The notes under the pieces: model-generated
The model's database searches: none
What the model saw: only the letters and a program-made list of their open reading frames with translations
Told to the model about the DNA's origin: nothing
Made by a program: the position numbers and the translations under genes
Part shown: positions 1-64,000 of the stretch, piece by piece
How positions within the stretch are numbered: the stretch's first letter is position 1
Layout: each line of letters starts with the position of its first letter
From: Aerophototrophica crusticola
GTDB taxonomy: Bacteria; Pseudomonadota; Alphaproteobacteria; Azospirillales; Azospirillaceae
DNA length: 64,000 nucleotides
Direction of reading: 5' to 3'
NCBI GenBank assembly: GCA_001939945.1
Contig: MOEB01000001.1
Coordinates: forward strand, 575,595-639,594

Positions 1-42
1 GAGAACTGGGTCTTCGGTAAGGGAGTAGGGTGCCATGTCGTT

Positions 43-170
43 CCCTCTCCTAGGGGGAGAGGGACAGGGAGAGGGGAGGCCAGACCAGGACAGCAGGACC
101 CTTGCCGCAGCGCTTCCTTAGCCGGAGAGGGCCTAACCCCTCTCCCTGTCCCTCCCCCTCTGGGGGAGGG
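43..170. repeat. Dispersed hairpin repeat, copy A (about 130 bp)
   Basis: The left arm (gggagagggacagggag, around 54-70) and right arm (ctccctgtccctcccc, around 142-157) are inverted repeats around a spacer of about 65 bases. The outer edges carry further C-run/G-run mini-palindromes. A second copy with the same arms, similar spacer words (gaccaggacagcagg, ttcctt, ccggaga) and the same exit (ggggaggggacgct) lies at 10296-10424. The first 226 bases of the window contain no credible gene, only this element and flanking sequence next to the 3' end of the oxidoreductase gene. Confidence 0.75.
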
Positions 171-226
171 GACGCTGGGGCGCTGTTCTTACCTATTCTC
201 TACCGTGTCCAATCCGGGCAGCCTGT

Positions 227-1249
227 TTACCCCCACGGCAGCAGCACGATCGTCCCCAACGCCTCCCCGGCAGCCAGTCGGGCATGGGCTGCCGCGGCTT
301 CGGAAAGCGGGTAGGTGCGGTCCAGGGTGGGGCGGAGGTGGCCGGCCGTTACCTGGGCCAGGCCCCATTCCAGGTCGGCGCGGTCGCCCATCAGGGTGCC
401 GCGGATCTGTTTCTGGCCGAAAAAGAAGGGACGGAGGGGGAAGCAGGCTTCCGTGCCCATGACGAAGCCCATGGAGACCAGCCGGCCCAGGGGCGCCAGG
501 ACGTCCAGGCTGTTGGTCAGGACTTCCCCGCCCAGGTTGTCGATCACCACGTCCACCCCGCGCCCGCCGGTCCAATCCAGGATGGCGGCGCCGAAGCCGT
601 CCAGCGGCACCACCAGGTCGGCGCCCAGGTCGCGGACGAAGCCGGCCTTGTCCGGCGTGCGCACGGTGGCGGCCACGCGGGCGCCCAGGGCTTTGGCGAC
701 CTGGACGTTCATGCTGCCGGTGCCGGAGGCGCCGGCATGGACCAGGACCGCGTCGCCGGGCTTGACCTCTCCCACCACCTTCACGGCGCGGACGCCGGTT
801 GCCACCACCATGGGCAGGGTCGCCACCTGTTCCGGCGGCAGGCCGGTGTCGTCGCGCAGCAGCCAGCGGGCCGGGATGGTCATGTATTGGGCGTAGGTGC
901 CCGTCGGCCCGGCGCCGCGGATGGCATAGCTGGGGGCGCCGGTCATGGGCTGGAACGCGGCTTCCGCCGGGTCGGTGGGGTAGCCGGGCATCGGGATCAC
1001 CCTGTCACCGCTTCTGAAGCCGGTGACACCGGGCCCGAGGGCCTCCACCACGCCGGCCGCGTCGGACCCCAGCACATGCGGCAGGGGCAGGGTGGACCGG
1101 ACGCCGCTGCGTAGATAGTGGTCCAGCCGGTTCATGCCGGCGGCCAGGATTTTCACCAGCACCTCACCCGGGCCCGGTTCCGGGGTGGGCAGGTCGCCAT
1201 GGGTCAGCACCTCGGGCGCGCCGAACGCGCGCAGGATCGCGGCCTTCAT
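227..1249 (-). CDS. Zinc-type alcohol dehydrogenase / NADPH:quinone oxidoreductase family protein (MDR superfamily)
   Basis: This is a medium-chain dehydrogenase/reductase of about 340 residues, the usual length for QOR-type members. The N-terminal GroES-like half contains the GSDAAGVVEALGPGV stretch near residue 70. The C-terminal Rossmann half has the nucleotide-binding HAGASGTGSMNVQVAKALGA segment near residue 175. Catalytic-zinc ligands are not evident, which fits a zinc-independent quinone oxidoreductase using NADPH. I start at the ATG at 1249 (MKAAILRAFG) because GGAGAG lies just upstream; the reading frame extends ten codons further. It is transcribed divergently from the LysR gene at 1410, which may regulate it, as LysR genes often control divergent neighbours. 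The substrate cannot be read from sequence. Confidence 0.88.
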   Translation of the reverse strand: MKAAILRAFGAPEVLTHGDLPTPEPGPGEVLVKILAAGMNRLDHYLRSGVRSTLPLPHVLGSDAAGVVEALGPGVTGFRSGDRVIPMPGYPTDPAEAAFQPMTGAPSYAIRGAGPTGTYAQYMTIPARWLLRDDTGLPPEQVATLPMVVATGVRAVKVVGEVKPGDAVLVHAGASGTGSMNVQVAKALGARVAATVRTPDKAGFVRDLGADLVVPLDGFGAAILDWTGGRGVDVVIDNLGGEVLTNSLDVLAPLGRLVSMGFVMGTEACFPLRPFFFGQKQIRGTLMGDRADLEWGLAQVTAGHLRPTLDRTYPLSEAAAAHARLAAGEALGTIVLLPWG

Positions 1250-1409
1250 CACTCTCTCCATGTTCCAGGGATCGGGCACAGTGGCGTGCCGGATAGCCTG
1301 ACTATCCTGGCGCGCTGGCCGGAAGCTTCGGACAGGGGCATCCTGGCCGTTTACAGGCGCGCCCTCGAACGAGAAGATGTGCGCCCACGGAAAAGGAAAG
1401 CTATCCCGG

Positions 1410-2333
1410 ATGCCGGACCAACCCCTGGCCTACCTGAACGCCCTGCGCGCCTTCGAGGCGGCGGCACGGCACCTGTCCTACGCCCCTGCCGCGGCGGAGT
1501 TGGGGGTGACGCCGGCGGCGGTGGGGCAGCAGGTGCGGGCCCTGGAGGCTTGGCTGGGCGTCAGCCTGTTCCGCCGCAGCCCGGGGCCGCCGGTGCGGCT
1601 GGCCTTGACGGAGGAGGCGCAGGCGGCCTTGCCCGACCTGCGGGAGGGGTTCGACCGGCTGGCGCAGGGCCTGCGCCGGCTGCGGGAGGCGAAGGCGGGC
1701 GGGATCGTCACGGTCACATCCTCACCCGCCTTCGCGGCCAAGTGGCTGCTGGCCCGCATCGACCGGTTCCGGGCGGCGCACCCGCAGTTGGACGTGCGTC
1801 TGGACGCCACCGACCGGCTGGTGGACTTCGCCATGTCCGATGCGGATGTCGGCATCCGATATGGCGGCGGAAGCTGGCCGGGGGTGGAAGCAACGCTGCT
1901 GATGCGGGAGGAGGTGTTCCCGGTTTGCAGCCCGCGGCTGCTGGCCGGGCCGCACCCGCTGGAAAGGCCAGGGGACCTGCGCCACCACACCCTGGTCCAT
2001 GACGCGGCGATCCGCTTCGACGCGGATTTCCCCACATGGCAGAGCTGGCTGGCGGCTGTGGGCGTGCAAGGGGTCGATGCCGGCCGGGGCATCACCATCA
2101 ACTCATCCATCGCCGTGGTGCAGGCGGTCCTGGAGGGGCAGGGCGTGGCGCTGGCCCGTAGCGTGGTGGTTGCCGATGATCTGCGCGCCGGCCGGCTGGT
2201 CCGCCTGTTCCCGGACGTCAGCACCCCATTGCGCTGGGGCTACCATCTGGTGCATCGGCCAGGGGCCGCCACCCCGGGCAAGGTGGCGGCCTTCAAGGGC
2301 TGGATCATCGCCGAGGCGAAGGGGGAAGGTTAA
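1410..2333 (+). CDS. LysR-family transcriptional regulator (GcvA-like)
   Basis: The protein is about 307 residues, typical of LysR regulators. Residues 8-65 form the winged helix-turn-helix (AARHLSYAPAAAELGVTPAA ... LGVSLFRR), with the wording of the GcvA/AmpR-like branch. The rest is a periplasmic-binding-fold effector domain. The start at 1410 follows AGGAAAG; the upstream in-frame ATG at 1377 adds residues that do not look like the family. It is divergent from the oxidoreductase at 227-1249, with 160 bases between, so that gene is the first candidate target. Its stop codon overlaps the stop of the convergent PRC-barrel gene by 3 bases, leaving no room for a terminator between them. The effector is unknown. 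Confidence 0.9.
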   Translation: MPDQPLAYLNALRAFEAAARHLSYAPAAAELGVTPAAVGQQVRALEAWLGVSLFRRSPGPPVRLALTEEAQAALPDLREGFDRLAQGLRRLREAKAGGIVTVTSSPAFAAKWLLARIDRFRAAHPQLDVRLDATDRLVDFAMSDADVGIRYGGGSWPGVEATLLMREEVFPVCSPRLLAGPHPLERPGDLRHHTLVHDAAIRFDADFPTWQSWLAAVGVQGVDAGRGITINSSIAVVQAVLEGQGVALARSVVVADDLRAGRLVRLFPDVSTPLRWGYHLVHRPGAATPGKVAAFKGWIIAEAKGEG

Positions 2334-2902
2334 CGGCCGGAATTGCCTTCCACCGGCTTCGGCCTGTTCTGGCTGCCGGCGGGCGCGGGGGACGCCGGGG
2401 CGGTGGGGATGGGTTCCCCCACGCCGACCATGCCTTCACCCTCGTCGTTGTAGGCCCACTCCTTCAGGTTGGCGAGGTCCTCTGGCGGCATGTTCAGCAC
2501 CACGGCGTTGGCCGAGGGCTGGATGATGACGCGTTGGAAGGGGACCTCCACCGTGCGGTCCTTCAGCCGCTCCAGCCCGTCGATCTCCCCCACCTTGACG
2601 ATCAGGCTGTCCACGGCGCCGGTACGGTTGTCGGTGATGACGTCCACCACCTCCCCCAGCTCCTTGCCGTCGCGGCCCTCCGCGTCGCGGCCGATCAAGG
2701 CGTGGGCCGTGGCCTGGCCCATGCGGCCGGCCGTGGCGCCCTTGCCCTTTTGCGCCTCGATGGGGTTCTGGCCCGCCACCGGGTTGTCGGCGGGCGGCGG
2801 CGGGGCGGGGCGGTTGCCTGACGGGGCGGGGGTCTGGGCCAGGGCGGCGGCGCTGATCACGATGGCGACGGCCGCGGCGGCCAGGGGAAGACGGCGATTC
2901 AT
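2330..2902 (-). CDS. Secreted PRC-barrel domain protein, probably general-stress regulated
   Basis: The 190-residue protein begins with a signal peptide ([20 protein letters not shown]) ending near LAQ, then a Pro-rich linker. The PRC-barrel fold spans about residues 65-135 ([20 protein letters not shown] ... DSLIVKVGE). A Pro-rich tail follows. PRC barrels are small beta barrels found in stress, photosynthetic and ribosome-maturation proteins; the role here is unknown. The start at 2902 has AGGAG about 10 bases upstream, and the long upstream reading frame is a shadow of guaA leader sequence. An exact GGAAC-N16-CGTT promoter lies 35-59 bases upstream, suggesting control by an EcfG-type sigma factor. 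It ends tail-to-tail with the LysR gene, with overlapping stop codons. Confidence 0.85.
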
Positions 2903-2936
2903 GCAGGATGCTCCTTGCGGGTCCATTCGCCGTGGG

Positions 2937-2961
2937 AACGGCGGGAAGGGTCGGTCGTTCC
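2937..2961 (-). promoter_or_regulatory. EcfG-type (general stress) promoter for the PRC-barrel gene
   Basis: On the minus strand the -35 element GGAAC occupies 2961-2957, followed by exactly 16 bases and the -10 element CGTT at 2940-2937. This equals the published alphaproteobacterial EcfG consensus GGAAC-N16/17-CGTT. The start codon is 35 bases downstream of the -10, a normal distance. Confidence 0.72.
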
Positions 2962-3113
2962 GCGGGCGGCCGCTTTGTTGCCGCCCCGCCAGGGGCGCGC
3001 CCCGGCTGCCGCACCCCCGACCCGCGCCGGGCAGGGGGCGGCTTTTCTTGAAGGGGCTTGGGTCCTGGGCTAGGGTGCGGCGCACTTTCCGACCCGACCA
3101 GGAACAGTGCGCC

Positions 3114-4706
3114 ATGGCTGCCACCGCCGCTCCCGCCCCCGCATCCGCCGCGAACCACCCGAACCGGGTGCTGATCCTGGATTTCGGGTCGCAGGTCACC
3201 CAGCTCATCGCCCGCCGGGTGCGTGAGGCGGGGATCTACTGCGAGATCCATCCCTTCAGCGCCAATGAGGAACGTATCCGCGCCTTCGGGCCGCGGGCCA
3301 TCATCCTGTCCGGCGGCCCGGCCAGCGTGACCGAACCGGGCTCCCCCCGTGCGGACGGATGCGTGTTCACCCTGGGCGTGCCGGTGTTGGGCATCTGCTA
3401 CGGCCAGCAGACCATGTGCGAGCAGCTGGGCGGCAAGGTGGAGCCGGGGGAGACGCGGGAGTTCGGCCGCGCCTATGTGGACGTGAAGGAGCCCTGCGCC
3501 CTGTTCGAGGGAGTGTGGCAGGTGGGCGCCCGGGAACAGGTCTGGATGTCCCATGGCGACCGGGTGACGAAGCTGCCCGAGGGCTTCCGCATCGTGGCGC
3601 AGAGCGAGGGCGCGCCCTATGCCATCATCGCCGACGATGTGCGCCGCTTCTATGCCGTGCAGTTTCACCCGGAGGTGGTCCACACCCCCCATGGCGACGC
3701 GCTGATCCGCAACTTCCTGTTCGGCGTGGCCGGGCTGACCGGCGACTGGTCCATGGCCGCCTTCCGGCAGGAGGCCATCGCGCGCATCCGCGCCCAGGTG
3801 GGCGAGGAGGGCAAGGTGATCTGCGGCCTGTCCGGCGGGGTGGACAGCTCCGTCGCCGCCGTGCTGATCCATGAGGCCATCGGCGACCGGCTGACCTGCA
3901 TCTTCGTGGATACCGGCCTGATGCGGTCGGGGGAGGCGGAGCAGGTGGTGACCCTGTTCAGGGACCACTACAACATCCCCCTGGTTCACGTTGATGCCGC
4001 TGACCTTTTCCTGGGTGAGCTGGAGGGCGTCAGCGACCCGGAGGTGAAGCGCAAGACCATCGGCCGCCTGTTCATCGAGGTGTTCGACCGGGAGGCGGCG
4101 AAAGTGGGCGGGGCCGGGTTCCTGGCCCAGGGCACGCTGTACCCGGACGTGATCGAGAGCGTCTCCTTCACCGGTGGGCCCAGCGTGACCATCAAGTCCC
4201 ACCACAATGTGGGCGGCCTGCCGGAGCGCATGAAGCTGAAGCTGGTGGAGCCCCTGCGCGAGCTGTTCAAGGACGAGGTGCGGGCGCTGGGCCGGGAGCT
4301 GGGCCTGCCCCACAGCTTCGTCGGCCGCCACCCGTTCCCCGGGCCGGGCCTGGCCATCCGCATCCCCGGCGAGATCACGCGGGAGAAGCTGGAGATCCTG
4401 CGCAAGGCGGACAGCATCTATCTGGAGGAAATCCGCAACGCCGGCCTGTACGACGCCATCTGGCAGGCCTTCGCCGTGCTGCTGCCGGTGCGGACCGTGG
4501 GCGTGATGGGCGACGGGCGGACCTATGACTATGCCTGCGCCCTGCGTGCGGTGACGAGCGTGGACGGGATGACCGCCGACTATTACCCGTTCGACCACGG
4601 CTTCCTGGGCCGCGTCGCCACGCGGATCATCAATGAGGTGCGCGGCATCAACCGCGTCACCTATGACATCACCAGCAAGCCCCCCGGCACCATCGAGTGG
4701 GAGTGA
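3114..4706 (+). CDS. guaA: GMP synthase (glutamine-hydrolysing)
   Basis: GuaA converts XMP to GMP using ATP and glutamine, in purine synthesis. The 530 residues match the usual length. The class I amidotransferase domain comes first (about 18-215), with nucleophile Cys95 in GICYGQQ and the His/Glu of QFHPEVVHT near residue 185. The ATP-pyrophosphatase domain follows, with its P-loop LSGGVDSS near 242. The C-terminal XMP-binding/dimerisation region includes [17 protein letters not shown] and ends in [10 protein letters not shown] start at 3114 ([10 protein letters not shown]) because AGGAA lies about 10 bases upstream and the family begins near here; the frame stays open far upstream only because of high GC. 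The short Ala/Pro-rich N-terminal extension is lineage-specific. Confidence 0.97.
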
Positions 4707-4775
4707 GGGAGGCCGCCTTCCCTGGCAGGATCGGCAGGCGGGTGACCGAACCTGCCGGCCTGCCGGACGGAGCGC

Positions 4776-6551
4776 TCAGGCCCGTGCCACCAGGGCCGCG
4801 AGGTCATTGACCAATTGCCTGGCGGCAGCGATGGAGAAGCTGTTCCCCGTCGACCTGAGCCGGAACTGGCGCAACTCGACCACGACCAAGCCGTTGTCCA
4901 GGCCCAGGCTGCCCATGGACTTGTCGGTGTTCATCGCCACCGGGCCGCCCTCATACTGGACGCTTCCTGGTGCCGTCATCCAATCTGACTGGACGACCCG
5001 TGGCTGCGGTTCTGGGATCGTCACATCCGTTGGGTTCTGGATGCTGTCAAGCCATCCCCCCACGTTGAAGCTGACGCCAGGCCGTCCAGGCAAGAGGGTG
5101 GTGTCGACGGTGAAACCCAGGTGCTGGACGACAGCCGTCGCGGCATCGGGAAAGGCGTTTTTCGCTTCCTGGCCCAGCGCCGCGTACATGCTGTGGAAGG
5201 AGGAGCGCGCCATGACCGGGAAGCGCTTCTTCTCATACCCCTGGTTCTCTGTGCTTCCGAAGGTCGCGTACTGGCCAAGGAAATGCAGCAGCCCCTTCAG
5301 CTTGGCCAACTCTGCTGGCGCAACGTTGCCGAGGCCGGCGGTCGCTTGGTTGACCGCGGCGGCAACGCCCCTGAAGGTCCGGGCCGTGTTTGCTGAGATG
5401 GCGCCGTGGTGCCGCTGGTCAGCCTTGAGGTTTCGGCCAAACTGGATCCGTCTTTCTTTCCTTGCGGCTTTTTGGGCTCGCTCCGCTTCATTGCGTTCCG
5501 GGAGGCCCTTCCACCTTCTCCAGGCCTGCTGAAGCTCGTCCTTGTTCTGCGCCACTTGCAGGTCGCCCATCGCCATCTGGTAATGGGTAAGCAGGTCGAA
5601 GAAGGAGAAAAGCCTGTCGAAGGGTATGCCAACAGTTCCTTGCGGCGCCCCGGTGATCCTGCGGTTGGCATAAGGAAGGACGGTGTAGGGCTTCGTCGTT
5701 GCAATGTTCAGCAAGGTGCCCAGGTCAGCGCCCGCATTCAGGGACGCTGGAAGCGCGCTGACATGGTTCAGCATGTCAGTGGCCACGGCCGGCAACGCGG
5801 CGAGATTGACCGGGGGATGGGTGACGAACTCCAGCTTGCTGTTGTCCGAATCGATCTGCCAGCCGTTCGACTGCGCCATGGTCTCGTCCTGTGCCACCCA
5901 GCCGGAAAGTGGGGCTTGATTGGGTTGGTAGGACGCCGTTACGCGCGCCTCCACAGAGGTTTCGAACTCGATGCCGGCGCGGCGCTGAGCGGCAGGTGCC
6001 GTGCCGACGTGAAGGGGGGCCAGGGCACCGGCCAGGGGTGCGGACCCGCCGGACCCGGAGGCGCGGGCGCCCATGAGGTCCGCTTCCCGCTCAAGGTGGG
6101 CGTCGTCATTGATTGCCACCCCAGCGGACAATTGTGTCGTCGGCGATACCCGACCCTGCGCCTGCTGGACGACATGCCATGCCTCATGGGGCAGGTGGTG
6201 CTCTTGGCCCGGGCCGAGGTGTATGTCCCGGCCCCGGGCGAACGCATATGCCTGCATGGTCGCTGGCAGCGGGGAGTTGCGGTGGACCCGCACGCCATCC
6301 ATGGAGATGCCGGACAGCGCCTCGATCCCTTTCCTCAGCGGGGCTGGAAGATCGGAACGTCCGGTCGCATCCGTTGCCGGCTTCAAGCCTAACGCGGCAA
6401 GCCGCTGGACGGCTGGACCGGCGTTGAGTTCCCGGGCCATCGTTGCCAACCGCTCATGCTGTGGCCCGACGACACCCTTGCCCGACGCTTGGTCCGGTCG
6501 TGTGGCCGAGCGTCCCAAATGCTGGACCGCCTTCTCCATCGCATCCCCCAT
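4776..6551 (-). CDS. Orphan DUF4157 (eCIS core domain) protein with HExxH metallopeptidase motif and long C-terminal domain
   Basis: This protein of up to 591 residues starts with an unstructured region. A DUF4157 domain (about 70-165) follows, with GVRVHRNS, then the zinc motif HEAWH (residues 122-126) and EREAD about 30 residues later. DUF4157 is found on effectors and associated proteins of extracellular contractile injection systems, and on polymorphic toxins. The remaining roughly 400 residues contain GIEFETSV and DSDNSKLEFVTHPP, resembling the metal-binding strands of the amidoligase/GCS fold; this is my inference. No injection-system gene lies in the window. The gene is visibly lower in GC than its neighbours, suggesting acquisition by transfer. 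The start is uncertain: the ATG at 6539 has GGGGGA at better spacing than the one at 6551. Confidence 0.82.
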   Translation of the reverse strand: MGDAMEKAVQHLGRSATRPDQASGKGVVGPQHERLATMARELNAGPAVQRLAALGLKPATDATGRSDLPAPLRKGIEALSGISMDGVRVHRNSPLPATMQAYAFARGRDIHLGPGQEHHLPHEAWHVVQQAQGRVSPTTQLSAGVAINDDAHLEREADLMGARASGSGGSAPLAGALAPLHVGTAPAAQRRAGIEFETSVEARVTASYQPNQAPLSGWVAQDETMAQSNGWQIDSDNSKLEFVTHPPVNLAALPAVATDMLNHVSALPASLNAGADLGTLLNIATTKPYTVLPYANRRITGAPQGTVGIPFDRLFSFFDLLTHYQMAMGDLQVAQNKDELQQAWRRWKGLPERNEAERAQKAARKERRIQFGRNLKADQRHHGAISANTARTFRGVAAAVNQATAGLGNVAPAELAKLKGLLHFLGQYATFGSTENQGYEKKRFPVMARSSFHSMYAALGQEAKNAFPDAATAVVQHLGFTVDTTLLPGRPGVSFNVGGWLDSIQNPTDVTIPEPQPRVVQSDWMTAPGSVQYEGGPVAMNTDKSMGSLGLDNGLVVVELRQFRLRSTGNSFSIAAARQLVNDLAALVARA

Positions 6552-6739
6552 TCGGGCGCCAGCGGGCTTCCCCCCTCGGCACGACCATCATGCATCCAAA
6601 AAGGAGGACGTTCCAGGGTGCAGTGCGCCTCCGCATTGCAATGGTACTAGGCTTGGGGTTTCGGACCGTTTCACCGCCATTCTGTACATCCGGCGAAAAG
6701 TGTGAGTACGATCGTGTTAATCATCCTGGGTTGGAATGG

Positions 6740-7528
6740 ATGCCTGGGCGACGACGGAAAGAGTTTCTGGTCCGATTGCTGGGCGCCTGCCTGATGGCGC
6801 TGGCCGCCTGCCTTCCCGCCTGGGCCGAGCCGATCATCCTGGCCACGGAAGAGAACCCGCCCGCCAACTTCACCGATACCGCCACAAGCAAGCTGGCCGG
6901 TGTGGCGATGGACAAGGTCCGCCTGTTGATGGACCGGGCCGGGCTGCCGTTCGAGGTGCGGCTGCTGCCCTGGCCGGAGGCCTTTGCCCTGGCGCAGGAG
7001 CATCCCCGCGCCTGCGTGTTCATGGCCAACCTGACCGAGGAACGGCTGGCGCAGTTCCAATGGGTCGCGCCGTTGATGACGGGGGGCTGGGCCCTGTTCT
7101 CCCGCGCCGACTGGGACCGCAAGGTGGAGGGGCTGCACGACCTGCGGGGATTGCGCATCGGCGTGCAGGACCGCAGCGCCCTGGAGGGGTGGCTGCGCGA
7201 CTTGGTGATGCGGGTGGGCGGGGTCACCCTGGACACCAACCCCGGGGCGGCGAACCTGCGGCGGCTGGAGCGGGGGGAGGTGGACCTGTACGCGGCGGGG
7301 GTCTGGTCCGGCACCTTCCAGGCCCGACGGGAAGGGGTTCCGGTGCGGTTGGTCTGGCGGCTGTCCGCTTCGGTGGGCGGGATGGCCTGCCATCGGGACA
7401 TGGACAAGGACCTCGTCCACCGCATGCAGGCGGCCCTGGACAGCCTGCTCGCCGACGGGTCGTCGGCCCGCATCGACGCCCTGTACGGGGCGCCCACGGG
7501 CTGGTCCCGGGGCCTGGGCGGGAACTGA
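6740..7528 (+). CDS. Periplasmic substrate-binding protein, transporter family 3 (SBP_bac_3-like)
   Basis: The protein is about 262 residues. It has a signal peptide (RLLGACLMALAACLPAWA) and then a family-3 solute-binding fold: opening strand IILATEENPPANF, hinge region with LRIGVQDRSALEGWL near 155, and closing lobe. Such proteins bind amino acids or other small polar solutes. No permease or ATPase gene is adjacent, so it may be an orphan receptor; members without a transporter often act as sensors or are only loosely assigned. The ATG at 6740 begins the signal peptide; in-frame sequence upstream does not look coding. The 188 bases between it and the divergent DUF4157 gene are AT-richer than average and should carry both promoters. 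Confidence 0.8.
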   Translation: MPGRRRKEFLVRLLGACLMALAACLPAWAEPIILATEENPPANFTDTATSKLAGVAMDKVRLLMDRAGLPFEVRLLPWPEAFALAQEHPRACVFMANLTEERLAQFQWVAPLMTGGWALFSRADWDRKVEGLHDLRGLRIGVQDRSALEGWLRDLVMRVGGVTLDTNPGAANLRRLERGEVDLYAAGVWSGTFQARREGVPVRLVWRLSASVGGMACHRDMDKDLVHRMQAALDSLLADGSSARIDALYGAPTGWSRGLGGN

Positions 7529-7531
7529 GCG

Positions 7532-7972
7532 TCAGGTCCAATCCAGGCCGCACAGGGCCATGTCCACTTGCCTGCCGTCGCGGGCCAGGGGCAGGGCCAG
7601 CCAGTGCAGTTCACGCAGGGTGAACCCCCGTTTCCACCCCGACTCCGCCCCGTAAAGGGGAATGCCCGCCTGCCACATCTCATCCAGTCGTGTGGCCCAG
7701 GGGACGGCCGACTCGCCCAGCGGGATGTCGGCAAGGCGCCTTCCGGTCACCTCACGCCCAAGCAGTTCCGCGATTCGCGTCCCGGCCAGACGGTACCGGT
7801 AGTATCCCTCCACCCGTTCCACCAGCAAGATGTTGGGGAGCAGGGTTGGAATGTCTGACGGGTCGATGTGCTGGCGCCCGGGCAGCAAACCCTTGGGATG
7901 CCTGGATTCCCAATAGTCCCAGAGCTGGCGGAGCAGTCCTGGGCCGGGGAGGTCGGGCGGCGGCGGGGACAC
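7532..7972 (-). CDS. PAS domain-containing protein (PAS_5/DUF1488-type sensor module)
   Basis: The 146-residue protein consists of a single PAS-like module. It contains LLRQLWDYWESRHP, the conserved PSDIPTLLPNILLVER block and YRYRLAGTRIAELLGREVTG, all typical of the alphaproteobacterial PAS_5 family. There is no kinase, cyclase or DNA-binding part, so it may act by partner binding. The start is a GTG (7972) without an obvious ribosome binding site; the real start may lie a few codons downstream. It converges with the solute-binding protein gene, with 3 bases between the two coding ends. The ligand is unknown. Confidence 0.75.
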   Translation of the reverse strand: MSPPPPDLPGPGLLRQLWDYWESRHPKGLLPGRQHIDPSDIPTLLPNILLVERVEGYYRYRLAGTRIAELLGREVTGRRLADIPLGESAVPWATRLDEMWQAGIPLYGAESGWKRGFTLRELHWLALPLARDGRQVDMALCGLDWT

Positions 7973-8139
7973 GGGGGCGGGTCTTGCTGGGATGCGGGGT
8001 TAAGCCTGCCGGGACAGTGGATGCCGCCAAGGGGTACCGCAAGCTGACCTTAGGGTCAGGAATCGGGGCAGGCGTGCAACACCCATCGGGCTGCGGTGTT
8101 CAGGCAACACACAAGTGCCGCGACTTGGAGGCCCTGTCC

Positions 8140-8649
8140 ATGACAACCCCGCGCGAGACCCTGGTCGCCTACCTGCGCGATGCCTATGCCATGGAACAGG
8201 AGGCCTTGAGCATCCTGGACCGGCAGATCCAGCGGGCCGGCAGCCAGCCCCATCTGGCCGACCGGCTGCGGCGCCACCGGGATGAGACGGAGCACCAGGC
8301 GGAGCGGCTGGAGGCGGCCCTGCACCGGATGGGGGCGGACACGTCCGCCCTGAAGACCATGGGCGCCAAGCTCAGCGGCTTCGTGCAGGCGGCCCTCACC
8401 GGCATGGCGGATGACGAGGTCGTGAAGGACCTGATGGCCGCCTACACCTACGAGCAATGGGAGGCGGTGAACTACCGCATCATCGCCGTGGTGGCCGAGG
8501 AGGCGGGCGAGCCGGAGGTGCGGCGCTTGGCGGAGGAAAGCCTGGCCGAGGAACTGGCCATGGCCGAATGGCTGGACGGGCAGGTGGCGCCGGTGACCCG
8601 CGCCTATCTTGCCCGGTCGGGTGGGAACGAGGGTGTCCTGACCGCCTGA
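8140..8649 (+). CDS. Ferritin-like DUF892 (YciF-type) protein
   Basis: The protein is 169 residues and is predicted to be a four-helix bundle: LVAYLRDAYAMEQEALSIL, HRDETEHQAERLEAALHRMG, AAYTYEQWEAVNYRIIAVVA and SLAEELAMAEWLDGQV. Glutamate and E..H pairs fall at the spacing expected for a di-iron ferritin-like site. YciF-type proteins are stress-induced cytoplasmic proteins in many bacteria; iron storage has not been shown for most. The ATG at 8140 has GGAGG eight bases upstream; the open frame further upstream is spurious. No exact GGAAC/CGTT promoter was found upstream. Confidence 0.88.
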   Translation: MTTPRETLVAYLRDAYAMEQEALSILDRQIQRAGSQPHLADRLRRHRDETEHQAERLEAALHRMGADTSALKTMGAKLSGFVQAALTGMADDEVVKDLMAAYTYEQWEAVNYRIIAVVAEEAGEPEVRRLAEESLAEELAMAEWLDGQVAPVTRAYLARSGGNEGVLTA

Positions 8650-8804
8650 CCACCCGGGAGAACGGAGGAGAGACTTACGCGGAACGGATAAAGAACAAAC
8701 CGCTTGCTGTTCCATTTTTGTTCTGACATGCTGGGGGTGTAGCGATGAGGTGCGTCACGGTAATCCACCCACCCGCCACGGTTGGCGCGACACGGGAGCA
8801 GACG
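8650..8804. other. Intergenic segment with nested inverted repeats before a small ORF
   Basis: AGAACAAA (8692-8699) is complementary to TTTGTTCT (8716-8723), and GGAAC (8681-8685) to GTTCC (8709-8713). The two pairs interlock, so both helices could form only as a pseudoknot-like structure. The segment is notably AT-rich for this genome. It could terminate the DUF892 gene or act in the leader of the 32-residue ORF at 8805. Confidence 0.4.
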
Positions 8805-8903
8805 ATGAAAACGATCGCCTATGTTCGGGACTTCGTGGCGGTGACCGGCATGTTCGGCACCCTGTGCGGCTGGTTCGTGTTCGGGTCGGCGCTTCTGACC
8901 TGA
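8805..8903 (+). CDS. Putative 32-residue single-pass membrane peptide
   Basis: The frame encodes MKTIAYVRDFVAVTGMFG followed by a hydrophobic stretch ending GWFVFGSALLT and TGA. Three charged residues near the N-terminus are followed by about 20 mainly hydrophobic residues, which suits a single membrane span. GGGAG sits six bases before the ATG, an almost ideal ribosome binding site. It is too short for normal gene calling. It lies between the DUF892 gene and the baeRF-like gene, on the same strand as both. I know no family for it; the support is ribosome binding site plus composition only. Confidence 0.55.
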   Translation: MKTIAYVRDFVAVTGMFGTLCGWFVFGSALLT

Positions 8904-8917
8904 CGGGCGTTTGGCGG

Positions 8918-8943
8918 GGAACCGACCCGCGCCTCCCCCGGTT
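8918..8943 (+). promoter_or_regulatory. Weak EcfG-like promoter candidate before the baeRF-like gene
   Basis: GGAAC at 8918-8922 is followed by 17 bases and GGTT at 8940-8943, one base off the CGTT consensus. The predicted transcript would start near 8951, 40 bases before the baeRF-like start codon. It overlaps the region just past the small ORF. Only suggestive. Confidence 0.35.
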
Positions 8944-8990
8944 GGCATGGGCAAAGGCGACAAGCCACTGCCCCAACCGCGAGGGACCAT

Positions 8991-10160
8991 ATGTTCAGCC
9001 GCGAACAGCTTGACGCGCTGATGGCCGATGTGACGGCCCCGGCGATTTCCATTTTCCTGCCGACCCATGTGGCCGGGCGTGAGATCAGCCAGGACTCCGT
9101 CCGGCTGAGGAACCAGTTGGATGAGGCCCGCCGCCGGCTGGTGGAGGGCGGCATGCGCGGCCCCGACGCGGACACCATCCTGAAGCCCGGCTATGACCTG
9201 GTCCATGACGGCGCCTATTGGCGCCACCAGCAGGAGGGGCTCGCGGTATTCCTGTCCCCCGGGCGGCACCATGCGTTCAAGCTGCCGGTCAGCGTGCCGG
9301 AGCAGATGTTCATCGATGACCGGTTCCATGTGCGCCCCCTGCTGCCGGTGGTGTCGGAGGGCGGGCGCTTCGTCGTTCTGGCCATCAGCCTGAAGCAGGC
9401 GCAAATCTTCGAGGGCGGCAAGTCCGGCCTGCAGGAAATCCCGCCCGAGGAACTGCCCCGGGGCATGGACAACCTTTTCAACGGCGGCCCCAACATCCAG
9501 GGCGAGGCCGTGGGCCGCGATGACGGGACGGTGCGCAAGCCGGTGACGGCCAATGCCTCCGACGCGCCGGCCTATGCCGAGGCGGGCAGCCAGAAGCTGG
9601 TCACCAACGACGAGGTGATGCAGTACCTGAAGCAGCTCAGCGGCTGCATGGAGCAGTATCTGGGCGGCACCCACACGCCCCTGGTCCTGGTGGCGGACGA
9701 GCGGGTGGCCGGGCACTTCAAGACCATCTGCAAGTACAAGCACTTGGTGGAACCTGCCCTGACCCTGCCGCCCGATTCCCTGTCGCGGGACGATCTGCAC
9801 CGCCGCAGCCTGGAGCTGGTGAAGCCCCGGTTCGAGCAGGGGCTGCGCAACGCGGCGGACCGCTTCCGCATGCTGAACGGCGACAACAACTCCAAGAGCG
9901 TGGCCGATCCGGCGCAGGTGGTGACGGCGGCGGCCCAGGGGCGGGTGGACACCCTGTTCGTACGGGCCGGCGCTCAGTGCTGGGGTCGCTGGCTGCCCGA
10001 CGCCCAGCGGGCCGTGATGCACCACGACCGGAAGGAAGGCGACCGGGAACTGATCGACTATGCCGCCGGCCATGTGGTGGCCAAGGATGGCACCGTGTAT
10101 GAGCTGCCGGAGGACCAGATGCCGGCCAACAGCCCCGTGGCGGCGATCCTGCGGTTCTAG
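8991..10160 (+). CDS. baeRF-like protein (bacterial relative of archaeo-eukaryotic release factor eRF1)
   Basis: The 389-residue protein opens with FSREQLDALMADV and ISIFLPTHVAGREISQDSVR, the conserved start of the bacterial aeRF (baeRF) families. The middle (FVVLAISLKQAQIFEGG) and end (VVAKDGTVYELPEDQMP ... SPVAAILRF) also fit. These proteins have the eRF1/RNase-E-like central fold and have been proposed from genomic context to act on stalled ribosomes; few have been tested. AGGGA precedes the ATG at 8991. The position after the ferritin-like stress gene and a weak EcfG-like site suggest stress-linked expression. The exact baeRF subfamily is uncertain. Confidence 0.8.
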   Translation: MFSREQLDALMADVTAPAISIFLPTHVAGREISQDSVRLRNQLDEARRRLVEGGMRGPDADTILKPGYDLVHDGAYWRHQQEGLAVFLSPGRHHAFKLPVSVPEQMFIDDRFHVRPLLPVVSEGGRFVVLAISLKQAQIFEGGKSGLQEIPPEELPRGMDNLFNGGPNIQGEAVGRDDGTVRKPVTANASDAPAYAEAGSQKLVTNDEVMQYLKQLSGCMEQYLGGTHTPLVLVADERVAGHFKTICKYKHLVEPALTLPPDSLSRDDLHRRSLELVKPRFEQGLRNAADRFRMLNGDNNSKSVADPAQVVTAAAQGRVDTLFVRAGAQCWGRWLPDAQRAVMHHDRKEGDRELIDYAAGHVVAKDGTVYELPEDQMPANSPVAAILRF

Positions 10161-10295
10161 GCTGCATCAGTTCGCTGAAGTTCTCTGCGTCCTGCTTCGC
10201 TCCACAGGCATCCCTGCTTTCGCTGAAGGGAGCTGAGGCAACGGACGTAGCGACTGGGTCTCCTCTGTCGGGCCAGTTGAACGGCGCCGTTCCGT

Positions 10296-10424
10296 CCCCT
10301 CTCCCGGGGGAGAGGGACAGGGAGAGGGGTGGTGCGACCAGGACAGCAGGAGCCTCGCCGAAGGTTTCCTTCTCCGGAGACAAGACAACCCCTCTCCCTG
10401 TCCCTCCCCCTCTGGGGGAGGGGA
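10296..10424. repeat. Dispersed hairpin repeat, copy B (about 130 bp)
   Basis: This is the second copy of the element at 43-170. The left arm gggagagggacagggag and right arm ctccctgtccctcccc enclose a spacer with the shared words gaccaggacagcagg and ttccttctccgg. It occupies most of the 420-base gap between the baeRF-like gene and the HTH protein gene, which holds no other gene. No direct target-site duplication is obvious. Confidence 0.75.
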
Positions 10425-10528
10425 CGCTGCCGCGACGTTCGCCCCAAACCCATTTCCGATCTTGCTCTGGCGTCCGTCGCTTGGTCAGTCGCGACATGGG
10501 GACTAAAGAGTGGCCATCTCAAAAGAAG

Positions 10529-10560
10529 AAGGCCCGGCCCCCTTGTGGGAGCCGGGCCTT
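10529..10560. terminator. Intrinsic terminator, probably bidirectional
   Basis: AAGGCCCGGC (10529-10538) pairs perfectly with GCCGGGCCTT (10551-10560) around a 12-base loop. On the minus strand the stem is followed by CTTCTTTT, so it ends the HTH protein transcript (coding end 10582); on plus it is followed by TCTCTT. Confidence 0.8.
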
Positions 10561-10581
10561 TCTCTTGACCACCGACCCTCG

Positions 10582-11778
10582 TCAGCTACGGGACTGCTGC
10601 GGCGCCGGGAGCTGGTTGTACCGGTAGTTCGGCAGGGGCATTGACCGCTGCTCTTCCTTCCGGCTGGCCGACATCTCGATCTCCATCCGGGCGACGACCT
10701 TGCGCAGCTCATGCAACGCGTCGGTCAGCACTTGGGCGGTCACGTCGGGGGCCTGCGTTTTCCAACCGCGGTAGGCGTCAGCCACGGCCTTGGCCGCGGC
10801 TTCCATCCGCTGGTCGGCGGGGACGGACGGCACCTCCGCCGCTTCCAGCCGGTTGGCGTTGCGGTGGCGCAGATAGGGATATGTCGCCTCGGGCGGCTTG
10901 TCCGACAGTTCCAGCCCGGCCGGCACGTCATAGTCCAGCTCATCGCGATTGCCGCGATTCTGGAAGCCACGGTCGTTGCCGCGATCAGCCCGCTCATTGC
11001 GGAAGCGGTCCTGTTGCGGGCGCTGGCCGCGGTCGCCACCCTCACCCCGCTCGAAGCGCTGGTTCTGGAAACGCTGGTCCCGGTCACCGCGGGGCTGCTG
11101 CTGTTCGCCACCCTCCCGCGGGGGGAAGGGGCGCTGCTGCGGCTGGCCGCCCTGGCCCATGGGCGGGCGCTGGGGCTGGTCGCCGCCGGGGCGGCGCATC
11201 TCCGGACGGCCTTCCTGCGGCGGGCGCGGCGGGCGGTCACCCTGGGGACGACCCTCCAGCGGCTGACGCGGCTCCCGGGGTTCACGCGGTGGCAGGTCGG
11301 CGCGCGGCTGGCGCGGGCCTTCGCCCCGGTGTTCCAGCCTGGCGGCGGGCTCCCGCTGCGTGTCGCCGCGCAGGGGGTCCGGCAAGCGGACCTCACCGCC
11401 GGTGGGCACCGGCGTGGATTCGACCAGCGGGGCCAGCGGGGCCGGTTCCGGCACCGGGGCGGCTTCCACCACCGGGGCGGGTGCCGGGGCAGGGGTGGGC
11501 GCGGTCACGGGCGCCAGTTCACCCTGGGCCGGCGCAGCCTCACCCCCCTCGGCGCCCACGCCGGCCGCCTCGGCCTTGCGGACGATGTAGGAGATGGCGC
11601 TCGGCGTGCAGTCGAACTCACGCGCGATGGCGGACAGGGTGGCCCCGGCCTTGTAACGCTCAAGGATTCGCGGCCACGCGGTTTGCGGAATGCGGCCCCG
11701 GCGCTTGGGGGATTCCGAATCGTTTTCGGGTTCGGCGGTCAAGATGTCACTCGGTTGCCAGAGAGGCTCTTGCGTCAT
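10582..11778 (-). CDS. HTH protein with long disordered Pro/Arg/Gln-rich middle
   Basis: The protein is about 398 residues. An N-terminal helix-turn-helix (about 33-70) reads ERYKAGATLSAIAREFDCTP followed by SAISYIVRKA, like the Mor/resolvase-type or SANT-like HTH used in DNA binding. Residues 75-290 are low complexity: first Ala/Pro-rich, then Arg/Gln/Gly-rich with repeated RGD/QNQRF/RGDR words, predicted to be disordered and strongly basic. A folded C-terminal segment (about 300-380) contains LELSDKPPEATYPYLRHRNA and a helical region. This architecture suggests a DNA- or RNA-binding nucleoid-type protein, but I do not know a function. The ATG at 11778 is the first in frame; no strong ribosome binding site precedes it. 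Confidence 0.72.
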   Translation of the reverse strand: MTQEPLWQPSDILTAEPENDSESPKRRGRIPQTAWPRILERYKAGATLSAIAREFDCTPSAISYIVRKAEAAGVGAEGGEAAPAQGELAPVTAPTPAPAPAPVVEAAPVPEPAPLAPLVESTPVPTGGEVRLPDPLRGDTQREPAARLEHRGEGPRQPRADLPPREPREPRQPLEGRPQGDRPPRPPQEGRPEMRRPGGDQPQRPPMGQGGQPQQRPFPPREGGEQQQPRGDRDQRFQNQRFERGEGGDRGQRPQQDRFRNERADRGNDRGFQNRGNRDELDYDVPAGLELSDKPPEATYPYLRHRNANRLEAAEVPSVPADQRMEAAAKAVADAYRGWKTQAPDVTAQVLTDALHELRKVVARMEIEMSASRKEEQRSMPLPNYRYNQLPAPQQSRS

Positions 11779-12150
11779 GACGCGGATTCATGGGTTCGGC
11801 AGATGCTCCGCCGCGATGTTCTGCCCGCGTGGGGCGTTGAACATGGCGGATACGGAGATATGCCAGGAGCAGCAGGTTAGATATGGTCGAAACCGGGACG
11901 GATTTCTATAGGAAGAACGCCGGTCCCCGGCAAAAGGTTCGCGGTTTTTATAAAATCGCCGGGGGCTTTTGAAAAGGTCCCGCTTCGCGTAGCCCGAAAG
12001 TAGCCGGGAAACCCGGTGTTTTGAAAGGTACGGGCAACCGAATGGGGGCTGTTCCGGGTCGGGACACCATCCCTGGTGCCATCCGCTTTTGAAAAACGCG
12101 AATCGGTGCGGATTTCGGGCAGGGATGCCGGTTCTTTAAAATACAGGATT
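11779..12150. promoter_or_regulatory. 372-base intergenic region with three TTTTGAAA boxes
   Basis: No gene is credible here. The sequence is AT-richer than its surroundings and contains GCTTTTGAAAA (11965-11975), GTTTTGAAAGG (12018-12028) and GCTTTTGAAAAA (12085-12096), spaced 53 and 67 bases apart in the same orientation. It lies upstream of the HTH protein gene (minus strand, start 11778) and just past the end of the ROK kinase gene. The boxes could be binding sites, possibly for autoregulation by the HTH protein; this is inference. Confidence 0.45.
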
Positions 12151-13062
12151 TCAGGAATCCCCCGGCTGCCACAGCCAGGCGGCCCCGCGGACGCCGCTGG
12201 AATCGCCGTGCCTTGCCTGCAGGATGGGTGTGTCCACCCCGTCGGAAAAGCACCAGGCGGACAGTCGGGCGGGCAAGTCCCTGTAGAGCCGGGCCACGTT
12301 CGACATGCCGCCGCCCAACACGACCACATCCGGGTCAAGCAGGTTCACCACGCCCGCCAGGCCGCGGGCAAGGCGGTCCACATAGCGGTCCAGGCTGGCG
12401 GAGGCGGCCGGGTCGCCCGCCTCGGCCCGGGCCACGATCTCCGCCGTCGCCAGGTCTTCCCCCGTGGTCCGACGGTGGTCTTCCGCGAAGGCCGGCCCGG
12501 ATACCCAGCGTTCCAGGCAGCCCCGGCGTCCGCAGAAGCAGTCAGGGCCGGGCCATTCATCGCGGGTGGGCCAGGGCAGGGGGTTGTGCCCCCATTCCCC
12601 TGATATGGCATGGCGGCCCACCAGCGCCCGGCCGCCCACCACGATCCCGCCGCCACACCCGGTGCCGATGATGATGCCGAAGACCGTGTGCGCCCCGGCG
12701 GCGGCCCCGTCCGTCGCCTCGGACACGGCGAAGCAGTTGGCGTCGTTCTCCAGCCGCACCGGCCGGCCCAGGGCCCGCTCCAGGTCCTTGTCCAGGGGAT
12801 GGCCGATCAGCCAGGTGGAGTTGGCGTTCTTCACCAGCCCCGTCCGCGGGGAGACCACGCCGGGAATGCCGACACCGACGGTGCAGGTGCGCGGTCCGGC
12901 TTCCGCCTCCAACGCCCGGACCAGACCATTGATGGCGGCGACGGTCCCGGCATAGTCGCCGCGGGGGGTGGGCACCCGCCGCCGCGCCCGTTCGGCGCCG
13001 TCCTCGCCCAGCAGGATACCCTCGATCTTGGTGCCGCCGAGGTCGATGCCGATTCGCGCCAT
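12151..13062 (-). CDS. ROK-family sugar kinase (fructokinase/N-acetylglucosamine-kinase-like)
   Basis: The protein is 303 residues, the normal size for a ROK kinase. It opens with the phosphate-binding IGIDLGGTKIEG motif. ENDANCFAVSE carries the catalytic Asp, GTGCGGGIVVGG is a second phosphate loop, and the ROK zinc motif CFCGRRGCLERWVSG follows GEWGHNPLP. It phosphorylates a hexose in the cytoplasm using ATP; fructose, glucose or N-acetylglucosamine are all possible. The start at 13062 (MARIGIDLGG) follows AGGCAAC; the longer open frame upstream overlaps the divergent gene at 13214 and is not real. It appears to be a single-gene unit, transcribed divergently from the secreted protein gene. 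Confidence 0.9.
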   Translation of the reverse strand: MARIGIDLGGTKIEGILLGEDGAERARRRVPTPRGDYAGTVAAINGLVRALEAEAGPRTCTVGVGIPGVVSPRTGLVKNANSTWLIGHPLDKDLERALGRPVRLENDANCFAVSEATDGAAAGAHTVFGIIIGTGCGGGIVVGGRALVGRHAISGEWGHNPLPWPTRDEWPGPDCFCGRRGCLERWVSGPAFAEDHRRTTGEDLATAEIVARAEAGDPAASASLDRYVDRLARGLAGVVNLLDPDVVVLGGGMSNVARLYRDLPARLSAWCFSDGVDTPILQARHGDSSGVRGAAWLWQPGDS

Positions 13063-13213
13063 TGTTGCCTGTTGAGCGATGCGGGAAGCGGCGTGACAAT
13101 ACTGCGCGAGGGCCTGGCCCGTCAGCCCGTACTTGCGGCGCGAGCGGGCCTTCGGGCATTCTCCGCGCCGCAGATCCCCGTTTTCCCGCATCCCCTTGGT
13201 CCCGGAAACCCCG

Positions 13214-13891
13214 ATGCCGCGCCTCCGTACCGCCCTGACCGTCCTCGCCGCCCTGGCCCTGCCGGCCACGCTGCCCGTCGCTGCCGCGGAGCCGACGCCG
13301 CCCAAGAAGGCCACCCCCAAGCCCAGCAAGGCCGCTGCCAAGGCCCCCTGCTACACCCCCGCGGAGTTCGAGGCGGAGCAGGCCATCCGCCTGCATACGG
13401 AGCTGATGGTGGTCGGCCTCACCTGCCAGGCCATGGACCCGAAGGACGGTCCCTCCCTGTTCGCCCAGTACAAGATGTTCACCCTGAAGCACCAGGCGGC
13501 GGTGCAGGGCTGGGAGAAGTCGCTGATCGGCCATTTCAAGCGCGCCGGTTCCCGGAACCCGACCAAGGAGTTCGACAGCTTCCGCACCCGGCTGGCGAAC
13601 GAGATGTCCCAGCGTGCCATCGCGCTGAGCGCCCAGATCTTCTGTGAGAACCACGTGCCGGTGGTGGGCAAGGCCATGTCCATGCCGGACAAGGACGTCC
13701 AGAAGGCCATCCTGGCCCATGGCGAGTCCGCCGGCATCGTCCGCGTCGCCGCCGCGCCGCGTTGCGACCAGCCCGCCCAGGCCATCAGCGTGGCCGCCCC
13801 CTCCGCCCCGAAGCCGGCGGAGAAGCCCGCCGCCAAGGCTCCGGCCAAGAAGGAACAGGCAAAGACCGCCGGGTCCGGCTCGGCGGGTTGA
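13214..13891 (+). CDS. Secreted hypothetical protein with Ala/Lys/Pro tail
   Basis: The 225-residue protein has a clear signal peptide (MPRLRTALTVLAALALPATL, cleavage near AAA-EP). It is followed by a Lys/Pro-rich linker, a helical domain of about 130 residues and a basic Ala/Lys/Pro tail. Cysteines occur in APCYTP, GLTCQAMD, IFCENHV and PRCDQ, so two disulfides are possible in the periplasm. I do not recognise a named family. The ATG at 13214 begins the signal peptide. It lies 11 bases before azlC-like gene 13903, so the three plus-strand genes may be co-transcribed. Confidence 0.75.
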   Translation: MPRLRTALTVLAALALPATLPVAAAEPTPPKKATPKPSKAAAKAPCYTPAEFEAEQAIRLHTELMVVGLTCQAMDPKDGPSLFAQYKMFTLKHQAAVQGWEKSLIGHFKRAGSRNPTKEFDSFRTRLANEMSQRAIALSAQIFCENHVPVVGKAMSMPDKDVQKAILAHGESAGIVRVAAAPRCDQPAQAISVAAPSAPKPAEKPAAKAPAKKEQAKTAGSGSAG

Positions 13892-13902
13892 GCCGCGCCG
13901 GG

Positions 13903-14670
13903 ATGGGCAGGGATGGGGTGCCGGTGGCCCGCGGCGCGGTGATCCGCGCCGCGCTGCGGGAAGCGTTCGGGATCCCAGGTCTCGTCCTGGCCGCCAGCTA
14001 CCTGGGTTTCGGCTCCCTGGTGCGGGAAACGGGGTTCCCCCTGTGGTTCGGGCTGGCCAGCACGGCCACCGGCTGGGCTCTGCCGGGGCAGGTGGCGCTG
14101 GTGGAGTTGGCGGCGCTCGGGTCGTCGCTGCTCGTGATCGGCATGGCGGTGGGGCTGACCAACGCCCGCCTGATGCCCATGACCGTGACCCTGCTGCCGT
14201 CCCTGCGCCGGCCCGGGGTTGGCTCCTGGCGCTATTACGCCATCGCGCACCTGATCGCCGTCACCTCCTGGGCCAACGGCATGCGGGAGACGCCGCGGCT
14301 GGCGCAGGAGCACCGCTTCGCCTGGTTCGCCACCTTCGCCGTCAGCCTCTGGACCATCACCCTGGTGTCCACGGCGGCCGGGTTCTTCCTGGCGGGGCTG
14401 GTGCCCAAGCCGGTGACCCTCGCCCTGGTCTTCCTGAACCCGCTCTATTTCCTGCTGCTGTTCCTGCTGGACCTGCGGCCCCGGTCCAAGGTCCTGGCCC
14501 TGGCGTTCGGCACCGTCCTGGGGCCCGTGTTCCATTGGCTGGGCGGGGAATGGGGGCTTCTGGCGACGGGGCTGGTGGGCGGGACGGCCGCCTTCTTGGT
14601 GAACCGTGCCCTGCCGAAGGAGCGACCGGCGCCGCCGGCCCCCGTGGGGGAGGCACCGGATGATGTCTGA
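13903..14670 (+). CDS. azlC: AzlC-family branched-chain amino acid exporter, large subunit
   Basis: The 255-residue membrane protein contains GIPGLVLAASYLGFGSLVRE and the AzlC signature GLASTATGWALPGQVALVEL, with about seven hydrophobic segments. AzlC works with AzlD to export branched-chain amino acids or analogues. The ATG at 13903 was chosen as the first after the previous stop; a GTG at 13921 is also possible. Its stop overlaps the start of the azlD-like gene, the usual coupled arrangement. The substrate is not proven by sequence. Confidence 0.88.
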   Translation: MGRDGVPVARGAVIRAALREAFGIPGLVLAASYLGFGSLVRETGFPLWFGLASTATGWALPGQVALVELAALGSSLLVIGMAVGLTNARLMPMTVTLLPSLRRPGVGSWRYYAIAHLIAVTSWANGMRETPRLAQEHRFAWFATFAVSLWTITLVSTAAGFFLAGLVPKPVTLALVFLNPLYFLLLFLLDLRPRSKVLALAFGTVLGPVFHWLGGEWGLLATGLVGGTAAFLVNRALPKERPAPPAPVGEAPDDV

Positions 14671-14989
14671 CCCGCTGATCCTGCTTGCCGCCCTGGCCGT
14701 GGCGGCGGCCGTGACCTATGTCTGGCGCGGGCTGGGGGTCCTGCTGGGTGGGCGGATCGACCCGGCCGGACCGCTGTTCGAGTGGGTGGGCTGCGTCGCC
14801 TACGCCCTGCTGGCCGGGCTGGTGGCCCGCATGATCCTGCTGCCCATCGGCCCGCTGGCGGCGGCATCCCTGGAGGCGCGGGCCCTGGCCGCGGCGGTGG
14901 GGCTGGGCGTGTTCCTGCTGGCCCGGCGCAGCCTGCTGCTGGGCCTTGCCGCCGGCCTTGCCACCTTGCTGCTGATGACCCTTCGCTGA
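14660..14989 (+). CDS. azlD: AzlD-family small exporter subunit
   Basis: The 109-residue protein has four hydrophobic segments (LILLAALAVAAAVTYVWRGL ... LLLGLAAGLATLLLMTLR). The TYVWRGLGV motif near residue 20 matches the AzlD TY.(W/P)R pattern. Two adjacent ATG codons at 14660 and 14663 follow GGGAGG, and the gene overlaps the azlC stop, so translation is probably coupled. It forms the exporter with the upstream protein. Confidence 0.88.
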   Translation: MMSDPLILLAALAVAAAVTYVWRGLGVLLGGRIDPAGPLFEWVGCVAYALLAGLVARMILLPIGPLAAASLEARALAAAVGLGVFLLARRSLLLGLAAGLATLLLMTLR

Positions 14990-15008
14990 AGACCGGTCGG
15001 CCCGGCCG

Positions 15009-15248
15009 TCAGTGCATGGTCATGCCGGGATGGGAGGCCACGCCCGGACCGGTGCCCGGCAGGGGCGTCGGGGCCGTGGACAGGCGGTCCTCGCAGGCTT
15101 CCATGACGGCCCGCCAGAAGGCGGCGGCACGGCGGTTGTCGGCGGCGGTCAGCTCCACCAGGCGGTTGCGGCTGACGATGACGGCATCGTCACCCAACTC
15201 CCTCACGAGCAGGACGGCGACGGCCAGGGCATCAAGGTTGTTTGTCAT
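15009..15248 (-). CDS. Small hypothetical protein (79 residues)
   Basis: It begins MTNNLDALAVAVLLVRELGD and has a helical core with RNRLVELTAADNRRAAAFWR, followed by a short Pro/Gly tail. AGGGA precedes the ATG at 15248. No family is recognised. It is divergent from the small gene at 15362, and a shared palindromic EcfG-like promoter site lies between them, so both may belong to the stress response. Confidence 0.6.
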   Translation of the reverse strand: MTNNLDALAVAVLLVRELGDDAVIVSRNRLVELTAADNRRAAAFWRAVMEACEDRLSTAPTPLPGTGPGVASHPGMTMH

Positions 15249-15301
15249 GGGGTCCCTAACGGCCCGGCAGCGGCAACGTTCCCGGATCCTCCCGGCCCTG
15301 C

Positions 15302-15328
15302 GGAACACGGGCGGGCTGCCCCTGTTCC
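15302..15328. promoter_or_regulatory. Overlapping divergent EcfG-like promoters in a palindrome
   Basis: GGAACA (15302-15307) and TGTTCC (15323-15328) are inverted repeats. Read on plus, this gives GGAAC-N16-TGTT aimed at the gene at 15362; read on minus it gives GGAAC-N16-TGTT aimed at the gene starting at 15248. Each -10 lies within the other promoter's -35, so only one polymerase could bind at a time. The -10 differs from CGTT by its first base. Confidence 0.55.
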
Positions 15329-15361
15329 ACCCGCGACAGGCCCGTAGCCAGGGAGACCGGA

Positions 15362-15568
15362 TTGATCCGGCGACGTCGCGAGATCATCCCGGGACAGCGC
15401 TATCGCAAGCTGGGATTCGGTGCCATGCTCTGGGAGGTGGTAGGGCTCAGCGAGGATGCGCTGGGCAATACCCACGTCCGGCTTCGCCAAGTGGGTGACC
15501 CCCGGACCCTGAAGACCCTTGCCGCCTCTGTGCTGGATGACCCCAGCCAGTTCCAGCTCGTGGCCTGA
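15362..15568 (+). CDS. Small conserved hypothetical protein (68 residues)
   Basis: It reads RRRREIIPGQRYRKLGFGAM then LWEVVGLSEDALGNTHVRLR, ending in a VGDPRTLKTLAASVLDDPSQ segment. The pattern of a basic start, a compact beta-rich core and the R.VGDP..KT.A...L.D ending recurs in short proteins of Rhodospirillales, from memory. The start is a TTG with AGGGAGA six bases upstream. The function is unknown. A GGAAC-N16-TGTT site ends 36 bases upstream. It converges with the MBL-fold gene, with 7 bases between coding ends. Confidence 0.72.
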   Translation: MIRRRREIIPGQRYRKLGFGAMLWEVVGLSEDALGNTHVRLRQVGDPRTLKTLAASVLDDPSQFQLVA

Positions 15569-15575
15569 CCGCGGT

Positions 15576-16619
15576 TCAGGCGGCGCGGTTGCGAAGCACG
15601 CCGGCGGAATCCCGCTCCCGCGACAGGCGGCCCTGCTGGAGCAGGTGGTTCAGGTGCGCCAACGCCTCGCCCACGGCGAAGCTGAGCTGGTGGGCGTCCA
15701 TGGGGCGGCGGAACAGGATGCCGGTCAGCTCCCCCACGCTGGTGGGCCGTAGCCGGCAGGCGGCGACCACCTCTTCCAGCCGCTCCTGGTGGTGGGCGGC
15801 GAGCTGGTCGATGCGGGCGTGCAGCCCGTGGAAGGGCAGGCCGTGGGAGGGGAGGACCAGCAGGCTGTCGGGCTGACCCGCCTTCAGCTTGGCAAGGCCT
15901 TCCAGGAAATCGGACAGGGGATCGGCCTCCGGCTCGCTGGGCCAGACGCTGACGTTCGGGCTGATGCGCGGCAGGACCATGTCGCCGGCGATGAACAGGC
16001 CCAGGTCGGCGCAGGTAAGGCAGGCATGCTCCGGCGCGTGGCCGCCGGCGGTGGTCACGCGCCAGGTGTGGTCGCCGATGCGCAACTCCCCACCATCCAC
16101 CATGCGGGTGAAGCCGGCGGGCACGCTCGGCACGCCCTTGGGGAAGGCGTGGCCGCGCTCCTCCAGCGCGGCGATCTGGTCGGCGGTGAGGCCCGCCTCC
16201 TCATGGAACCGCCGGTTGGACGCCAGCAGGTCAGGGCCGCCGTCCAGGGACAGCATGCGGCCCAGCAGCCATTCGGTCCGGGTCATCCAGAGGCCGACGC
16301 CGAACCTCTCCGTGATCCAGCCGGCAAGGCCCAGATGGTCCGGGTGGAAATGGGTGACGATGACCCGGCTGACCGGGAGGCCACCCAGGTGCTGGGCGAA
16401 GACGGTTTCCCAGATGGCCCGGGTCCGGTTGCTGGAGATGCCCGTGTCCACCACGGCCCAGCCTTCCCCGTCGCGCAGCAGCCAGAGGTTCACATGGTCC
16501 AGCGCGAAGGGCAGGGGCATGCGCAGCCACAGCACCCCCGGCGCCACCTCCGCGACCTCACCCTCCGGCGGGGGCGCGGCGAAGGGAAACCGGAGGGGGG
16601 AGGTGGGCTGTGCGGTCAC
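15576..16619 (-). CDS. MBL-fold metallo-hydrolase (LACTB2/glyoxalase II-like)
   Basis: The protein is about 347 residues. The metallo-beta-lactamase core has VDTGISSNRT, the zinc motif THFHPDHLGLAGW near residue 105, GGHAPEHACL (next His), AGDMVLPRIS (bridging Asp) and PSHGLPFHG (last His). A C-terminal helical domain of about 80 residues includes SVGELTGILFRR. All expected metal ligands are present, so it should be an active hydrolase of unknown ester, thioester or phosphoester substrate. The start is best placed at the GTG at 16619 (MTAQPTSPLRF), where similarity begins; the open frame to 16805 is low complexity. Confidence 0.87.
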   Translation of the reverse strand: MTAQPTSPLRFPFAAPPPEGEVAEVAPGVLWLRMPLPFALDHVNLWLLRDGEGWAVVDTGISSNRTRAIWETVFAQHLGGLPVSRVIVTHFHPDHLGLAGWITERFGVGLWMTRTEWLLGRMLSLDGGPDLLASNRRFHEEAGLTADQIAALEERGHAFPKGVPSVPAGFTRMVDGGELRIGDHTWRVTTAGGHAPEHACLTCADLGLFIAGDMVLPRISPNVSVWPSEPEADPLSDFLEGLAKLKAGQPDSLLVLPSHGLPFHGLHARIDQLAAHHQERLEEVVAACRLRPTSVGELTGILFRRPMDAHQLSFAVGEALAHLNHLLQQGRLSRERDSAGVLRNRAA

Positions 16620-16834
16620 GGCGGGTCTCGGCTCATCATGGGGTCCGCCGTAACCATAGTGCCTCCCACGCCGGAAGGAACCCGCGCCGGTCGCCGGGCG
16701 GGCATGCCGCTGACCCGGACTTGTGACAGGAACGTCATGGAACCGCGATGGCAGGGGAACATGGGGGCCTGCTAGACCGCCCCCGCCCTGCTTGCGCCGG
16801 GGCATGACTGCATTGCGGGAAGACGAGTCAGGCC

Positions 16835-17023
16835 ATGCGAACCCCTCCGCCCATCGTGATCGAGCTGGATGAGGAGCCCCTCGGCATCGCCGTGCCGGAA
16901 GAGGGTGAGCGGGTCGTGTTCCACGCTGTGCACCCGGCCCTGACGGGCCTGCACGGGCACACCTTCGCCGATGCGACAGCCGCCGGCCACCGCGCCGTGG
17001 CCGTCTTCCGGGAAGCGGCCTGA
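16835..17023 (+). CDS. Small conserved hypothetical protein (62 residues)
   Basis: It starts MRTPPPIVIELDEEPLGIAV, followed by PEEGERVVFHAVHPALTGLH and an alanine-rich end. The order of a short strand with ELD..P.G.AVPE, a FHAVHP..-like strand and a final ADATAAGHRAV helix resembles short uncharacterised proteins in related genomes. AGG precedes the ATG at weak spacing. It lies divergently from the MBL-fold gene. No function is known. Confidence 0.6.
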   Translation: MRTPPPIVIELDEEPLGIAVPEEGERVVFHAVHPALTGLHGHTFADATAAGHRAVAVFREAA

Positions 17024-17140
17024 CGCGCTCCGCACCGTTCCCGCCCGAAAATATTGCGCCTCCCCGAACGGCTTAGGCCGATTCGCCACAATGTTGCCAG
17101 CTTGCGTCACTAAAACGATTTGGGTAAGTCTTGCGCGAAC

Positions 17141-17205
17141 GGGCGGCCCGGATTCCGGCCGCCCTCACCCATTTTCACGCCGCCCCGCGCCAAGAACGGG
17201 GCGGC
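17141..17205 (+). other. Two strong hairpins in the ompA-like leader
   Basis: GGGCGGCC (17141-17148) pairs with GGCCGCCC (17157-17164), and GCCGCCCCG (17179-17187) with CGGGGCGGC (17197-17205). Both stems are perfect, with loops of 8 and 9 bases, and no T-run follows. They lie 48-112 bases before the ompA-like start codon, so they probably form in its 5' leader. The AT-rich stretch at 17090-17135 is the likely promoter area. Confidence 0.55.
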
Positions 17206-17252
17206 AGCTCGGGAGTGGGCCGTCACGTGCGGCCCCATAAGGAGAAGCAACC

Positions 17253-18320
17253 ATGACTTTCCGTACCCTGTTGCTGGGGACCGCCCTGGCGGCCGCCATC
17301 CCCGCCGCGGCTCTGGCCGAGACCACCCAGGGCTTCTATTTCGGTTCCCAGGTCGGCGCGAGCTGGCTGGAGGACACGAAGTACAACGGCCCGGTGACCA
17401 ACAAGGCGGACTTCAAGACGGCGATCAGCTCCGTCGTCGAGTTGGGCTACCAGCTGGACAACGGCCTGCGCTTCGGCGTCGAGGGTGGCTACGGTGTCCA
17501 CACCATCGGTGACATCGTCGGCGGCGTCGCCGGCCGCTCCGGCGGCAACGGCAGCACCTCCGCCCTGACCCTGATGGGTGTCGCCGCCTACAGCATCGAC
17601 ACCGGCACCCCGCTGAGCCCCTTCTTCGGCGGCGGCGTCGGTGTGGCCCGCATCGGCCTGCGGGACGCCGGTGCCCTGTTCAGCGCGAACCAGTTCGCGG
17701 ATGAGAAGGACACCACCGTCGCCTACCAGTTGAACGCCGGCCTGAACTACAGCATCCTGTCCAACATGGACGCGACGCTGAGCTACCGGTACCTGCGGGC
17801 GGAGCCGGTGAAGATGGCCACCACCACCGGCAACAACTTCGAGTTCGACTACGACAACCACAGTGTCCTGGTCGGCATCCGCGTCCTGTTCGGCGCCCCC
17901 ACCCGCACGGTCGCCCCGACCCCGGCGCCGCAGCCGGTTGTCCAGCAGCCGGCGCCGGTGGCCCAGCCCGCCGTGGCGGCCCCGACCATCAGCCGCAACT
18001 TCACGGTCTTCTTCGACTGGAACAAGTCGACCCTGACCGCCGACGCGGAGCAGGTGCTGCGCAACGTGGCCCGTGATGCCATGACCGGCAAGGTGGCCGC
18101 CGTGCAGGTGACCGGTTACACCGACACCTCGGGCTCCCCCACCTACAACCAGAAGCTCTCCGAGGCGCGCGCTGCCGCCGTGCGGGAGTTCCTGGTGTCC
18201 CAGGGCCTGACCGCCGACCAGATCGCCACCGCCGGCCGTGGCGAGACGGAGCTGCTGGTGCCGACCGCCGACAATGTGCGCGAGCCGTCCAACCGCCGTG
18301 CGGTCATCCTGTTCCCGTAA
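17253..18320 (+). CDS. OmpA-family outer membrane protein
   Basis: The protein is 355 residues. A signal peptide (MTFRTLLLGTALAAAIPAAA, cleavage after LAE) is followed by a beta-barrel of about 200 residues with alternating aromatic strands (GFYFGSQVGASWLED ... LVGIRVLFGAP). A Pro/Ala/Val-rich hinge comes next, then the OmpA peptidoglycan-binding domain: VFFDWNKSTLTADAEQVL, GYTDTSGSPTYNQKLSEAR and NRRAVILF. The Asp and Arg that hold diaminopimelate are present. It anchors the outer membrane to the cell wall and may form a small pore. GGAGAAG lies just upstream of the ATG. Its own leader hairpins and a strong terminator indicate a highly expressed single-gene unit. Confidence 0.93.
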   Translation: MTFRTLLLGTALAAAIPAAALAETTQGFYFGSQVGASWLEDTKYNGPVTNKADFKTAISSVVELGYQLDNGLRFGVEGGYGVHTIGDIVGGVAGRSGGNGSTSALTLMGVAAYSIDTGTPLSPFFGGGVGVARIGLRDAGALFSANQFADEKDTTVAYQLNAGLNYSILSNMDATLSYRYLRAEPVKMATTTGNNFEFDYDNHSVLVGIRVLFGAPTRTVAPTPAPQPVVQQPAPVAQPAVAAPTISRNFTVFFDWNKSTLTADAEQVLRNVARDAMTGKVAAVQVTGYTDTSGSPTYNQKLSEARAAAVREFLVSQGLTADQIATAGRGETELLVPTADNVREPSNRRAVILFP

Positions 18321-18343
18321 GTCCCGACGGGTTTGCGGAACGG

Positions 18344-18373
18344 AAAGGGGCGCCCCCCGGGGCGCCCCTTTTT
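18344..18373 (+). terminator. Intrinsic terminator of the ompA-like gene
   Basis: AAAGGGGCGCC (18344-18354) pairs with GGCGCCCCTTT (18361-18371), followed by further Ts. It lies 24 bases after the stop codon and also faces the end of the convergent regulator gene. Confidence 0.9.
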
Positions 18374-18396
18374 CAATGGGAAAGGGCGGTTCGGCG

Positions 18397-19047
18397 TCAG
18401 GACGCCATCGGCGCGATGCCGTGGTCAATGGCCCATACCGCGGCCTGGGTGCGGTTGCTGGCCTGGATTTTCCGCATCACATTCTTGAAGTGCATCTTCA
18501 CCGTGGATTCGGTGATGTCCAGGCGGCGGGCGATGGCCTTGTTCGACTGGCCGCCCAGGACACAGGCCAGGATCTGCGTCTCCCGTCGCGACAACTCCGA
18601 CGTCGCCGCCGATCCGGTGGCGCCATGGGTGGCGCCCGGTTCCCAGATTTCCAGTGCCCGGGAGGGGAAGACCGCCTGTCCCAGCATCACCAGCCGCACG
18701 GCCCGCAGCACCGTGTCGAAGGCGGCGGCCTTGGAGACATGGCCGTCCGCCCCGGCCGTCAGGCTGGCGCGCAACGCCTCATCGCCCAGAGCCGCGCCCA
18801 TGACGATCAGCCTGCCTTCAGGAAGGGCTTGGCGCAGGCGGCGCAAGGCGGTCAGCGGGTCGCCGGCCAGGCAACCGGGATCCACCATCACCACCTCCGG
18901 AGCATCGGGGCCTGCCAGCTCCTCCAACGCGTCTTCAAGATCGGCGTGCTGGCTGTCCGCACCATACCCTTCCTCGGCCAGCAGGGCGGCCAGGGCTGCG
19001 CTGAAAAGCTGGTCATGGTCCACCAGCATCACGTTGGTCTTCTGCAT
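18397..19047 (-). CDS. Response regulator with LuxR-type HTH (NarL/FixJ family)
   Basis: The protein is about 216 residues. The receiver domain has the acidic pair DHD (10-12), phospho-acceptor Asp56 in VVMVDPG and the conserved Lys in VSKAA. The LuxR-type HTH at about 150-210 reads LSRRETQILACVLGGQSNKA then IARRLDITESTVKMHFKNVM. All phosphorylation residues are present, so it should be kinase-controlled, but no kinase is adjacent. The ATG at 19047 has GAGG six bases upstream; another in-frame ATG lies at 19068. It is divergent from a paralogous regulator at 19287, across an AT-rich 239-base spacer. Confidence 0.88.
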   Translation of the reverse strand: MQKTNVMLVDHDQLFSAALAALLAEEGYGADSQHADLEDALEELAGPDAPEVVMVDPGCLAGDPLTALRRLRQALPEGRLIVMGAALGDEALRASLTAGADGHVSKAAAFDTVLRAVRLVMLGQAVFPSRALEIWEPGATHGATGSAATSELSRRETQILACVLGGQSNKAIARRLDITESTVKMHFKNVMRKIQASNRTQAAVWAIDHGIAPMAS

Positions 19048-19286
19048 CGCCGCCTCATTCCCTTGCATTTTAGGAAAAGCCCAGACAAGGCCGAGTGGAG
19101 GGGAAGGGAAAATTACATCGAAATTCGAAACATAATGAGGATAACATCAGGTTCACTCACCGGAGCCCGGCCGTAATCCCAAATTTCATTTAAGCCCTAC
19201 GTCATACTTGCGCCAAGTCTTACCTCGGTAGTATACGTTGACACACCGTTAACACGGGATTGTGGGTCAAGGCAAGGAGGCTCGGG
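19048..19286. promoter_or_regulatory. AT-rich divergent promoter region between two LuxR-type regulators
   Basis: This spacer is much richer in A and T than the rest of the window (for example gaaaattacatcgaaattcg near 19107). It contains a TTGACA (19238-19243) without a clear -10 at 17 bases, and the local palindrome GTATAC (19231-19236). It must carry both regulator promoters and is a good place for cross- or autoregulation. No sequence element is assigned with confidence. Confidence 0.5.
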
Positions 19287-20048
19287 ATGAGCATGGCACT
19301 GCGGAACATGGCGGCCGTTCGGGTTTCCGCACCGGTCGTCCTGTCGACGGTGGCCCCCCAGGCGACACCGCGGCCCGTGACGGCGCTGCACAGGCGCAGC
19401 TTCCTGGTCATCGACCCGCAGGCGCTGGTGCGGCATGGCCTTGCCCTCACCCTGACGTCGCACCATGCCGGCGCGCAGGTCATGCAGGCGGCCACACTGG
19501 ACGAGGCGGGGGAGATGCTTCGCCGCGGCACCGCGGCGGACCTGATCGTGATGGACGTGGACGGGTTGGGTCAGGACAAGGCGGTCCAGGTCGCCGGCTT
19601 CACCGCCGCCGTGGCCCCGACGCCGGTGATCCTGATGGCCAGCGGCCCCACGGGCGCGGAGGCACGCGGGTTCCTGGCCGCCGGTGTGCGGGCCGTGCTC
19701 TCGAAGAACGACCCCAGCGACGTGCTGGAGCACGCGGTCGCCCTGGCCCTGTCGGGGGAGGATTATGTCCTGATGCCGCGGCCGTCACTGGTTCCGGAGG
19801 CGCCCTCGATACCGTCAGGTGGGCTGGACATGGCGGGCCTGGGCACGCTGACCGGCCGCCAGCGGGAAATCTTCGAGCTGTTGGTGGAAGGCTGCTCCAA
19901 CAAGGAGATCGCGCGGCGCCTGGGCGTGCTGGAAGGCACCGTGAAGGTGCATGTGCGCGCCATGATGCAGAAGCTGGGCGCCAGGAACCGTACCCAGGTG
20001 GCCGTGCTGGCGGCCCGTTGCGCCCGCCGCCCCGGCCACGCGGCCTGA
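19287..20048 (+). CDS. Response regulator-like protein with LuxR-type HTH
   Basis: The protein is about 253 residues. After a roughly 40-residue N-terminal extension comes a receiver-like domain (RSFLVIDPQALVRHGLALTL) with the candidate phospho-acceptor Asp in LIVMDVDGLG and Lys in VLSKNDP. The acidic pair normally before the active site is reduced to a single Asp (VIDPQ), so metal binding may be weakened. The LuxR HTH follows at about 185-245 (LTGRQREIFELLVEGCSNKE, IARRLGVLEGTVKVHVRAMM). AGGAGG sits six bases before the ATG at 19287. It is divergent from its paralogue at 18397-19047, and no sensor kinase lies nearby. Confidence 0.87.
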   Translation: MSMALRNMAAVRVSAPVVLSTVAPQATPRPVTALHRRSFLVIDPQALVRHGLALTLTSHHAGAQVMQAATLDEAGEMLRRGTAADLIVMDVDGLGQDKAVQVAGFTAAVAPTPVILMASGPTGAEARGFLAAGVRAVLSKNDPSDVLEHAVALALSGEDYVLMPRPSLVPEAPSIPSGGLDMAGLGTLTGRQREIFELLVEGCSNKEIARRLGVLEGTVKVHVRAMMQKLGARNRTQVAVLAARCARRPGHAA

Positions 20049-20072
20049 GCGGCAGGGCCGGGCCGCGCCCGG

Positions 20073-20801
20073 TCAGTCGAACAGCGCGTCGATGTCCGCC
20101 TGGCTGATCGTGTCCTTCTCGTGGGCGGGACCGTGCAGTTCCAGGTGCTCGTCCTTCTTGGCGATGGACGGGGGCAGGGGCAGGGCCTCGAACTCCTTGG
20201 CGTGCCAGACCGACATCATGCCCTCCACCCGCTCCTCGATGAAGGTGAGGGCCTGGACCACCTTGGTGATGCGTTGGCCGGTCAGGTCCTGGAAGTTGCA
20301 GGCCTCGAAGATGCGCAGGATGACCTCGTTCAGGTCCTTCAGCCGGCTGTTCTGGTAACCTTCGGGGAGTTGGGAGCGGACTTCGTTGACGATGTCCTCG
20401 ATCTCCTCGGCCGCGCCGATGATGGCGTTGGTGGCCGCCTCCGTAGACTTCACCACGGCCGTGAGCTGCTGGCTTGCCTCCTGAAACTTGTCTTCCGATG
20501 CCAGTGGGTGGCGCAGGGCGGCGATCTCCACCTTCGTCGCCTTGATGCGGCCGGCGATATCGGCCACCTCCAGCTGGATCTTCTCGATATGCGTATGGTC
20601 GACGGTCAGGAACCGGTCCAGCTTGTGGCCGACGGCCTGGATGGCGGCCAGCACCTCGCTGTTGTCCGCCACCACCACGGGCGGGGGCAGGGCGGCGGCC
20701 GGGGAAGGTTGGCTGGCCGCCGGTTCGGGGATGCCGCCGCGCCCCTCCTGCACCCGCTTGGCCCGCTGGAGTTCCGCCATGAACGGCCGCTGCACACCCA
20801 T
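20073..20801 (-). CDS. cheZ: CheZ-family protein phosphatase (stand-alone copy)
   Basis: The protein is about 242 residues. A variable Pro-rich start is followed by long helices and the CheZ signature IFEACNFQDLTGQRITKVVQ near 165-185. There the Asp/Gln pair (FQD..GQR) corresponds to the catalytic pair that dephosphorylates CheY-P. The extreme C-terminus ISQADIDALFD resembles the CheY-P-binding peptide of FliM. The start is placed at 20801 (MGVQRPF); an ATG seven codons later is equally possible. It is isolated from other chemotaxis genes; a second CheZ paralogue lies in the flagellar cluster at 45210-45866. It probably tunes CheY-P or another receiver, perhaps one of the nearby regulators. 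Confidence 0.85.
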   Translation of the reverse strand: MGVQRPFMAELQRAKRVQEGRGGIPEPAASQPSPAAALPPPVVVADNSEVLAAIQAVGHKLDRFLTVDHTHIEKIQLEVADIAGRIKATKVEIAALRHPLASEDKFQEASQQLTAVVKSTEAATNAIIGAAEEIEDIVNEVRSQLPEGYQNSRLKDLNEVILRIFEACNFQDLTGQRITKVVQALTFIEERVEGMMSVWHAKEFEALPLPPSIAKKDEHLELHGPAHEKDTISQADIDALFD

Positions 20802-20916
20802 CCTAGCCCCCTGGTCTTCAAGCACTGGCCCATCCCACGGCCAGCGTCGGGGGAGTGTGCTGAAAAACAGAGCGCCGCGCATGCTTAAATTGGTAGTCCG
20901 TTCGGATTAGGGGCGA

Positions 20917-21270
20917 TCAACCCCGGAACACCGTGTAGGACCAGGGGCTGACGACCAGGTGCACATGGTGGTCCTGCTCCGCATCCGCGATGCCGATGCG
21001 CACGGCGATGACGCCCAGGAAGCGCGGTTCCGCCTCTATGATCGAGAAGGCGCGGAAATAGTCGCCGACGCGGAAGCGCAGCTCATACTCCCCGCGCTCG
21101 AACTCGCGCCCTACCATGGCGGGGCGGGACGGGCGGCCGTCCGGGCCGGTCACCATTTCCCGGATGGGATGGATGGCGTCGTTCGGGCCGAGCCAGAACA
21201 CCTCCACATGCATGCCGTCCGCAGGCTGGCCGTGCAGGGAGTCGGTGACTTGGGTGGTCAGGCTGGCCAT
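20917..21270 (-). CDS. Transthyretin-like protein (degenerate 5-hydroxyisourate hydrolase family)
   Basis: The 117-residue length and the LTTQVTDSLHGQPADGM start, VTGPDGR loop, YFRAFSIIEAEPRFLGVIAV strand and QDHHVHLVVSP segment identify the HIUase/transthyretin family. In true HIUases the first motif is LTTHVLD with a catalytic His, and the protein ends in YRGS. Here the His is Gln and the end is FRG with the Ser missing, while the Arg of PDGR and the later His remain. Activity on hydroxyisourate is therefore doubtful. No purine catabolism gene is nearby. The start at 21270 (MASLTTQ) is where the family begins. Confidence 0.8.
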   Translation of the reverse strand: MASLTTQVTDSLHGQPADGMHVEVFWLGPNDAIHPIREMVTGPDGRPSRPAMVGREFERGEYELRFRVGDYFRAFSIIEAEPRFLGVIAVRIGIADAEQDHHVHLVVSPWSYTVFRG

Positions 21271-21365
21271 CGAGGGCTCATGTCGCCAGGGGATGGCGGA
21301 TGATTGGAAGCTGTGCCGCACTTGTCAACGTCACAATCCCTACGGTTATTGCCGCAGACTTCCCG

Positions 21366-21391
21366 GGAACCCGGCGCGCGCCCCGCCCGTT
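21366..21391 (+). promoter_or_regulatory. EcfG-type (general stress) promoter for the DUF2892-like gene
   Basis: GGAAC at 21366-21370, a 17-base spacer and CGTT at 21388-21391 match the EcfG consensus exactly. Transcription would start near 21399, about 30 bases before the GTG start codon at 21430. Confidence 0.7.
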
Positions 21392-21429
21392 GCCTTTCTG
21401 TCCACACCATTGAGATAGGGGAGACCGCG

Positions 21430-21867
21430 GTGCGCCTGTCCAGCGACCAGCTTTCCAGCTTCCTGCCCATCGGGCCGGTGAATGTCAGCCCGGCCGAGCG
21501 CATCCTGACCGGGGGACTCGGCGGCGCGCTGCTGGCGCTCGGCATGGACCGGGGCCGCGGCGGCGGGACCGCCCTGGCGACCTTGGGCGGCCTTTTGTTG
21601 GTCCGCGCCGTAAGTGGCCACTGCCCGGCTTACCAAGCCATGGGCGGCGGCCTTCGCCGGGGCCGGATCGACCGCCAACGGGCGGTCTGGCGGGAGGCGC
21701 CGCGGGACCCCGCCCTGGCCGAGGTCTTCGCCGGACCGCGGCCGGACTCCATGGCCAACCGCGGCCAACTGCCGGAGGACCACCAGGAGGATCTGGTGGA
21801 GGAGGCGGTGGAAGGAACCTTCCCGGCCAGCGACCCGCCAACCTTCACGCCTTCCCACGCGGGGTGA
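21430..21867 (+). CDS. DUF2892-like membrane protein with C-terminal stress-type tail
   Basis: The 145-residue protein has the pattern INVSP(A)ER..TGGLGGALLALGMD, a hydrophobic segment TALATLGGLLLVRAVSGHCP and a short YQAMG end, typical of DUF2892/YgaP-like inner membrane proteins. A soluble tail contains EDLVEEAVEGTFPASDPPTF, a motif widely seen on small stress-linked proteins in alphaproteobacteria. The start is a GTG at 21430 with GGGGAG eight bases upstream. An exact GGAAC-N17-CGTT site precedes it, supporting general-stress control. Confidence 0.78.
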   Translation: MRLSSDQLSSFLPIGPVNVSPAERILTGGLGGALLALGMDRGRGGGTALATLGGLLLVRAVSGHCPAYQAMGGGLRRGRIDRQRAVWREAPRDPALAEVFAGPRPDSMANRGQLPEDHQEDLVEEAVEGTFPASDPPTFTPSHAG

Positions 21868-21945
21868 GGGACGGGCTGAATTCGCCTACGAAATCCAGGT
21901 AATACCCAGGGCCTACCGCGAATCAACCAATGTTCCATCGGAACG

Positions 21946-21969
21946 ACAGGTCGGTTTTCACTGACCTGT
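21946..21969 (+). other. Hairpin in the 200-base gap before the phasin gene
   Basis: ACAGGTC (21946-21952) pairs with GACCTGT (21963-21969) around a 10-base T-rich loop. A GTTCC...GGAAC pair (21932-21936 and 21940-21944) sits just before it. It may be a weak terminator of the DUF2892-like gene or an operator for phasin, since PHB-responsive repressors bind such sites in other genera. The role is undecided. Confidence 0.35.
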
Positions 21970-22069
21970 TGCGCCGATGGCATGTTATTACGGCGGCGCA
22001 GCATGAGCGTTCGTTGTTGCAGCAAACGTTCTGCCAACAGAATTACTCGGGATTTCGAGGAGAAATGTA

Positions 22070-22657
22070 ATGACCGCTGACAAGGATTTGGCCGTCGCTG
22101 TCAAGGACACTGTTGCGACTGCGAAGGAGAACGCGCAGAAGCGGGCGGCGGAGACCCGGGATGCGGCCCAGGATTTCGGCAAGGCCACCCGGCAGACCAC
22201 CGAGACCGCCAGCCAGGCCCTCCAGGCCGGCGCTGGCACGGCGGCCGAAACCGCCCAACGCACCACCGGCGCCGCGGCCGAGCAGTTCGGCCGCCTGTCG
22301 GATGAGGCGGTGAAGGCCGGCCGCACCATGTCCGAGCGGGCCACCCGCAACATGGACGCCGTGATGTCCGCCCAGTCCGTGGTGGCCGACGGCTTCCAGA
22401 CCGTGTGGCGCGAGTGGTTCGCCTACACCCAGGGCGCCCTGGACCGCTGGACCCAGCAGACCAAGGCCCTGACCGGCGCGCGCACCCTGACGGACCTGGT
22501 CACTGCCCAGCAGGACCTGGTGCGCACGGAGATGGAGCAGTTGCTGAAGACCAGCCAGCGCATGTCCGAGCTGGCCAGCCAGATCACCAACGACGCCACC
22601 CGCCGCATCACCCAGCGGGCGGAGGAGCAGGCCGAGGACATGCGCAAGAGCGCCTGA
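22070..22657 (+). CDS. Phasin-family protein
   Basis: The 195-residue, nearly all-helical, Ala/Thr/Gln-rich protein has a coiled N-terminal half (VKDTVATAKENAQKRAAETR) and the phasin core with VVADGFQTVWREWFAYTQGA and LVTAQQDLVRTEMEQLLKTS. Phasins coat polyhydroxyalkanoate granules and control their size and number. GAGGAG precedes the ATG. A strong terminator directly follows, so it is a single, probably abundant transcript. No PHA synthase lies in the window. Confidence 0.88.
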   Translation: MTADKDLAVAVKDTVATAKENAQKRAAETRDAAQDFGKATRQTTETASQALQAGAGTAAETAQRTTGAAAEQFGRLSDEAVKAGRTMSERATRNMDAVMSAQSVVADGFQTVWREWFAYTQGALDRWTQQTKALTGARTLTDLVTAQQDLVRTEMEQLLKTSQRMSELASQITNDATRRITQRAEEQAEDMRKSA

Positions 22658-22689
22658 ACCTCACGGCTTCTTCGACAATGAAATCTTCG

Positions 22690-22718
22690 CCCCCGCAGGT
22701 ACGCCTGCGGGGGTTTTT
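22690..22718 (+). terminator. Intrinsic terminator of the phasin gene
   Basis: CCCCCGCAGG (22690-22699), loop TACG, CCTGCGGGGG (22704-22713), then TTTTT. This is a textbook structure. Its last T is the first base of the reverse-strand stop codon of rlmJ, so the two genes are packed with no spare base. Confidence 0.95.
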
Positions 22719-23575
22719 CATGCCGCCTCGGGCACGATCCAATCCACCCGCCCGCCGCCTTGCCTGCCGCCGAGCAGCCGGTGCAAGGCGGGCAGCAGCT
22801 CCGCCAGCGTGGCGTCCAACTGCCAGGGCGGGTTCACCAGGATCAGGCCAGAACCGTTCAGCCGGTCGCTGCGGTCATCCTCTGACCAGGTCAGTTCTGC
22901 CGCCAGCACCTTGGGGATCCCGAGGTCCTCCATCTGCTGGTGCAGCCTCCAGACGCTGGCGCGGTCCTTGATGGGATACCAGGCCAGCACCTGGCCCGTG
23001 GCCCAGCGCCGGTGCACCAGGGCCAGGGCGGCGGCAAGGCGGCCATACTCGTCCGTGGCCTCGAAAGGCGGGTCGATGACGACCAGGCCGCGCTTTTCCT
23101 TGGGTGGCAGATGGGCCTTCAGGGCCAGCCAGCCGTCCATGTGGTGGACCGCGGCGCGCTTTTCCCCCTGCAAGGCGCGGCGCAGGGTCTGGGCATCGTC
23201 GGGGTGCAGCTCGGCCAGCACCAGCCGGTCCTGTTCCCGCAGGAAATGGCGGGCCAGCAGGGGGGAGCCGGGATAGTGGCGCAGGGGTACCTTACCCTCC
23301 GCAAGGCCGGGATTCAGCGCGCGCACGGCTTCCAGGTAGGGGGCGAGCGCCACGGGCAGGTCGGGGAGGGCCAGCAGGCGGCGGATGCCGGCCTCCGCCT
23401 CCCGCGTCTTCTGCGCCTCCGTGGCGTCCAGGTCGTAGCCGCCGATGCCGGCATGGGTGTCCAGCACGCAGAAAGGGGCGGGCTTCGCGGTCAGCTTCTG
23501 CAGCAGCAGGCAGAGCACCGCGTGCTTCACCACGTCCGCCGGGTTCCCGGCATGGTAGGCGTGTCGGTAGTTCAT
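22718..23575 (-). CDS. rlmJ: 23S rRNA (adenine-2030-N6)-methyltransferase RlmJ
   Basis: RlmJ methylates A2030 of 23S rRNA with S-adenosylmethionine. The 285 residues match the family length (about 280). The diagnostic start MNYRHAYHAGNPADVVKHAV is present, along with the SAM-binding VLDTHAGIGGYDL and the catalytic DPPFE near residue 165. The C-terminal RLNGSGLILVNPPWQLD is also typical. It ends at the phasin terminator and is followed on the minus strand by nothing; upstream lies the DMT transporter gene, 26 bases away, so the two may share a transcript. Confidence 0.95.
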   Translation of the reverse strand: MNYRHAYHAGNPADVVKHAVLCLLLQKLTAKPAPFCVLDTHAGIGGYDLDATEAQKTREAEAGIRRLLALPDLPVALAPYLEAVRALNPGLAEGKVPLRHYPGSPLLARHFLREQDRLVLAELHPDDAQTLRRALQGEKRAAVHHMDGWLALKAHLPPKEKRGLVVIDPPFEATDEYGRLAAALALVHRRWATGQVLAWYPIKDRASVWRLHQQMEDLGIPKVLAAELTWSEDDRSDRLNGSGLILVNPPWQLDATLAELLPALHRLLGGRQGGGRVDWIVPEAA

Positions 23576-23601
23576 CCTTGGCCGTCACGAATTGCTGCGA
23601 G

Positions 23602-24555
23602 TCATGAGCCCTTGGCGGCCGGCGTCGTCTCCCGCGGGCGGGGGACGCCGAGCTTCACCTCACGCAGAGTGATGTACACCCCGCTGCCCACCACCACCAG
23701 CGCGCCGAGGATCACCAGGCTGTCCGGCAGCTCACCCCAGATCAGGTAGCCATAGCCGGTGGCCCAGACCATGGCCGTGTAGTCGAAGGGCGCCACCACC
23801 GCCACCGGGGCGCCGCGGTAGGCGCGGGTCAGCAGAACCTGCGCGACACCGCCGACCAGGCCGATGGTCACCAGGGTCACAAGGTCTGGCAGGTCCGGCA
23901 GGACGAAGTGGAAGGGCAGGGCAAGGCCGCTGGCCACCACCCCGGTGACCATGAAGTAGAAGACGATGGTGGTGCTGGGCTCCGACGTGGACAGGCGCCG
24001 GATGGAGATCATGGCCAGGGCGGCCAGGATGGCGGAGGTGACGCCCAGCAGGCTACCCAGGGCCCGGGCATCGCCCTGCATCAACCCGGTGAGCAGGCTC
24101 GAGTCGGGGCGGAGCATCAACAGCACACCCAGGAAGCCCACGACCAGCGCCACCGTGCGCCGCCAGCGCACCCGCTCCCCCAGCAGCAGCACGCCCAGCA
24201 GTGTCGTCCAGAGCGGCGCGGTGAAGGAGAAGGCCGCCGCCTGGGCCAGGGGCAGCAGGGTGATGGCCGTGAAACCGCAGGTCATGGCGCTGACGCCGGC
24301 GGCGCAACGCCAGGCATGGCCCCAGGGCCGTTCGGTCTTCAGCGACTTCCAGCCGCCGGCCCTCCAGATCATGGGCCAGAGCACCACCAGGGCGAACAGT
24401 GAGCGGAAGAAGACGATCTGGCTGACCGGGTAGGTATCCCCGAGCGACTTGATCATCGCGTTCATGGTGGCGAACAGGGCCACCGCGCAGACCATGCTGG
24501 CGATGGCCGCAGCCACGGAACCGGGGGCACCGGCGGTCGCCGGGGTTGCTGTCAT
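23602..24555 (-). CDS. DMT/EamA-family transporter
   Basis: The protein is about 317 residues with ten predicted membrane segments in two EamA repeats (first about MVCAVALFATMNAMIKSLGD to LLMLRP, second from LLGVTSAILAALAMISIRRL to GSGVYITLR). Features such as FFRSLFALVVLWPMIW and GFTAITLLPLAQAAAFSFTA are typical of the RhaT/EamA exporter branch. The substrate is unknown; relatives export amino acids or other metabolites. The ATG at 24555 was chosen because the extra 21 upstream codons are of low quality. It precedes rlmJ on the same strand. Confidence 0.88.
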   Translation of the reverse strand: MTATPATAGAPGSVAAAIASMVCAVALFATMNAMIKSLGDTYPVSQIVFFRSLFALVVLWPMIWRAGGWKSLKTERPWGHAWRCAAGVSAMTCGFTAITLLPLAQAAAFSFTAPLWTTLLGVLLLGERVRWRRTVALVVGFLGVLLMLRPDSSLLTGLMQGDARALGSLLGVTSAILAALAMISIRRLSTSEPSTTIVFYFMVTGVVASGLALPFHFVLPDLPDLVTLVTIGLVGGVAQVLLTRAYRGAPVAVVAPFDYTAMVWATGYGYLIWGELPDSLVILGALVVVGSGVYITLREVKLGVPRPRETTPAAKGS

Positions 24556-24676
24556 CGGACTTGCCGGGGCAACGGGGAGGGCGGCACAGACTTGGCCCAT
24601 TCCACCCGGTGCCGCCACCGCCCATGCGGAATGGCAGGGTTACCGTTCGCCGACGAAACTGTTGCCCGGGTGGGGA

Positions 24677-25342
24677 TCAGCCCACCGGGACCTGGGCTTC
24701 TTGGAAGGTGCGGCGGGTCTTGGGGGAGACGGCGGCCGGGTCGTCGCTGGGGCAGCGCTTGCCGTCGATCAGGGCGGCGGAGTCGCCGGCACCCAGGCCG
24801 ACGAGGCGGCTACGCACCTTGCACTGGTAGGCCATGGCGGTCTTGCCGGTGCCGCCATTGTAGCGGGCCACGGCGGCGCCCCAGCTTCCCGTCTCCGTCC
24901 GGAGGCGGAGCAGGTACTTGGCGGCGTAGCGCACATTCTCGGCCGGGTTCACGATCCGCTCGACCGGGGTGAACGCCTTCTTGTGGTGGCTGACCGAAAG
25001 CTGCATGCAGCCGGCGAAGACGTTGCTCCGCAGGTTGCCCTTGGCGTCACGCAGGTGCTTGGCGGCGTCCAGCTCCGTCTTCGCCATGACGGCGCGGCCC
25101 TTCACGTTCAGGGCGTAGGCGACGGGGGTGCCGGAGGCGCCCGTCTCCACCAGGGAGACGGCGAGAAGCATGCCGCGGGGGATCTTGTAGTCCTTCTCCG
25201 CCTGGACGATCTCCTCCAGGCAGGTGCCGGCGCGGGCCGGGGCGGCAGCGAGGAGGAGCAGGCTGAAGAGCAGGAGCAGGGCCAGGGCGAGGCGGGAATC
25301 CGGCTGGGGACGGGCGGCGGCGCGGGCGCGCTTGTGCTTCAT
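24677..25342 (-). CDS. Lytic transglycosylase (SLT domain)
   Basis: The 221-residue exported protein has a long basic and hydrophobic signal region (residues 1-40, LALALLLLFSLLLLAAAPAR). The lysozyme-like SLT domain has the catalytic Glu in VSLVETGA (about 70), GCMQLSV in place of the common GLMQ, and the YNGG motif (about 165). These enzymes cut peptidoglycan glycan strands and often make room for secretion or flagellar rods. Cysteines in GTCLEE, AGCMQ, YQCK and KRCPS may form disulfides. The ATG at 25342 has GGAGGGA five bases upstream; the frame continues far upstream without support. Confidence 0.88.
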   Translation of the reverse strand: MKHKRARAAARPQPDSRLALALLLLFSLLLLAAAPARAGTCLEEIVQAEKDYKIPRGMLLAVSLVETGASGTPVAYALNVKGRAVMAKTELDAAKHLRDAKGNLRSNVFAGCMQLSVSHHKKAFTPVERIVNPAENVRYAAKYLLRLRTETGSWGAAVARYNGGTGKTAMAYQCKVRSRLVGLGAGDSAALIDGKRCPSDDPAAVSPKTRRTFQEAQVPVG

Positions 25343-25656
25343 GTCGTCCCTCCGTTCGATCCGTGGCCCGGGGGACATCCCACCGGTCCGTTCCGCCCGC
25401 GTGGCTGCGGGCCGCTCCTGACAGGCCGCCGATACGCTGTTCGACGACCGCTCCCTGACATTGTCACCGGCACCATGCGCCGGCCGCATAGCAATCACAA
25501 AGTTTCCGCATCCCGTCAACCCGGAATCGCACATAAGGGGTGGACTAGCCCATCCGTACGGGGCGGCCCGACATGTTGACCTGTGTCAATGAGCCAACCT
25601 TTGCGCGGGAGGATGCTTTCTCCAACGCCCAATCCGGGCAGATAAGGGAGAGAGAC
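25343..25656. promoter_or_regulatory. 314-base divergent intergenic region
   Basis: It separates the lytic transglycosylase gene (minus) from the DUF465 gene (plus) and should carry both promoters. A small palindromic stretch (catgcgccggccgcat near 25473) and the repeated word TTGACCTGTGTCAA-like palindrome (around 25577-25590) are visible. No gene fits; a spurious frame from 25573 overlaps it. Confidence 0.4.
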
Positions 25657-25902
25657 GTGAGCCTCCAGAAACATGACTTGGTGCATGAGTTCCCGGAACA
25701 CCGGGAGCGCATCCATGCCCTGAAGCTCAACGACAACCACTTCGCCCGGCTTTTCGCCGAGTACCATGAGACCGACCATGCGGTTCACCGCATCGAGAGC
25801 GGGGCGGAGGCCGCCACCGACGAGCGCCTGGAAGCCCTGAAGGTCGCGCGGCTGCGCCTGAAGGACCAGCTCTATGCCATGATCAAGGCGGACGCCGCCT
25901 GA
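25657..25902 (+). CDS. DUF465 family protein (YdcH-like)
   Basis: The 81-residue helical protein reads MSLQKHDLVHEFPEHRERIH followed by ALKLNDNHFARLFAEYHETD and ends in LEALKVARLRLKDQLYAMIK, the full DUF465 pattern. These short proteins form helical hairpins; the function is unknown. The start is a GTG with GGGAGAG upstream, which fits the family start better than the ATG at 25573. Confidence 0.9.
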   Translation: MSLQKHDLVHEFPEHRERIHALKLNDNHFARLFAEYHETDHAVHRIESGAEAATDERLEALKVARLRLKDQLYAMIKADAA

Positions 25903-26003
25903 ACTTTGGCACGAGGCCCCCGGATTGACCGGAACGCGGCCGAAGCGCATATCCCCGACCCGGTGCCCCACGGCACCGGGTCTCGCTTTTCTCGCGGAGG
26001 GGT

Positions 26004-27362
26004 ATGGTGCCAGTCGTCGGCGTGCCGGTGGGTGAGGGGGTGGAGGCGGCCCTGGCCGCGGCGCAGGAGGCGCTGTACCGGGACGACAGGACGGCGGCCC
26101 TGGCCCACGCCCGCGCGGCGCTTGACCTGGACGCCGGCGTCGGTGAGGCGCACGCCCTGCTGGCGGAGTTGCTGGCCGACCAAGCCGACGGGACGGCGGT
26201 GGCCCATGCCCGGGCTGCGGTGGCGGCCGAGCCTGGGCGCCTGGAATGGCAGCGGCTGCTCGCTGAGGCGTTGGCCAGCGACGGGCAGGTGGCGGAGGCG
26301 CGGGCCGTGGCCGCGGCGGCCCTCGACCGGCGTCCTGACGATGCCGCCCTGCATCGGCTGCTGGCGCGGCTGCTGCTGGCGGTGGGGGAGCGGGACGGCG
26401 CCCTGTCCCACGCGCGGGAAGCGCGCTTCCTGGCCCCGCGGGACCTGTCAGGCCTTGCTTCCCTGGGCCATGTCTGGCGGGAGGCGGGGGAACCGTTGCT
26501 GGCGGCGGAGGTGCTGGAGCCCGCCCTGCGCCAGGCCCACCCCATGGACCCGGCCCGGGCCGCCGCGGGCGTCGCCCTCGCCCGAGCCTGGATCGAGCTG
26601 GCGGAACCGCGGAAGGCCCGGGACGTGCTGGAGGCCGCGCTGGAAGCCGATCCGGCGGATACGGCCGGCGCGAAGGTGCTCCTTGACGGGATCGACGGAA
26701 GCGGTGGCGAACTGACCCCGGCTTTCGTGCGCGCCCTGTTCGACCAGTATGCCGACCGGTTCGACCAGCATCTGGTGGGCAAGCTGGGCTATGGCGTGCC
26801 GGGGAAGCTGCGGGAGGCGCTGGGGCGGTTGGGCCTTGTCGATGGGGCCGGGCTTAGGGTGTTGGACGCGGGCTGCGGAACCGGGTTGATGGGGGTGGAG
26901 GCGAGGGGCTTGGCCGGCACGCTCGCCGGGTTCGACCTGTCGCCCCGCATGGTGGAAAAGGCCCGCGCCCGCGGCATCTATGACCGGCTGTGGGTGGGGG
27001 AACTGGTGGAGGCTTTCCGGGCGGAACCGGGGGCTTGGGACCTGCTGCTGGCAGCCGACGTGCTGGTCTATCTCGGCGACCTGGACCCGGTGATGCGGGC
27101 GGCAGCCGCGGCGCTGGTGCCGGGTGGGCGCTTCGCCTTCAGCGTGGAACGGGCGGCGGACGGGTTCGTGCTGCAGGAGTCGCGCCGCTACGCCCATTCG
27201 GAGGCGCATGTGCGGGCGGCCGCCGAGGCGGCGGGGTTGGAGGTGGAAATGCTGGAGCCGCTGGTGCCGCGCCTTGACCGGGGCAAGCCGCTGGACGGGT
27301 TGCTGGTGGTGCTGCGCCGTAGGTCGGCGCCGAGCTCAGCGAGGCCCGACATAAGCGGATAA
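26004..27362 (+). CDS. TPR repeat protein with C-terminal SAM-dependent methyltransferase domain
   Basis: The 452-residue protein has about five degenerate tetratricopeptide repeats in the first 230 residues (e.g. DDRTAALAHARAALDLDAGV). A class I methyltransferase domain from about 240 to 430 has motif I VLDAGCGTGLMG, FDLSPRMVEKARARGIYDRL and LLLAADVLVYLGDL. This fusion occurs in proteobacteria, and the substrate is unknown; TPRs suggest a protein target. GGAGGGG precedes the ATG. The last dozen codons (RRSAPSSARPDISG) are read from a REP-like repeat, so the C-terminus was probably extended by repeat insertion. Confidence 0.87.
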   Translation: MVPVVGVPVGEGVEAALAAAQEALYRDDRTAALAHARAALDLDAGVGEAHALLAELLADQADGTAVAHARAAVAAEPGRLEWQRLLAEALASDGQVAEARAVAAAALDRRPDDAALHRLLARLLLAVGERDGALSHAREARFLAPRDLSGLASLGHVWREAGEPLLAAEVLEPALRQAHPMDPARAAAGVALARAWIELAEPRKARDVLEAALEADPADTAGAKVLLDGIDGSGGELTPAFVRALFDQYADRFDQHLVGKLGYGVPGKLREALGRLGLVDGAGLRVLDAGCGTGLMGVEARGLAGTLAGFDLSPRMVEKARARGIYDRLWVGELVEAFRAEPGAWDLLLAADVLVYLGDLDPVMRAAAAALVPGGRFAFSVERAADGFVLQESRRYAHSEAHVRAAAEAAGLEVEMLEPLVPRLDRGKPLDGLLVVLRRRSAPSSARPDISG

Positions 27363-27406
27363 AGAGTCTTGCTGTCGGGCTTCCGCTCCGCTCCAGCCCG
27401 ACCTAC
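27319..27406. repeat. REP-like hairpin repeat between convergent genes
   Basis: GTAGGTCGG (27319-27327) pairs with CCGACCTAC (27398-27406). Inside, GTCGGGCT (27374-27381) pairs with AGCCCGAC (27394-27401), and a related half GCCCGACAT lies at 27344-27352. The element covers the end of the TPR-methyltransferase gene and contains the stop codon of the lrgB gene, so it may terminate both transcripts. Confidence 0.7.
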
Positions 27407-28116
27407 AGGAGCCTCACGAACACGGGCACCAGCAGGGCGGTCAGGAAGCCGTTCAGGGCCATGGCGATGCCGGCGAAGGTGCCGGCCAGCTTGTCGATCT
27501 GGAAGGCGGCGGCCGTGCCGATGCCATGGCTGGCGGTACCCAGCGCCGTGCCCTGCGCCTGCGGGTCGGTGATGCGGAGCAGGCGCAGGACCGTGGGGCC
27601 CAGCACGGCGCCCAGGATGCCGGTGCAGATCACCAGGGCCGCGGTCAGGGAAGGGATGCCGCCGATCTGCTCGGCGATGCCCATGGCGATGGGGGAGGTG
27701 ACCGACTTGGGCGCCAAGGAGGCGACCGTCACCGGGTCGGCGCCCAGGGCCAGGGCGATGCCCACCGCGGACAGGATGGAGGTCGCCGCCCCGGCCAGCA
27801 AAGCCGCGGCCAGGGGAAGGGCAGCCTTGCGGAGCTGGGACCGGTAGCGCCAGAGGGGCACGGCCAGGGCCACCGTGGCGGGACCCAGCAGGAAATGCAC
27901 GAACTGGGCCCCCTCGAAATAGGTGCGGTAGGGCGTGCCCGTGGCGACCAGCACGCCGATCAGCAGGGCCATGGCCACCGCCACCGGGTTCACCAGGGCG
28001 AGGCGGCCGGACTTCTCGAACGCCCAGGCCCCGGCCAGGTAGGCCAGCAGCGTTGCTGTCAGCCAGAGCAGGGGGCTTGCGGCCAGGTAGACCCAGAGGC
28101 GCTCCAACTCCGTCAT
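27403..28116 (-). CDS. lrgB: LrgB-family membrane protein
   Basis: The 237-residue protein has about seven hydrophobic segments, with the LrgB signature VASLAPKSVTSPIAMGIAEQ near 135-155 and LGTASHGIGTAAAFQID near 195. LrgB works with LrgA/CidA-type holin-like proteins in murein hydrolase control or in pyruvate and organic acid transport. The ATG overlaps the lrgA stop (ATGA), indicating coupled translation. Its stop codon is embedded in the REP-like hairpin. Confidence 0.92.
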   Translation of the reverse strand: MTELERLWVYLAASPLLWLTATLLAYLAGAWAFEKSGRLALVNPVAVAMALLIGVLVATGTPYRTYFEGAQFVHFLLGPATVALAVPLWRYRSQLRKAALPLAAALLAGAATSILSAVGIALALGADPVTVASLAPKSVTSPIAMGIAEQIGGIPSLTAALVICTGILGAVLGPTVLRLLRITDPQAQGTALGTASHGIGTAAAFQIDKLAGTFAGIAMALNGFLTALLVPVFVRLL

Positions 28117-28466
28117 GGGGCATCCCCCCGGGGCGGCCTGGACAGCAGGCGGAAGACCAGGCCCGTGACCGCCACCGTCAGGACTGTGCTGAACAGCAGG
28201 GCCCCGGCGATGGCCAGCCACTCCCGCCCGATCAGCCCGGCATGCAGCATCACCCCCACCCCGGCGGGGACGAACAGCAGGGACAGGTTGGACAACAGGC
28301 CGTCCGCCGCCCTTTCCAGGCTTTCCCCCGGACCGCCGCGCCAAGCCAGCAGGCCCACCAGGAACAAGGCGCCCAGCACCGGGCCGGGCAGGGGAAGGCC
28401 GAGGCCGCGGGCGGCCAGCTCCCCCGCGAGCTGGGCCAGCAGGATGGTGGCGATGGCGTGGACCAT
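28113..28466 (-). CDS. lrgA: LrgA/CidA holin-like membrane protein
   Basis: The 117-residue protein has four hydrophobic segments with the family features LAGELAARGLGLPLPGPVLG (the P-G-P motif) and LLFVPAGVGVMLHAGLIGRE. It is the partner of LrgB. The gene lies 41 bases after the PhoD-like phosphatase gene on the same strand and probably belongs to the same transcript, which begins with the anti-sigma gene. Confidence 0.9.
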   Translation of the reverse strand: MVHAIATILLAQLAGELAARGLGLPLPGPVLGALFLVGLLAWRGGPGESLERAADGLLSNLSLLFVPAGVGVMLHAGLIGREWLAIAGALLFSTVLTVAVTGLVFRLLSRPPRGDAP

Positions 28467-28507
28467 GGGACCCCCGGGATTGGGGTGGGCTCAAGGGGTG
28501 AACGCGG

Positions 28508-30055
28508 TCAGAGGCCGGGGATGCTCAGCCTCAGGGGTGTCGGCCCGCTCTCCGCGTGCCATTCCGCCTCGATGCCGCCGTCGTTGGTGGCGGTCAGGGA
28601 CAGCCAGTTGCGGGTGCCCAGCAGCTTGCGGCCGGTCTCGGGGAAGCCCGGCATCTCCAGGGTCAGCCCGTCGAACAGTGTCTCCGTCCGGCGGGCGGCG
28701 CGCTCCAGCATGTCCAGGGGGAGGCCGGTGGGGGCGGGGTGGACGATGCCGGAGCTGACGAGTTGCCAAAGCTCCAGGTCCAGGCCGCGGATCACGCCCA
28801 CGGTGCCCAGGTGCACCTCCCCGGACAGGACGGTGATGCGGCAGCGGCTTTCCCGCATGAAGCCGGCCAGCAGGCGCAGCACCCGCTCCCATTCTTCCCG
28901 GTGGGTGGGGCTGCGCCATTGGTCGCGCAGGTCGTCCTCCATGGCCTGGCGGCCCGGGATCCAGTTCAGCAGGCGCTCCACCAGGCTGAAGCTGGGGAAG
29001 ATCATGGGCACGCTGGACATCAGCAACAGGTGCCGGCAGCCGCGGAACCGCTCCAGCCAGCCGGGCAGGGCGTCCAGCGACCGGCTGGACATGACCCGGG
29101 TGGGCCGCCGCTCACTTCGCAGGTCCAGGGCCAGGATGCCCACGCCATTGACGACCAGGCCCTGGGTGAAACTGGGGGGCTCATCCGCCAACAGGGTCTC
29201 CGCCGGGTCGTCCTCCGGCATGCCGATCTGGAACAGGCGGAAGGCGCGGCGGGCGGCGGCGTAGATGGCGCGGTAGAGGGGGCTGTCCAGCACCGGCTCG
29301 GGGTGGGAGCCCCAGCCGTCCAGGATGTCGTGGTCGTCCCACATGCGCAGGCCCGGGACGCTGGCCAGCACGGCCGCCGTCTCCGGCTGGGTCCAGGCGT
29401 GGCGGTAGACCTCCAGGAACCAGCGGTCCAGCGAGGCGTCAAGCCCCGGCGGGGCGTCCAGCGCGGCGCGGCGGGAGAGGGACAGGAGTGCTGCATCCGC
29501 CAGTTCCGGCACGCCCTCCCACAGCCCGTCGGCATAGACCTGGTCACCGCCCGCCAGCAGCAGGTGGTAGGGGCTGGCCCGGTGGCGGCCCAGCAGGTGG
29601 CCCCAGCGGGCGTTGCGGGATAGGCCGGCGGCGGCGATCTGGCTTTCATCCTCGCAGCCGCCACAGGCCGTATAGGCGATGCGGGGTGGGATGGCGGTGC
29701 CGGGCACGTCCAGGTACCAGCGCCGCTCATCCCCGTCGAAGCCATAGGCGCTGCGGCTGTCCTGCAGCCCCCGCGGCACGGCGAAGTCCCAACGCCAGAG
29801 GCGCAGGGGGCCCTTGCCCTTCAGGACCGGGCCGTAATCATGCAGGAAGCGGGGCGGCACCGGCAGGCCGACGCCTTCCACCCGCAAGTCCGGCGGCTCC
29901 CGCTCCCCCGCCAGCAAGGCGGTGGCGGACAGGCGCCAGCGCGGCAGCACCACGCCGCCCGCCTGGGCGCCCCGCGCATGCAGCAGGGGCCCGATGACGA
30001 TGTCGGGCCCCGCCCGGCGCCTGCCGACGCCGCGGATCTTCAGGTCACGTCTCAT
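28508..30055 (-). CDS. Alkaline phosphatase D-like metallophosphatase
   Basis: The 515-residue protein has the PhoD-like core: IAYTACGGCEDES, LLLAGGDQVYADGLWE (metal Asp and His-type ligands), MWDDHDILDGWGSH and LSGEVHLGTVGV near residue 420. No signal peptide or Tat motif is seen, unlike periplasmic PhoD, so it may be cytoplasmic. Such proteins are calcium/iron phosphodiesterases or phosphatases of varied specificity. The start is placed at 30055 (MRRDLKIRG). It follows the anti-sigma gene by 45 bases and precedes lrgA by 41, suggesting one operon. Confidence 0.85.
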   Translation of the reverse strand: MRRDLKIRGVGRRRAGPDIVIGPLLHARGAQAGGVVLPRWRLSATALLAGEREPPDLRVEGVGLPVPPRFLHDYGPVLKGKGPLRLWRWDFAVPRGLQDSRSAYGFDGDERRWYLDVPGTAIPPRIAYTACGGCEDESQIAAAGLSRNARWGHLLGRHRASPYHLLLAGGDQVYADGLWEGVPELADAALLSLSRRAALDAPPGLDASLDRWFLEVYRHAWTQPETAAVLASVPGLRMWDDHDILDGWGSHPEPVLDSPLYRAIYAAARRAFRLFQIGMPEDDPAETLLADEPPSFTQGLVVNGVGILALDLRSERRPTRVMSSRSLDALPGWLERFRGCRHLLLMSSVPMIFPSFSLVERLLNWIPGRQAMEDDLRDQWRSPTHREEWERVLRLLAGFMRESRCRITVLSGEVHLGTVGVIRGLDLELWQLVSSGIVHPAPTGLPLDMLERAARRTETLFDGLTLEMPGFPETGRKLLGTRNWLSLTATNDGGIEAEWHAESGPTPLRLSIPGL

Positions 30056-30100
30056 GGCGGGGACTGTAGCGGGTAATGCCCGGCGGGGGCACCCCGACAC

Positions 30101-30334
30101 TCAGCTCGGCTTGGAAGGGCGGGCGCGCAGCAGGCTCAGCATGCTGTCGGGCACCGGCTCATCCAGGACCTTGTCATAGAGGCGGTGCAGCTCATCCACC
30201 TGTTGGCGGTAGCGGCCCATCAGGGCCTGCGCCTCCGGGTCATGTTCCAGCGCCCGCTCAACCTCCTGGCGCTCGTCATCTCCGAGCGCCCCGTCGAGGT
30301 AGGCGTTGATGTCGTTCATGGTCAGCCGCTTCAT
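30101..30334 (-). CDS. Short soluble anti-sigma factor-like protein
   Basis: The protein of about 77 residues reads MNDINAYLDGALGDDERQEV, then ERALEHDPEAQALMGRYRQQ and VDELHRLYDKVLDEPVPDSM. The first half matches the cytoplasmic sigma-binding domain of RskA/ChrR-like anti-sigma factors (INAYLDG ... HDPEAQ). The LYDKVLDEPVPDSMLSLL part also resembles the conserved core of NepR, the anti-sigma of EcfG. Unlike most relatives it stops here, without the membrane segment and periplasmic sensor. Start choice among ATGs at 30340, 30334 and 30319 is open. An EcfG-like promoter lies upstream, and an ECF sigma gene lies 1.3 kb away. Confidence 0.75.
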   Translation of the reverse strand: MKRLTMNDINAYLDGALGDDERQEVERALEHDPEAQALMGRYRQQVDELHRLYDKVLDEPVPDSMLSLLRARPSKPS

Positions 30335-30408
30335 CAACATCGTCCGGAACACCCATCCACCCGTGGCGCGACAGCCGCTCAGCGTGCAATCCCCCCGGGC
30401 CATCCGTC

Positions 30409-30459
30409 AACATCACCGTCAGGCGGTTGTTCCCGGAACGTGGGTACCCCCGACCTGTT
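30409..30459. promoter_or_regulatory. Back-to-back EcfG-like promoters (anti-sigma gene / short-chain dehydrogenase)
   Basis: On minus, GGAAC (30433-30429), 16 bases and TGTT (30412-30409) point at the anti-sigma gene. On plus, GGAAC (30435-30439), 16 bases and TGTT (30456-30459) point at the dehydrogenase at 30500. The two -35 boxes abut as GTTCCCGGAAC. Both -10 elements deviate from CGTT in the first base only. Confidence 0.6.
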
Positions 30460-30499
30460 GTCACCGGGAGACGGATACACGCCACATACGGGGGAAGCC

Positions 30500-31363
30500 A
30501 TGGCATCGGACGGGAAGCAGGGGCAGCCGCCGCAGCACCAGGAGACACAGCCGGGACGGGAAGACCAGATGGACCCGAAGCCCGTGGTGATCCGTGAGGA
30601 CTACCGGGGCAGCGGCAAGCTGGAGGGCAAGGTGGCCCTGGTCACCGGCGGGGACAGCGGCATCGGCCGGGCCGTGGCCGTGCACTTCGCCCGCGAGGGG
30701 GCCGACGTCTGCATCGGCTACCTGGACGAGGATCAGGACGCGGAGGAGACCCGCCGCATGGTGGAGGCGGAGGGCCGGCGCTGCCAGACCTTCCGCGGCG
30801 ACATCGGCTATGAGGAGCGCTGCCGGGAGCTGGTGGCCATGGTCATCGACAAGTTCGGCAGGCTGGACATCCTGGTGAACAACGCCGCCGAGCAGCACCC
30901 CCAGGACAGCCTGGAGAAGATCAGCGCGGAGCAGCTGGAGCGCACCTTCCGCACCAACATCTTCGCCCAGTTCTACCTGACCAAGGCCGCCCTGCCGCAC
31001 CTGAAGAAGGACGCGGCCATCATCAACACCACCTCCATCACCGCCTACCGCGGCAACCCGCAGCTGATCGACTATTCCTCCACCAAGGGTGCGATCGTGG
31101 CCTTCACCCGCTCCCTCGCGTCTGCCCTGGCGGAGAAGGGCATCCGGGTGAACGGAGTGGCGCCCGGGCCCATCTGGACCCCACTGATCCCTTCCACCTT
31201 CAGCGCCGAGAAGACGGCCAAGTTCGGAACCAACGAGCCGCTGGGCCGCGCCGGCCAGCCGGCGGACGTGGCCCCGGCCTTCGTCTTCCTGGCCAGCGCG
31301 GACGCAGCCTACATGACCGGCCAGGTGCTGCACCCGAACGGGGGCGAGGTGGTGAACGGGTAG
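30500..31363 (+). CDS. Short-chain dehydrogenase/reductase (stress-type, YghA/YdaD-like)
   Basis: The 287-residue protein has a hydrophilic Gln/Pro-rich start, then the NAD(P)-binding TGGDSGIGRA motif (about 55), NNAAEQHPQD and the catalytic Ser/Tyr/Lys set in IINTTSITAY and IDYSSTKGAI. It ends with TGQVLHPNGGEVVNG, typical of the glucose/ribitol dehydrogenase-like subgroup including YghA and general stress protein 39. Substrate unknown. GGGGAAG precedes the ATG. A GGAAC-N16-TGTT site ends 41 bases upstream; genes of this subgroup are recurrent members of EcfG regulons. Confidence 0.92.
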   Translation: MASDGKQGQPPQHQETQPGREDQMDPKPVVIREDYRGSGKLEGKVALVTGGDSGIGRAVAVHFAREGADVCIGYLDEDQDAEETRRMVEAEGRRCQTFRGDIGYEERCRELVAMVIDKFGRLDILVNNAAEQHPQDSLEKISAEQLERTFRTNIFAQFYLTKAALPHLKKDAAIINTTSITAYRGNPQLIDYSSTKGAIVAFTRSLASALAEKGIRVNGVAPGPIWTPLIPSTFSAEKTAKFGTNEPLGRAGQPADVAPAFVFLASADAAYMTGQVLHPNGGEVVNG

Positions 31364-31381
31364 GGTGGTGCGAGGGAAGGA

Positions 31382-31544
31382 GGGTCACCCGGCCTTGAGC
31401 CGGGGACCTTGGGAAAGCGGACGTGCCAAGGGGCGGCAGCAGGGTCGAGGATCGCCACCAACCATCACTTTCGAATTCGAAAGTGGGCTTCCGGTGCCCT
31501 GCATGCACCGATCCCGAGGACCCCGGGTCAAGCCCGGGGTGACC
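31382..31544. repeat. MITE-like palindromic element with 20-base perfect palindrome at centre
   Basis: The left arm at about 31383-31408 (ggtcacccggccttgagccg and on) is a near-perfect inverted copy of the right arm at about 31518-31543 (ccccgggtcaagcccggggt core). Near the midpoint, CACTTTCGAATTCGAAAGTG at 31466-31485 is a perfect 20-base palindrome. The right arm resembles a CCCCGGGTCAAGCCCGGGG dispersed repeat I recall from other alphaproteobacterial genomes. No gene lies in the 259-base gap between the dehydrogenase and sigma genes. Confidence 0.65.
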
Positions 31545-31567
31545 TCAAGCGCTTTGCGCACAACGGC

Positions 31568-31601
31568 AAAAAGGGCCGGCGAGGATTTCCCCGCCGGCCC
31601 C
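31568..31601 (-). terminator. Intrinsic terminator of the ECF sigma gene
   Basis: On the minus strand GGGGCCGGCG and CGCCGGCCC form a GC-rich stem with a loop of about 10 bases, followed by TTTTT (plus strand 31568-31572 aaaaa). It lies 22 bases past the coding end. Confidence 0.9.
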
Positions 31602-31622
31602 TTGCACAAAACTCCGGGATGT

Positions 31623-32111
31623 TTACGCCGCCATCATGTTGTTCAGGCGCTCACGGGCGCGGCAGAGGCGGGAGCGGATGGTGCCGATGGAGACGTTCAG
31701 GCGCTCCGCGGCTTCCTGGTAGGGGCGGCCCTCGATGGCGACCAGCTTTACCACCTTGCGCTGGCAGGGGGTCAGGGACTTGAAGGCGCGGTCCACGTCA
31801 CGGCACAGCAGGCGAGACATCTGGGTCGCCTCCACCGAGGCGGCGTGGTCCCACAGCTCCACCTTGGTCATGTGCTTGTCGCGCTGCAGGTTGTTGAAGT
31901 GCAGGTTCTTCAGCATCGTGGTCAGCCAGGCCTGCATGTTGGTGCCCGGCTCGAAGCGGTGGGAGCGGGAAAGCGCCCGTGCGATGCAGTCCTGGGTCAG
32001 GTCCTCCGCCGCCGCGGCGTCCCGGGTCAGCTTGCAGGCGTAACGGTGCAGGGCGGGGATGCAGCCGATCAGCTCGTCGGTGAAGGAGTAGGCCATCGGT
32101 GTGGGCTCCAT
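31623..32111 (-). CDS. ECF RNA polymerase sigma factor (candidate EcfG-like)
   Basis: The protein is about 162 residues, containing sigma region 2 (about 15-80; LTQDCIARALSRSHRFEPGT, MQAWLTTMLKNLHFNNLQRD) and region 4 (about 105-160; LTPCQRKVVKLVAIEGRPYQ, EAAERLNVSIGTIRSRLCRA). The FEPGTNM.AWL..ML.N wording is like EcfG general-stress sigma factors, but canonical phyR and nepR neighbours are absent. An exact GGAAC-N16-CGTT promoter lies about 300 bases upstream on the same strand, which would make it autoregulated. The start is 32111 or the ATG at 32096, which has GGAG at 9 bases. Confidence 0.9.
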   Translation of the reverse strand: MEPTPMAYSFTDELIGCIPALHRYACKLTRDAAAAEDLTQDCIARALSRSHRFEPGTNMQAWLTTMLKNLHFNNLQRDKHMTKVELWDHAASVEATQMSRLLCRDVDRAFKSLTPCQRKVVKLVAIEGRPYQEAAERLNVSIGTIRSRLCRARERLNNMMAA

Positions 32112-32410
32112 GTCTCGCTTGACGCTCTGTCTGGTGGGGGGAAGGGGGCACGCGGCGGACGCGCGCCGGCCCTGTCGCGGGAAGCGGGTCCCCGCGTTGG
32201 TCGCTCGTTGGTTTTCGGTGGCTGTAAGCCCTGTGGTCAGGACCTGTTGGTGGATCCCGATGGCGCCTGGGCCCGGCTTGGCATGGGGTGCCTCACCTGC
32301 CCGGTTCCTCCCGTGTCGGCCCTCATTGTTGCCTCCCGGTCACTGCGGAACACGCATTCGGGACCATGTCGGTCTCGGAAGTGATACGGCTTGCTTGCCG
32401 TTGCCTCAGT

Positions 32411-32435
32411 AACGTGGGGTCTTGGGTGTTGTTCC
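32411..32435 (-). promoter_or_regulatory. EcfG-type promoter upstream of the ECF sigma gene
   Basis: On minus, GGAAC (32435-32431), 16 bases, CGTT (32414-32411): exact consensus. The transcript would have a leader of about 290 bases before the sigma start codon, unusually long, so a second promoter nearer the gene is possible. Confidence 0.68.
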
Positions 32436-32853
32436 GCTGCCGCACGAAGAATCGATACTAAGGCGTTGAAGAAAAAAACGTTCTTAGAAGCTCTGCGATA
32501 AGGGGGCAGAACCCTTCGCCGGGGCGTCTCCCGATCGGGTTAAGCGGCTGAGACAAAGAACGATGCGCCAGCAACGGTTGCCGGAACGGCAGCCGGGCGG
32601 CATGCCGGCCTTCGGGCACGCTGTTGCCACCGGGCATAGGCTGGACTGCCGGCCCCTGAACGAAAAGGTGTTGCCAAAGGCGGAGTCGCGGTGCCGAATA
32701 TCGGGCAAGCCCCTGGAAGGGCCGCTCGGTAGACCGAGTTTTAACGAAGTCACGGTCCAAGTAAGGGCCGGGCCGACCCGCACCTTGGATCACGGCGCCT
32801 GTTGCCGGGGTCGGGGGCAGGTCGCGGAACCGTCACGGAAAGACACGTCGTTC
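32436..32853. other. 418-base intergenic region upstream of glgP
   Basis: No gene is convincing; open frames on both strands are short and unlike proteins. An A-rich stretch (gaagaaaaaaacgttcttag near 32467) may hold a promoter. The region presumably contains the glgP promoter and long leader. No riboswitch-like pattern was recognised. Confidence 0.4.
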
Positions 32854-35328
32854 ATGGACGCTCGACTCAACACGCGCGAGATCGGTCGCAAGGCGCTGGA
32901 CGTGGAGGCGCTGAAGCGCTCCTTCGTCGAATGGCTCATCTATTCGGTCGGCAAGGACACGCGCGCCGCCACGCGGCGCGACTGGTTCACCACGGCGGCC
33001 CTGGCGGTCCGCGACCGGGTGGTGGACCGGTGGATGGACACGACCCGCGGCGTCTATACCCAGGACGCCAAGCGCGTCTATTACTTCAGCATGGAATTCC
33101 TGATCGGCCGGCTGCTGACCAACAACCTGGCCAATCTGGGCCTGGTGGAGGCCTGCCGCGAGGCGCTGGACGGGCTGGGCGTGCGGCTGGAGGACGTGGT
33201 CGACGTGGAGCCGGACCCGGCGCTGGGCAATGGCGGCCTGGGGCGGCTGGCGGCCTGCTTCCTGGACAGCCTGGCGACGCAGAACCTGCCGGGCTATGGC
33301 TATGGCATCCGCTATGAGTACGGCCTGTTCGAGCAGCGCTTCGAGCATGGCTGGCAGGTGGAATACCCCGACAACTGGCTGCGCTTCGGCAACCCATGGG
33401 AATTCGCCCGGCCGGAGGTGCTGTACCCCGTCCAGTTCTATGGCCGGGTGGAGGAGGTGCGGGACGGCGCCGGCCGCAAGTCGTACCGCTGGGTGGACAC
33501 GGACAAGGTCCATGCCATGGCCTTCGACACCCCCGTGGTGGGCTATGGCGGGGAGACGATCAATACCCTGCGCCTCTGGTCCGCGCGGGCGACCAGCGAC
33601 TTCCATTTCGGCCACTTCAATGAGGGCGACTACCTGAAGGCCGTGGAAAGCAAGGTCCTGTCCGAGAACCTGTCGCGGGTGCTGTACCCGAACGACGCGA
33701 CGGACACCGGCAAGGAGCTGCGCTTCAAGCAGGAGTACTTCTTCACCAGCGCCAGCATCCAGGACATCCTGCGGCGCTACATGCAGCACCACAGCACCTT
33801 CGACGCGCTGCCGGAAAAGGCGGCTATCCAGCTGAACGATACCCACCCCACCATCGGCATCGCCGAGCTGATGCGTATCCTGATCGACCAGCACGGGCTG
33901 GAGTGGGACAAGGCCTGGGACATCACCAGCCGCACCTTCAGCTACACCAATCACACGCTGCTGCCGGAGGCCCTGGAGGCCTGGCCGGTGCGTCTGGTGG
34001 AGCGGGTGCTGCCCCGGCACATGCAGATCATCTATGAGATCAACGCCCACTTCCTGACCCGCATCAAGCGGAACAGCGACCTGCCGCGCATCCAGCGCCT
34101 GTCGCTGATCGACGAGCATGGCGACCGCCGGGTGCGCATGGGCAACCTGGCCTTCCTGGGCAGCCACAAGGTCAACGGCGTGTCGGCCCTGCACACGGAC
34201 CTGATGAAGCAGACCGTGTTCGCCGACTTCCACCAGGAATTCCCGGACCGCATCAACAACAAGACCAACGGCATCACCCCCCGCCGCTGGTTGCACCAGG
34301 CCAACCCGGCCCTGTCCAAGCTGATCTCCAGCCGGATCGGCAATGGCTGGGTCAAGGACCTGTCCCAGCTCACCGCCCTGGCGCCCAAGGTGGATGACGA
34401 GGTGTTCCGGGAGGAGTTCCGGCGCGCTAAGCGGCACAACAAGAAGCGCCTGGCCGCCTATGTCGCCCGTCATGTCCAGGTGGACGTGAACGTGGACAGC
34501 CTGTTCGACGTGCAGGTGAAGCGCATCCATGAGTACAAGCGCCAGCTGCTGAACCTGTTGCAGACGGTGGCGCTGTACAACGACATCCGGGACAACCCGA
34601 CCAAGGACTTCGTCCCGGTCACCAAGATCTTCGCCGGCAAGGCGGCGCCCGCCTACCACCAGGCCAAGCTGATCATCAAGCTGGCCAACGACATCGCCAA
34701 CGTGGTCAACCAGGACCCGGTGGTGCGCGGGCAGCTCAAGGTGGTCTACCTGCCCAACTACAATGTCAGCCAAGCCGAGGTGATCATGCCGGCGGCCGAC
34801 CTGTCGGAACAGATCTCCACCGCCGGCATGGAGGCGTCGGGCACCGGCAACATGAAGCTGGCCCTGAACGGCGCCCTGACCATCGGCACGCTGGACGGGG
34901 CCAACGTGGAAATCCGCGAGCATGTGGGCGAGGACAACATCTTCATCTTCGGCATGACCGCGGCCGAGGTGCAGGAGCTGAAGCAGGGCGGCGGCTTCAA
35001 CCCGCGCGAGGTGATCGCCAACAACCCGCGCCTGAAGCGGGCGCTGGACATGATCTCCTCCGGCGTCTTCTCCCCCGACGACCCGCAGCGGTTCCGGCCC
35101 ATCGTGGAAAGCCTGTACAACAGCGACCACTTCCTGGTGACCGCCGATTTCGAGGACTACTGCAACGTCCATGCGGAGGCGGTGGAGTTGTACCGCGACA
35201 CGGAGGAATGGACCCGCAAGGCCATCCTGAACACGGCCAACATGGGCTGGTTCTCCTCTGACCGGACCATCCTGGAATACGCCCGGGACATCTGGGACAT
35301 CCAGCCGGTCCTCGCCGCGGCGGAATAG
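32854..35328 (+). CDS. glgP: Glycogen/alpha-glucan phosphorylase
   Basis: GlgP cleaves alpha-1,4-glucan with phosphate to give glucose-1-phosphate. The 824 residues equal the family size. Seen are YFSMEFLIGRLLTNNLANLG near 75, the glycan/phosphate-contact ALGNGGLGRLAACFLDS near 125, NGITPRRWL near 470, and the pyridoxal-phosphate lysine (Lys668) in EASGTGNMKLALNGALTIGT. I start at 32854 (MDARLNTREIG), where the family begins; the 97 upstream codons are non-coding leader. No other glycogen gene is adjacent. A strong terminator follows the stop. Confidence 0.96.
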   Translation: MDARLNTREIGRKALDVEALKRSFVEWLIYSVGKDTRAATRRDWFTTAALAVRDRVVDRWMDTTRGVYTQDAKRVYYFSMEFLIGRLLTNNLANLGLVEACREALDGLGVRLEDVVDVEPDPALGNGGLGRLAACFLDSLATQNLPGYGYGIRYEYGLFEQRFEHGWQVEYPDNWLRFGNPWEFARPEVLYPVQFYGRVEEVRDGAGRKSYRWVDTDKVHAMAFDTPVVGYGGETINTLRLWSARATSDFHFGHFNEGDYLKAVESKVLSENLSRVLYPNDATDTGKELRFKQEYFFTSASIQDILRRYMQHHSTFDALPEKAAIQLNDTHPTIGIAELMRILIDQHGLEWDKAWDITSRTFSYTNHTLLPEALEAWPVRLVERVLPRHMQIIYEINAHFLTRIKRNSDLPRIQRLSLIDEHGDRRVRMGNLAFLGSHKVNGVSALHTDLMKQTVFADFHQEFPDRINNKTNGITPRRWLHQANPALSKLISSRIGNGWVKDLSQLTALAPKVDDEVFREEFRRAKRHNKKRLAAYVARHVQVDVNVDSLFDVQVKRIHEYKRQLLNLLQTVALYNDIRDNPTKDFVPVTKIFAGKAAPAYHQAKLIIKLANDIANVVNQDPVVRGQLKVVYLPNYNVSQAEVIMPAADLSEQISTAGMEASGTGNMKLALNGALTIGTLDGANVEIREHVGEDNIFIFGMTAAEVQELKQGGGFNPREVIANNPRLKRALDMISSGVFSPDDPQRFRPIVESLYNSDHFLVTADFEDYCNVHAEAVELYRDTEEWTRKAILNTANMGWFSSDRTILEYARDIWDIQPVLAAAE

Positions 35329-35344
35329 CCCCGCCGAACGGAAA

Positions 35345-35379
35345 AGGCCCCTTCCGATCGCGGGGATCGGAAGGGGCCC
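35345..35379. terminator. Intrinsic terminator between glgP and the TonB-like gene
   Basis: GGCCCCTTCCGATC (35346-35359) pairs perfectly with GATCGGAAGGGGCC (35365-35378) around GCGGG. It is flanked by AAAA on the left, so it can also terminate minus-strand transcription. Confidence 0.88.
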
Positions 35380-35450
35380 TGTCTTGCCGGTCTGCCGTGT
35401 CCAGCGCACGTGCAGACCGTGTAACCGGAAGCGGCCGGGGTTGGTTCCCG

Positions 35451-36557
35451 TCACTTCTTGATTCGGGTGCCCAGCTCCGGCTCGTCGTTCTCGATGGAAT
35501 AGCTGAAGCTTTCCACCATCCCCGTGGTCGCCACCGGCCGGCCATCCTGGTACCGGGGCTGGTAGCGCCAACGCTCCACCGCATTGGCGGCCAGCGCGGC
35601 GAATTGCGGGTTCCCGCTGGACTCCACGACCTTGACGTTGGCCGTCCGGCCGTCGCCGCTGATGTCGAAGGAAACGACGGCGTGCCCGCGGAGCTGGGAG
35701 CTGTTGGACCGGGGCACCTCCGGGGCCCGACCCGCCAAGGGGACAGGCCGACCCGGCGGGTAGGGCAGGTCGCGGGTGGCGTTGATCACCGCGTCCAGGG
35801 CGGCGTCGTCCCCCCGCATGTCATGGATGAAGGCCAGCAGCCCATAGGTCCGGCGCAGCAGCCCCGCGGCTTCACCCGCCTTCCGGGCCAGCAGCAGGTC
35901 GCGGATGCGGGTCAGCTTCGGCTCCGCCGTGGAATAGCGACGACCCTCCACATCCAGCTTGGCGTGTTGCAGGTCAACCAGCAGCCGCGCCGGATGGTCG
36001 GGCGCCAGGGCAGCCACCACCTCCGACGCCCGGTCCAGGTAGCGGCGGCCATCGACAGCCCCCTTGACCTGCTTTACGTCGTCCGCGGCTTGGAGAAGGG
36101 CGCTGATATATTGCAGCGAATCCGTGCCGAAATGCTTGGCGTTCAGGTTCACGACCTTGTCGTGGGTCAGCTGGGCGTCGGCGAACTCCCCCACCCGGTA
36201 CTGGGCCCGCAGGATCTCCTCCTGGAACTGGATCGTCTCCACCACGCCCTCGCCCGCCCGGGCCTCCAGCGCCCGCAGGACGTAACGGGCAGCCACCAGC
36301 CGCTTCTTCGCGTCGCCAGACTCCTCGACCATGCCCAGGTAGTTCAGCAGGAGCTGGGCATGGTTCGCCGGCTTGTAAGTCGGGCTCGCCGTGTAAAGTT
36401 CGGCGGCCTTCCGGGCCAGCTCCTCCGCCTCTTCCAGCTTGCCGGCGTCCAGGGCCGCGGCCGACTGTTTGTTGGCTTCCTGCCAGGTCATGGCAAGGGA
36501 CGGCCCAGCGGCAATCAGCGCGAGAAGCGACGCCACAGCCATCAGGCGGGTTTTCAT
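35451..36557 (-). CDS. Periplasmic TPR protein with TonB C-terminal domain
   Basis: The protein is about 368 residues: signal peptide (MKTRLMAVASLLALIAAGPS, cleavage after LAM), then helical TPR-like repeats (e.g. EEAEELARKAAELYTASPTY) to about 270, then a TonB-type C-terminal domain. That domain has LRGHAVVSFDISGDGRTANV, VVESSGNPQFAALAANAVER and WRYQPRYQDGRP. It lacks the N-terminal membrane anchor and Pro-rich rod of true TonB, so it is probably a soluble periplasmic relative rather than an energy transducer. Start alternatives are ATGs at 36566 and 36557; GGGG spacing favours 36557. Confidence 0.83.
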   Translation of the reverse strand: MKTRLMAVASLLALIAAGPSLAMTWQEANKQSAAALDAGKLEEAEELARKAAELYTASPTYKPANHAQLLLNYLGMVEESGDAKKRLVAARYVLRALEARAGEGVVETIQFQEEILRAQYRVGEFADAQLTHDKVVNLNAKHFGTDSLQYISALLQAADDVKQVKGAVDGRRYLDRASEVVAALAPDHPARLLVDLQHAKLDVEGRRYSTAEPKLTRIRDLLLARKAGEAAGLLRRTYGLLAFIHDMRGDDAALDAVINATRDLPYPPGRPVPLAGRAPEVPRSNSSQLRGHAVVSFDISGDGRTANVKVVESSGNPQFAALAANAVERWRYQPRYQDGRPVATTGMVESFSYSIENDEPELGTRIKK

Positions 36558-37009
36558 GAAGCGCATACCCCATCCGATTTCGTCGACGGGATGATAGCCG
36601 GAGCGGTTGCGGGGGCAAGGCTTCAGACACCCGCCGCATAGGAACGCATAGCCGGGGGAGGGATGCTGGCCGCCCTGCGTTCCACGCCGTGCCGCCATGT
36701 GCGCAAAGTCCTGGCATCGGTGGGGTGCCCGCCCATATAAGGCCCTGTACCGAGTGGCTGAGGGGCCTCCGGCGCTGAAACGGCTTTCGCCAGCGCGCCT
36801 GCATACCGCCCCGTCCAAATGTGTCGGGTCGTATATGCGCGTGATGCCCCAGGGCATCGCCGCCCTTCGCTCTCCGAACAATCCAGGCCGCTCACGCGCA
36901 ACCGCGGGACCCCGTGATGAGACGGGTCCGCACCCTTGCGCGCCGTCGGCCGGCAGCCCTGATGGGGTTGCCGGGGCGGTGTGCTTGTGTCCTGAAAGGT
37001 AGTCTGAGC
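36558..37009. other. 452-base intergenic region before the DEAD-box helicase gene
   Basis: No gene is seen. The divergent promoters of the TonB-like and helicase genes must lie here. Long 5' leaders are common for cold-shock DEAD-box helicases, but no cold-shock element was identified. A tRNA-like patch near 36750 fails the cloverleaf test. Confidence 0.4.
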
Positions 37010-38743
37010 GTGACCGTTACCGTTTCCTTCGCCGACCTCGCCCTCCCGCAGCCGCTGCTGCAGGCCGTGGAAGAGCTTGGCTTCACCACCCCCACCCCGA
37101 TCCAGGCCCAGGCCATCCCGGCCGCCCTGGAAGGCCGCGACGTCGTCGCGTCCGCCAACACCGGCACCGGCAAGACGGCCGCCTTCGTGCTGCCGTCCCT
37201 GGCCCGCATCGCCTCCGTGCCCCGCGCCGAGGGGAGCTGGGGCCCGCGCGTCCTGGTGCTGACCCCCACCCGTGAGCTGGCCAGCCAGGTGCTGGACAAT
37301 GTCCGGTCCCTGTCCAAGTACCACCGGGTGCAGACCGGCACGGTGCTGGGCGGCATGCCCTATCGCCAGCAGATCGAGATGCTGCGCCGCCGGGCCGACC
37401 TGGTGGTCGCCACCCCCGGCCGCCTGATCGACCATCTGGAGAACGGCAAGGTCGACCTGTCCGCCGTGGAGGTCCTGGTCCTGGACGAGGCCGACCGCAT
37501 GCTGGACATGGGCTTCCGCGAGGCGGTGGAGCACATCGCCGCGGCATGCCCGGCGGAGCGGCAGACCCTGCTGTTCACCGCCACCCTGGACCGCACCGCC
37601 GAGCGTCTGGCCGCCACCCTGACCAAGGATGCCGTCCGCGTGGACGTGGCCGGCAAGACCGTGGTCACCGCCCAGGTGGAGCAGCGCTGGCTGCGCGCCG
37701 ACGGGCTTGACCACAAGCACCAGCTGCTGGAGGCGCTGCTGAGGGACGAGTCCTTCCAGAAGGGCATCGTCTTCATCGCCACCAAGGCTGATGCCGACAG
37801 CGTGGCGGACAAGCTGTCCGAGGCCGGCCACCTGGCCATGCCGCTGCACGGCGACATGCAGCAGCGGGAGCGCAACCGCGTGGTCCAGTGGCTGCGTGAC
37901 GGCCGCATCCGCGTGGTGGTGGCCACCGACGTGGCCGCCCGGGGCATCGACATCTCCGACATCAGCCACGTCATCAACTTCGACCTGCCGCGCGTGGCGG
38001 AGGACTATGTCCACCGCATCGGCCGCACGGGCCGCGCCGGCGCCACCGGCATCTCGTGCAGCCTGTACACCCGGTCCGACCGCAACCTGGTGCGGGCAAT
38101 CGAGCAGTACACCGGCATGCCCATGGTGCAGCACACCATCCCCGGCCTGGAGCCGCAGCCCGAGCAGGATCGCCGCGGCTTCGGCGGCAAGCCCTTCAAC
38201 AAGGGCGGCCGCGGTGGCTTCGGGGGTGGCGGCTACGGTGGCAAGAGCTTCGGCCAGGGCGGCCGGAACTTCGGCGACCGCAAGCCCTATGGCGAGCGCC
38301 GTTCCTTCGGCGACCGGCCGCAGGGTGGCGAGGGCTTCCAGGGTGACCGTCCGCAGGGCGGCCCCCAGGGTGGCGAGGGCTTCCAGGGTGAGCGGCGGTC
38401 CTTCAACGACCGGCCGCGCTTCCAGGAGGGCGGCTTCCAGGGTGAGCGCAAGCCGTACGGCGAGCGCAAGCCCTTCGGCGGGCCGCGCCAGGACCGGTTC
38501 CAGGACCGCGCCCCGGCCAATGAGCAGGGCGGCGAGGGGCGTCCCCAGCGCCCCTGGTCCCCGGACTCCAGCCCGCAAGCCCACCACAAGGCTGCCAAGG
38601 ACCACGGCCATCCTGGTCCCCGGGGCAACCGGACGGACTTCCGCTCCGGCCCGCGGTCCGAGAAGCCCTGGCACGGTGAGCGCGCCACCGGCACCGCCGG
38701 CGGCGGCAAGCCGCTCCGCCGCGGCAAGCCCGGCGGGTTCTGA
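37010..38743 (+). CDS. DEAD-box ATP-dependent RNA helicase with RG/G-rich tail
   Basis: The protein is 577 residues. The helicase core (1-375) has FADLALPQPLLQAVEELGF with Q motif GFTTPTPIQ, Walker A ASANTGTGKT, motif II VLDEADRML, motif III as TAT (FTATL, instead of SAT), VATDVAARGID and HRIGRTGR. The tail (about 380-577) is disordered and basic, with repeated GGEGFQG(D/E) and GERKP/GERRSFGDRP blocks that add non-specific RNA affinity. The family (RhlE/CsdA-like) unwinds structured RNA in ribosome assembly and cold adaptation. The start is a GTG at 37010 preceded by AAAGG. It is the first of three closely spaced plus-strand genes. Confidence 0.93.
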   Translation: MTVTVSFADLALPQPLLQAVEELGFTTPTPIQAQAIPAALEGRDVVASANTGTGKTAAFVLPSLARIASVPRAEGSWGPRVLVLTPTRELASQVLDNVRSLSKYHRVQTGTVLGGMPYRQQIEMLRRRADLVVATPGRLIDHLENGKVDLSAVEVLVLDEADRMLDMGFREAVEHIAAACPAERQTLLFTATLDRTAERLAATLTKDAVRVDVAGKTVVTAQVEQRWLRADGLDHKHQLLEALLRDESFQKGIVFIATKADADSVADKLSEAGHLAMPLHGDMQQRERNRVVQWLRDGRIRVVVATDVAARGIDISDISHVINFDLPRVAEDYVHRIGRTGRAGATGISCSLYTRSDRNLVRAIEQYTGMPMVQHTIPGLEPQPEQDRRGFGGKPFNKGGRGGFGGGGYGGKSFGQGGRNFGDRKPYGERRSFGDRPQGGEGFQGDRPQGGPQGGEGFQGERRSFNDRPRFQEGGFQGERKPYGERKPFGGPRQDRFQDRAPANEQGGEGRPQRPWSPDSSPQAHHKAAKDHGHPGPRGNRTDFRSGPRSEKPWHGERATGTAGGGKPLRRGKPGGF

Positions 38744-38763
38744 TATCTTGACGTGACTGCGAC

Positions 38764-38790
38764 GGGCGGGCCTTCACAAGGGGCCCGCCC
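38764..38790 (+). other. Hairpin between the helicase and prfC
   Basis: GGGCGGGCC (38764-38772) pairs perfectly with GGCCCGCCC (38782-38790) around 9 bases. No T-run follows. It sits 37 bases before the prfC start and may attenuate transcription or mark an RNA processing site. Confidence 0.5.
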
Positions 38791-38827
38791 GAACCTATTC
38801 AGTGATGCCCTCCATTCGGTGACCGCC

Positions 38828-40440
<1,613 letters not shown>

Positions 40441-40441
<1 letters not shown>

Positions 40442-40932
40442 TGCTGCTGTTCGCCTACGGCACCCTGCTGGACCCCGACGTCCGGTCCATCGTGCTCGGC
40501 CGGCCCAGCCCCGACGGGGAGGGCCGGCCGGCGCTGCTGCGCGGCTATCGCCGGGTGGCGGTGGTGGGGGAGGCGTTCCCGGCCCTGGCGGAGGACCCGG
40601 CGGGTACGGTGGCGGGACGGCTGTTCCCTTTGCGGAACGACTTCGAGCGGCAACGGGTGCAGTTCTTCGAGGGGTATGCCCAGACGCTTGTCGAGTCGGT
40701 GGTGGAATGTTCCGTTGCCGGTCCGGTGCCTGCCTTCGCTTGCCTTGGCTCCGCGGGCTTGGTCCTGGGCGGTGAGGGGTGGGATTTCGCGTCCTGGGTC
40801 GAGGCGCACAAGCCGACCTATCTGTCCGCCACAGCCGCCTGGATGGCGGCCTGGGAGACGGGGCTGGTGGAACGGGCGCTGGACAACTGGGCGGCGCACG
40901 GGCGTGGGCTGGCGCAATCAGCCGCCTTGTAA
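40441..40932 (+). CDS. Gamma-glutamylcyclotransferase-like (AIG2/GGCT fold) protein
   Basis: The 163-residue protein starts with FAYGTLLDPDV, the substrate-binding YGTL motif of the GGCT fold, followed by LRGYRRVAVVGEAFPAL and AGRLFPL...QRVQFFEGY. The catalytic Glu of the fold may be the one in FFEGY. It may act on gamma-glutamyl peptides, but many members are uncharacterised. It is coupled to prfC and overlaps the end of the convergent transglutaminase-like gene by 15 bases. Confidence 0.85.
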
Positions 40933-41859
40933 CTGCTCTACATCCACGCTGACCGTCAGCGTGTGGCTGCCGCCGCCGACGATCACGCCGCGCAAGGGGC
41001 AGACATCGTCATAGTCCCGGCCCCAGGCCAGGGTCAGGTGGTCGGTGTCGCCCAGCTTGCCATTGGTGGGGTCCAGATCCAGCCATTCCACCGCGTCCCC
41101 GCACCAGGCCTGTACCCAGGCATGGCTGGCGTCGGCGCCCACCAGACGGGGGCGGCCCGGCGGCGGGATGGTGCGCAGATAGCCGCTGACATAGCGGGCC
41201 GGCAGGCCCAGCGACCGCAGGGCCCCGATCATCAGGTGCGCGAAGTCCTGGCAGACGCCGGAGCGGCGGGCCAGCACCTCGGCCACCGGTGTGCTCACCG
41301 TGGTGGCGGTGGCGTCGAAGGTGAAGCCGTCCCGGATGCGCCGCATCAGGTCCATGGCGCCGGCGGCCACGGGCCGTCCGGGCGGGAAGCTGGGGGTGGC
41401 GAAGGCGGCCAAGGCCGGGTCGGGGGCGGGGACCCGCGGGCTGGCCAGGGTGAACTCCACCAATGCCGGGTCCGCGGGGGCGGCGGCGCGGACCTGCTCC
41501 CACGCCGGGGTGGCGAAGGGGTCCAGGGGTGGGGGTGGGCTGACCTCCACCTCCATCTCCGCCATGACGGAGAGGGTGCGGTGCGGCTCCTGGATGCCGG
41601 CCACGGTGGTGGGGTTGCCGAACCAGTCCCGCCGGTCCACGGCGAAGGCCGGCCGCGGCTCGATCTCCAGCCGCAGGACCTTGGCGTCCTGCCTCGGGTG
41701 GGGGCGGGGGGCCAGGTGCGCCACCAGGTGGGATGACAGCACCATGTCGCCATAGCTGTACCGGGTCAGGTGCCAGCAGCGGTAACGGACCGGTCCCGCC
41801 GGACCAGGGTCGGGCAGCAGGTCTTCAGCGGGCTGGATCAGGCGGGCGGACGGGGGCAA
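40918..41859 (-). CDS. Transglutaminase-like family protein
   Basis: The protein is about 313 residues. An N-terminal beta domain (YRCWHLTRYSYGDMVLSSHL ... LRLEIEPRP) is followed by a transglutaminase core with the catalytic Cys in RRSGVCQDFAHLMIGALRSL, His in GADASHAWVQAW and Asp in WLDLDPTNG. This is the complete triad of bacterial transglutaminase-like (protease or amidase) proteins, which often sit with circularly permuted ATP-grasp/alpha-E genes; none is present here. The start is uncertain: the frame opens with a TTG at 41859 and no strong ribosome binding site is visible. Confidence 0.88.
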   Translation of the reverse strand: MPPSARLIQPAEDLLPDPGPAGPVRYRCWHLTRYSYGDMVLSSHLVAHLAPRPHPRQDAKVLRLEIEPRPAFAVDRRDWFGNPTTVAGIQEPHRTLSVMAEMEVEVSPPPPLDPFATPAWEQVRAAAPADPALVEFTLASPRVPAPDPALAAFATPSFPPGRPVAAGAMDLMRRIRDGFTFDATATTVSTPVAEVLARRSGVCQDFAHLMIGALRSLGLPARYVSGYLRTIPPPGRPRLVGADASHAWVQAWCGDAVEWLDLDPTNGKLGDTDHLTLAWGRDYDDVCPLRGVIVGGGSHTLTVSVDVEQLQGG

Positions 41860-42012
41860 CAGCGGACTGCCGATTCTGGGTGCCCGAAGACCCCGGGCGC
41901 GTCATGGTCGGGATGCTACAGGTAATTGGGGCGGCGGGCCATGCCGTCATGGGGATTTTTGACAGTCCCGCGACAGGCGGCACGGGGCCCGGACACCGTG
42001 TCCCAAGTCCCT

Positions 42013-42029
42013 TGGCCCTTGTCTTGCAT
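42013..42029 (+). promoter_or_regulatory. Sigma-54-type promoter candidate for the fliL operon
   Basis: TTGGCCC at 42012-42018 and TTGCAT at 42024-42029 place GG (42014-42015) and GC (42026-42027) exactly 10 bases apart, as in the consensus TGGCAC-N5-TTGCA. The gap 41860-42214 holds no gene. The leader to fliL would be about 175 bases, rather long. Confidence 0.5.
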
Positions 42030-42214
42030 CAGCTTTTCCGCCCCGGCGGCGGGCGCCGGGTGTGTCCGGGCCGCACGGGGCAGGGGACAAGGGCGGGGTG
42101 CAGGCGGAAACTGTTGAAAGCGCTTGTTAACCGTCCCATGATTAGGTGTTACCGCGGACGTGTAAGAAATTTGGGGCGACTCCGCGGGATTTCGGGGAAC
42201 GGGGCACACATCCG

Positions 42215-42736
42215 ATGACGGCGTTGGACACCGACGGCGGCACTACAGAACAGGAATTGCCCCGCAAGAAGTTCGCGGGAAAGAAGATCGTCCTGTTCAT
42301 CGTCCTGCCCATCCTGTTCGTGGTGGGTGGCGGCGCGGCCCTGTTCTTCACCGGCATCCTGGACAGCCTGCTGGGCAAGCATGAGGAACATGCGGAGGAG
42401 CATGCCGCCCCGCCGCCGGACTATACCGGCCCCCCGGTCTTCAGGGACCTGCCTGACATCCTGGTCAACCTGAACACGGGCGACCGCCGCTCCACCCTGC
42501 TGAAGCTGGGGATCACGCTGGAGCTTTCCCGGCCGGAGGACCAGGCCCAGTTGGACACGCTGATGCCCCGCATCAACGACAGCTTCCAGGTCTACCTGCG
42601 GGAGCTGCGGGTGGAGGACCTCCGCGGCTCCGCCGGCCTGCACCGGCTGCGGGAGGAGCTGCTGATGCGCGTGAACATGGCCGCCGCACCGCTGAAGGTG
42701 AAGGACGTGCTGATCAAAGAATTCCTGGTCCAGTGA
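42215..42736 (+). CDS. fliL: Flagellar basal body-associated protein FliL
   Basis: The 173-residue inner membrane protein has a short cytoplasmic start, one membrane segment (IVLFIVLPILFVVGGGAALF, about 35-58), and an acidic/His-rich linker (KHEEHAEEHA). The FliL periplasmic domain contains FRDLPDILVNLNTGDRRSTL, LKLGITLELS and VRDVLIKEF-like VKDVLIKEFLVQ at the end. FliL surrounds the stator and supports motor torque. It opens the motor operon and is followed 15 bases later by fliM. Confidence 0.92.
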   Translation: MTALDTDGGTTEQELPRKKFAGKKIVLFIVLPILFVVGGGAALFFTGILDSLLGKHEEHAEEHAAPPPDYTGPPVFRDLPDILVNLNTGDRRSTLLKLGITLELSRPEDQAQLDTLMPRINDSFQVYLRELRVEDLRGSAGLHRLREELLMRVNMAAAPLKVKDVLIKEFLVQ

Positions 42737-42751
42737 GGCGGGGGCGCTGAC

Positions 42752-43828
42752 ATGGCCGGACCGGAAGAGCTGAGCGAAGAAGAACGGATGGCCGCCGAAT
42801 GGGCGGCCCTGGCCGACGAAGGGGCGGGCGGCGACGGATTCGACCTGGGCGGCGGCGGGGCGACCCGCGTCCTGAACCAGGACGAGATCGACAGCCTGTT
42901 GGGCTTCGACAAGGACGGCGCCGGCGATGGCGACAACACCGGCGTCATGGCGCTGGTGAACTCCGCCCTCGTCAACTATGAGCGCCTGCCCATGCTGGAG
43001 GTGGTCTTCGACCGCCTCGTCCGCATGATGTCCACCAGCTTGCGCAACTTCACCAGCGACAACGTCGAGGTGTCGCTCGACCAGATCAGCTCCGTGCGTT
43101 TCGGGGACTACCTGAACTCCATCCCGCTGCCGGCCATGCTGGCCGTGTTCAAGGCGGAGGAGTGGGACAATTACGGCCTGATGGTCATCGACAGCGCGCT
43201 GATCTACTCCATCGTGGACGTGCTGCTGGGCGGCCGCCGCGGCACGGCGGCCATGCGCATCGAGGGCCGGCCCTACACCACCATCGAGCGCAACCTGGTG
43301 GAGCGCATGGTGCACGTGGTCCTGTCGGACCTGTCCGCCGCCTTCGACCCGCTGTCGCCGGTGACCTTCCGCTTCGACCGGCTGGAGACCAACCCACGCT
43401 TCGCCACCATCGCCCGGCAGGCCAACGCCGCCGTGCTGGTGAAGCTGCGCATCGACATGGAAGACCGCGGCGGCCGGCTGGAGCTGCTGATCCCCTACGC
43501 CACGCTGGAGCCGGTGCGCGAGCTGCTGCTGCAGATGTTCATGGGCGAGAAGTTCGGCCGTGACAGCATCTGGGAAACGCACCTGGCGTCGGAGCTGTGG
43601 CAGACGGACGTGCACCTGTCGGCCGTGCTGGACGAGATCGTCCTTCCCCTCAACGAGGTGTTGGCCTGGCGGGTGGGTAGCCGGGTGCTGCTGAACGTGG
43701 CACCGGACGAGACCATCGAGCTGCGCTGCGGCGACGTGCCCATGTTCCTGGGCCGCATGGGCCGCAAGGGCGGCAACATCGCCGTGCGCATCGACCGCGA
43801 GGCCCCGAAGCCGGAGCAGGCGCCATGA
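42752..43828 (+). CDS. fliM: Flagellar motor switch protein FliM
   Basis: The 358-residue C-ring protein has the CheY-P-binding peptide VLNQDEIDSLLGF at residues 40-52 rather than at the very start, after a 40-residue acidic extension. The middle CheC-like domain contains FDRLVRMMSTSLRNFTSDNV and GYFRS-like FGDYLNSIPLPAM. The C-terminal SpoA domain includes LRVGSRVLLNV-like WRVGSRVLLNVAPDE. It controls rotation direction. Its stop overlaps the next start (ATGA). Confidence 0.95.
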   Translation: MAGPEELSEEERMAAEWAALADEGAGGDGFDLGGGGATRVLNQDEIDSLLGFDKDGAGDGDNTGVMALVNSALVNYERLPMLEVVFDRLVRMMSTSLRNFTSDNVEVSLDQISSVRFGDYLNSIPLPAMLAVFKAEEWDNYGLMVIDSALIYSIVDVLLGGRRGTAAMRIEGRPYTTIERNLVERMVHVVLSDLSAAFDPLSPVTFRFDRLETNPRFATIARQANAAVLVKLRIDMEDRGGRLELLIPYATLEPVRELLLQMFMGEKFGRDSIWETHLASELWQTDVHLSAVLDEIVLPLNEVLAWRVGSRVLLNVAPDETIELRCGDVPMFLGRMGRKGGNIAVRIDREAPKPEQAP

Positions 43829-44328
43829 TCCCGGGTTTCGTTTCCCTGCTGCTGGATTTGGCCGTCATCGGCCTGCTGGTGGCGACCATCGTCTACGCGG
43901 TCCGGCTGAACAAGCAACTTGCCGCCGTGAAGGACAGCCGGGTCGAGCTTGAGGAGCTGGTGCGCGGCTTCGCCGAGGCCACGGCCCAGGCCGACGGCAG
44001 CGTCAAGGCCATGCGCAAGGCTGCGCAGGAATCGGGGGAGGCCCTGTCCTCCATGATCACCCGTGGCCGGGCGTTGAAGGAGGATTTGGACCAGATCGTC
44101 CAAGCGGCCGACAGCCTGGCCAACCGGCTGGAAGCCGCGTCCGGCAAGGCGCGGCAGGCGGTGGTGCCCAACCCGGCCCCCGCCGCGGCCCCCGGCCGCC
44201 CCGCAGCCCCGACCCCCGCCCAGCCCCGTCCCGCCGCAGCCCCCGCCGCCACCGGCGCCCCTGCTTCGGAGCCCCGCTCCAAGGCGGAGAAGGAGCTGTT
44301 GCAGGCCCTTGAGAACCTGCGCCAATGA
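43825..44328 (+). CDS. DUF6468 flagellar-cluster membrane protein
   Basis: The 167-residue protein has one N-terminal membrane helix (FVSLLLDLAVIGLLVATIVY), a coiled coil (LNKQLAAVKDSRVELEELVR and following) and an Ala/Pro-rich tail ending EKELLQALENLRQ. This pattern is DUF6468, found between fliM and motE-type genes in alphaproteobacteria. The role is unknown but context points to the motor. It overlaps fliM and the next gene by 4 bases each. Confidence 0.85.
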   Translation: MIPGFVSLLLDLAVIGLLVATIVYAVRLNKQLAAVKDSRVELEELVRGFAEATAQADGSVKAMRKAAQESGEALSSMITRGRALKEDLDQIVQAADSLANRLEAASGKARQAVVPNPAPAAAPGRPAAPTPAQPRPAAAPAATGAPASEPRSKAEKELLQALENLRQ

Positions 44329-45152
44329 CCCCGGCCAAGCCCAGGGCCCCGGTGGCCAGACCCACGAAGCCCAAGGCCGCGGCGCAGAAGCCGGCCAAGG
44401 CGAAACGCGGCCTGCCCAGGCTGCGGCTGCTGCCCCTCACCATCTTCGTCGCCGTGCTGATGCTGGGGGCGAAGGTGACGGACCTCTGGTACTCGGTCAC
44501 GGCCGGTGCCGCCCTGCCCAGCCCGTCTGCCGTGGCGGAAGGCGGGGCGGTGCAGAGCCTGCCGCTCGACCGTCCGGCCGCCCCGGTGGAGGGCGCCCCC
44601 ACCCAGGTGGCGGAGAGCAAGCCCGCCGAGCACGCAGCGCCCCCTGCGCCCGCGACCCCGCCGGCCCCGGCCGCCCAGGCACCCGCCCCAGCGGCGCCAG
44701 CGGGCGGCAGCCAGCCCTCCGCCGCCGGGCAGACCTTCTCCCCCACGGAACTGGAGTTGCTCCAGCGCCTGCAGGAACGGCGTGAGCAGCTGGATCAGCG
44801 GGGGCGCGAGCTGGACCAGCGGGAGGCCATGCTTGCCGCGGCGGAACAGCGCTTCGACCAGAAGATCGCCGAGTTGCAGAAGCTGCGGGGCGAGATCCAG
44901 GGCCTGTTGCGCCAAGTGAGCGAGGAGCAGGCCACCCAGCTGGACAGCCTGGTGAAGATCTATGAGGCCATGAAGCCGGCCGACGCGGCGAAGATCTTCA
45001 ACGACCTGGACAACACGGTGCTGCTGAACGTGATCAGCCGCATGAAGGAAGGCAAGACGGCCCCCATCCTGGCCGCCATGGAATCCAAGCGGGCCCAGCA
45101 GGTGACGATCCTGCTGGCCGAACGGAAGAAGCTGCCGGCGGTGCCCGAATGA
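44325..45152 (+). CDS. motE: MotE-family flagellar protein (MgtE N-terminal-like domain)
   Basis: The 275-residue protein has a basic cytoplasmic start, a membrane anchor (LLPLTIFVAVLMLGAKVTDL), a Pro/Ala-rich linker, a long coiled coil (LLQRLQERREQLDQRGRELD and on) and a MgtE_N-like end: IYEAMKPADAAKIFNDLDNT, LLNVISRMKEGKTAPILAAM. In alphaproteobacteria, MotE is a periplasmic chaperone for MotC that stabilises the stator. Its place between fliM/DUF6468 and motB supports this role. It overlaps the upstream gene by 4 bases. Confidence 0.85.
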   Translation: MTPAKPRAPVARPTKPKAAAQKPAKAKRGLPRLRLLPLTIFVAVLMLGAKVTDLWYSVTAGAALPSPSAVAEGGAVQSLPLDRPAAPVEGAPTQVAESKPAEHAAPPAPATPPAPAAQAPAPAAPAGGSQPSAAGQTFSPTELELLQRLQERREQLDQRGRELDQREAMLAAAEQRFDQKIAELQKLRGEIQGLLRQVSEEQATQLDSLVKIYEAMKPADAAKIFNDLDNTVLLNVISRMKEGKTAPILAAMESKRAQQVTILLAERKKLPAVPE

Positions 45153-45209
45153 CCCGCCGGACCCGCCAGCCCCAAGCCACCATCCCCCCTAGCGTTGCCC
45201 AGGTGTGAC

Positions 45210-45866
45210 ATGCTGCGTGCCGCCGCCGACCCCATCCTCCAGGACCGCCTGGACACTGCCCGCGCCCAGGCGCGCCAGCCCCTGTCGCGTGAGGAGGTGG
45301 CGGAGATCGTCAGCTCGGTGGTCGCCTCCATGGGGGGGGAGATCACGCAGCACGACCTGAAGCTCTATGCTGAGCTGGAGGCGCTGGCGCGCTACATCAA
45401 CAACGCCAAGAAGGAGATCGCGGCGATCCAGCCGACGGACATCCACCAGGAGCACATCCCCCGCGCCACGGACGAGCTGGACGCGGTGGTGGGCGCCACG
45501 GAGGACGCCACCAACCGGATCATGGACGGCTGCGACCAGATGATGAGCCTGTCCGGCGACGTGCCGCCGGCGGTGGCCGCGAAGATGATGGACATCACCA
45601 CCAACATCTACGAGGCCTGCAACTTCCAGGACATTACCGGCCAACGCATCACCAAGGTGGTCAAGGCCCTGAAGCATATCGAGCAGAAGGTGGAGCACCT
45701 GCTGGTGGCCCTGGGCGAGGAGGTGCAGCGCCGCCACCCGCATGCCCCCGCCACCCAGGACAGCACGGGCATGAGCCCGGAGGACGCGGACAAGCTGCTG
45801 CTGCACGGGCCGCAATTGCCCGGCGCCGCCGTGGACCAGTCCTTCATCGACAGCCTGTTCGACTGA
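45210..45866 (+). CDS. cheZ: CheZ-family protein phosphatase (flagellar-cluster copy)
   Basis: The 218-residue helical protein has the CheZ signature IYEACNFQDITGQRITKVVK (about 135-155), with the catalytic Asp and Gln, and the C-terminal DQSFIDSLFD, a CheY-P-binding-type tail. The start is placed at 45210, where AGGTG lies six bases upstream; a TTG five codons earlier is spurious. It lies 7 bases before the MotB-like gene. A paralogue with the same signature is at 20073-20801, isolated from motility genes. Confidence 0.88.
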   Translation: MLRAAADPILQDRLDTARAQARQPLSREEVAEIVSSVVASMGGEITQHDLKLYAELEALARYINNAKKEIAAIQPTDIHQEHIPRATDELDAVVGATEDATNRIMDGCDQMMSLSGDVPPAVAAKMMDITTNIYEACNFQDITGQRITKVVKALKHIEQKVEHLLVALGEEVQRRHPHAPATQDSTGMSPEDADKLLLHGPQLPGAAVDQSFIDSLFD

Positions 45867-45872
45867 GGAGGG

Positions 45873-46541
45873 ATGGCCAGCAAGGGCACATGGGTGCGGG
45901 ACACGGGTCCGGAGGGCGACGGCTCCACCGGGCTGGTGCTGTACCTTGCCCTTTTCGTGCTGCTGCTGGCCTTCTTCATCCTGTTGAACGCGTTGTCCAA
46001 CTTCCACCAGGACAAGGTCGGGGCGGTGCGCGAGAGCGTGGAGCGCGCCTTCTCCCTGTCCACGGACCGTGACGGGGCCGGCACCGACCGCCAGCGGGAG
46101 GGCGCGCGGGCGGAGGCGGCGCGCGCCCTGCGGGACCTTGGCGACCTGGTCCGGGCGGAACTGCCGTTGGCCAAGCTGGAAGCCGGGGCGGACGGGGATA
46201 CGCTGGTGGTGGCCCTGCCGGTGACGGTCCTGGTGGAGGCGGGGGCGGTCGCGCCTGGCGCCAGCGGGCTGCTGCACCGGGCGGCGGTGGCACTCCAGCC
46301 ACGCGCCGGTGGGGTGCAGGTGGAGATGGAGCTTCTGCTGGCCACCAGCCCCGGTGTGGACAAGGGGATGCAGGTGGCCCAGGCCGGCTTGCTCGCCCGT
46401 GAACTCCAGAAGCTGGGGGCGCCTGCCGCACCCGTCAGCATCGGGCTGGAACGCGGGGTGCCGGGCACGGCGCGCCTGCTGTTCCGCATCCAGGCGCCGG
46501 GCATCCCGCCGGACCTGCGCCGGGTCGGGGGGCAATCATGA
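45873..46541 (+). CDS. MotB-like membrane protein lacking the proton-binding Asp
   Basis: The 222-residue protein has a MotB-like N-terminus with one membrane segment, LVLYLALFVLLLAFFILLNA (about 21-40). The Asp expected seven residues before the AFF of MotB is Ala26. The periplasmic part is shorter, and the NxxLSxxRA peptidoglycan-binding signature is absent. It may form the outer part of a stator complex or regulate the adjacent MotB, but cannot itself be a proton channel in the known way. It overlaps the next gene (ATGA). A misassigned homologue of other motor proteins is possible. Confidence 0.8.
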   Translation: MASKGTWVRDTGPEGDGSTGLVLYLALFVLLLAFFILLNALSNFHQDKVGAVRESVERAFSLSTDRDGAGTDRQREGARAEAARALRDLGDLVRAELPLAKLEAGADGDTLVVALPVTVLVEAGAVAPGASGLLHRAAVALQPRAGGVQVEMELLLATSPGVDKGMQVAQAGLLARELQKLGAPAAPVSIGLERGVPGTARLLFRIQAPGIPPDLRRVGGQS

Positions 46542-47257
46542 AGGCCGGCCGTGCCCTCATGCAGTTCAGCTTCATCGGCCAAGGGCCTGCCGGGAAGGCC
46601 TGGCTGGTCACCTTCACGGATCTGGTCTGCCTGATGCTGACCTTCTTCGTGATGCTGTATGCCATGTCGGACCCGGACCCGAAGCGGTTCAAGGCGCTGG
46701 CGGAAAGCGTGCCGGGCCAGTCCGCCCCGCGGGCCGACGGGGCGGAGCGGGCGGAGGCGGCCTTCACGGCTGAGGGGCTGGACCGGGGCCGGGCCATCGA
46801 CCTGGGCTATCTGGGCCGGGTGTTCGAGAGCCAGCTCGTCGGCAAGCCGGAACTGGTGGATGTGCGGCTGGGCCGCCGCGGGGACGCGCTGGTGGTCAGC
46901 CTGCCCGGCGACCTGCTGTTCCGCCCGGGCTCCGCCGAGCTGTCGGCGCAGGGGGAGCGGGCCCTGTTCATCCTGGGCGGGGTGGCCGGGAACATCGGCA
47001 ACGCCTTGGACGTGGTGGGCCATGCCGACCCCACGCCCACCGGCAACCTATGGCCTTCGAACTGGGAGCTGTCCCTGGCCCGGGCCCAGGCCGTGGCGGA
47101 CAGCCTGCGCCGTTCCGGCTACCAGCGGGAGATGACGGTGCGGGGGCACGGCGACGGGCGCTTCGCCGAGGTGGCGCCCTGGGCGGAGGAGGTTGAGCGG
47201 CGACAGCTCGCCCGCCGGGTGGATCTGGTGATCCGTGAGCATGGGAGCGGGCGATGA
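46538..47257 (+). CDS. motB: MotB/OmpA-family flagellar motor protein
   Basis: The 239-residue protein has one membrane segment with the critical acidic residue Asp28 in WLVTFTDLVCLMLTFFVMLY, the plug region FKALAESVPG and the peptidoglycan-binding OmpA-like domain: LLFRPGSAELSAQGERALF, VVGHADPTPT and NWELSLARAQAVADSLRR. It anchors the stator and carries protons together with MotA, which is not in the window. It is flanked by the MotB-like gene upstream (4-base overlap) and a large TPR gene downstream (4-base overlap). Confidence 0.9.
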   Translation: MKAGRALMQFSFIGQGPAGKAWLVTFTDLVCLMLTFFVMLYAMSDPDPKRFKALAESVPGQSAPRADGAERAEAAFTAEGLDRGRAIDLGYLGRVFESQLVGKPELVDVRLGRRGDALVVSLPGDLLFRPGSAELSAQGERALFILGGVAGNIGNALDVVGHADPTPTGNLWPSNWELSLARAQAVADSLRRSGYQREMTVRGHGDGRFAEVAPWAEEVERRQLARRVDLVIREHGSGR

Positions 47258-50200
47258 GACGCGCCGGCCTGACCGCCGCCATCGCCCTCTTGGCGGGCCT
47301 GCCCAGCCTGGCCCAGGAGGTCGCCGCGCCGGCCCCGGCGACGGCCCAGCCGCCGGCCGCCGTGGCGCCCGCTCCCGCCGCCGTGGTGGGGGTACGCGGG
47401 GGAATCCATCCCGACTACAACCGGCTGGTCTTCGACTGGACCAAGCCCACGGAGTACCGGGTGAGCCGGGATGGCAACCGGGTGACGGTGACCTTCCCGG
47501 TTGCGGCCACCGCCAACCTGACCCCGGCCAGCCGCACGCGCCTTGCCCGCATCAGCGGCCTGACCCAGACCAGCCGGGACGGGATGCTGTCCGTCAGCTT
47601 CACCGTGCCGGACGGTGCGGTGGTGCGGGACAGCCGCATCGGGCCGCGGGTGGTGCTTGACGTGGCCGACCCGCCGAAGACCGCGGCATCGCCTGGGCAA
47701 GCGGTCCAACCACAGCAGGCCGCCAGCCCGGCAAAGGCACCCCCCGCCCAAGTTGCCCAGCAACAGCCGGCCCCCGCGGCCAAGCCGCCGACGGCGGAGG
47801 AACAGGCCGCCGCGCGCCGCCAAGCCGAAGGCGCGCCGCTGTTCCAGATCCGTGGGAACCAGCAGACCCCGCCGGTCCCCGGGAATCCGGCAACGGCCCA
47901 GGCGGCTCCTGCGCCGACACCGGATACGGCAAGCCCCGCGACCGCCGCGCCGACACCCCTGATGCCCCCGAACCCGGGCAAGGGAAGCCCCGCGGCTGCG
48001 CCAGCGCCCACGACGCAGGCCCAGGCCCAGCCGGCCCCGGCGGCCAAGGTCGCTGCCCAGCCGGCCGCCGGTGCCCCAGTCGCGCCGGCCCCGGCTGCCG
48101 AGCAGCAACAGGCGGCCCAGTCGGTGACCCTTGTCTTCGACCCCAAGATCCCGGCGGCGGCGGCCGTGTTTGAGCGGGCAGGGTGGCTCTATGTGCTGTT
48201 CGACCGGGAGGTGCCGCCGGGCACGGCACCGGCGCCGGGCTCCGTCCCCGGCCTGACCACGCCGGTGGAGCCGGTCCAGGTGCCGGAGGGCGCCGGCTTC
48301 CGCCTGCCGTCACCGGCCCTGCTGGAGGGCAGGGTGCAACGGGACGGCACCGCTTGGCGGGTGGTGCTGGAACGGCCGGCAGGCCAGGCGGTAACTAGCC
48401 TGCCGGTGCAGGCCGACCCCGACTTTGCCTTGGGGGCCCGCCTCGTGGTGCAGGCGGAGGACGCGGACAAGGTGCTGACCTTCACCGACCCGGTGGTGGG
48501 CGACCGGCTGCGGGTGGCGCCCCTGCCCGTGCCCGACAACCGGGTGGCGGCGCCGGAGCGCTATGCCGAGGCGCAGCTGCTGCCCACCTTGCAGGGCATC
48601 GTCGTCCGGCCGCTGCATGACCAGTTGCTGGTCCAGCCGGTGCGGGAAGGGGTGGAACTGACCGTGCCGGGGGGCCTGCGCCTGTCGCCGGAGGAGGATG
48701 TCCGCGTCGCCAACCCGCCGCCGGTGGTGAGCGAGCCTGACCGGCTGTACGACTACAAGCGCTGGGGACAGGTCCCGGCGGACCAGTACATGCGCACCCG
48801 CCAAGCCCGCTGGGATGCCATGATCGCCCAGCCAGAGGCCATCCGGAACCGTGGGCGGCTGGACCTGGCGCGGTTCTACCTGGCCAACGGCATGGGGCCG
48901 GAAGCGCTGGGCATGCTGGCGCTCGTGCAGGAGAAGCAGCCGGACGTGGACCGCCGGGCCGAGTTCCTGGCCGTGCGCGGCCCGGCCCGGCTGCTGTCCG
49001 GCGACTTCAAGGGTGGGGCGGAGGACCTGTCGGCGGCGAGCCTGGACGCCGAGCCGGACACGGACCTCTGGCGGGCGCTGGCCGCCTCCGGCCTGGGCGA
49101 CCCAGGGCGGGCACATGACCTGTTCAGCAAGCACAAGGAGCTGCTGTCCAACTACCCTGAGCTCTACTTCACCCGCATGTCCTTGGCGGCGGCCGACGCG
49201 GCCTTGCAACGGGGGCAGGCGGAGGCGGCGGCGCTGGTGGTGGACCGCCTGGTCCGCCGGGGCAGCCACAAGGGTCCGCAGGCTGCCGCCGTCAACTACA
49301 TGCGCGGGGCCGTCTTCGCGGCGCTGGGCGACACGGACAAGTCGGAAAAGGCTTTCCAGGAAGCGCTGGCCGGGAACGACCGGCTGTACCAGGTCCGGGC
49401 CGACATGGACCTGGTGGATTTGCGGCTGAAGGCCGGCAAGATCACGCCGAAGCAGGCCGCGGAGGAGATGGAGAAGCTGCGCTTCGCCTGGCGCGGCGAC
49501 CAGCTTGAACTGGCTGTGCAGCGCCGCATCGGCGACACCCATGTGAAGGCCGGGAACTATGCCCAGGCCTTCGACACCATGAAGCGCACCATCTCGCTGT
49601 TCCCGGACGACCCGGCGGCGAAGGAGATCGCGGCCCAGATCACCCGTACCTTCACCGACCTGTTCGGCAAGGACGGTGCGGCGCACCTGTCGCCGTTGGA
49701 GGCGCTGGCGCTGTATGAGCAATACCGCGAACTGACCCCGCCCGGCCCCGACGGCGACCGGATCATCCAGATGCTGGCCGGGCGGCTGGTGGAGATCGAC
49801 CTGCTGGACCGCGCCGGTACCCTGCTGGACCATCAGGTGCAGTTCCGGCTGGCGGGGGAGGAGAAGGCCCGGGTCGGTGCCCGGCTGGCCGGCATCCGGC
49901 TGCTGGACAGCCGGCCGGAGGAGGCCCTGGCCGCCCTGGACAAGAGCGAGATGCAAGGGCTGCCCGGCCCGCTGGCGGAGGAGCGGCGCCTTCTCCGCGC
50001 CCGTGCCCTGTCGCAGACCGCCAGGAGCGGGGACGCGTTGCAACTGCTGACCGCGGACCAGTCCCGCCCGGCCAACCTGCTGCGTATCGACATCGCCATG
50101 CGGGACAAGCAGTGGAAGGCCGCCGCCCAGGCCCTGGGCGACGTGATCGGCCCGCCGCCGCCCGCCGGGCAAGCGCTGGACCCGCAGGTGGTGGGGCTGG

Positions 50201-50487
50201 TGGTCAACCGGGCCGTGGCCCTGTCCCTGGCCCAGGACAATGTCGGGTTGGACAAGCTGCGTCAGGATTTCGGCACCGCCATGGAGAAGAGCCGCGAGGC
50301 CACCGCCTTCCGGGTGCTGACCCGGCCGGGCGAGGCCGCGGGCCTGGTGGATGCCCGCACCATCCAGGGCCGGATGGCGGAGATCGACCTGTTCCGCAGC
50401 TTCCTGGACAGCTACCGGACCAAGCCCGGTGGCAACGCCGCGCCGGCACCCACCGGAGCAGGGCAGCAGGCGCAGGCGCCGAGGTGA
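47254..50487 (+). CDS. Large secreted TPR protein of the flagellar cluster
   Basis: The 1077-residue protein starts with a signal peptide (MRRAGLTAAIALLAGLPSLA). A first beta-rich domain contains VGVRGGIHPDYNRLVFDWTK and the conserved R...LARISGLTQTSRDGML pattern, an AMIN-like fold. A 250-residue Pro/Ala-rich linker follows, then a second beta domain (VFERAGWLYVLFDREVP...). Many TPR-like repeats from about 560 to 1040 make up the rest. Similar proteins occur beside motAB in alphaproteobacteria; the role is unknown, perhaps stator or cell-envelope assembly. It overlaps motB by 4 bases. Confidence 0.85.
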   Translation: MRRAGLTAAIALLAGLPSLAQEVAAPAPATAQPPAAVAPAPAAVVGVRGGIHPDYNRLVFDWTKPTEYRVSRDGNRVTVTFPVAATANLTPASRTRLARISGLTQTSRDGMLSVSFTVPDGAVVRDSRIGPRVVLDVADPPKTAASPGQAVQPQQAASPAKAPPAQVAQQQPAPAAKPPTAEEQAAARRQAEGAPLFQIRGNQQTPPVPGNPATAQAAPAPTPDTASPATAAPTPLMPPNPGKGSPAAAPAPTTQAQAQPAPAAKVAAQPAAGAPVAPAPAAEQQQAAQSVTLVFDPKIPAAAAVFERAGWLYVLFDREVPPGTAPAPGSVPGLTTPVEPVQVPEGAGFRLPSPALLEGRVQRDGTAWRVVLERPAGQAVTSLPVQADPDFALGARLVVQAEDADKVLTFTDPVVGDRLRVAPLPVPDNRVAAPERYAEAQLLPTLQGIVVRPLHDQLLVQPVREGVELTVPGGLRLSPEEDVRVANPPPVVSEPDRLYDYKRWGQVPADQYMRTRQARWDAMIAQPEAIRNRGRLDLARFYLANGMGPEALGMLALVQEKQPDVDRRAEFLAVRGPARLLSGDFKGGAEDLSAASLDAEPDTDLWRALAASGLGDPGRAHDLFSKHKELLSNYPELYFTRMSLAAADAALQRGQAEAAALVVDRLVRRGSHKGPQAAAVNYMRGAVFAALGDTDKSEKAFQEALAGNDRLYQVRADMDLVDLRLKAGKITPKQAAEEMEKLRFAWRGDQLELAVQRRIGDTHVKAGNYAQAFDTMKRTISLFPDDPAAKEIAAQITRTFTDLFGKDGAAHLSPLEALALYEQYRELTPPGPDGDRIIQMLAGRLVEIDLLDRAGTLLDHQVQFRLAGEEKARVGARLAGIRLLDSRPEEALAALDKSEMQGLPGPLAEERRLLRARALSQTARSGDALQLLTADQSRPANLLRIDIAMRDKQWKAAAQALGDVIGPPPPAGQALDPQVVGLVVNRAVALSLAQDNVGLDKLRQDFGTAMEKSREATAFRVLTRPGEAAGLVDARTIQGRMAEIDLFRSFLDSYRTKPGGNAAPAPTGAGQQAQAPR

Positions 50488-50491
50488 ACCG

Positions 50492-50908
50492 ATGGGGCTT
50501 GTGGACGAGGTCGAGGCGCCTGATGTCGCCAACCGGATCAAGGCGGCACCCGCGATCCGGAACCTCTATTGGTGCGACCTATGGGCGGATGCGCGGAAGC
50601 CCGAGTTCTGGAAGCGGCGCCCGGTCGTGGTGGTGAGCTACCGGAACAGCTTGGCAGGGCCGTGCCTGGTGGTGCCGCTGACGACGAAGGCCCAATCCGG
50701 GAACCGGTGGGCAGTGCCATTCCGGCATCGTTATCTCGGTCCAGAAACGGAATCGTGGGCCGTGTGCAATCACTTGCTGACTGTCTCCCCGTCGCGGCTG
50801 TCATCCGTCAGGGGGGCCGTGCCACGATTTACGGAGGCTGAGTTCGCACCCATCCTGGCCCGTGTCCATGAGTGGTTGCCCAAGATGCCGACGGAGGGCC
50901 ACCGCTGA
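50492..50908 (+). CDS. PemK/MazF-like toxin-fold protein (no visible antitoxin)
   Basis: The 138-residue protein contains NLYWCDLWADARKPEFWKRR, PVVVVSYRNSLAGPCLVVPL and RWAVPF, matching the PemK/MazF ribonuclease fold's first strands and the conserved region after them. A short N-terminal helix replaces the usual start. MazF toxins cut mRNA at short sequences and are normally paired with an upstream antitoxin gene. None is present: the preceding gene is the TPR protein, whose stop is 4 bases before the start. It could be an inactive relative or act with an antitoxin elsewhere. Start 50492 (MGLVDEVEAP). Confidence 0.78.
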   Translation: MGLVDEVEAPDVANRIKAAPAIRNLYWCDLWADARKPEFWKRRPVVVVSYRNSLAGPCLVVPLTTKAQSGNRWAVPFRHRYLGPETESWAVCNHLLTVSPSRLSSVRGAVPRFTEAEFAPILARVHEWLPKMPTEGHR

Positions 50909-51007
50909 AGATTGTCAGCGGCCCCGAAAAGCGCTATGTGTAGTCCTACGGGATGCCGTCAGGCATGTCCGCCGATCAAAACCTCGCAAGAGGTGGAGAG
51001 ATACAGG

Positions 51008-51033
51008 AAGGGCAGCCCCCGCGGGCTGCCCTT
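51008..51033. terminator. Intrinsic terminator at the convergent fliP/pemK-like ends
   Basis: AAGGGCAGCCC (51008-51018), loop CCGC, GGGCTGCCCTT (51023-51033). The perfect 11-bp stem lies 14 bases past the fliP coding end; the plus-strand toxin-like gene ends 100 bases earlier. Both transcripts may stop here. The 100 bases in between show no gene. Confidence 0.82.
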
Positions 51034-51046
51034 CACTATTTGCGAG

Positions 51047-51808
51047 CTACCCGAAGCTCTGCACCAGGCTGCCGACCACCAGGTACCAGCCGTCGATCAG
51101 CACGAAGAAGATCAGCTTGAAGGGCAGGGCCACCATGGCGGGGGGCAGCATCATCATGCCCATGGCCATCAGCACGCTCGACACCACCATGTCGATGACC
51201 AGGAACGGCACGAAGATCAGGAAGCCGATCTCGAAGGCGCGCTTCAGTTCCGACAGCATGAAGGCCGGGATCAGCACCTGGAGGGGCATGTCCTTCGGCT
51301 CCGCCACCGGCGCGGTCTTGGAGATGTCCATGAACAGCTGCAGGTCCTTCTCCCGCACATGGCCCATCATGAACTCGTGGAAGGGGGCGACGGCGCGGTT
51401 GAAGGCCGTCATCTCGTCCACCCGCTCCTCCATCAGCGGCCGGATGCCCTGCTCGTAGCTGGCCTTCAGGGTCGGCGTCATGATGAAGAAGGTCAGGAAC
51501 AGGGCCAGGCTGACCAGCACCTGGTTGGGCGGCACCTGCATGGTGCCCAGGGCGCTGCGCAGGAAGCTGAGCACGATGGTGATCCGCACGAAGCAGGTCA
51601 TCATGATCAGGATGCTGGGCGCGAGCGACAGCACCGTCAGCAGGGCGACGAACTGGATGATGCGGCCGGTGTTGCTGCCGCCCCCGTCGCCCATGTCCAG
51701 CGACAGGCTCTGCGCCGCCGCCGGGCCGGCCCAGGCGACCAGGCCCATGGAGACAAGGCCGAGCAGGGCCGGGAGGGCGAGGCGGCGGGGAAGGTGGTGG
51801 CGGCTCAT
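51047..51808 (-). CDS. fliP: Flagellar export protein FliP
   Basis: The 253-residue protein has a signal peptide (PALLGLVSMGLVAWAGPAAA), then the FliP core with LSLAPSILIMMTCFVRITIV, LSFLRSALGTMQVPPNQVLV, FMLSELKRAFEIGFLIFVPF and LPFKLIFFVLIDGWYLVVGS. It forms the FliPQR export gate. Its start overlaps the fliO stop (ATGA). The FliP/O/FlhX genes form a minus-strand unit, separate from the plus-strand fliQ/R/flhB unit. Confidence 0.95.
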   Translation of the reverse strand: MSRHHLPRRLALPALLGLVSMGLVAWAGPAAAQSLSLDMGDGGGSNTGRIIQFVALLTVLSLAPSILIMMTCFVRITIVLSFLRSALGTMQVPPNQVLVSLALFLTFFIMTPTLKASYEQGIRPLMEERVDEMTAFNRAVAPFHEFMMGHVREKDLQLFMDISKTAPVAEPKDMPLQVLIPAFMLSELKRAFEIGFLIFVPFLVIDMVVSSVLMAMGMMMLPPAMVALPFKLIFFVLIDGWYLVVGSLVQSFG

Positions 51809-52146
51809 GGGGCGGGCTGTCCGGTCTTGCCGGCCTGGGTAAGGGCGGTGGGGAAGCTGGGTGTCTCGGGCGGCGCCGGGGGCGGGTTGATGTGCGTCTC
51901 CACCACCCGGTCGTCACCCATGCCGAGAAGCAAGAGGTGTTCCACCCCGTCGCGCTTCACCAGGACGAGGCGGCGGCGCGCGTCCAGCGGCAGCACCTCC
52001 ACGATGCCCAGGCGCCGGTCGGCGCGACGTCGGACGGGCAGGCCGGCCCCGGGGCCGAAGCGCTTCAGCACCAGCCCGAACAGCCCGATCAGGGCCAGGA
52101 CGAAGACCAAGGCCAGGAAGATGCTGGCCAGCGAGGTGGTTTCCAT
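51805..52146 (-). CDS. fliO: Flagellar biosynthetic protein FliO
   Basis: The 113-residue protein has an N-terminal membrane helix (LASIFLALVFVLALIGLFGL), then a basic stretch (PVRRRADRRLG) and the FliO soluble part IVEVLPLDARRRLVLVKRDG, VEHLLLLG. It helps assemble FliP in the membrane. It overlaps fliP by 4 bases and lies 36 bases after the small gene at 52183. Confidence 0.9.
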   Translation of the reverse strand: METTSLASIFLALVFVLALIGLFGLVLKRFGPGAGLPVRRRADRRLGIVEVLPLDARRRLVLVKRDGVEHLLLLGMGDDRVVETHINPPPAPPETPSFPTALTQAGKTGQPAP

Positions 52147-52182
52147 GGGGGCGGGCCCGTCAGGCTGCGGGGCGGGAGGACA

Positions 52183-52512
52183 TCAGCGCTCCTCCGGCGG
52201 GCGATAGGCGGCGGCGGCGCGCAGGCGGGCGGCGTTGCGCTCCGCCGCCAAGGTTTCCCCGTGGGCGGCCTGGAGCGCCGTGCCCACCGCGTCCAGGGCG
52301 GTCAGCAGCCGCTCCAGGTCAGGTAGCAGGGCGCGGGCATCGGCGGCCGGCAGGGTGATGACGGCGTCCAGCAGGGGTTTGGCCTCCCGCTCCATTCCCG
52401 CAAGGTCCACCCATTGACCCTGGGCGACCAGGGCGGCGCTGCGGTCCAGCAGGTCCTGGAGGTCGGCAAGGGCCGCGGCGATGGTGGCCATGTCGGCGGG
52501 GCGGTCGGTCAT
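52183..52512 (-). CDS. Small helical protein of the fliO/fliP unit (possible chaperone)
   Basis: The 109-residue protein is almost entirely helical and Ala/Leu-rich (MATIAAALADLQDLLDRSAA, LLPDLERLLTALDAVGTALQ), with a polar tail. Size, composition and position between FlhX and FliO suggest a FliT/FlgN-type export chaperone, but no signature proves it. The ATG at 52512 has GGGGGAG nine bases upstream and overlaps the FlhX stop by 4 bases. Confidence 0.7.
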   Translation of the reverse strand: MTDRPADMATIAAALADLQDLLDRSAALVAQGQWVDLAGMEREAKPLLDAVITLPAADARALLPDLERLLTALDAVGTALQAAHGETLAAERNAARLRAAAAYRPPEER

Positions 52513-52916
52513 GCCGGCATCTCCCCCGCCGCGCTGTCGTGGAAGCCGGACGGGGGCCAGGGCTCGCCCGGGCGCCACAGGCCGTTGGCCCGATAGACAT
52601 AGGCAAGGATTTCCGCCACGGCGGAAATGGCCTCCAGCGGTATCTCGCTTTCCACGTCCAGCACGGCAAGAATTTCCGCCAGCTCCGCATCCTCGCGGAC
52701 CTTCACCCCCGTCTCGAACGCCCGGGACAGGATCTTTTCCGCCAGCGCGCCATGGCCGGAGGCGACGATGCGCGGCAGGCCGGGCAGGTCCTTGTCGTGC
52801 TTCAGCGCGACGGCGACCTGTCGGCGGGGCCTTTGCGCGTCCTGGGAAGGCGGGTCCTGGGGATGGGTCAAGGCGGCGGCCTGTCTCGCGTGCCGGGGCA
52901 GGGGATACTCACCCAT
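52509..52916 (-). CDS. FlhX, FlhB C-terminal-domain-like protein
   Basis: The roughly 135-residue protein lacks membrane helices and resembles the cytoplasmic half of FlhB: VAVALKHDKDLPGLPRIVAS, GHGALAEKILSRAFETGVKV and SEIPLEAISAVAEILAYVYR. The NPTH autocleavage motif is not present, as usual for FlhX. FlhX proteins can substitute for the FlhB export-switch domain in other bacteria. The start is 52916 (MGEYPLPRHAR) or further upstream at 52961. It leads the flhX-orf-fliO-fliP unit, opposite to flgB. Confidence 0.85.
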   Translation of the reverse strand: MGEYPLPRHARQAAALTHPQDPPSQDAQRPRRQVAVALKHDKDLPGLPRIVASGHGALAEKILSRAFETGVKVREDAELAEILAVLDVESEIPLEAISAVAEILAYVYRANGLWRPGEPWPPSGFHDSAAGEMPA

Positions 52917-53082
52917 CCAGCTTAACAAATCGCTGCATCCGGTACACCCCGGATGGTGCATCTTTTCGGTTCCTTAACCCGGAAGATGGAGTATGCTGCC
53001 TGGGAATAAAGACTCAAGGATCGTACGGCAGCCCGCTGCGGGCGGCGTATGGCTTGGGTCCATACCCCGTTCGCGCGAAAGC

Positions 53083-53098
53083 TGGTCCGGAAATTGCT
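53083..53098 (+). promoter_or_regulatory. Sigma-54-type promoter candidate for flgB-flhB operon
   Basis: TGGTCC (53083-53088), N5, TTGCT (53094-53098): GG (53084-53085) and GC (53096-53097) are 10 bases apart, with TTGCT exact and TGGTCC close to TGGCAC. The start site would fall near 53109, 57 bases before flgB. Sigma-54 flagellar promoters are common in alphaproteobacteria. Confidence 0.58.
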
Positions 53099-53165
53099 TA
53101 ACCTTTCTGGACCAGGGTGGCGTCAGCCGCCCGGCGTACGGGGCCAGACTTCAGGGATGGGTGCC

Positions 53166-53570
53166 ATGGACCTGCGGCAGATCGGTCTGTTCAAGCTGAT
53201 GACGGACAAGATGGACTGGCACAGCCAGCGCAACCAAGTGCTGTCCGACAACATCGCCAATGCCGACACCCCGGATTACCAGGCGAAGGACCTCACGGCC
53301 TTCGACTTCAAGCGCCAGCTCCGCCAGACCTCGCAGCTCCAGCCGGTGGCCAGCAGCCCGGGCCACCTGACCGGCACCCTGCCGAACCGCGGCAGCTTCC
53401 GTGACGAGAAGGAGCAGCCCTACGAGACGTCCCCTGACGGCAACGGCGTGGTGCTGGAGGAGCAGATGTTCAAGGTCGGCCAGAACTCCATGGAGTACCA
53501 GACCGTGCTGAACCTGTACCGGAAGCAGGTCGGCATGCTGCGCACGGCCATGACGCCGAACCGCGGCTGA
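53166..53570 (+). CDS. flgB: Flagellar rod protein FlgB
   Basis: The 134-residue protein has the rod/hook N-terminal motif QRNQVLSDNIANADTPDYQA and a Gly/Asp-rich middle, ending in QNSMEYQTVLNLYRKQVGML. FlgB forms the proximal rod. The ATG at 53166 was chosen over that at 53157 because AGGGA is then at good spacing. It opens the flgB-flgC-fliE-fliQ-fliR-flhB operon. Confidence 0.95.
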   Translation: MDLRQIGLFKLMTDKMDWHSQRNQVLSDNIANADTPDYQAKDLTAFDFKRQLRQTSQLQPVASSPGHLTGTLPNRGSFRDEKEQPYETSPDGNGVVLEEQMFKVGQNSMEYQTVLNLYRKQVGMLRTAMTPNRG

Positions 53571-53588
53571 TAGGGGAGGGGTGCCGCC

Positions 53589-53999
53589 ATGGACTTGATG
53601 AACTCCCTCGCCATCTCCGCCGCCGGGCTGAAGGCCCAGGGCACGCGCATCCGCGTGATCCAGGAGAATATCGCCAACGCCAACTCCACCGCGCCCTCCC
53701 CGGGCGACCTGCCCTACCGGCGCAAAGTGGTGCTGTTCGAGAACGCGCTGAACAAGGAGCTGGGCGCCAACACGGTGAAGGTCCGCAAGATCGACGTGGA
53801 CCGCAGCGAGTTCCAGCGCCGCTACGACCCCGGCCACCCCAGCGCCGACCAGGACGGCTATGTGCTGATGCCGAACGTGAACTCCCTGGTGGAGGCCACG
53901 GACTACCGCGAGGCACAGCGCAGCTACGAGGCCAACCTGAACACCATCGAGGCGACGCGCACGATGATCATGCGCACCCTCGACCTGCTGCGGAACTGA
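53589..53999 (+). CDS. flgC: Flagellar rod protein FlgC
   Basis: The 136-residue protein has MNSLAISAAGLKAQGTRIRV, IQENIANANSTAP (the rod-type N-terminal motif) and the C-terminal MPNVNSLVEATDYREAQRSY plus ANLNTIEATRTMIMRTLDLL. It is a proximal rod protein. GGGAGGGG lies before the ATG, and flgB ends 18 bases earlier. Confidence 0.96.
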   Translation: MDLMNSLAISAAGLKAQGTRIRVIQENIANANSTAPSPGDLPYRRKVVLFENALNKELGANTVKVRKIDVDRSEFQRRYDPGHPSADQDGYVLMPNVNSLVEATDYREAQRSYEANLNTIEATRTMIMRTLDLLRN

Positions 54000-54033
54000 C
54001 CCCGGCCCGCCCTAGACCCAGGAAACCACGACC

Positions 54034-54339
54034 ATGGTCCCCTTCTCCAACGCCGCCGCCGCCTATGCCAACGCTGCCGGCCAGGGCCTGCGGTCCGCCA
54101 CCAAGCCGGCGGAGACGGACGGCCCCGCCTTCGGCGACGTGCTGAAGGAAGCCGCCGAGAGCGCCATCGACACCATGCACCGGGGCGAGGCCATGACCGC
54201 CAAGGGCGTGCTGGGCAAGGCCGACCTGTCGGACGTGGTGAACGCCGTCACCAACGCGGAGATGACCCTGCAGGCCGTGGTGAACGTGCGCGACCGGGTG
54301 ATCAGCGCGTACCAGGAAATCCTGCGCATGCCCATGTGA
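54034..54339 (+). CDS. fliE: Flagellar hook-basal body complex protein FliE
   Basis: The 101-residue helical protein ends with the FliE signature DLSDVVNAVTNAEMTLQAVV and NVRDRVISAYQEILRMPM. It joins the MS ring to the rod. It is followed 12 bases later by fliQ. Confidence 0.95.
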   Translation: MVPFSNAAAAYANAAGQGLRSATKPAETDGPAFGDVLKEAAESAIDTMHRGEAMTAKGVLGKADLSDVVNAVTNAEMTLQAVVNVRDRVISAYQEILRMPM

Positions 54340-54351
54340 CGGGCGGGACCG

Positions 54352-54630
54352 ATGACCGAGGCAGAAGCCATCGACGTCGCCCGCGACGCCCTTTACATCA
54401 CCATCATCGTCAGCGGGCCGCTGATGCTGGTCGGGCTGGTGATCGGCACGGCCATCAGCCTGTTCCAAGCCCTGACCCAGTTGCAGGAACAGACCCTGTC
54501 CTTCGTGCCGAAGATCATCGCCATGTTCGCGGCGCTGGTGTTCTTGCTGCCCTTCATGTTCGGCCACCTGAAGACATTCACCGAGCAGGTGATGGACCGG
54601 GTGGTGGCCGTCGGCACGGGTGACGGCTGA
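54352..54630 (+). CDS. fliQ: Flagellar export protein FliQ
   Basis: The 92-residue protein has two membrane helices and FliQ features: EAIDVARDALYITIIVSGPL, GTAISLFQALTQLQEQTLSF and VPKIIAMFAALVFLLPFMFG. Part of the FliPQR export gate. Its stop shares a base with the fliR start (TGATG). Confidence 0.96.
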   Translation: MTEAEAIDVARDALYITIIVSGPLMLVGLVIGTAISLFQALTQLQEQTLSFVPKIIAMFAALVFLLPFMFGHLKTFTEQVMDRVVAVGTGDG

Positions 54631-55394
54631 TGCAGCTCGACGCGCTGGTCGGCGGGTCGCTGTTCGCCTTCCTGCTGGTCTTCGTGCGCCTGGGCTCCGC
54701 CTTCCTGGTCATGCCGGGGATCGGGGAGCAGTTCGTGAACGCGCGGTTCCGGCTGCTGCTGGCGCTGTCCGTCTCATTCCTGATGATGCCGGTGCTGAAG
54801 CCGATCCTGCCGGATCGCCCGCCATCGCCGGGTGACCTGGTGCTGCTGATCCTGGCGGAGGCGGTAGTGGGCATCTTCATCGGCACGCTGGCGCGGGTGA
54901 TGCTGTCCTCGCTGGAAACGGCAGGCTTCATGATCGCCAACCAGCTCGGCTTGTCGGCGGCCCAGTCCTTCAACCCGGCCATGGCATCGCCGGGCAACGC
55001 GCTGAGCGGCCTGTTGGGCATCCTGGCCATGGTGATGCTGTTCGCCACCAACCTGCACCACATGCTGATCATGGGGATCGTGGACAGCTACAGCCTGTTC
55101 GCGCCGGGCCAGGGGCTGCCCGTGGGCGACGCGACGGAGCATCTGGCCCGCACGGTGGCGCAGAGTTTCCTGGTGGGCATCCAGCTCTCGGCCCCCTTCG
55201 TCGTCATCGGGCTGCTGTTCTACCTGGGCATCGGGCTGGTCTCCCGCCTGGTGCCGCAGATCCAGATCTTCTTCGTCACCGCGCCCATCCAGATCCTGCT
55301 GGGCACGTTGCTCTTCAGCCTCAGCCTGTCGGGGCTGATGCTATTCTGGCTGGCCGCCTTCGAGGACCAGCTCGTCACCATCCTGCAGCCTTGA
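54630..55394 (+). CDS. fliR: Flagellar export protein FliR
   Basis: The 254-residue membrane protein has about six segments, with FVRLGSAFLVMPGIGEQFVN near the start, LILAEAVVGIFIGTLARVML and ANQLGLSAAQSFNPAMASPG, and ends with the segment GLMLFWLAAFEDQLVTILQP. It is the third FliPQR component. Coupled to fliQ; flhB follows 18 bases later. Confidence 0.95.
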   Translation: MQLDALVGGSLFAFLLVFVRLGSAFLVMPGIGEQFVNARFRLLLALSVSFLMMPVLKPILPDRPPSPGDLVLLILAEAVVGIFIGTLARVMLSSLETAGFMIANQLGLSAAQSFNPAMASPGNALSGLLGILAMVMLFATNLHHMLIMGIVDSYSLFAPGQGLPVGDATEHLARTVAQSFLVGIQLSAPFVVIGLLFYLGIGLVSRLVPQIQIFFVTAPIQILLGTLLFSLSLSGLMLFWLAAFEDQLVTILQP

Positions 55395-55412
55395 GCATAG
55401 GGGGCGCGCGGC

Positions 55413-56492
55413 ATGGCCGAGGACCAGGACGAAGACTCCAAAACAGAAGACCCGACAGGGAAAAAACTGGCCGACGCGCGCTCCCGCGGCCAGGTGCCCA
55501 AGACCCAGGAGATGAACCACCTGATGGTGCTGGGGGCGGGGCTGGTGCTGGTGATCGGCATCCTGCCCTGGTCCTTCGGCCACCTCAGCGGGTCCCTAGT
55601 ACCCTTCATCGAGCGGCCCCACCAATTCGCCACGGACCTGGCCGGCGTGGGCCGGGTGCTGTCGGAGCTGGCGCTGGACATCTTCATCGCCATGATCGTG
55701 CCGCTGTTGGTGCTGGCGGTGGCCGTGGTGGCGGGGAACCTGCTTCAGGTGGGTTGGCTGTTCAGCACCGAGAGCGTGTTCAGCTTCGACCTGAACAAGC
55801 TGAACCCCCTGGCCGCGCTGGGGCAGAAATTCTCCATGCGCAACCTGGTGGAGTTCCTGAAGTCCCTGGCGAAGCTGCTGGTGGTTGGGGTGGTGGTCAC
55901 CTGGCTGCTGGCACCGCTATGGGGGTCGGTGGACCACTTCATCGCCATGTCGTTGCCCGACCTGATCCAGGAGACGAAGGAGATCGCGGGCAAGCTGATC
56001 TTCGCCGTGCTGATCGTCCTCAGCCTGCTGGCCGGTGCCGACTACATGTACCAGCGCTTCGAGTTCATGAAACAGATGCGCATGACCAAGCAGGAGGTGA
56101 AGGACGAGTTCAAGCAGTCCGAGGGCGACCCCCTGATCAAGGGCAAGATCCGCCAGTTGCGCATGGAGCGGGCCCGCAACCGCATGATGGCCAACGTGCC
56201 CACGGCGGACGTGGTCGTGACCAACCCGACCCACTTCGCCGTGGCGCTGAAGTATGACGGCACCACCATGTCGGCGCCCAAGGTGGTGGCGAAGGGCGTG
56301 GACAACCTGGCCTTCCGCATCCGCGAGGTGGCGGAGGAGCACGACATCCCCATCGTGGAGAACCCGCCCCTGGCCCGCGCCCTGTACGCCACGGCGGAGG
56401 TGGATGAGGAGATCCCGGCCGACCATTATAAGGCGGTGGCCCAGGTCATTTCCTATGTCTTCAAGCTGAAGCGGAAGACGATCCCCTCCTGA
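55413..56492 (+). CDS. flhB: Flagellar export switch protein FlhB
   Basis: The 359-residue protein has the acidic start EDSKTEDPTGKKLADARSRG, four membrane segments and a cytoplasmic domain with the autocleavage motif NPTH (in ADVVVTNPTHFAVALKY, about 270). It recognises substrate classes and switches from rod/hook to filament export. It closes the flgB-flhB operon, with cckA following 64 bases later on the same strand. Confidence 0.96.
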   Translation: MAEDQDEDSKTEDPTGKKLADARSRGQVPKTQEMNHLMVLGAGLVLVIGILPWSFGHLSGSLVPFIERPHQFATDLAGVGRVLSELALDIFIAMIVPLLVLAVAVVAGNLLQVGWLFSTESVFSFDLNKLNPLAALGQKFSMRNLVEFLKSLAKLLVVGVVVTWLLAPLWGSVDHFIAMSLPDLIQETKEIAGKLIFAVLIVLSLLAGADYMYQRFEFMKQMRMTKQEVKDEFKQSEGDPLIKGKIRQLRMERARNRMMANVPTADVVVTNPTHFAVALKYDGTTMSAPKVVAKGVDNLAFRIREVAEEHDIPIVENPPLARALYATAEVDEEIPADHYKAVAQVISYVFKLKRKTIPS

Positions 56493-56556
56493 TCCCCACC
56501 AATCGGTGCATTTGCTGTTAGGGTGGGGGACCTCCAACGACGGCATAGGCGCACTC

Positions 56557-58965
56557 GTGTCCCTGTCTCCCCGTTCCGAGAGCTTGGTTGCCAGCCCGAC
56601 CCGTGTCGCCGCCATCGGCGCCGGGGCGCTGGCGGCCTTGGGCATCGCCGGCCTGTGGCTGGCGGCCGGGATGAACGGGGTGGCGGGGGCGATGCTGCTC
56701 TGGCTGCTGGCCGGGGCCCTGGGTTTCGGGGCCATCGCCCTGGTGCATCTGGTGGGCAAGGCCGTGGGCGAGGTGGAGCGCGGCCGGATGGTGCTGGCCC
56801 GCATGCTGGAGGAGCTGGACGGCCCCGCGGCCCTGGCCGGGCCCGATGGGCGCGCTGCCACCTTCAACCCGGCGTTCCGCGACTTGGCGCAGCCCCGCGG
56901 CCGGTCCCCGGCGGAAGCCCTCGCCGAGGCGGCGGCCGGGCCGGAGGCGCGGCTGGAAATCCGCCGCCTGGAACTGGCGGCGCGGGAAGGGCGCGCGGCA
57001 AGCGCGACACTCTCCTTCCGCGAAGCCAAGGGGGAGCGCCGGATGCTGGTCAGCGCCAAGCCGCTGTCGGCCTGCCCGGGCCATGTGGTCTGGCAGGCCC
57101 TGCCGGCCCCGGCGGAACCGCCGCCGGCGGGGGGCGTGCAGCTGTCGGCGGGCGATGCGGCTGCCTCGTCTCCACCGCCATTGCTGGCGGATGAGACGCC
57201 CCTCGGCCTCGCCCTGGTCGATTCGGGCGGTGTCGTGTGGGCGGCAAACCCCACCCTGGCACACCTGCTGGGCAAGGACGCCCTGGACATCGCCAATGTC
57301 GGCAAGACGCTGGAAAGCCTCATCCAGGGGCAGGGGGCCGCGCTGCCGACCGTTCGGCTGCTGGACGGGGCTGACGGCGGCTGGAGCGTGGTGGGGCTGG
57401 TGCCGCCCCCGGTCCCCGACCCGGCCCTGGTGCAGGCGTTGGAGCGGGTGGAGCAACGCTTCCAGCGCTTCTTCGATTACGCCCCCATCGGCATCGCCCA
57501 GGTGAACGCCGAGCTGAAGCTGGAGGAGTGCAACGCCACCTTCCTGTCCCTGGTGGCGGCCCCGCTGGCGGACGTGCAGGGCAAGGCCGTGGGGCTGCTG
57601 TTCCAGCGGGACCAGCGGGCGGGGTTCCTGGCCCATCTGGCCGCCGTGCTGGACGGCGCGGACGGCAGCGCGCCGGTGGAGGCGCGGCTGCGGGGCGGCT
57701 CCTCGCCCGCGGTGCATGTCTATGCCCGCAGGGTGGAGACGGAGGGTGGCGGCCGGGCCCTGATCCTGCACATGGTGGACATGACCACCCAGAAGAACCT
57801 GGAGGCGCAGTTCGTCCAGTCGCAGAAGATGCAGGCCATCGGCCAGCTCGCCGGCGGCGTGGCGCACGACTTCAACAACCTGCTGACCGCCATGATCGGC
57901 TTCTGCGACCTGCTGCTGCTGCGGCACAAGCCGGGCGACCACAGCTTCACCGACATCATGCAGATCAAGCAGAACGCAAACCGCGCCGCCAACCTGGTGC
58001 GGCAGTTGCTGGCATTCTCAAGGCAGCAGACCTTGCAGCCCCGGGTGCTGAACATCACCGACGTGCTGGCGGAGCTGTCCAACCTGCTGCGCCGCCTGAT
58101 CGGTGAGAACATCGAGTTCCGGATGATTCACGGCCGGGACCTTGGCCTCGTCAAGGTGGACCAGGGCCAGTTGGAGCAGGTGATCATCAACCTGGTGGTG
58201 AATGCCCGCGACGCAATGGCCGGGGCCGGCGGCCGGCTGACCATCGTCACCTCCAATTTCTCCACGCCCGTGCCCGTGCGCCGCGACACGGAGGAGATGC
58301 AGCCCGGCGACTATGTGGTGGTCGAGGTGATCGACACCGGCTGCGGCATCCCGAAGGAGAACCTGCAGCGTATCTTCGAGCCCTTCTTCAGCACGAAGGA
58401 GATCGGGTCCGGCACCGGGCTGGGCCTGTCCACGGTCTATGGCATCGTGCGGCAGACGGGCGGCTTCGTCTTCGTCGATTCGGCGCCGGGGGAGGGGGCC
58501 AAGTTCTCCATCTACCTGCCCCGATTCCAGGAGACGGGGGCCGCGACGGCCCTGCCGGCGGAGGCGAAGGAAAAGGTGGCCGACCTGACCGGCATGGGCA
58601 CCATCCTGCTGGTGGAGGACGAGGACGCGGTGCGCGTGTTCGGCGCCCGGGCCCTGCGCAACAAGGGATACCACGTGCTGGAGGCCAAGAGCGGCGAGTC
58701 CGCCCTGGAAATCCTGAAGCGGCAGGACGGGCCGGTGGTGGACCTGATCGTCACCGACGTGGTCATGCCCCAGATGGACGGCCCCACCATGATCCGACAC
58801 GTGCAGGAGTTCCGGCCGGACCTCAAGGTGATCTTCATCTCCGGCTATGCGGAGGAACGCTTCCGCGCCCAGGTGGGCGACGGCATGCGGGTGGAGTTCC
58901 TGCCCAAGCCTTTCAGCCTCAAGCAACTCGCCAGCAAGGTGAAGGAAGTCATCGGCGGGGAGTGA
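56557..58965 (+). CDS. cckA: Hybrid sensor histidine kinase CckA
   Basis: The protein is about 802 residues. Two membrane helices near 15-70 (VAAIGAGALAALGIAGLWLA, LLWLLAGALGFGAIALVHLV) are followed by PAS-like regions (one clear, RFFDYAPIGIAQVNAELKLE). The kinase has H-box GGVAHDFNNLLTAMIGFCDL, N-box NLVVNARDAMA and G-box GCGIPKENLQRIFEPFFS. A C-terminal receiver has phospho-acceptor Asp in DLIVTDVVMPQMDG. This is CckA, which phosphorylates CtrA through ChpT and controls cell cycle and motility. The first start in frame is a GTG at 56506; I prefer 56557. It follows flhB closely, so it may share its transcript. Confidence 0.92.
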   Translation: MSLSPRSESLVASPTRVAAIGAGALAALGIAGLWLAAGMNGVAGAMLLWLLAGALGFGAIALVHLVGKAVGEVERGRMVLARMLEELDGPAALAGPDGRAATFNPAFRDLAQPRGRSPAEALAEAAAGPEARLEIRRLELAAREGRAASATLSFREAKGERRMLVSAKPLSACPGHVVWQALPAPAEPPPAGGVQLSAGDAAASSPPPLLADETPLGLALVDSGGVVWAANPTLAHLLGKDALDIANVGKTLESLIQGQGAALPTVRLLDGADGGWSVVGLVPPPVPDPALVQALERVEQRFQRFFDYAPIGIAQVNAELKLEECNATFLSLVAAPLADVQGKAVGLLFQRDQRAGFLAHLAAVLDGADGSAPVEARLRGGSSPAVHVYARRVETEGGGRALILHMVDMTTQKNLEAQFVQSQKMQAIGQLAGGVAHDFNNLLTAMIGFCDLLLLRHKPGDHSFTDIMQIKQNANRAANLVRQLLAFSRQQTLQPRVLNITDVLAELSNLLRRLIGENIEFRMIHGRDLGLVKVDQGQLEQVIINLVVNARDAMAGAGGRLTIVTSNFSTPVPVRRDTEEMQPGDYVVVEVIDTGCGIPKENLQRIFEPFFSTKEIGSGTGLGLSTVYGIVRQTGGFVFVDSAPGEGAKFSIYLPRFQETGAATALPAEAKEKVADLTGMGTILLVEDEDAVRVFGARALRNKGYHVLEAKSGESALEILKRQDGPVVDLIVTDVVMPQMDGPTMIRHVQEFRPDLKVIFISGYAEERFRAQVGDGMRVEFLPKPFSLKQLASKVKEVIGGE

Positions 58966-58987
58966 GGCACCGCCCGCCGACGCTGGT

Positions 58988-59536
58988 TCAGTCCACCGTG
59001 CGCCAGGACCCGTCCGGTTGCAGGCAGGCGGTGCCGTAGGCCGGCTCCAGCCGGCCGTTCACGCGGACCTGGGTCTGGTATTCCCGGCAATGGCCGTCGG
59101 CGCTCTGCCGCCCGGTGGGGGCGGCGTAGATGGGCGCCTGCTGCCCATAGGTCACCGGCGGGGGCGGGGTGTAGTAGGTGACCGGCGGGGGCGGGGCGGC
59201 ATAGGCCGGCGGGGCCGCCAGCAGGGCGCCGGCGGCGAGGCCGGTGATGGCGCCGAGGCCGAAGGCGAGGCCCGTGTCACCGCCGCGCCTGCGTTCATAG
59301 ATATAGACGTCCCGGCCGCGGTGGTGGTGATGGTGGTGGCGCCGGTCCCAGTGCCGGTCGCGGCGGTCCCACCTGCGGTCATCCCGGTCCCAGCGGTGGC
59401 CGTGGTCATGCCGCCAGCCCTGGTGCTTGCGCCAGTGCCGGCCGTCATCGTCGGCGAAGGCCGGGGCGGCCGTGCCGCCCAGCAACAGGGTGCCGCCCAC
59501 CAGGGCCAGGGCCGCGCCACGGAAAAGGGTGCCCAT
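58988..59536 (-). CDS. Secreted basic His/Arg-rich surface protein (RT0821/Lpp0805-like end)
   Basis: The 182-residue protein has a signal peptide (GAALALVGGTLLLGGTAAPA), a striking His/Arg/Asp/Trp-rich stretch (about 30-75, with a run of six His), a glycine-rich membrane-like segment (AFGLGAITGLAAGALLAAPP), Pro/Tyr repeats, and the ending CREYQTQVRVNGRLEPAYGT followed by ACLQPDGSWRTVD. That ending is the RT0821/Lpp0805 surface-protein signature with a Cys pair. The His-rich part may bind metal. GGAGGAA precedes the ATG. Function unknown. Confidence 0.8.
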   Translation of the reverse strand: MGTLFRGAALALVGGTLLLGGTAAPAFADDDGRHWRKHQGWRHDHGHRWDRDDRRWDRRDRHWDRRHHHHHHRGRDVYIYERRRGGDTGLAFGLGAITGLAAGALLAAPPAYAAPPPPVTYYTPPPPVTYGQQAPIYAAPTGRQSADGHCREYQTQVRVNGRLEPAYGTACLQPDGSWRTVD

Positions 59537-59803
59537 CGCGAGTTCCTCCGTTCACCCGGGCATCCACGCCGGGATACCCGTATGTCCCCAAGCTGGGGGC
59601 ATGCCATGGCAGAACGATGGCAGGGAAAGGACGGCTCCGGGGTAGCCGGAAAGGGGCCGCGGACCCTTGTCCAACGACCCGAGTCGCCCATATGAGGGCT
59701 CCCCGCCGGAGCCGGCCGGGCGCCCGGCCACTCCCCCCCTCGGCCAGGGTGCCAGGGCCCTCCGGCGGGACCCCCGACCCGCCGTTCCGTTCCCCCCTTA
59801 TCG

Positions 59804-59839
59804 CTGTTCTGTCGCCCTGAATGAGAACAGATCAGAAAC
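59804..59839 (+). promoter_or_regulatory. Candidate SOS/LexA operator and promoter region of recA
   Basis: CTGTTCT (59804-59810) and AGAACAG (59824-59830) are a perfect 7-base inverted repeat. GAAC-N7-AAAC (59825-59839) is one base from the alphaproteobacterial LexA box GAAC-N7-GAAC (reverse of GTTC-N7-GTTC). It lies about 90 bases before recA in a 393-base gene-free gap (59537-59929). Confidence 0.48.
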
Positions 59840-59929
59840 ATTTCCCCTTGGCGGGCAAGAACGGAACGGGTACATTCAGGTTCAGTTGAACGCACCCCGC
59901 AGCCGTGCGAGAAGGAAAGGGACAGGGAT

Positions 59930-61006
59930 ATGTCGGCAGCCCCACTCCGTCTTGTTGAGACCCCAATGGACAAGCAGAAAGCCCTCGACGCGGCTCTGGG
60001 CCAGATCGAACGTGCGTTTGGCAAAGGCTCGATCATGAAGCTCGGCGCCCGGGAGGCGGCGACCGAGACCGAGGTCGTCTCCACCGGCTCGCTGGGCCTG
60101 GACATCGCGCTGGGCATCGGTGGCCTGCCGCGGGGCCGCATCATCGAGATCTACGGGCCGGAAAGCTCGGGCAAGACGACGCTGGCGCTGCACGCCATCG
60201 CCCAGGCCCAGCGGAACGGCGGCACCTGCGCCTTCGTGGACGCGGAGCACGCGCTGGACCCGTCCTATGCCCGCAAGCTGGGCGTGAACGTGGACGAGCT
60301 GCTGATCTCCCAGCCCGACGCCGGTGAGCAGGCGCTGGAGATCGCCGACACGCTGGTGCGCTCCGGCGCCATCGACGTGCTGGTGGTGGACTCGGTGGCG
60401 GCCCTGGTGCCGCGGGCCGAGTTGGAGGGTGAGATGGGCGACAGCCATGTCGGCCTGCACGCCCGCCTGATGAGCCAGGCCCTGCGCAAGCTGACCAGCT
60501 CCATCAGCAAGTCCCGCTGCCTGGTGATCTTCATCAACCAGATCCGCCTGAAGATCGGCGTCATGTTCGGCAACCCCGAGACGACGACCGGCGGCAACGC
60601 GCTGAAGTTCTACGCCTCCGTCCGCCTGGACATCCGCCGCATCGGGGCCATCAAGGACCGCGACACGGTGGTGGGCAACCAGACCCGCGTGAAGGTGGTG
60701 AAGAACAAGATGGCCCCGCCGTTCCGGGTGGTGGAATTCGACATCATGTATGGCGAGGGCGTGTCCAAGGTGGGCGAGCTGCTCGACCTCGGCATCCAGG
60801 CCGGCGTGGTGGAGAAGTCCGGCGCCTGGTTCAGCTATGACGGGACGCGCATCGGCCAGGGCCGGGAGAACGCCAAGGCCTACCTGCGCAACAACCCCGC
60901 CGCGGCGGACGCCATCGAGCAGAAGATCCGCTCCAACGCGGGCATCGTCGCCGGCGCCATGATGGGCACGCCGGAAGCCGACGCGGACGCCAGCAGCCCA
61001 GACTGA
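59930..61006 (+). CDS. recA: Recombinase RecA
   Basis: The 358-residue protein has the Walker A loop [12 protein letters not shown] (about 76), Walker [13 protein letters not shown], loop L1 region [20 protein letters not shown] and loop L2 [20 protein letters not shown]. It drives homologous recombination and the SOS response. A 20-residue N-terminal extension precedes [20 protein letters not shown], so an internal ATG at 59966 is an alternative start. A strong terminator follows. Confidence 0.97.
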
Positions 61007-61030
61007 CCGCCGGGTGTGATTGGGATTCGG

Positions 61031-61065
61031 AAGGGGCGCGATCCTTCGGGGGTCGCGCCCCTTTT
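61031..61065 (+). terminator. Intrinsic terminator of recA
   Basis: AAGGGGCGCGA (61031-61041) pairs with TCGCGCCCCTT (61053-61063), followed by TT. It lies 25 bases past the recA stop. A further 115 bases to the small gene hold no other feature. Confidence 0.9.
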
Positions 61066-61180
61066 GCTGTTCCAGGGACAGCTGGGGGGCCTCTTGCCTG
61101 CGCAGCTTTTGCCGGAAGCACTGCAATCAGCAACGGAATGGACGGTGTTTTGCGAAATGCAATGCCGCGCACCGACCGGC

Positions 61181-61357
61181 TCAGATCAGCAGCAACGCCA
61201 GCAACACCGCCACCCCGATGGTCAGCAGCGTGTACAGGATGTGCCGGCCGATGGGCGGGTAGCGGGAGCCGAGGCCGGCTGAGGGGACCTGGTAGACGGC
61301 ACCCTTCCACCCCTCCTTGGCGGGGGACTCGCGCCGGGGGCCATTGTCATTGGGCAT
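61181..61357 (-). CDS. Small membrane protein (58 residues)
   Basis: MPNDNGPRRESPAKEGWKGA is followed by VYQVPSAGLGSRYPPIGRHI and a single hydrophobic helix LYTLLTIGVAVLLALLLI at the C-terminus, so it is a tail-anchored membrane peptide. GGGGAG sits eight bases before the ATG. Unknown family. A weak EcfG-like site (GGAAC-N17-GGTT) lies 35 bases upstream. Confidence 0.62.
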   Translation of the reverse strand: MPNDNGPRRESPAKEGWKGAVYQVPSAGLGSRYPPIGRHILYTLLTIGVAVLLALLLI

Positions 61358-61391
61358 CAGGTTGCTCCCCTGGCTTGGTCGGACCGCGGGA

Positions 61392-61417
61392 AACCGCCGC
61401 AAGGCCCCCTCCGTTCC
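61392..61417 (-). promoter_or_regulatory. Weak EcfG-like promoter for the small membrane protein gene
   Basis: On minus: GGAAC (61417-61413), 17 bases, GGTT (61395-61392). One base from consensus, but the 35-base distance to the ATG equals that seen for the PRC-barrel gene. The segment also lies in the alaS leader. Confidence 0.35.
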
Positions 61418-61509
61418 CGTCGCCCCTGTGCTGCCCCGTGGACAGTCGCCACATCCCCACGGTACAACCCGTTCCCCATCGCACCCGTTGAACACGAGCC
61501 CGTGGCCCC

Positions 61510-64000
<2,491 letters not shown>

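Follow-up and report, generated by a model that had tools for sequence, protein, structure and literature searches.

Organization of the ASD77 locus

The window, that is, the whole stretch of Aerophototrophica crusticola DNA that was analysed (64,000 nucleotides), carries on its minus strand a reading frame with an ATG start (30101-30334) whose 77-residue product, here named ASD77, begins MKRLTMNDINAYLDG and reads in full MKRLTMNDINAYLDGALGDDERQEVERALEHDPEAQALMGRYRQQVDELHRLYDKVLDEPVPDSMLSLLRARPSKPS. Beyond it come a divergent SDR gene, a convergent ECF sigma factor gene and then glgP. The features considered here are the following:

27403-28116, minus strand: lrgB, which shares 4 bp with the end of lrgA
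28113-28466, minus strand: lrgA, whose linkage was seen in the window's genome only, among the loci examined
28508-30055, minus strand: PhoD_2-type phosphatase gene, a conserved neighbour that follows ASD77 after 45 bp
30101-30334, minus strand: ASD77 gene, encoding a soluble class-I-type anti-sigma factor of 77 aa with a NepR-like C-terminal core
30125-30190, minus strand: NepR-like core (residues 49-70), above the Pfam NepR cut-off
30191-30319, minus strand: class-I anti-sigma helices 1-3 (residues 6-48, INAYLDG...)
30433-30409, minus strand: ASD77 promoter GGAAC-N17-GTT, GGAACAACCGCCTGACGGTGATGTT, 99 bp upstream of the gene, kept in 42/42 distinct upstream regions
30435-30459, plus strand: divergent SDR promoter GGAAC-N17-GTT, conserved in 22/22 SDR upstream regions
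30500-31363, plus strand: SDR oxidoreductase gene (PRK06701 subfamily), divergent from ASD77, a likely target
31623-32096, minus strand: gene of ECF sigma factor P0002, the probable partner of ASD77
32411-32435, minus strand: GGAACAA-N-CGTT site of the ECF gene, 339 bp upstream

The original prediction placed ASD77 45 bases from a PhoD-like phosphatase gene followed by lrgA and lrgB on one strand, and the coordinates agree, although the interval that it gave for this arrangement (28113-30334) takes in the phosphatase gene and lrgA and omits lrgB. The linkage is present here, but lrgAB was not seen behind the phosphatase gene in the other loci examined; it therefore looks local, and lrgAB is not to be counted in the conserved module. 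The neighbours of ASD77 that are conserved are the ECF, SDR and PhoD-like genes. ASD77 orthologues, which lack annotation in the plasmid records checked, are strongly conserved in both the N-terminal motif and the NepR-like core. None of the aligned orthologues, the 77-residue protein of the window included, contains a cysteine, and zinc or redox sensing by ASD77 was rejected on this ground.

Sequence and predicted fold of ASD77

The class-I anti-sigma domain consists of a three-helix bundle, a flexible linker and a fourth helix, of which helix 4 contacts sigma2 and helices 1-3 contact sigma4 (PMC7406223). NepR and CnrY belong to class II and wrap around the sigma factor (PMC8103513; PMC4598750), and the two classes have been reported to be without sequence similarity (PMC4598750, PMC7406223).

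AlphaFold2, run with four sequences, predicts helices at residues 6-13, 19-31, 33-57 and 63-71 of ASD77 (pLDDT 85), so that the model shows the three-helix bundle, linker and fourth helix by which class I is defined. Nothing lies beyond these four helices, as expected from the earlier claim that the protein has no membrane segment. Foldseek with the 77-residue model returned no match with a significant E-value; upon realignment of the model, RsiW, MucA, RslA, RseA and ChrR rank first, with RsiW (5wuq_C) reaching the best Z of 6.4, a modest value for a helical bundle, at an rmsd of 4.1 over 69 aligned residues. NepR is absent from the structural match list, which is uninformative for so short a two-helix chain.

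Profile searches place the two halves of the protein differently. Pfam NepR (PF18557) matches residues 49-70 with 29.6 bits (cut-off 25.7), and zf-HC2 matches residues 9-31 with 25.5 bits (cut-off 22.2). Between the NepR and RskA_N profiles, whose comparison had been suggested, it is NepR that scores higher, as RskA_N (PF22618) stays at 16.8 bits, below its gathering cut-off of 27 bits. The NCBIfam equivalog antisigmaTNepR, which needs 100 bits, gives 25.1. By hhalign, residues 1-72 align with membrane class-I anti-sigmas (99.5%, E 1e-22; purpose-built sets) and residues 46-74 with NepRs of other families (96.9%, E 1.6e-10); the same 27 columns align when NepR is compared with class I itself (90.3%), a somewhat biased comparison because the class-I set was picked by similarity to ASD77. 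A profile built from 13 NepRs of other families scores ASD77 orthologues at 23-40 bits (median 34) and membrane class-I anti-sigmas at a median of 13 bits. When the PDB was searched with an ASD77 profile, NepR came out on top (3t0y_B, E 9e-5; 2lfw_B, 0.008), followed by RslA, which matches the N-terminal half.

It had been proposed that an RskA-type start is fused to a NepR-like segment. Both parts are recovered, as an N-terminal half of class-I type and a core resembling NepR, but not their fusion: given the full-length class-I alignment, the protein is better read as a complete class-I anti-sigma domain in which the end of helix 3 and helix 4 are NepR-like. A plain NepR was considered and rejected, given the class-I helices and the missed NCBIfam cut-off. 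As judged from its sequence, ASD77 is a link between class-I and class-II anti-sigma factors.

The comparison with known factors can be drawn out further. Like NepR, ASD77 is soluble, has a length in the range of about 60-80 aa and carries the core L..(L/M)YD.V..EP(V/I)P..(M/F)L.LL; it also occurs with PhyR, an EcfG-type promoter and a nearby ECF gene, the setting of a general stress module. Unlike NepR, which has a short disordered stretch there, it possesses additional ordered helices of class-I type at the N-terminus, whereas class-II factors have the two core helices only; the exception here is the gene of one genome (G025, below). Like RsiW, MucA, RslA, RseA and ChrR, it can be aligned over its full length with class I, with helices 1-3, linker and helix 4; it differs from them in having no membrane helix, zinc ligands or C-terminal sensor, in its far more NepR-like tail and in being tied to PhyR by occurrence. 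The H-x3-C-x2-C ligands required of a ZASD (zinc-binding class I) are lacking.

The Pfam NepR model is unspecific, its sole further match in the genome being to a membrane anti-sigma, whose cytoplasmic tail exceeds the cut-off. This short protein is encoded with an ECF at G000:C285:4910-5735 (L024), and proteins of its type probably give rise to wrong NepR annotations; we caution that the model tags some ordinary membrane anti-sigmas as NepR. G003 and G025 have an ECF related to this one with no such anti-sigma alongside.

Conservation of the promoter motif

For EcfG promoters, PMC3892343 gives the consensus GGAAC-N16-CGTT (R. etli) and PMC4814048 gives GAAC-N16,17-C/GGTT (M. extorquens). The earlier claim that ASD77 has an EcfG-like motif in its own promoter is borne out: GGAAC-N15-18-GTT is found in all 42 distinct ASD77 upstream regions as compared with 0.8 expected, which argues against chance. 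The motif is mostly GGAACA with a TGTT -10 element, and the ASD77 and SDR sites correspond to the consensus GGAAC-N16-CGTT except that T replaces C in the -10. An EcfG-type promoter on its own gene makes negative feedback by ASD77 probable, as had been suggested. Loci without an adjacent SDR gene generally lack the motif on the opposite strand. In the window's genome the ECF gene is preceded by such a site, GGAACAA...CGTT, as it is in 9/21 cases within 350 bp, and its autoregulation is probable.

The same motif was not found within 350 bp upstream of phyR at any of 30 loci, which sets these genes apart from canonical loci, and the idea that phyR belongs to the same regulon by this motif was dropped. 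Likewise, bare GGAAC-N16/17-YGTT shows no excess genome-wide (114 versus 112 in a reversed control); its count was therefore abandoned as evidence, and we used only conservation at orthologous genes.

Elsewhere in the window, a PRC-barrel gene (2330-2961, minus strand, likely start near 2905) is a candidate stress-regulon gene with overlapping divergent sites of the GGAAC-N16-CGTT type just upstream (2935, plus; 2961, minus), and three GGAAC...YGTT sites cluster at 15282-15328, close to a short unnamed ORF (15009-15308, minus strand).

Joint occurrence of ASD77 and PhyR

PhyR is the antagonist of NepR. The original prediction reported no visible phyR, which holds for the window but not for the genome, where an orphan phyR is located on another contig (G000:C131:58661-59488). 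Its 276-aa product has sigma-like and receiver domains; it is one of six places found by a PF22029 search of the genome, exceeds the cut-offs of both PF22029 and PF00072, and groups with PhyRs, separated from ECFs by a 100/98 branch. Neither nepR nor ecfG was found beside it. In the usual arrangement nepR-ecfG is divergent from phyR at a single locus, and no such standard phyR-nepR-ecfG locus was found in the genome; here phyR and ASD77 are on different contigs.

We examined the distribution of both genes in 82 Azospirillaceae genomes, calling full-length ASD77 at E at most 1e-17; the weaker matches, from E 1e-15 on, seem to be longer frames that encode class-I factors. Full-length ASD77 is present in 57 of the 82 genomes and PhyR in 58, namely the same 57 and G025. 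The two genes are far apart (phyR at 902 kb and ASD77 at 3570 kb on G076:C1), so a single deletion cannot explain their joint changes. In a tree of ribosomal proteins from 27 of the genomes, at least four joint state changes fall on the starred branches, with PhyR and ASD77 always changing together; four independent joint changes are few, and a sign test (p 0.125) falls short of significance.

A canonical NepR was not found with the Pfam NepR model in the PhyR-bearing Azospirillaceae genomes, where the best match is usually ASD77 and all matches are either ASD77 or the tails of membrane class-I factors. The model is positive in Caulobacter and in the Azospirillaceae genus g11, which has its own NepR-like small genes and in which the threshold used yields no PhyR. 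In this genus (G069, G074) a PhyR-like gene has as neighbours a small gene for a NepR-like protein and a divergent ECF gene (L063 1889-2680, minus strand; L064 1853-2431, minus strand; L223). The PhyR-like protein has a sigma-like domain and only a receiver stub (in L063 Pfam finds no receiver), and may be a PhyR that has become independent of phosphorylation.

G025, the one genome with PhyR and no full-length ASD77, has at the ASD77 locus, in the same synteny, a gene whose product ends in HVAALHRMYDPILNEPIPDRMLTLLRRYTR and shares the NepR core only, its N-terminal half having no relation to ASD77. A frameshift was rejected as the explanation of this N-terminus, as the other frames contain no INAYLDG-like stretch. 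Here (G025:C1:2882207-2882302; L070, about 1350-1578) the class-I N-terminal half has been lost and the NepR core kept, making the gene a natural test of which part of ASD77 is needed.

The probable sigma factor partner

The pairing of ASD77 with the ECF at 31623-32096 gains support, since this gene is syntenic across Azospirillaceae, and the ECF is the predicted partner. Of the 82 genomes, only PhyR genomes contain a P0002-type ECF, 55 of the 58 in all; in 53 of the 55 the gene is less than 5 kb from the ASD77-type gene, the other two being cases of different contigs in broken assemblies. The best PDB match of the ECF is the sigma chain of a complex with NepR (5uxx_A), and the ECF shares the promoter type of EcfG (ECF15). 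However, two trees separate the nepR-adjacent EcfGs (clade support 98/94 and 99/93) from the ASD77-linked ECFs (99/95 and 100/97), whose clade, together with two other ECFs of the window's genome, is sister to the EcfG clade. The neighbouring ECF is thus no plain EcfG. The Azospirillaceae PhyRs also form a clade of their own (99/97), on the PhyR side of the 100/98 branch. As the ECFs and the PhyRs each have their own clade, the whole trio appears, on these trees, to be a parallel lineage.

In three Niveispirillum-like genomes (G003, G006, G010), PhyR, ASD77 and the promoter motif are kept and the P0002-type ECF is absent; the target of ASD77 there must therefore be another ECF. Among their ECFs the nearest is 45% identical, and in G003, where the neighbourhood was examined, no class-I gene was found beside it.

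A proposed diverged PhyR partner switch

We suggest, with a probability of roughly 70%, that ASD77 is the anti-sigma factor of the general stress response of Azospirillaceae, standing in for NepR in a PhyR partner switch that has diverged. What is observed is the sequence and class of fold, the synteny, the conserved promoters, and the way in which ASD77 and PhyR are present or lost together; from these we infer ECF binding, PhyR binding, control by phosphorylation and the regulon, with the steps of the mechanism modelled by analogy on the NepR/CnrY and class-I literature. In unstressed cells, ASD77 would hold the ECF sigma encoded nearby. Under stress, phosphorylated PhyR would expose its sigma-like domain and take ASD77 away, gripping it mainly via the C-terminal L..LYD.V..EPVP..ML.LL hairpin, which NepR also uses. 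The freed sigma might then transcribe from GGAAC-N16/17-YGTT promoters the SDR gene, the ASD77 and PhoD-like genes (as negative feedback) and probably its own gene. It had been speculated that the locus encodes a partner switch of a different design. The anti-sigma is indeed unusual, but since the genome does contain phyR, with which ASD77 goes together across the 82 genomes, a PhyR switch is most likely, and one with a class-I domain in NepR's place and feedback through its own promoter is the most economical reading.

Of the alternatives, the one that survives best, unlikely as we consider it, is that ASD77 is a soluble class-I anti-sigma of the neighbouring ECF, released by a cytoplasmic signal or proteolysis with no direct contact to PhyR, so that its NepR-like tail would be the common end of class-I domains and the joint loss a general loss of stress function. 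Homology to class I over the full length (hhalign 99.5%) would fit such a factor, as would the Pfam NepR match to a membrane class-I anti-sigma, but the NepR-profile score of ASD77 lies far above those of other class-I domains, and the G025 gene lost the class-I half while retaining the NepR core. Solubility is common among class-I factors (about 35%; PMC7406223) and ASD77 is closely linked to an ECF gene, yet three genomes retain ASD77 and PhyR without the P0002-type ECF. Moreover, every genome with ASD77 has PhyR, both were lost together each time though unlinked, and no other NepR was found for this PhyR. That ASD77 has only an auxiliary role in this response, as one more anti-sigma or as a feedback inhibitor, beside a canonical NepR too divergent to be detected, seems highly improbable: NepR is short and poorly conserved, paralogues are known, with several in Methylobacterium (PMC4814048), and a feedback inhibitor would be expected to have an EcfG-type promoter of its own, but the Pfam model that detects NepR in Caulobacter and g11 yields only ASD77 or membrane class-I anti-sigmas in the PhyR-bearing Azospirillaceae, and the surroundings of phyR in the window's genome showed no small gene of NepR type.

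Possible implications for the origin of NepR

If ASD77 acts in a PhyR switch as proposed, it might also bear on where NepR came from. We tentatively speculate, at somewhat less than even odds, that NepR (class II) arose from a class-I domain that lost its membrane part and then helices 1 and 2, keeping the end of helix 3 and helix 4, and that ASD77 is a living intermediate. Azospirillaceae would then have retained the earlier form, with the G025 gene repeating the last step. If true, both anti-sigma classes would be homologous, and the origin of the alphaproteobacterial stress switch would be explained.

Azospirillaceae are plant-associated nitrogen fixers. In the openly licensed literature, we found no paper that resolves the presence of PhyR without a recognisable NepR in Azospirillaceae or that describes such an anti-sigma for Azospirillum. 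ASD77 would fill this NepR gap, indicate the sigma factor and the promoters, and open the system to tests in A. brasilense Sp7.
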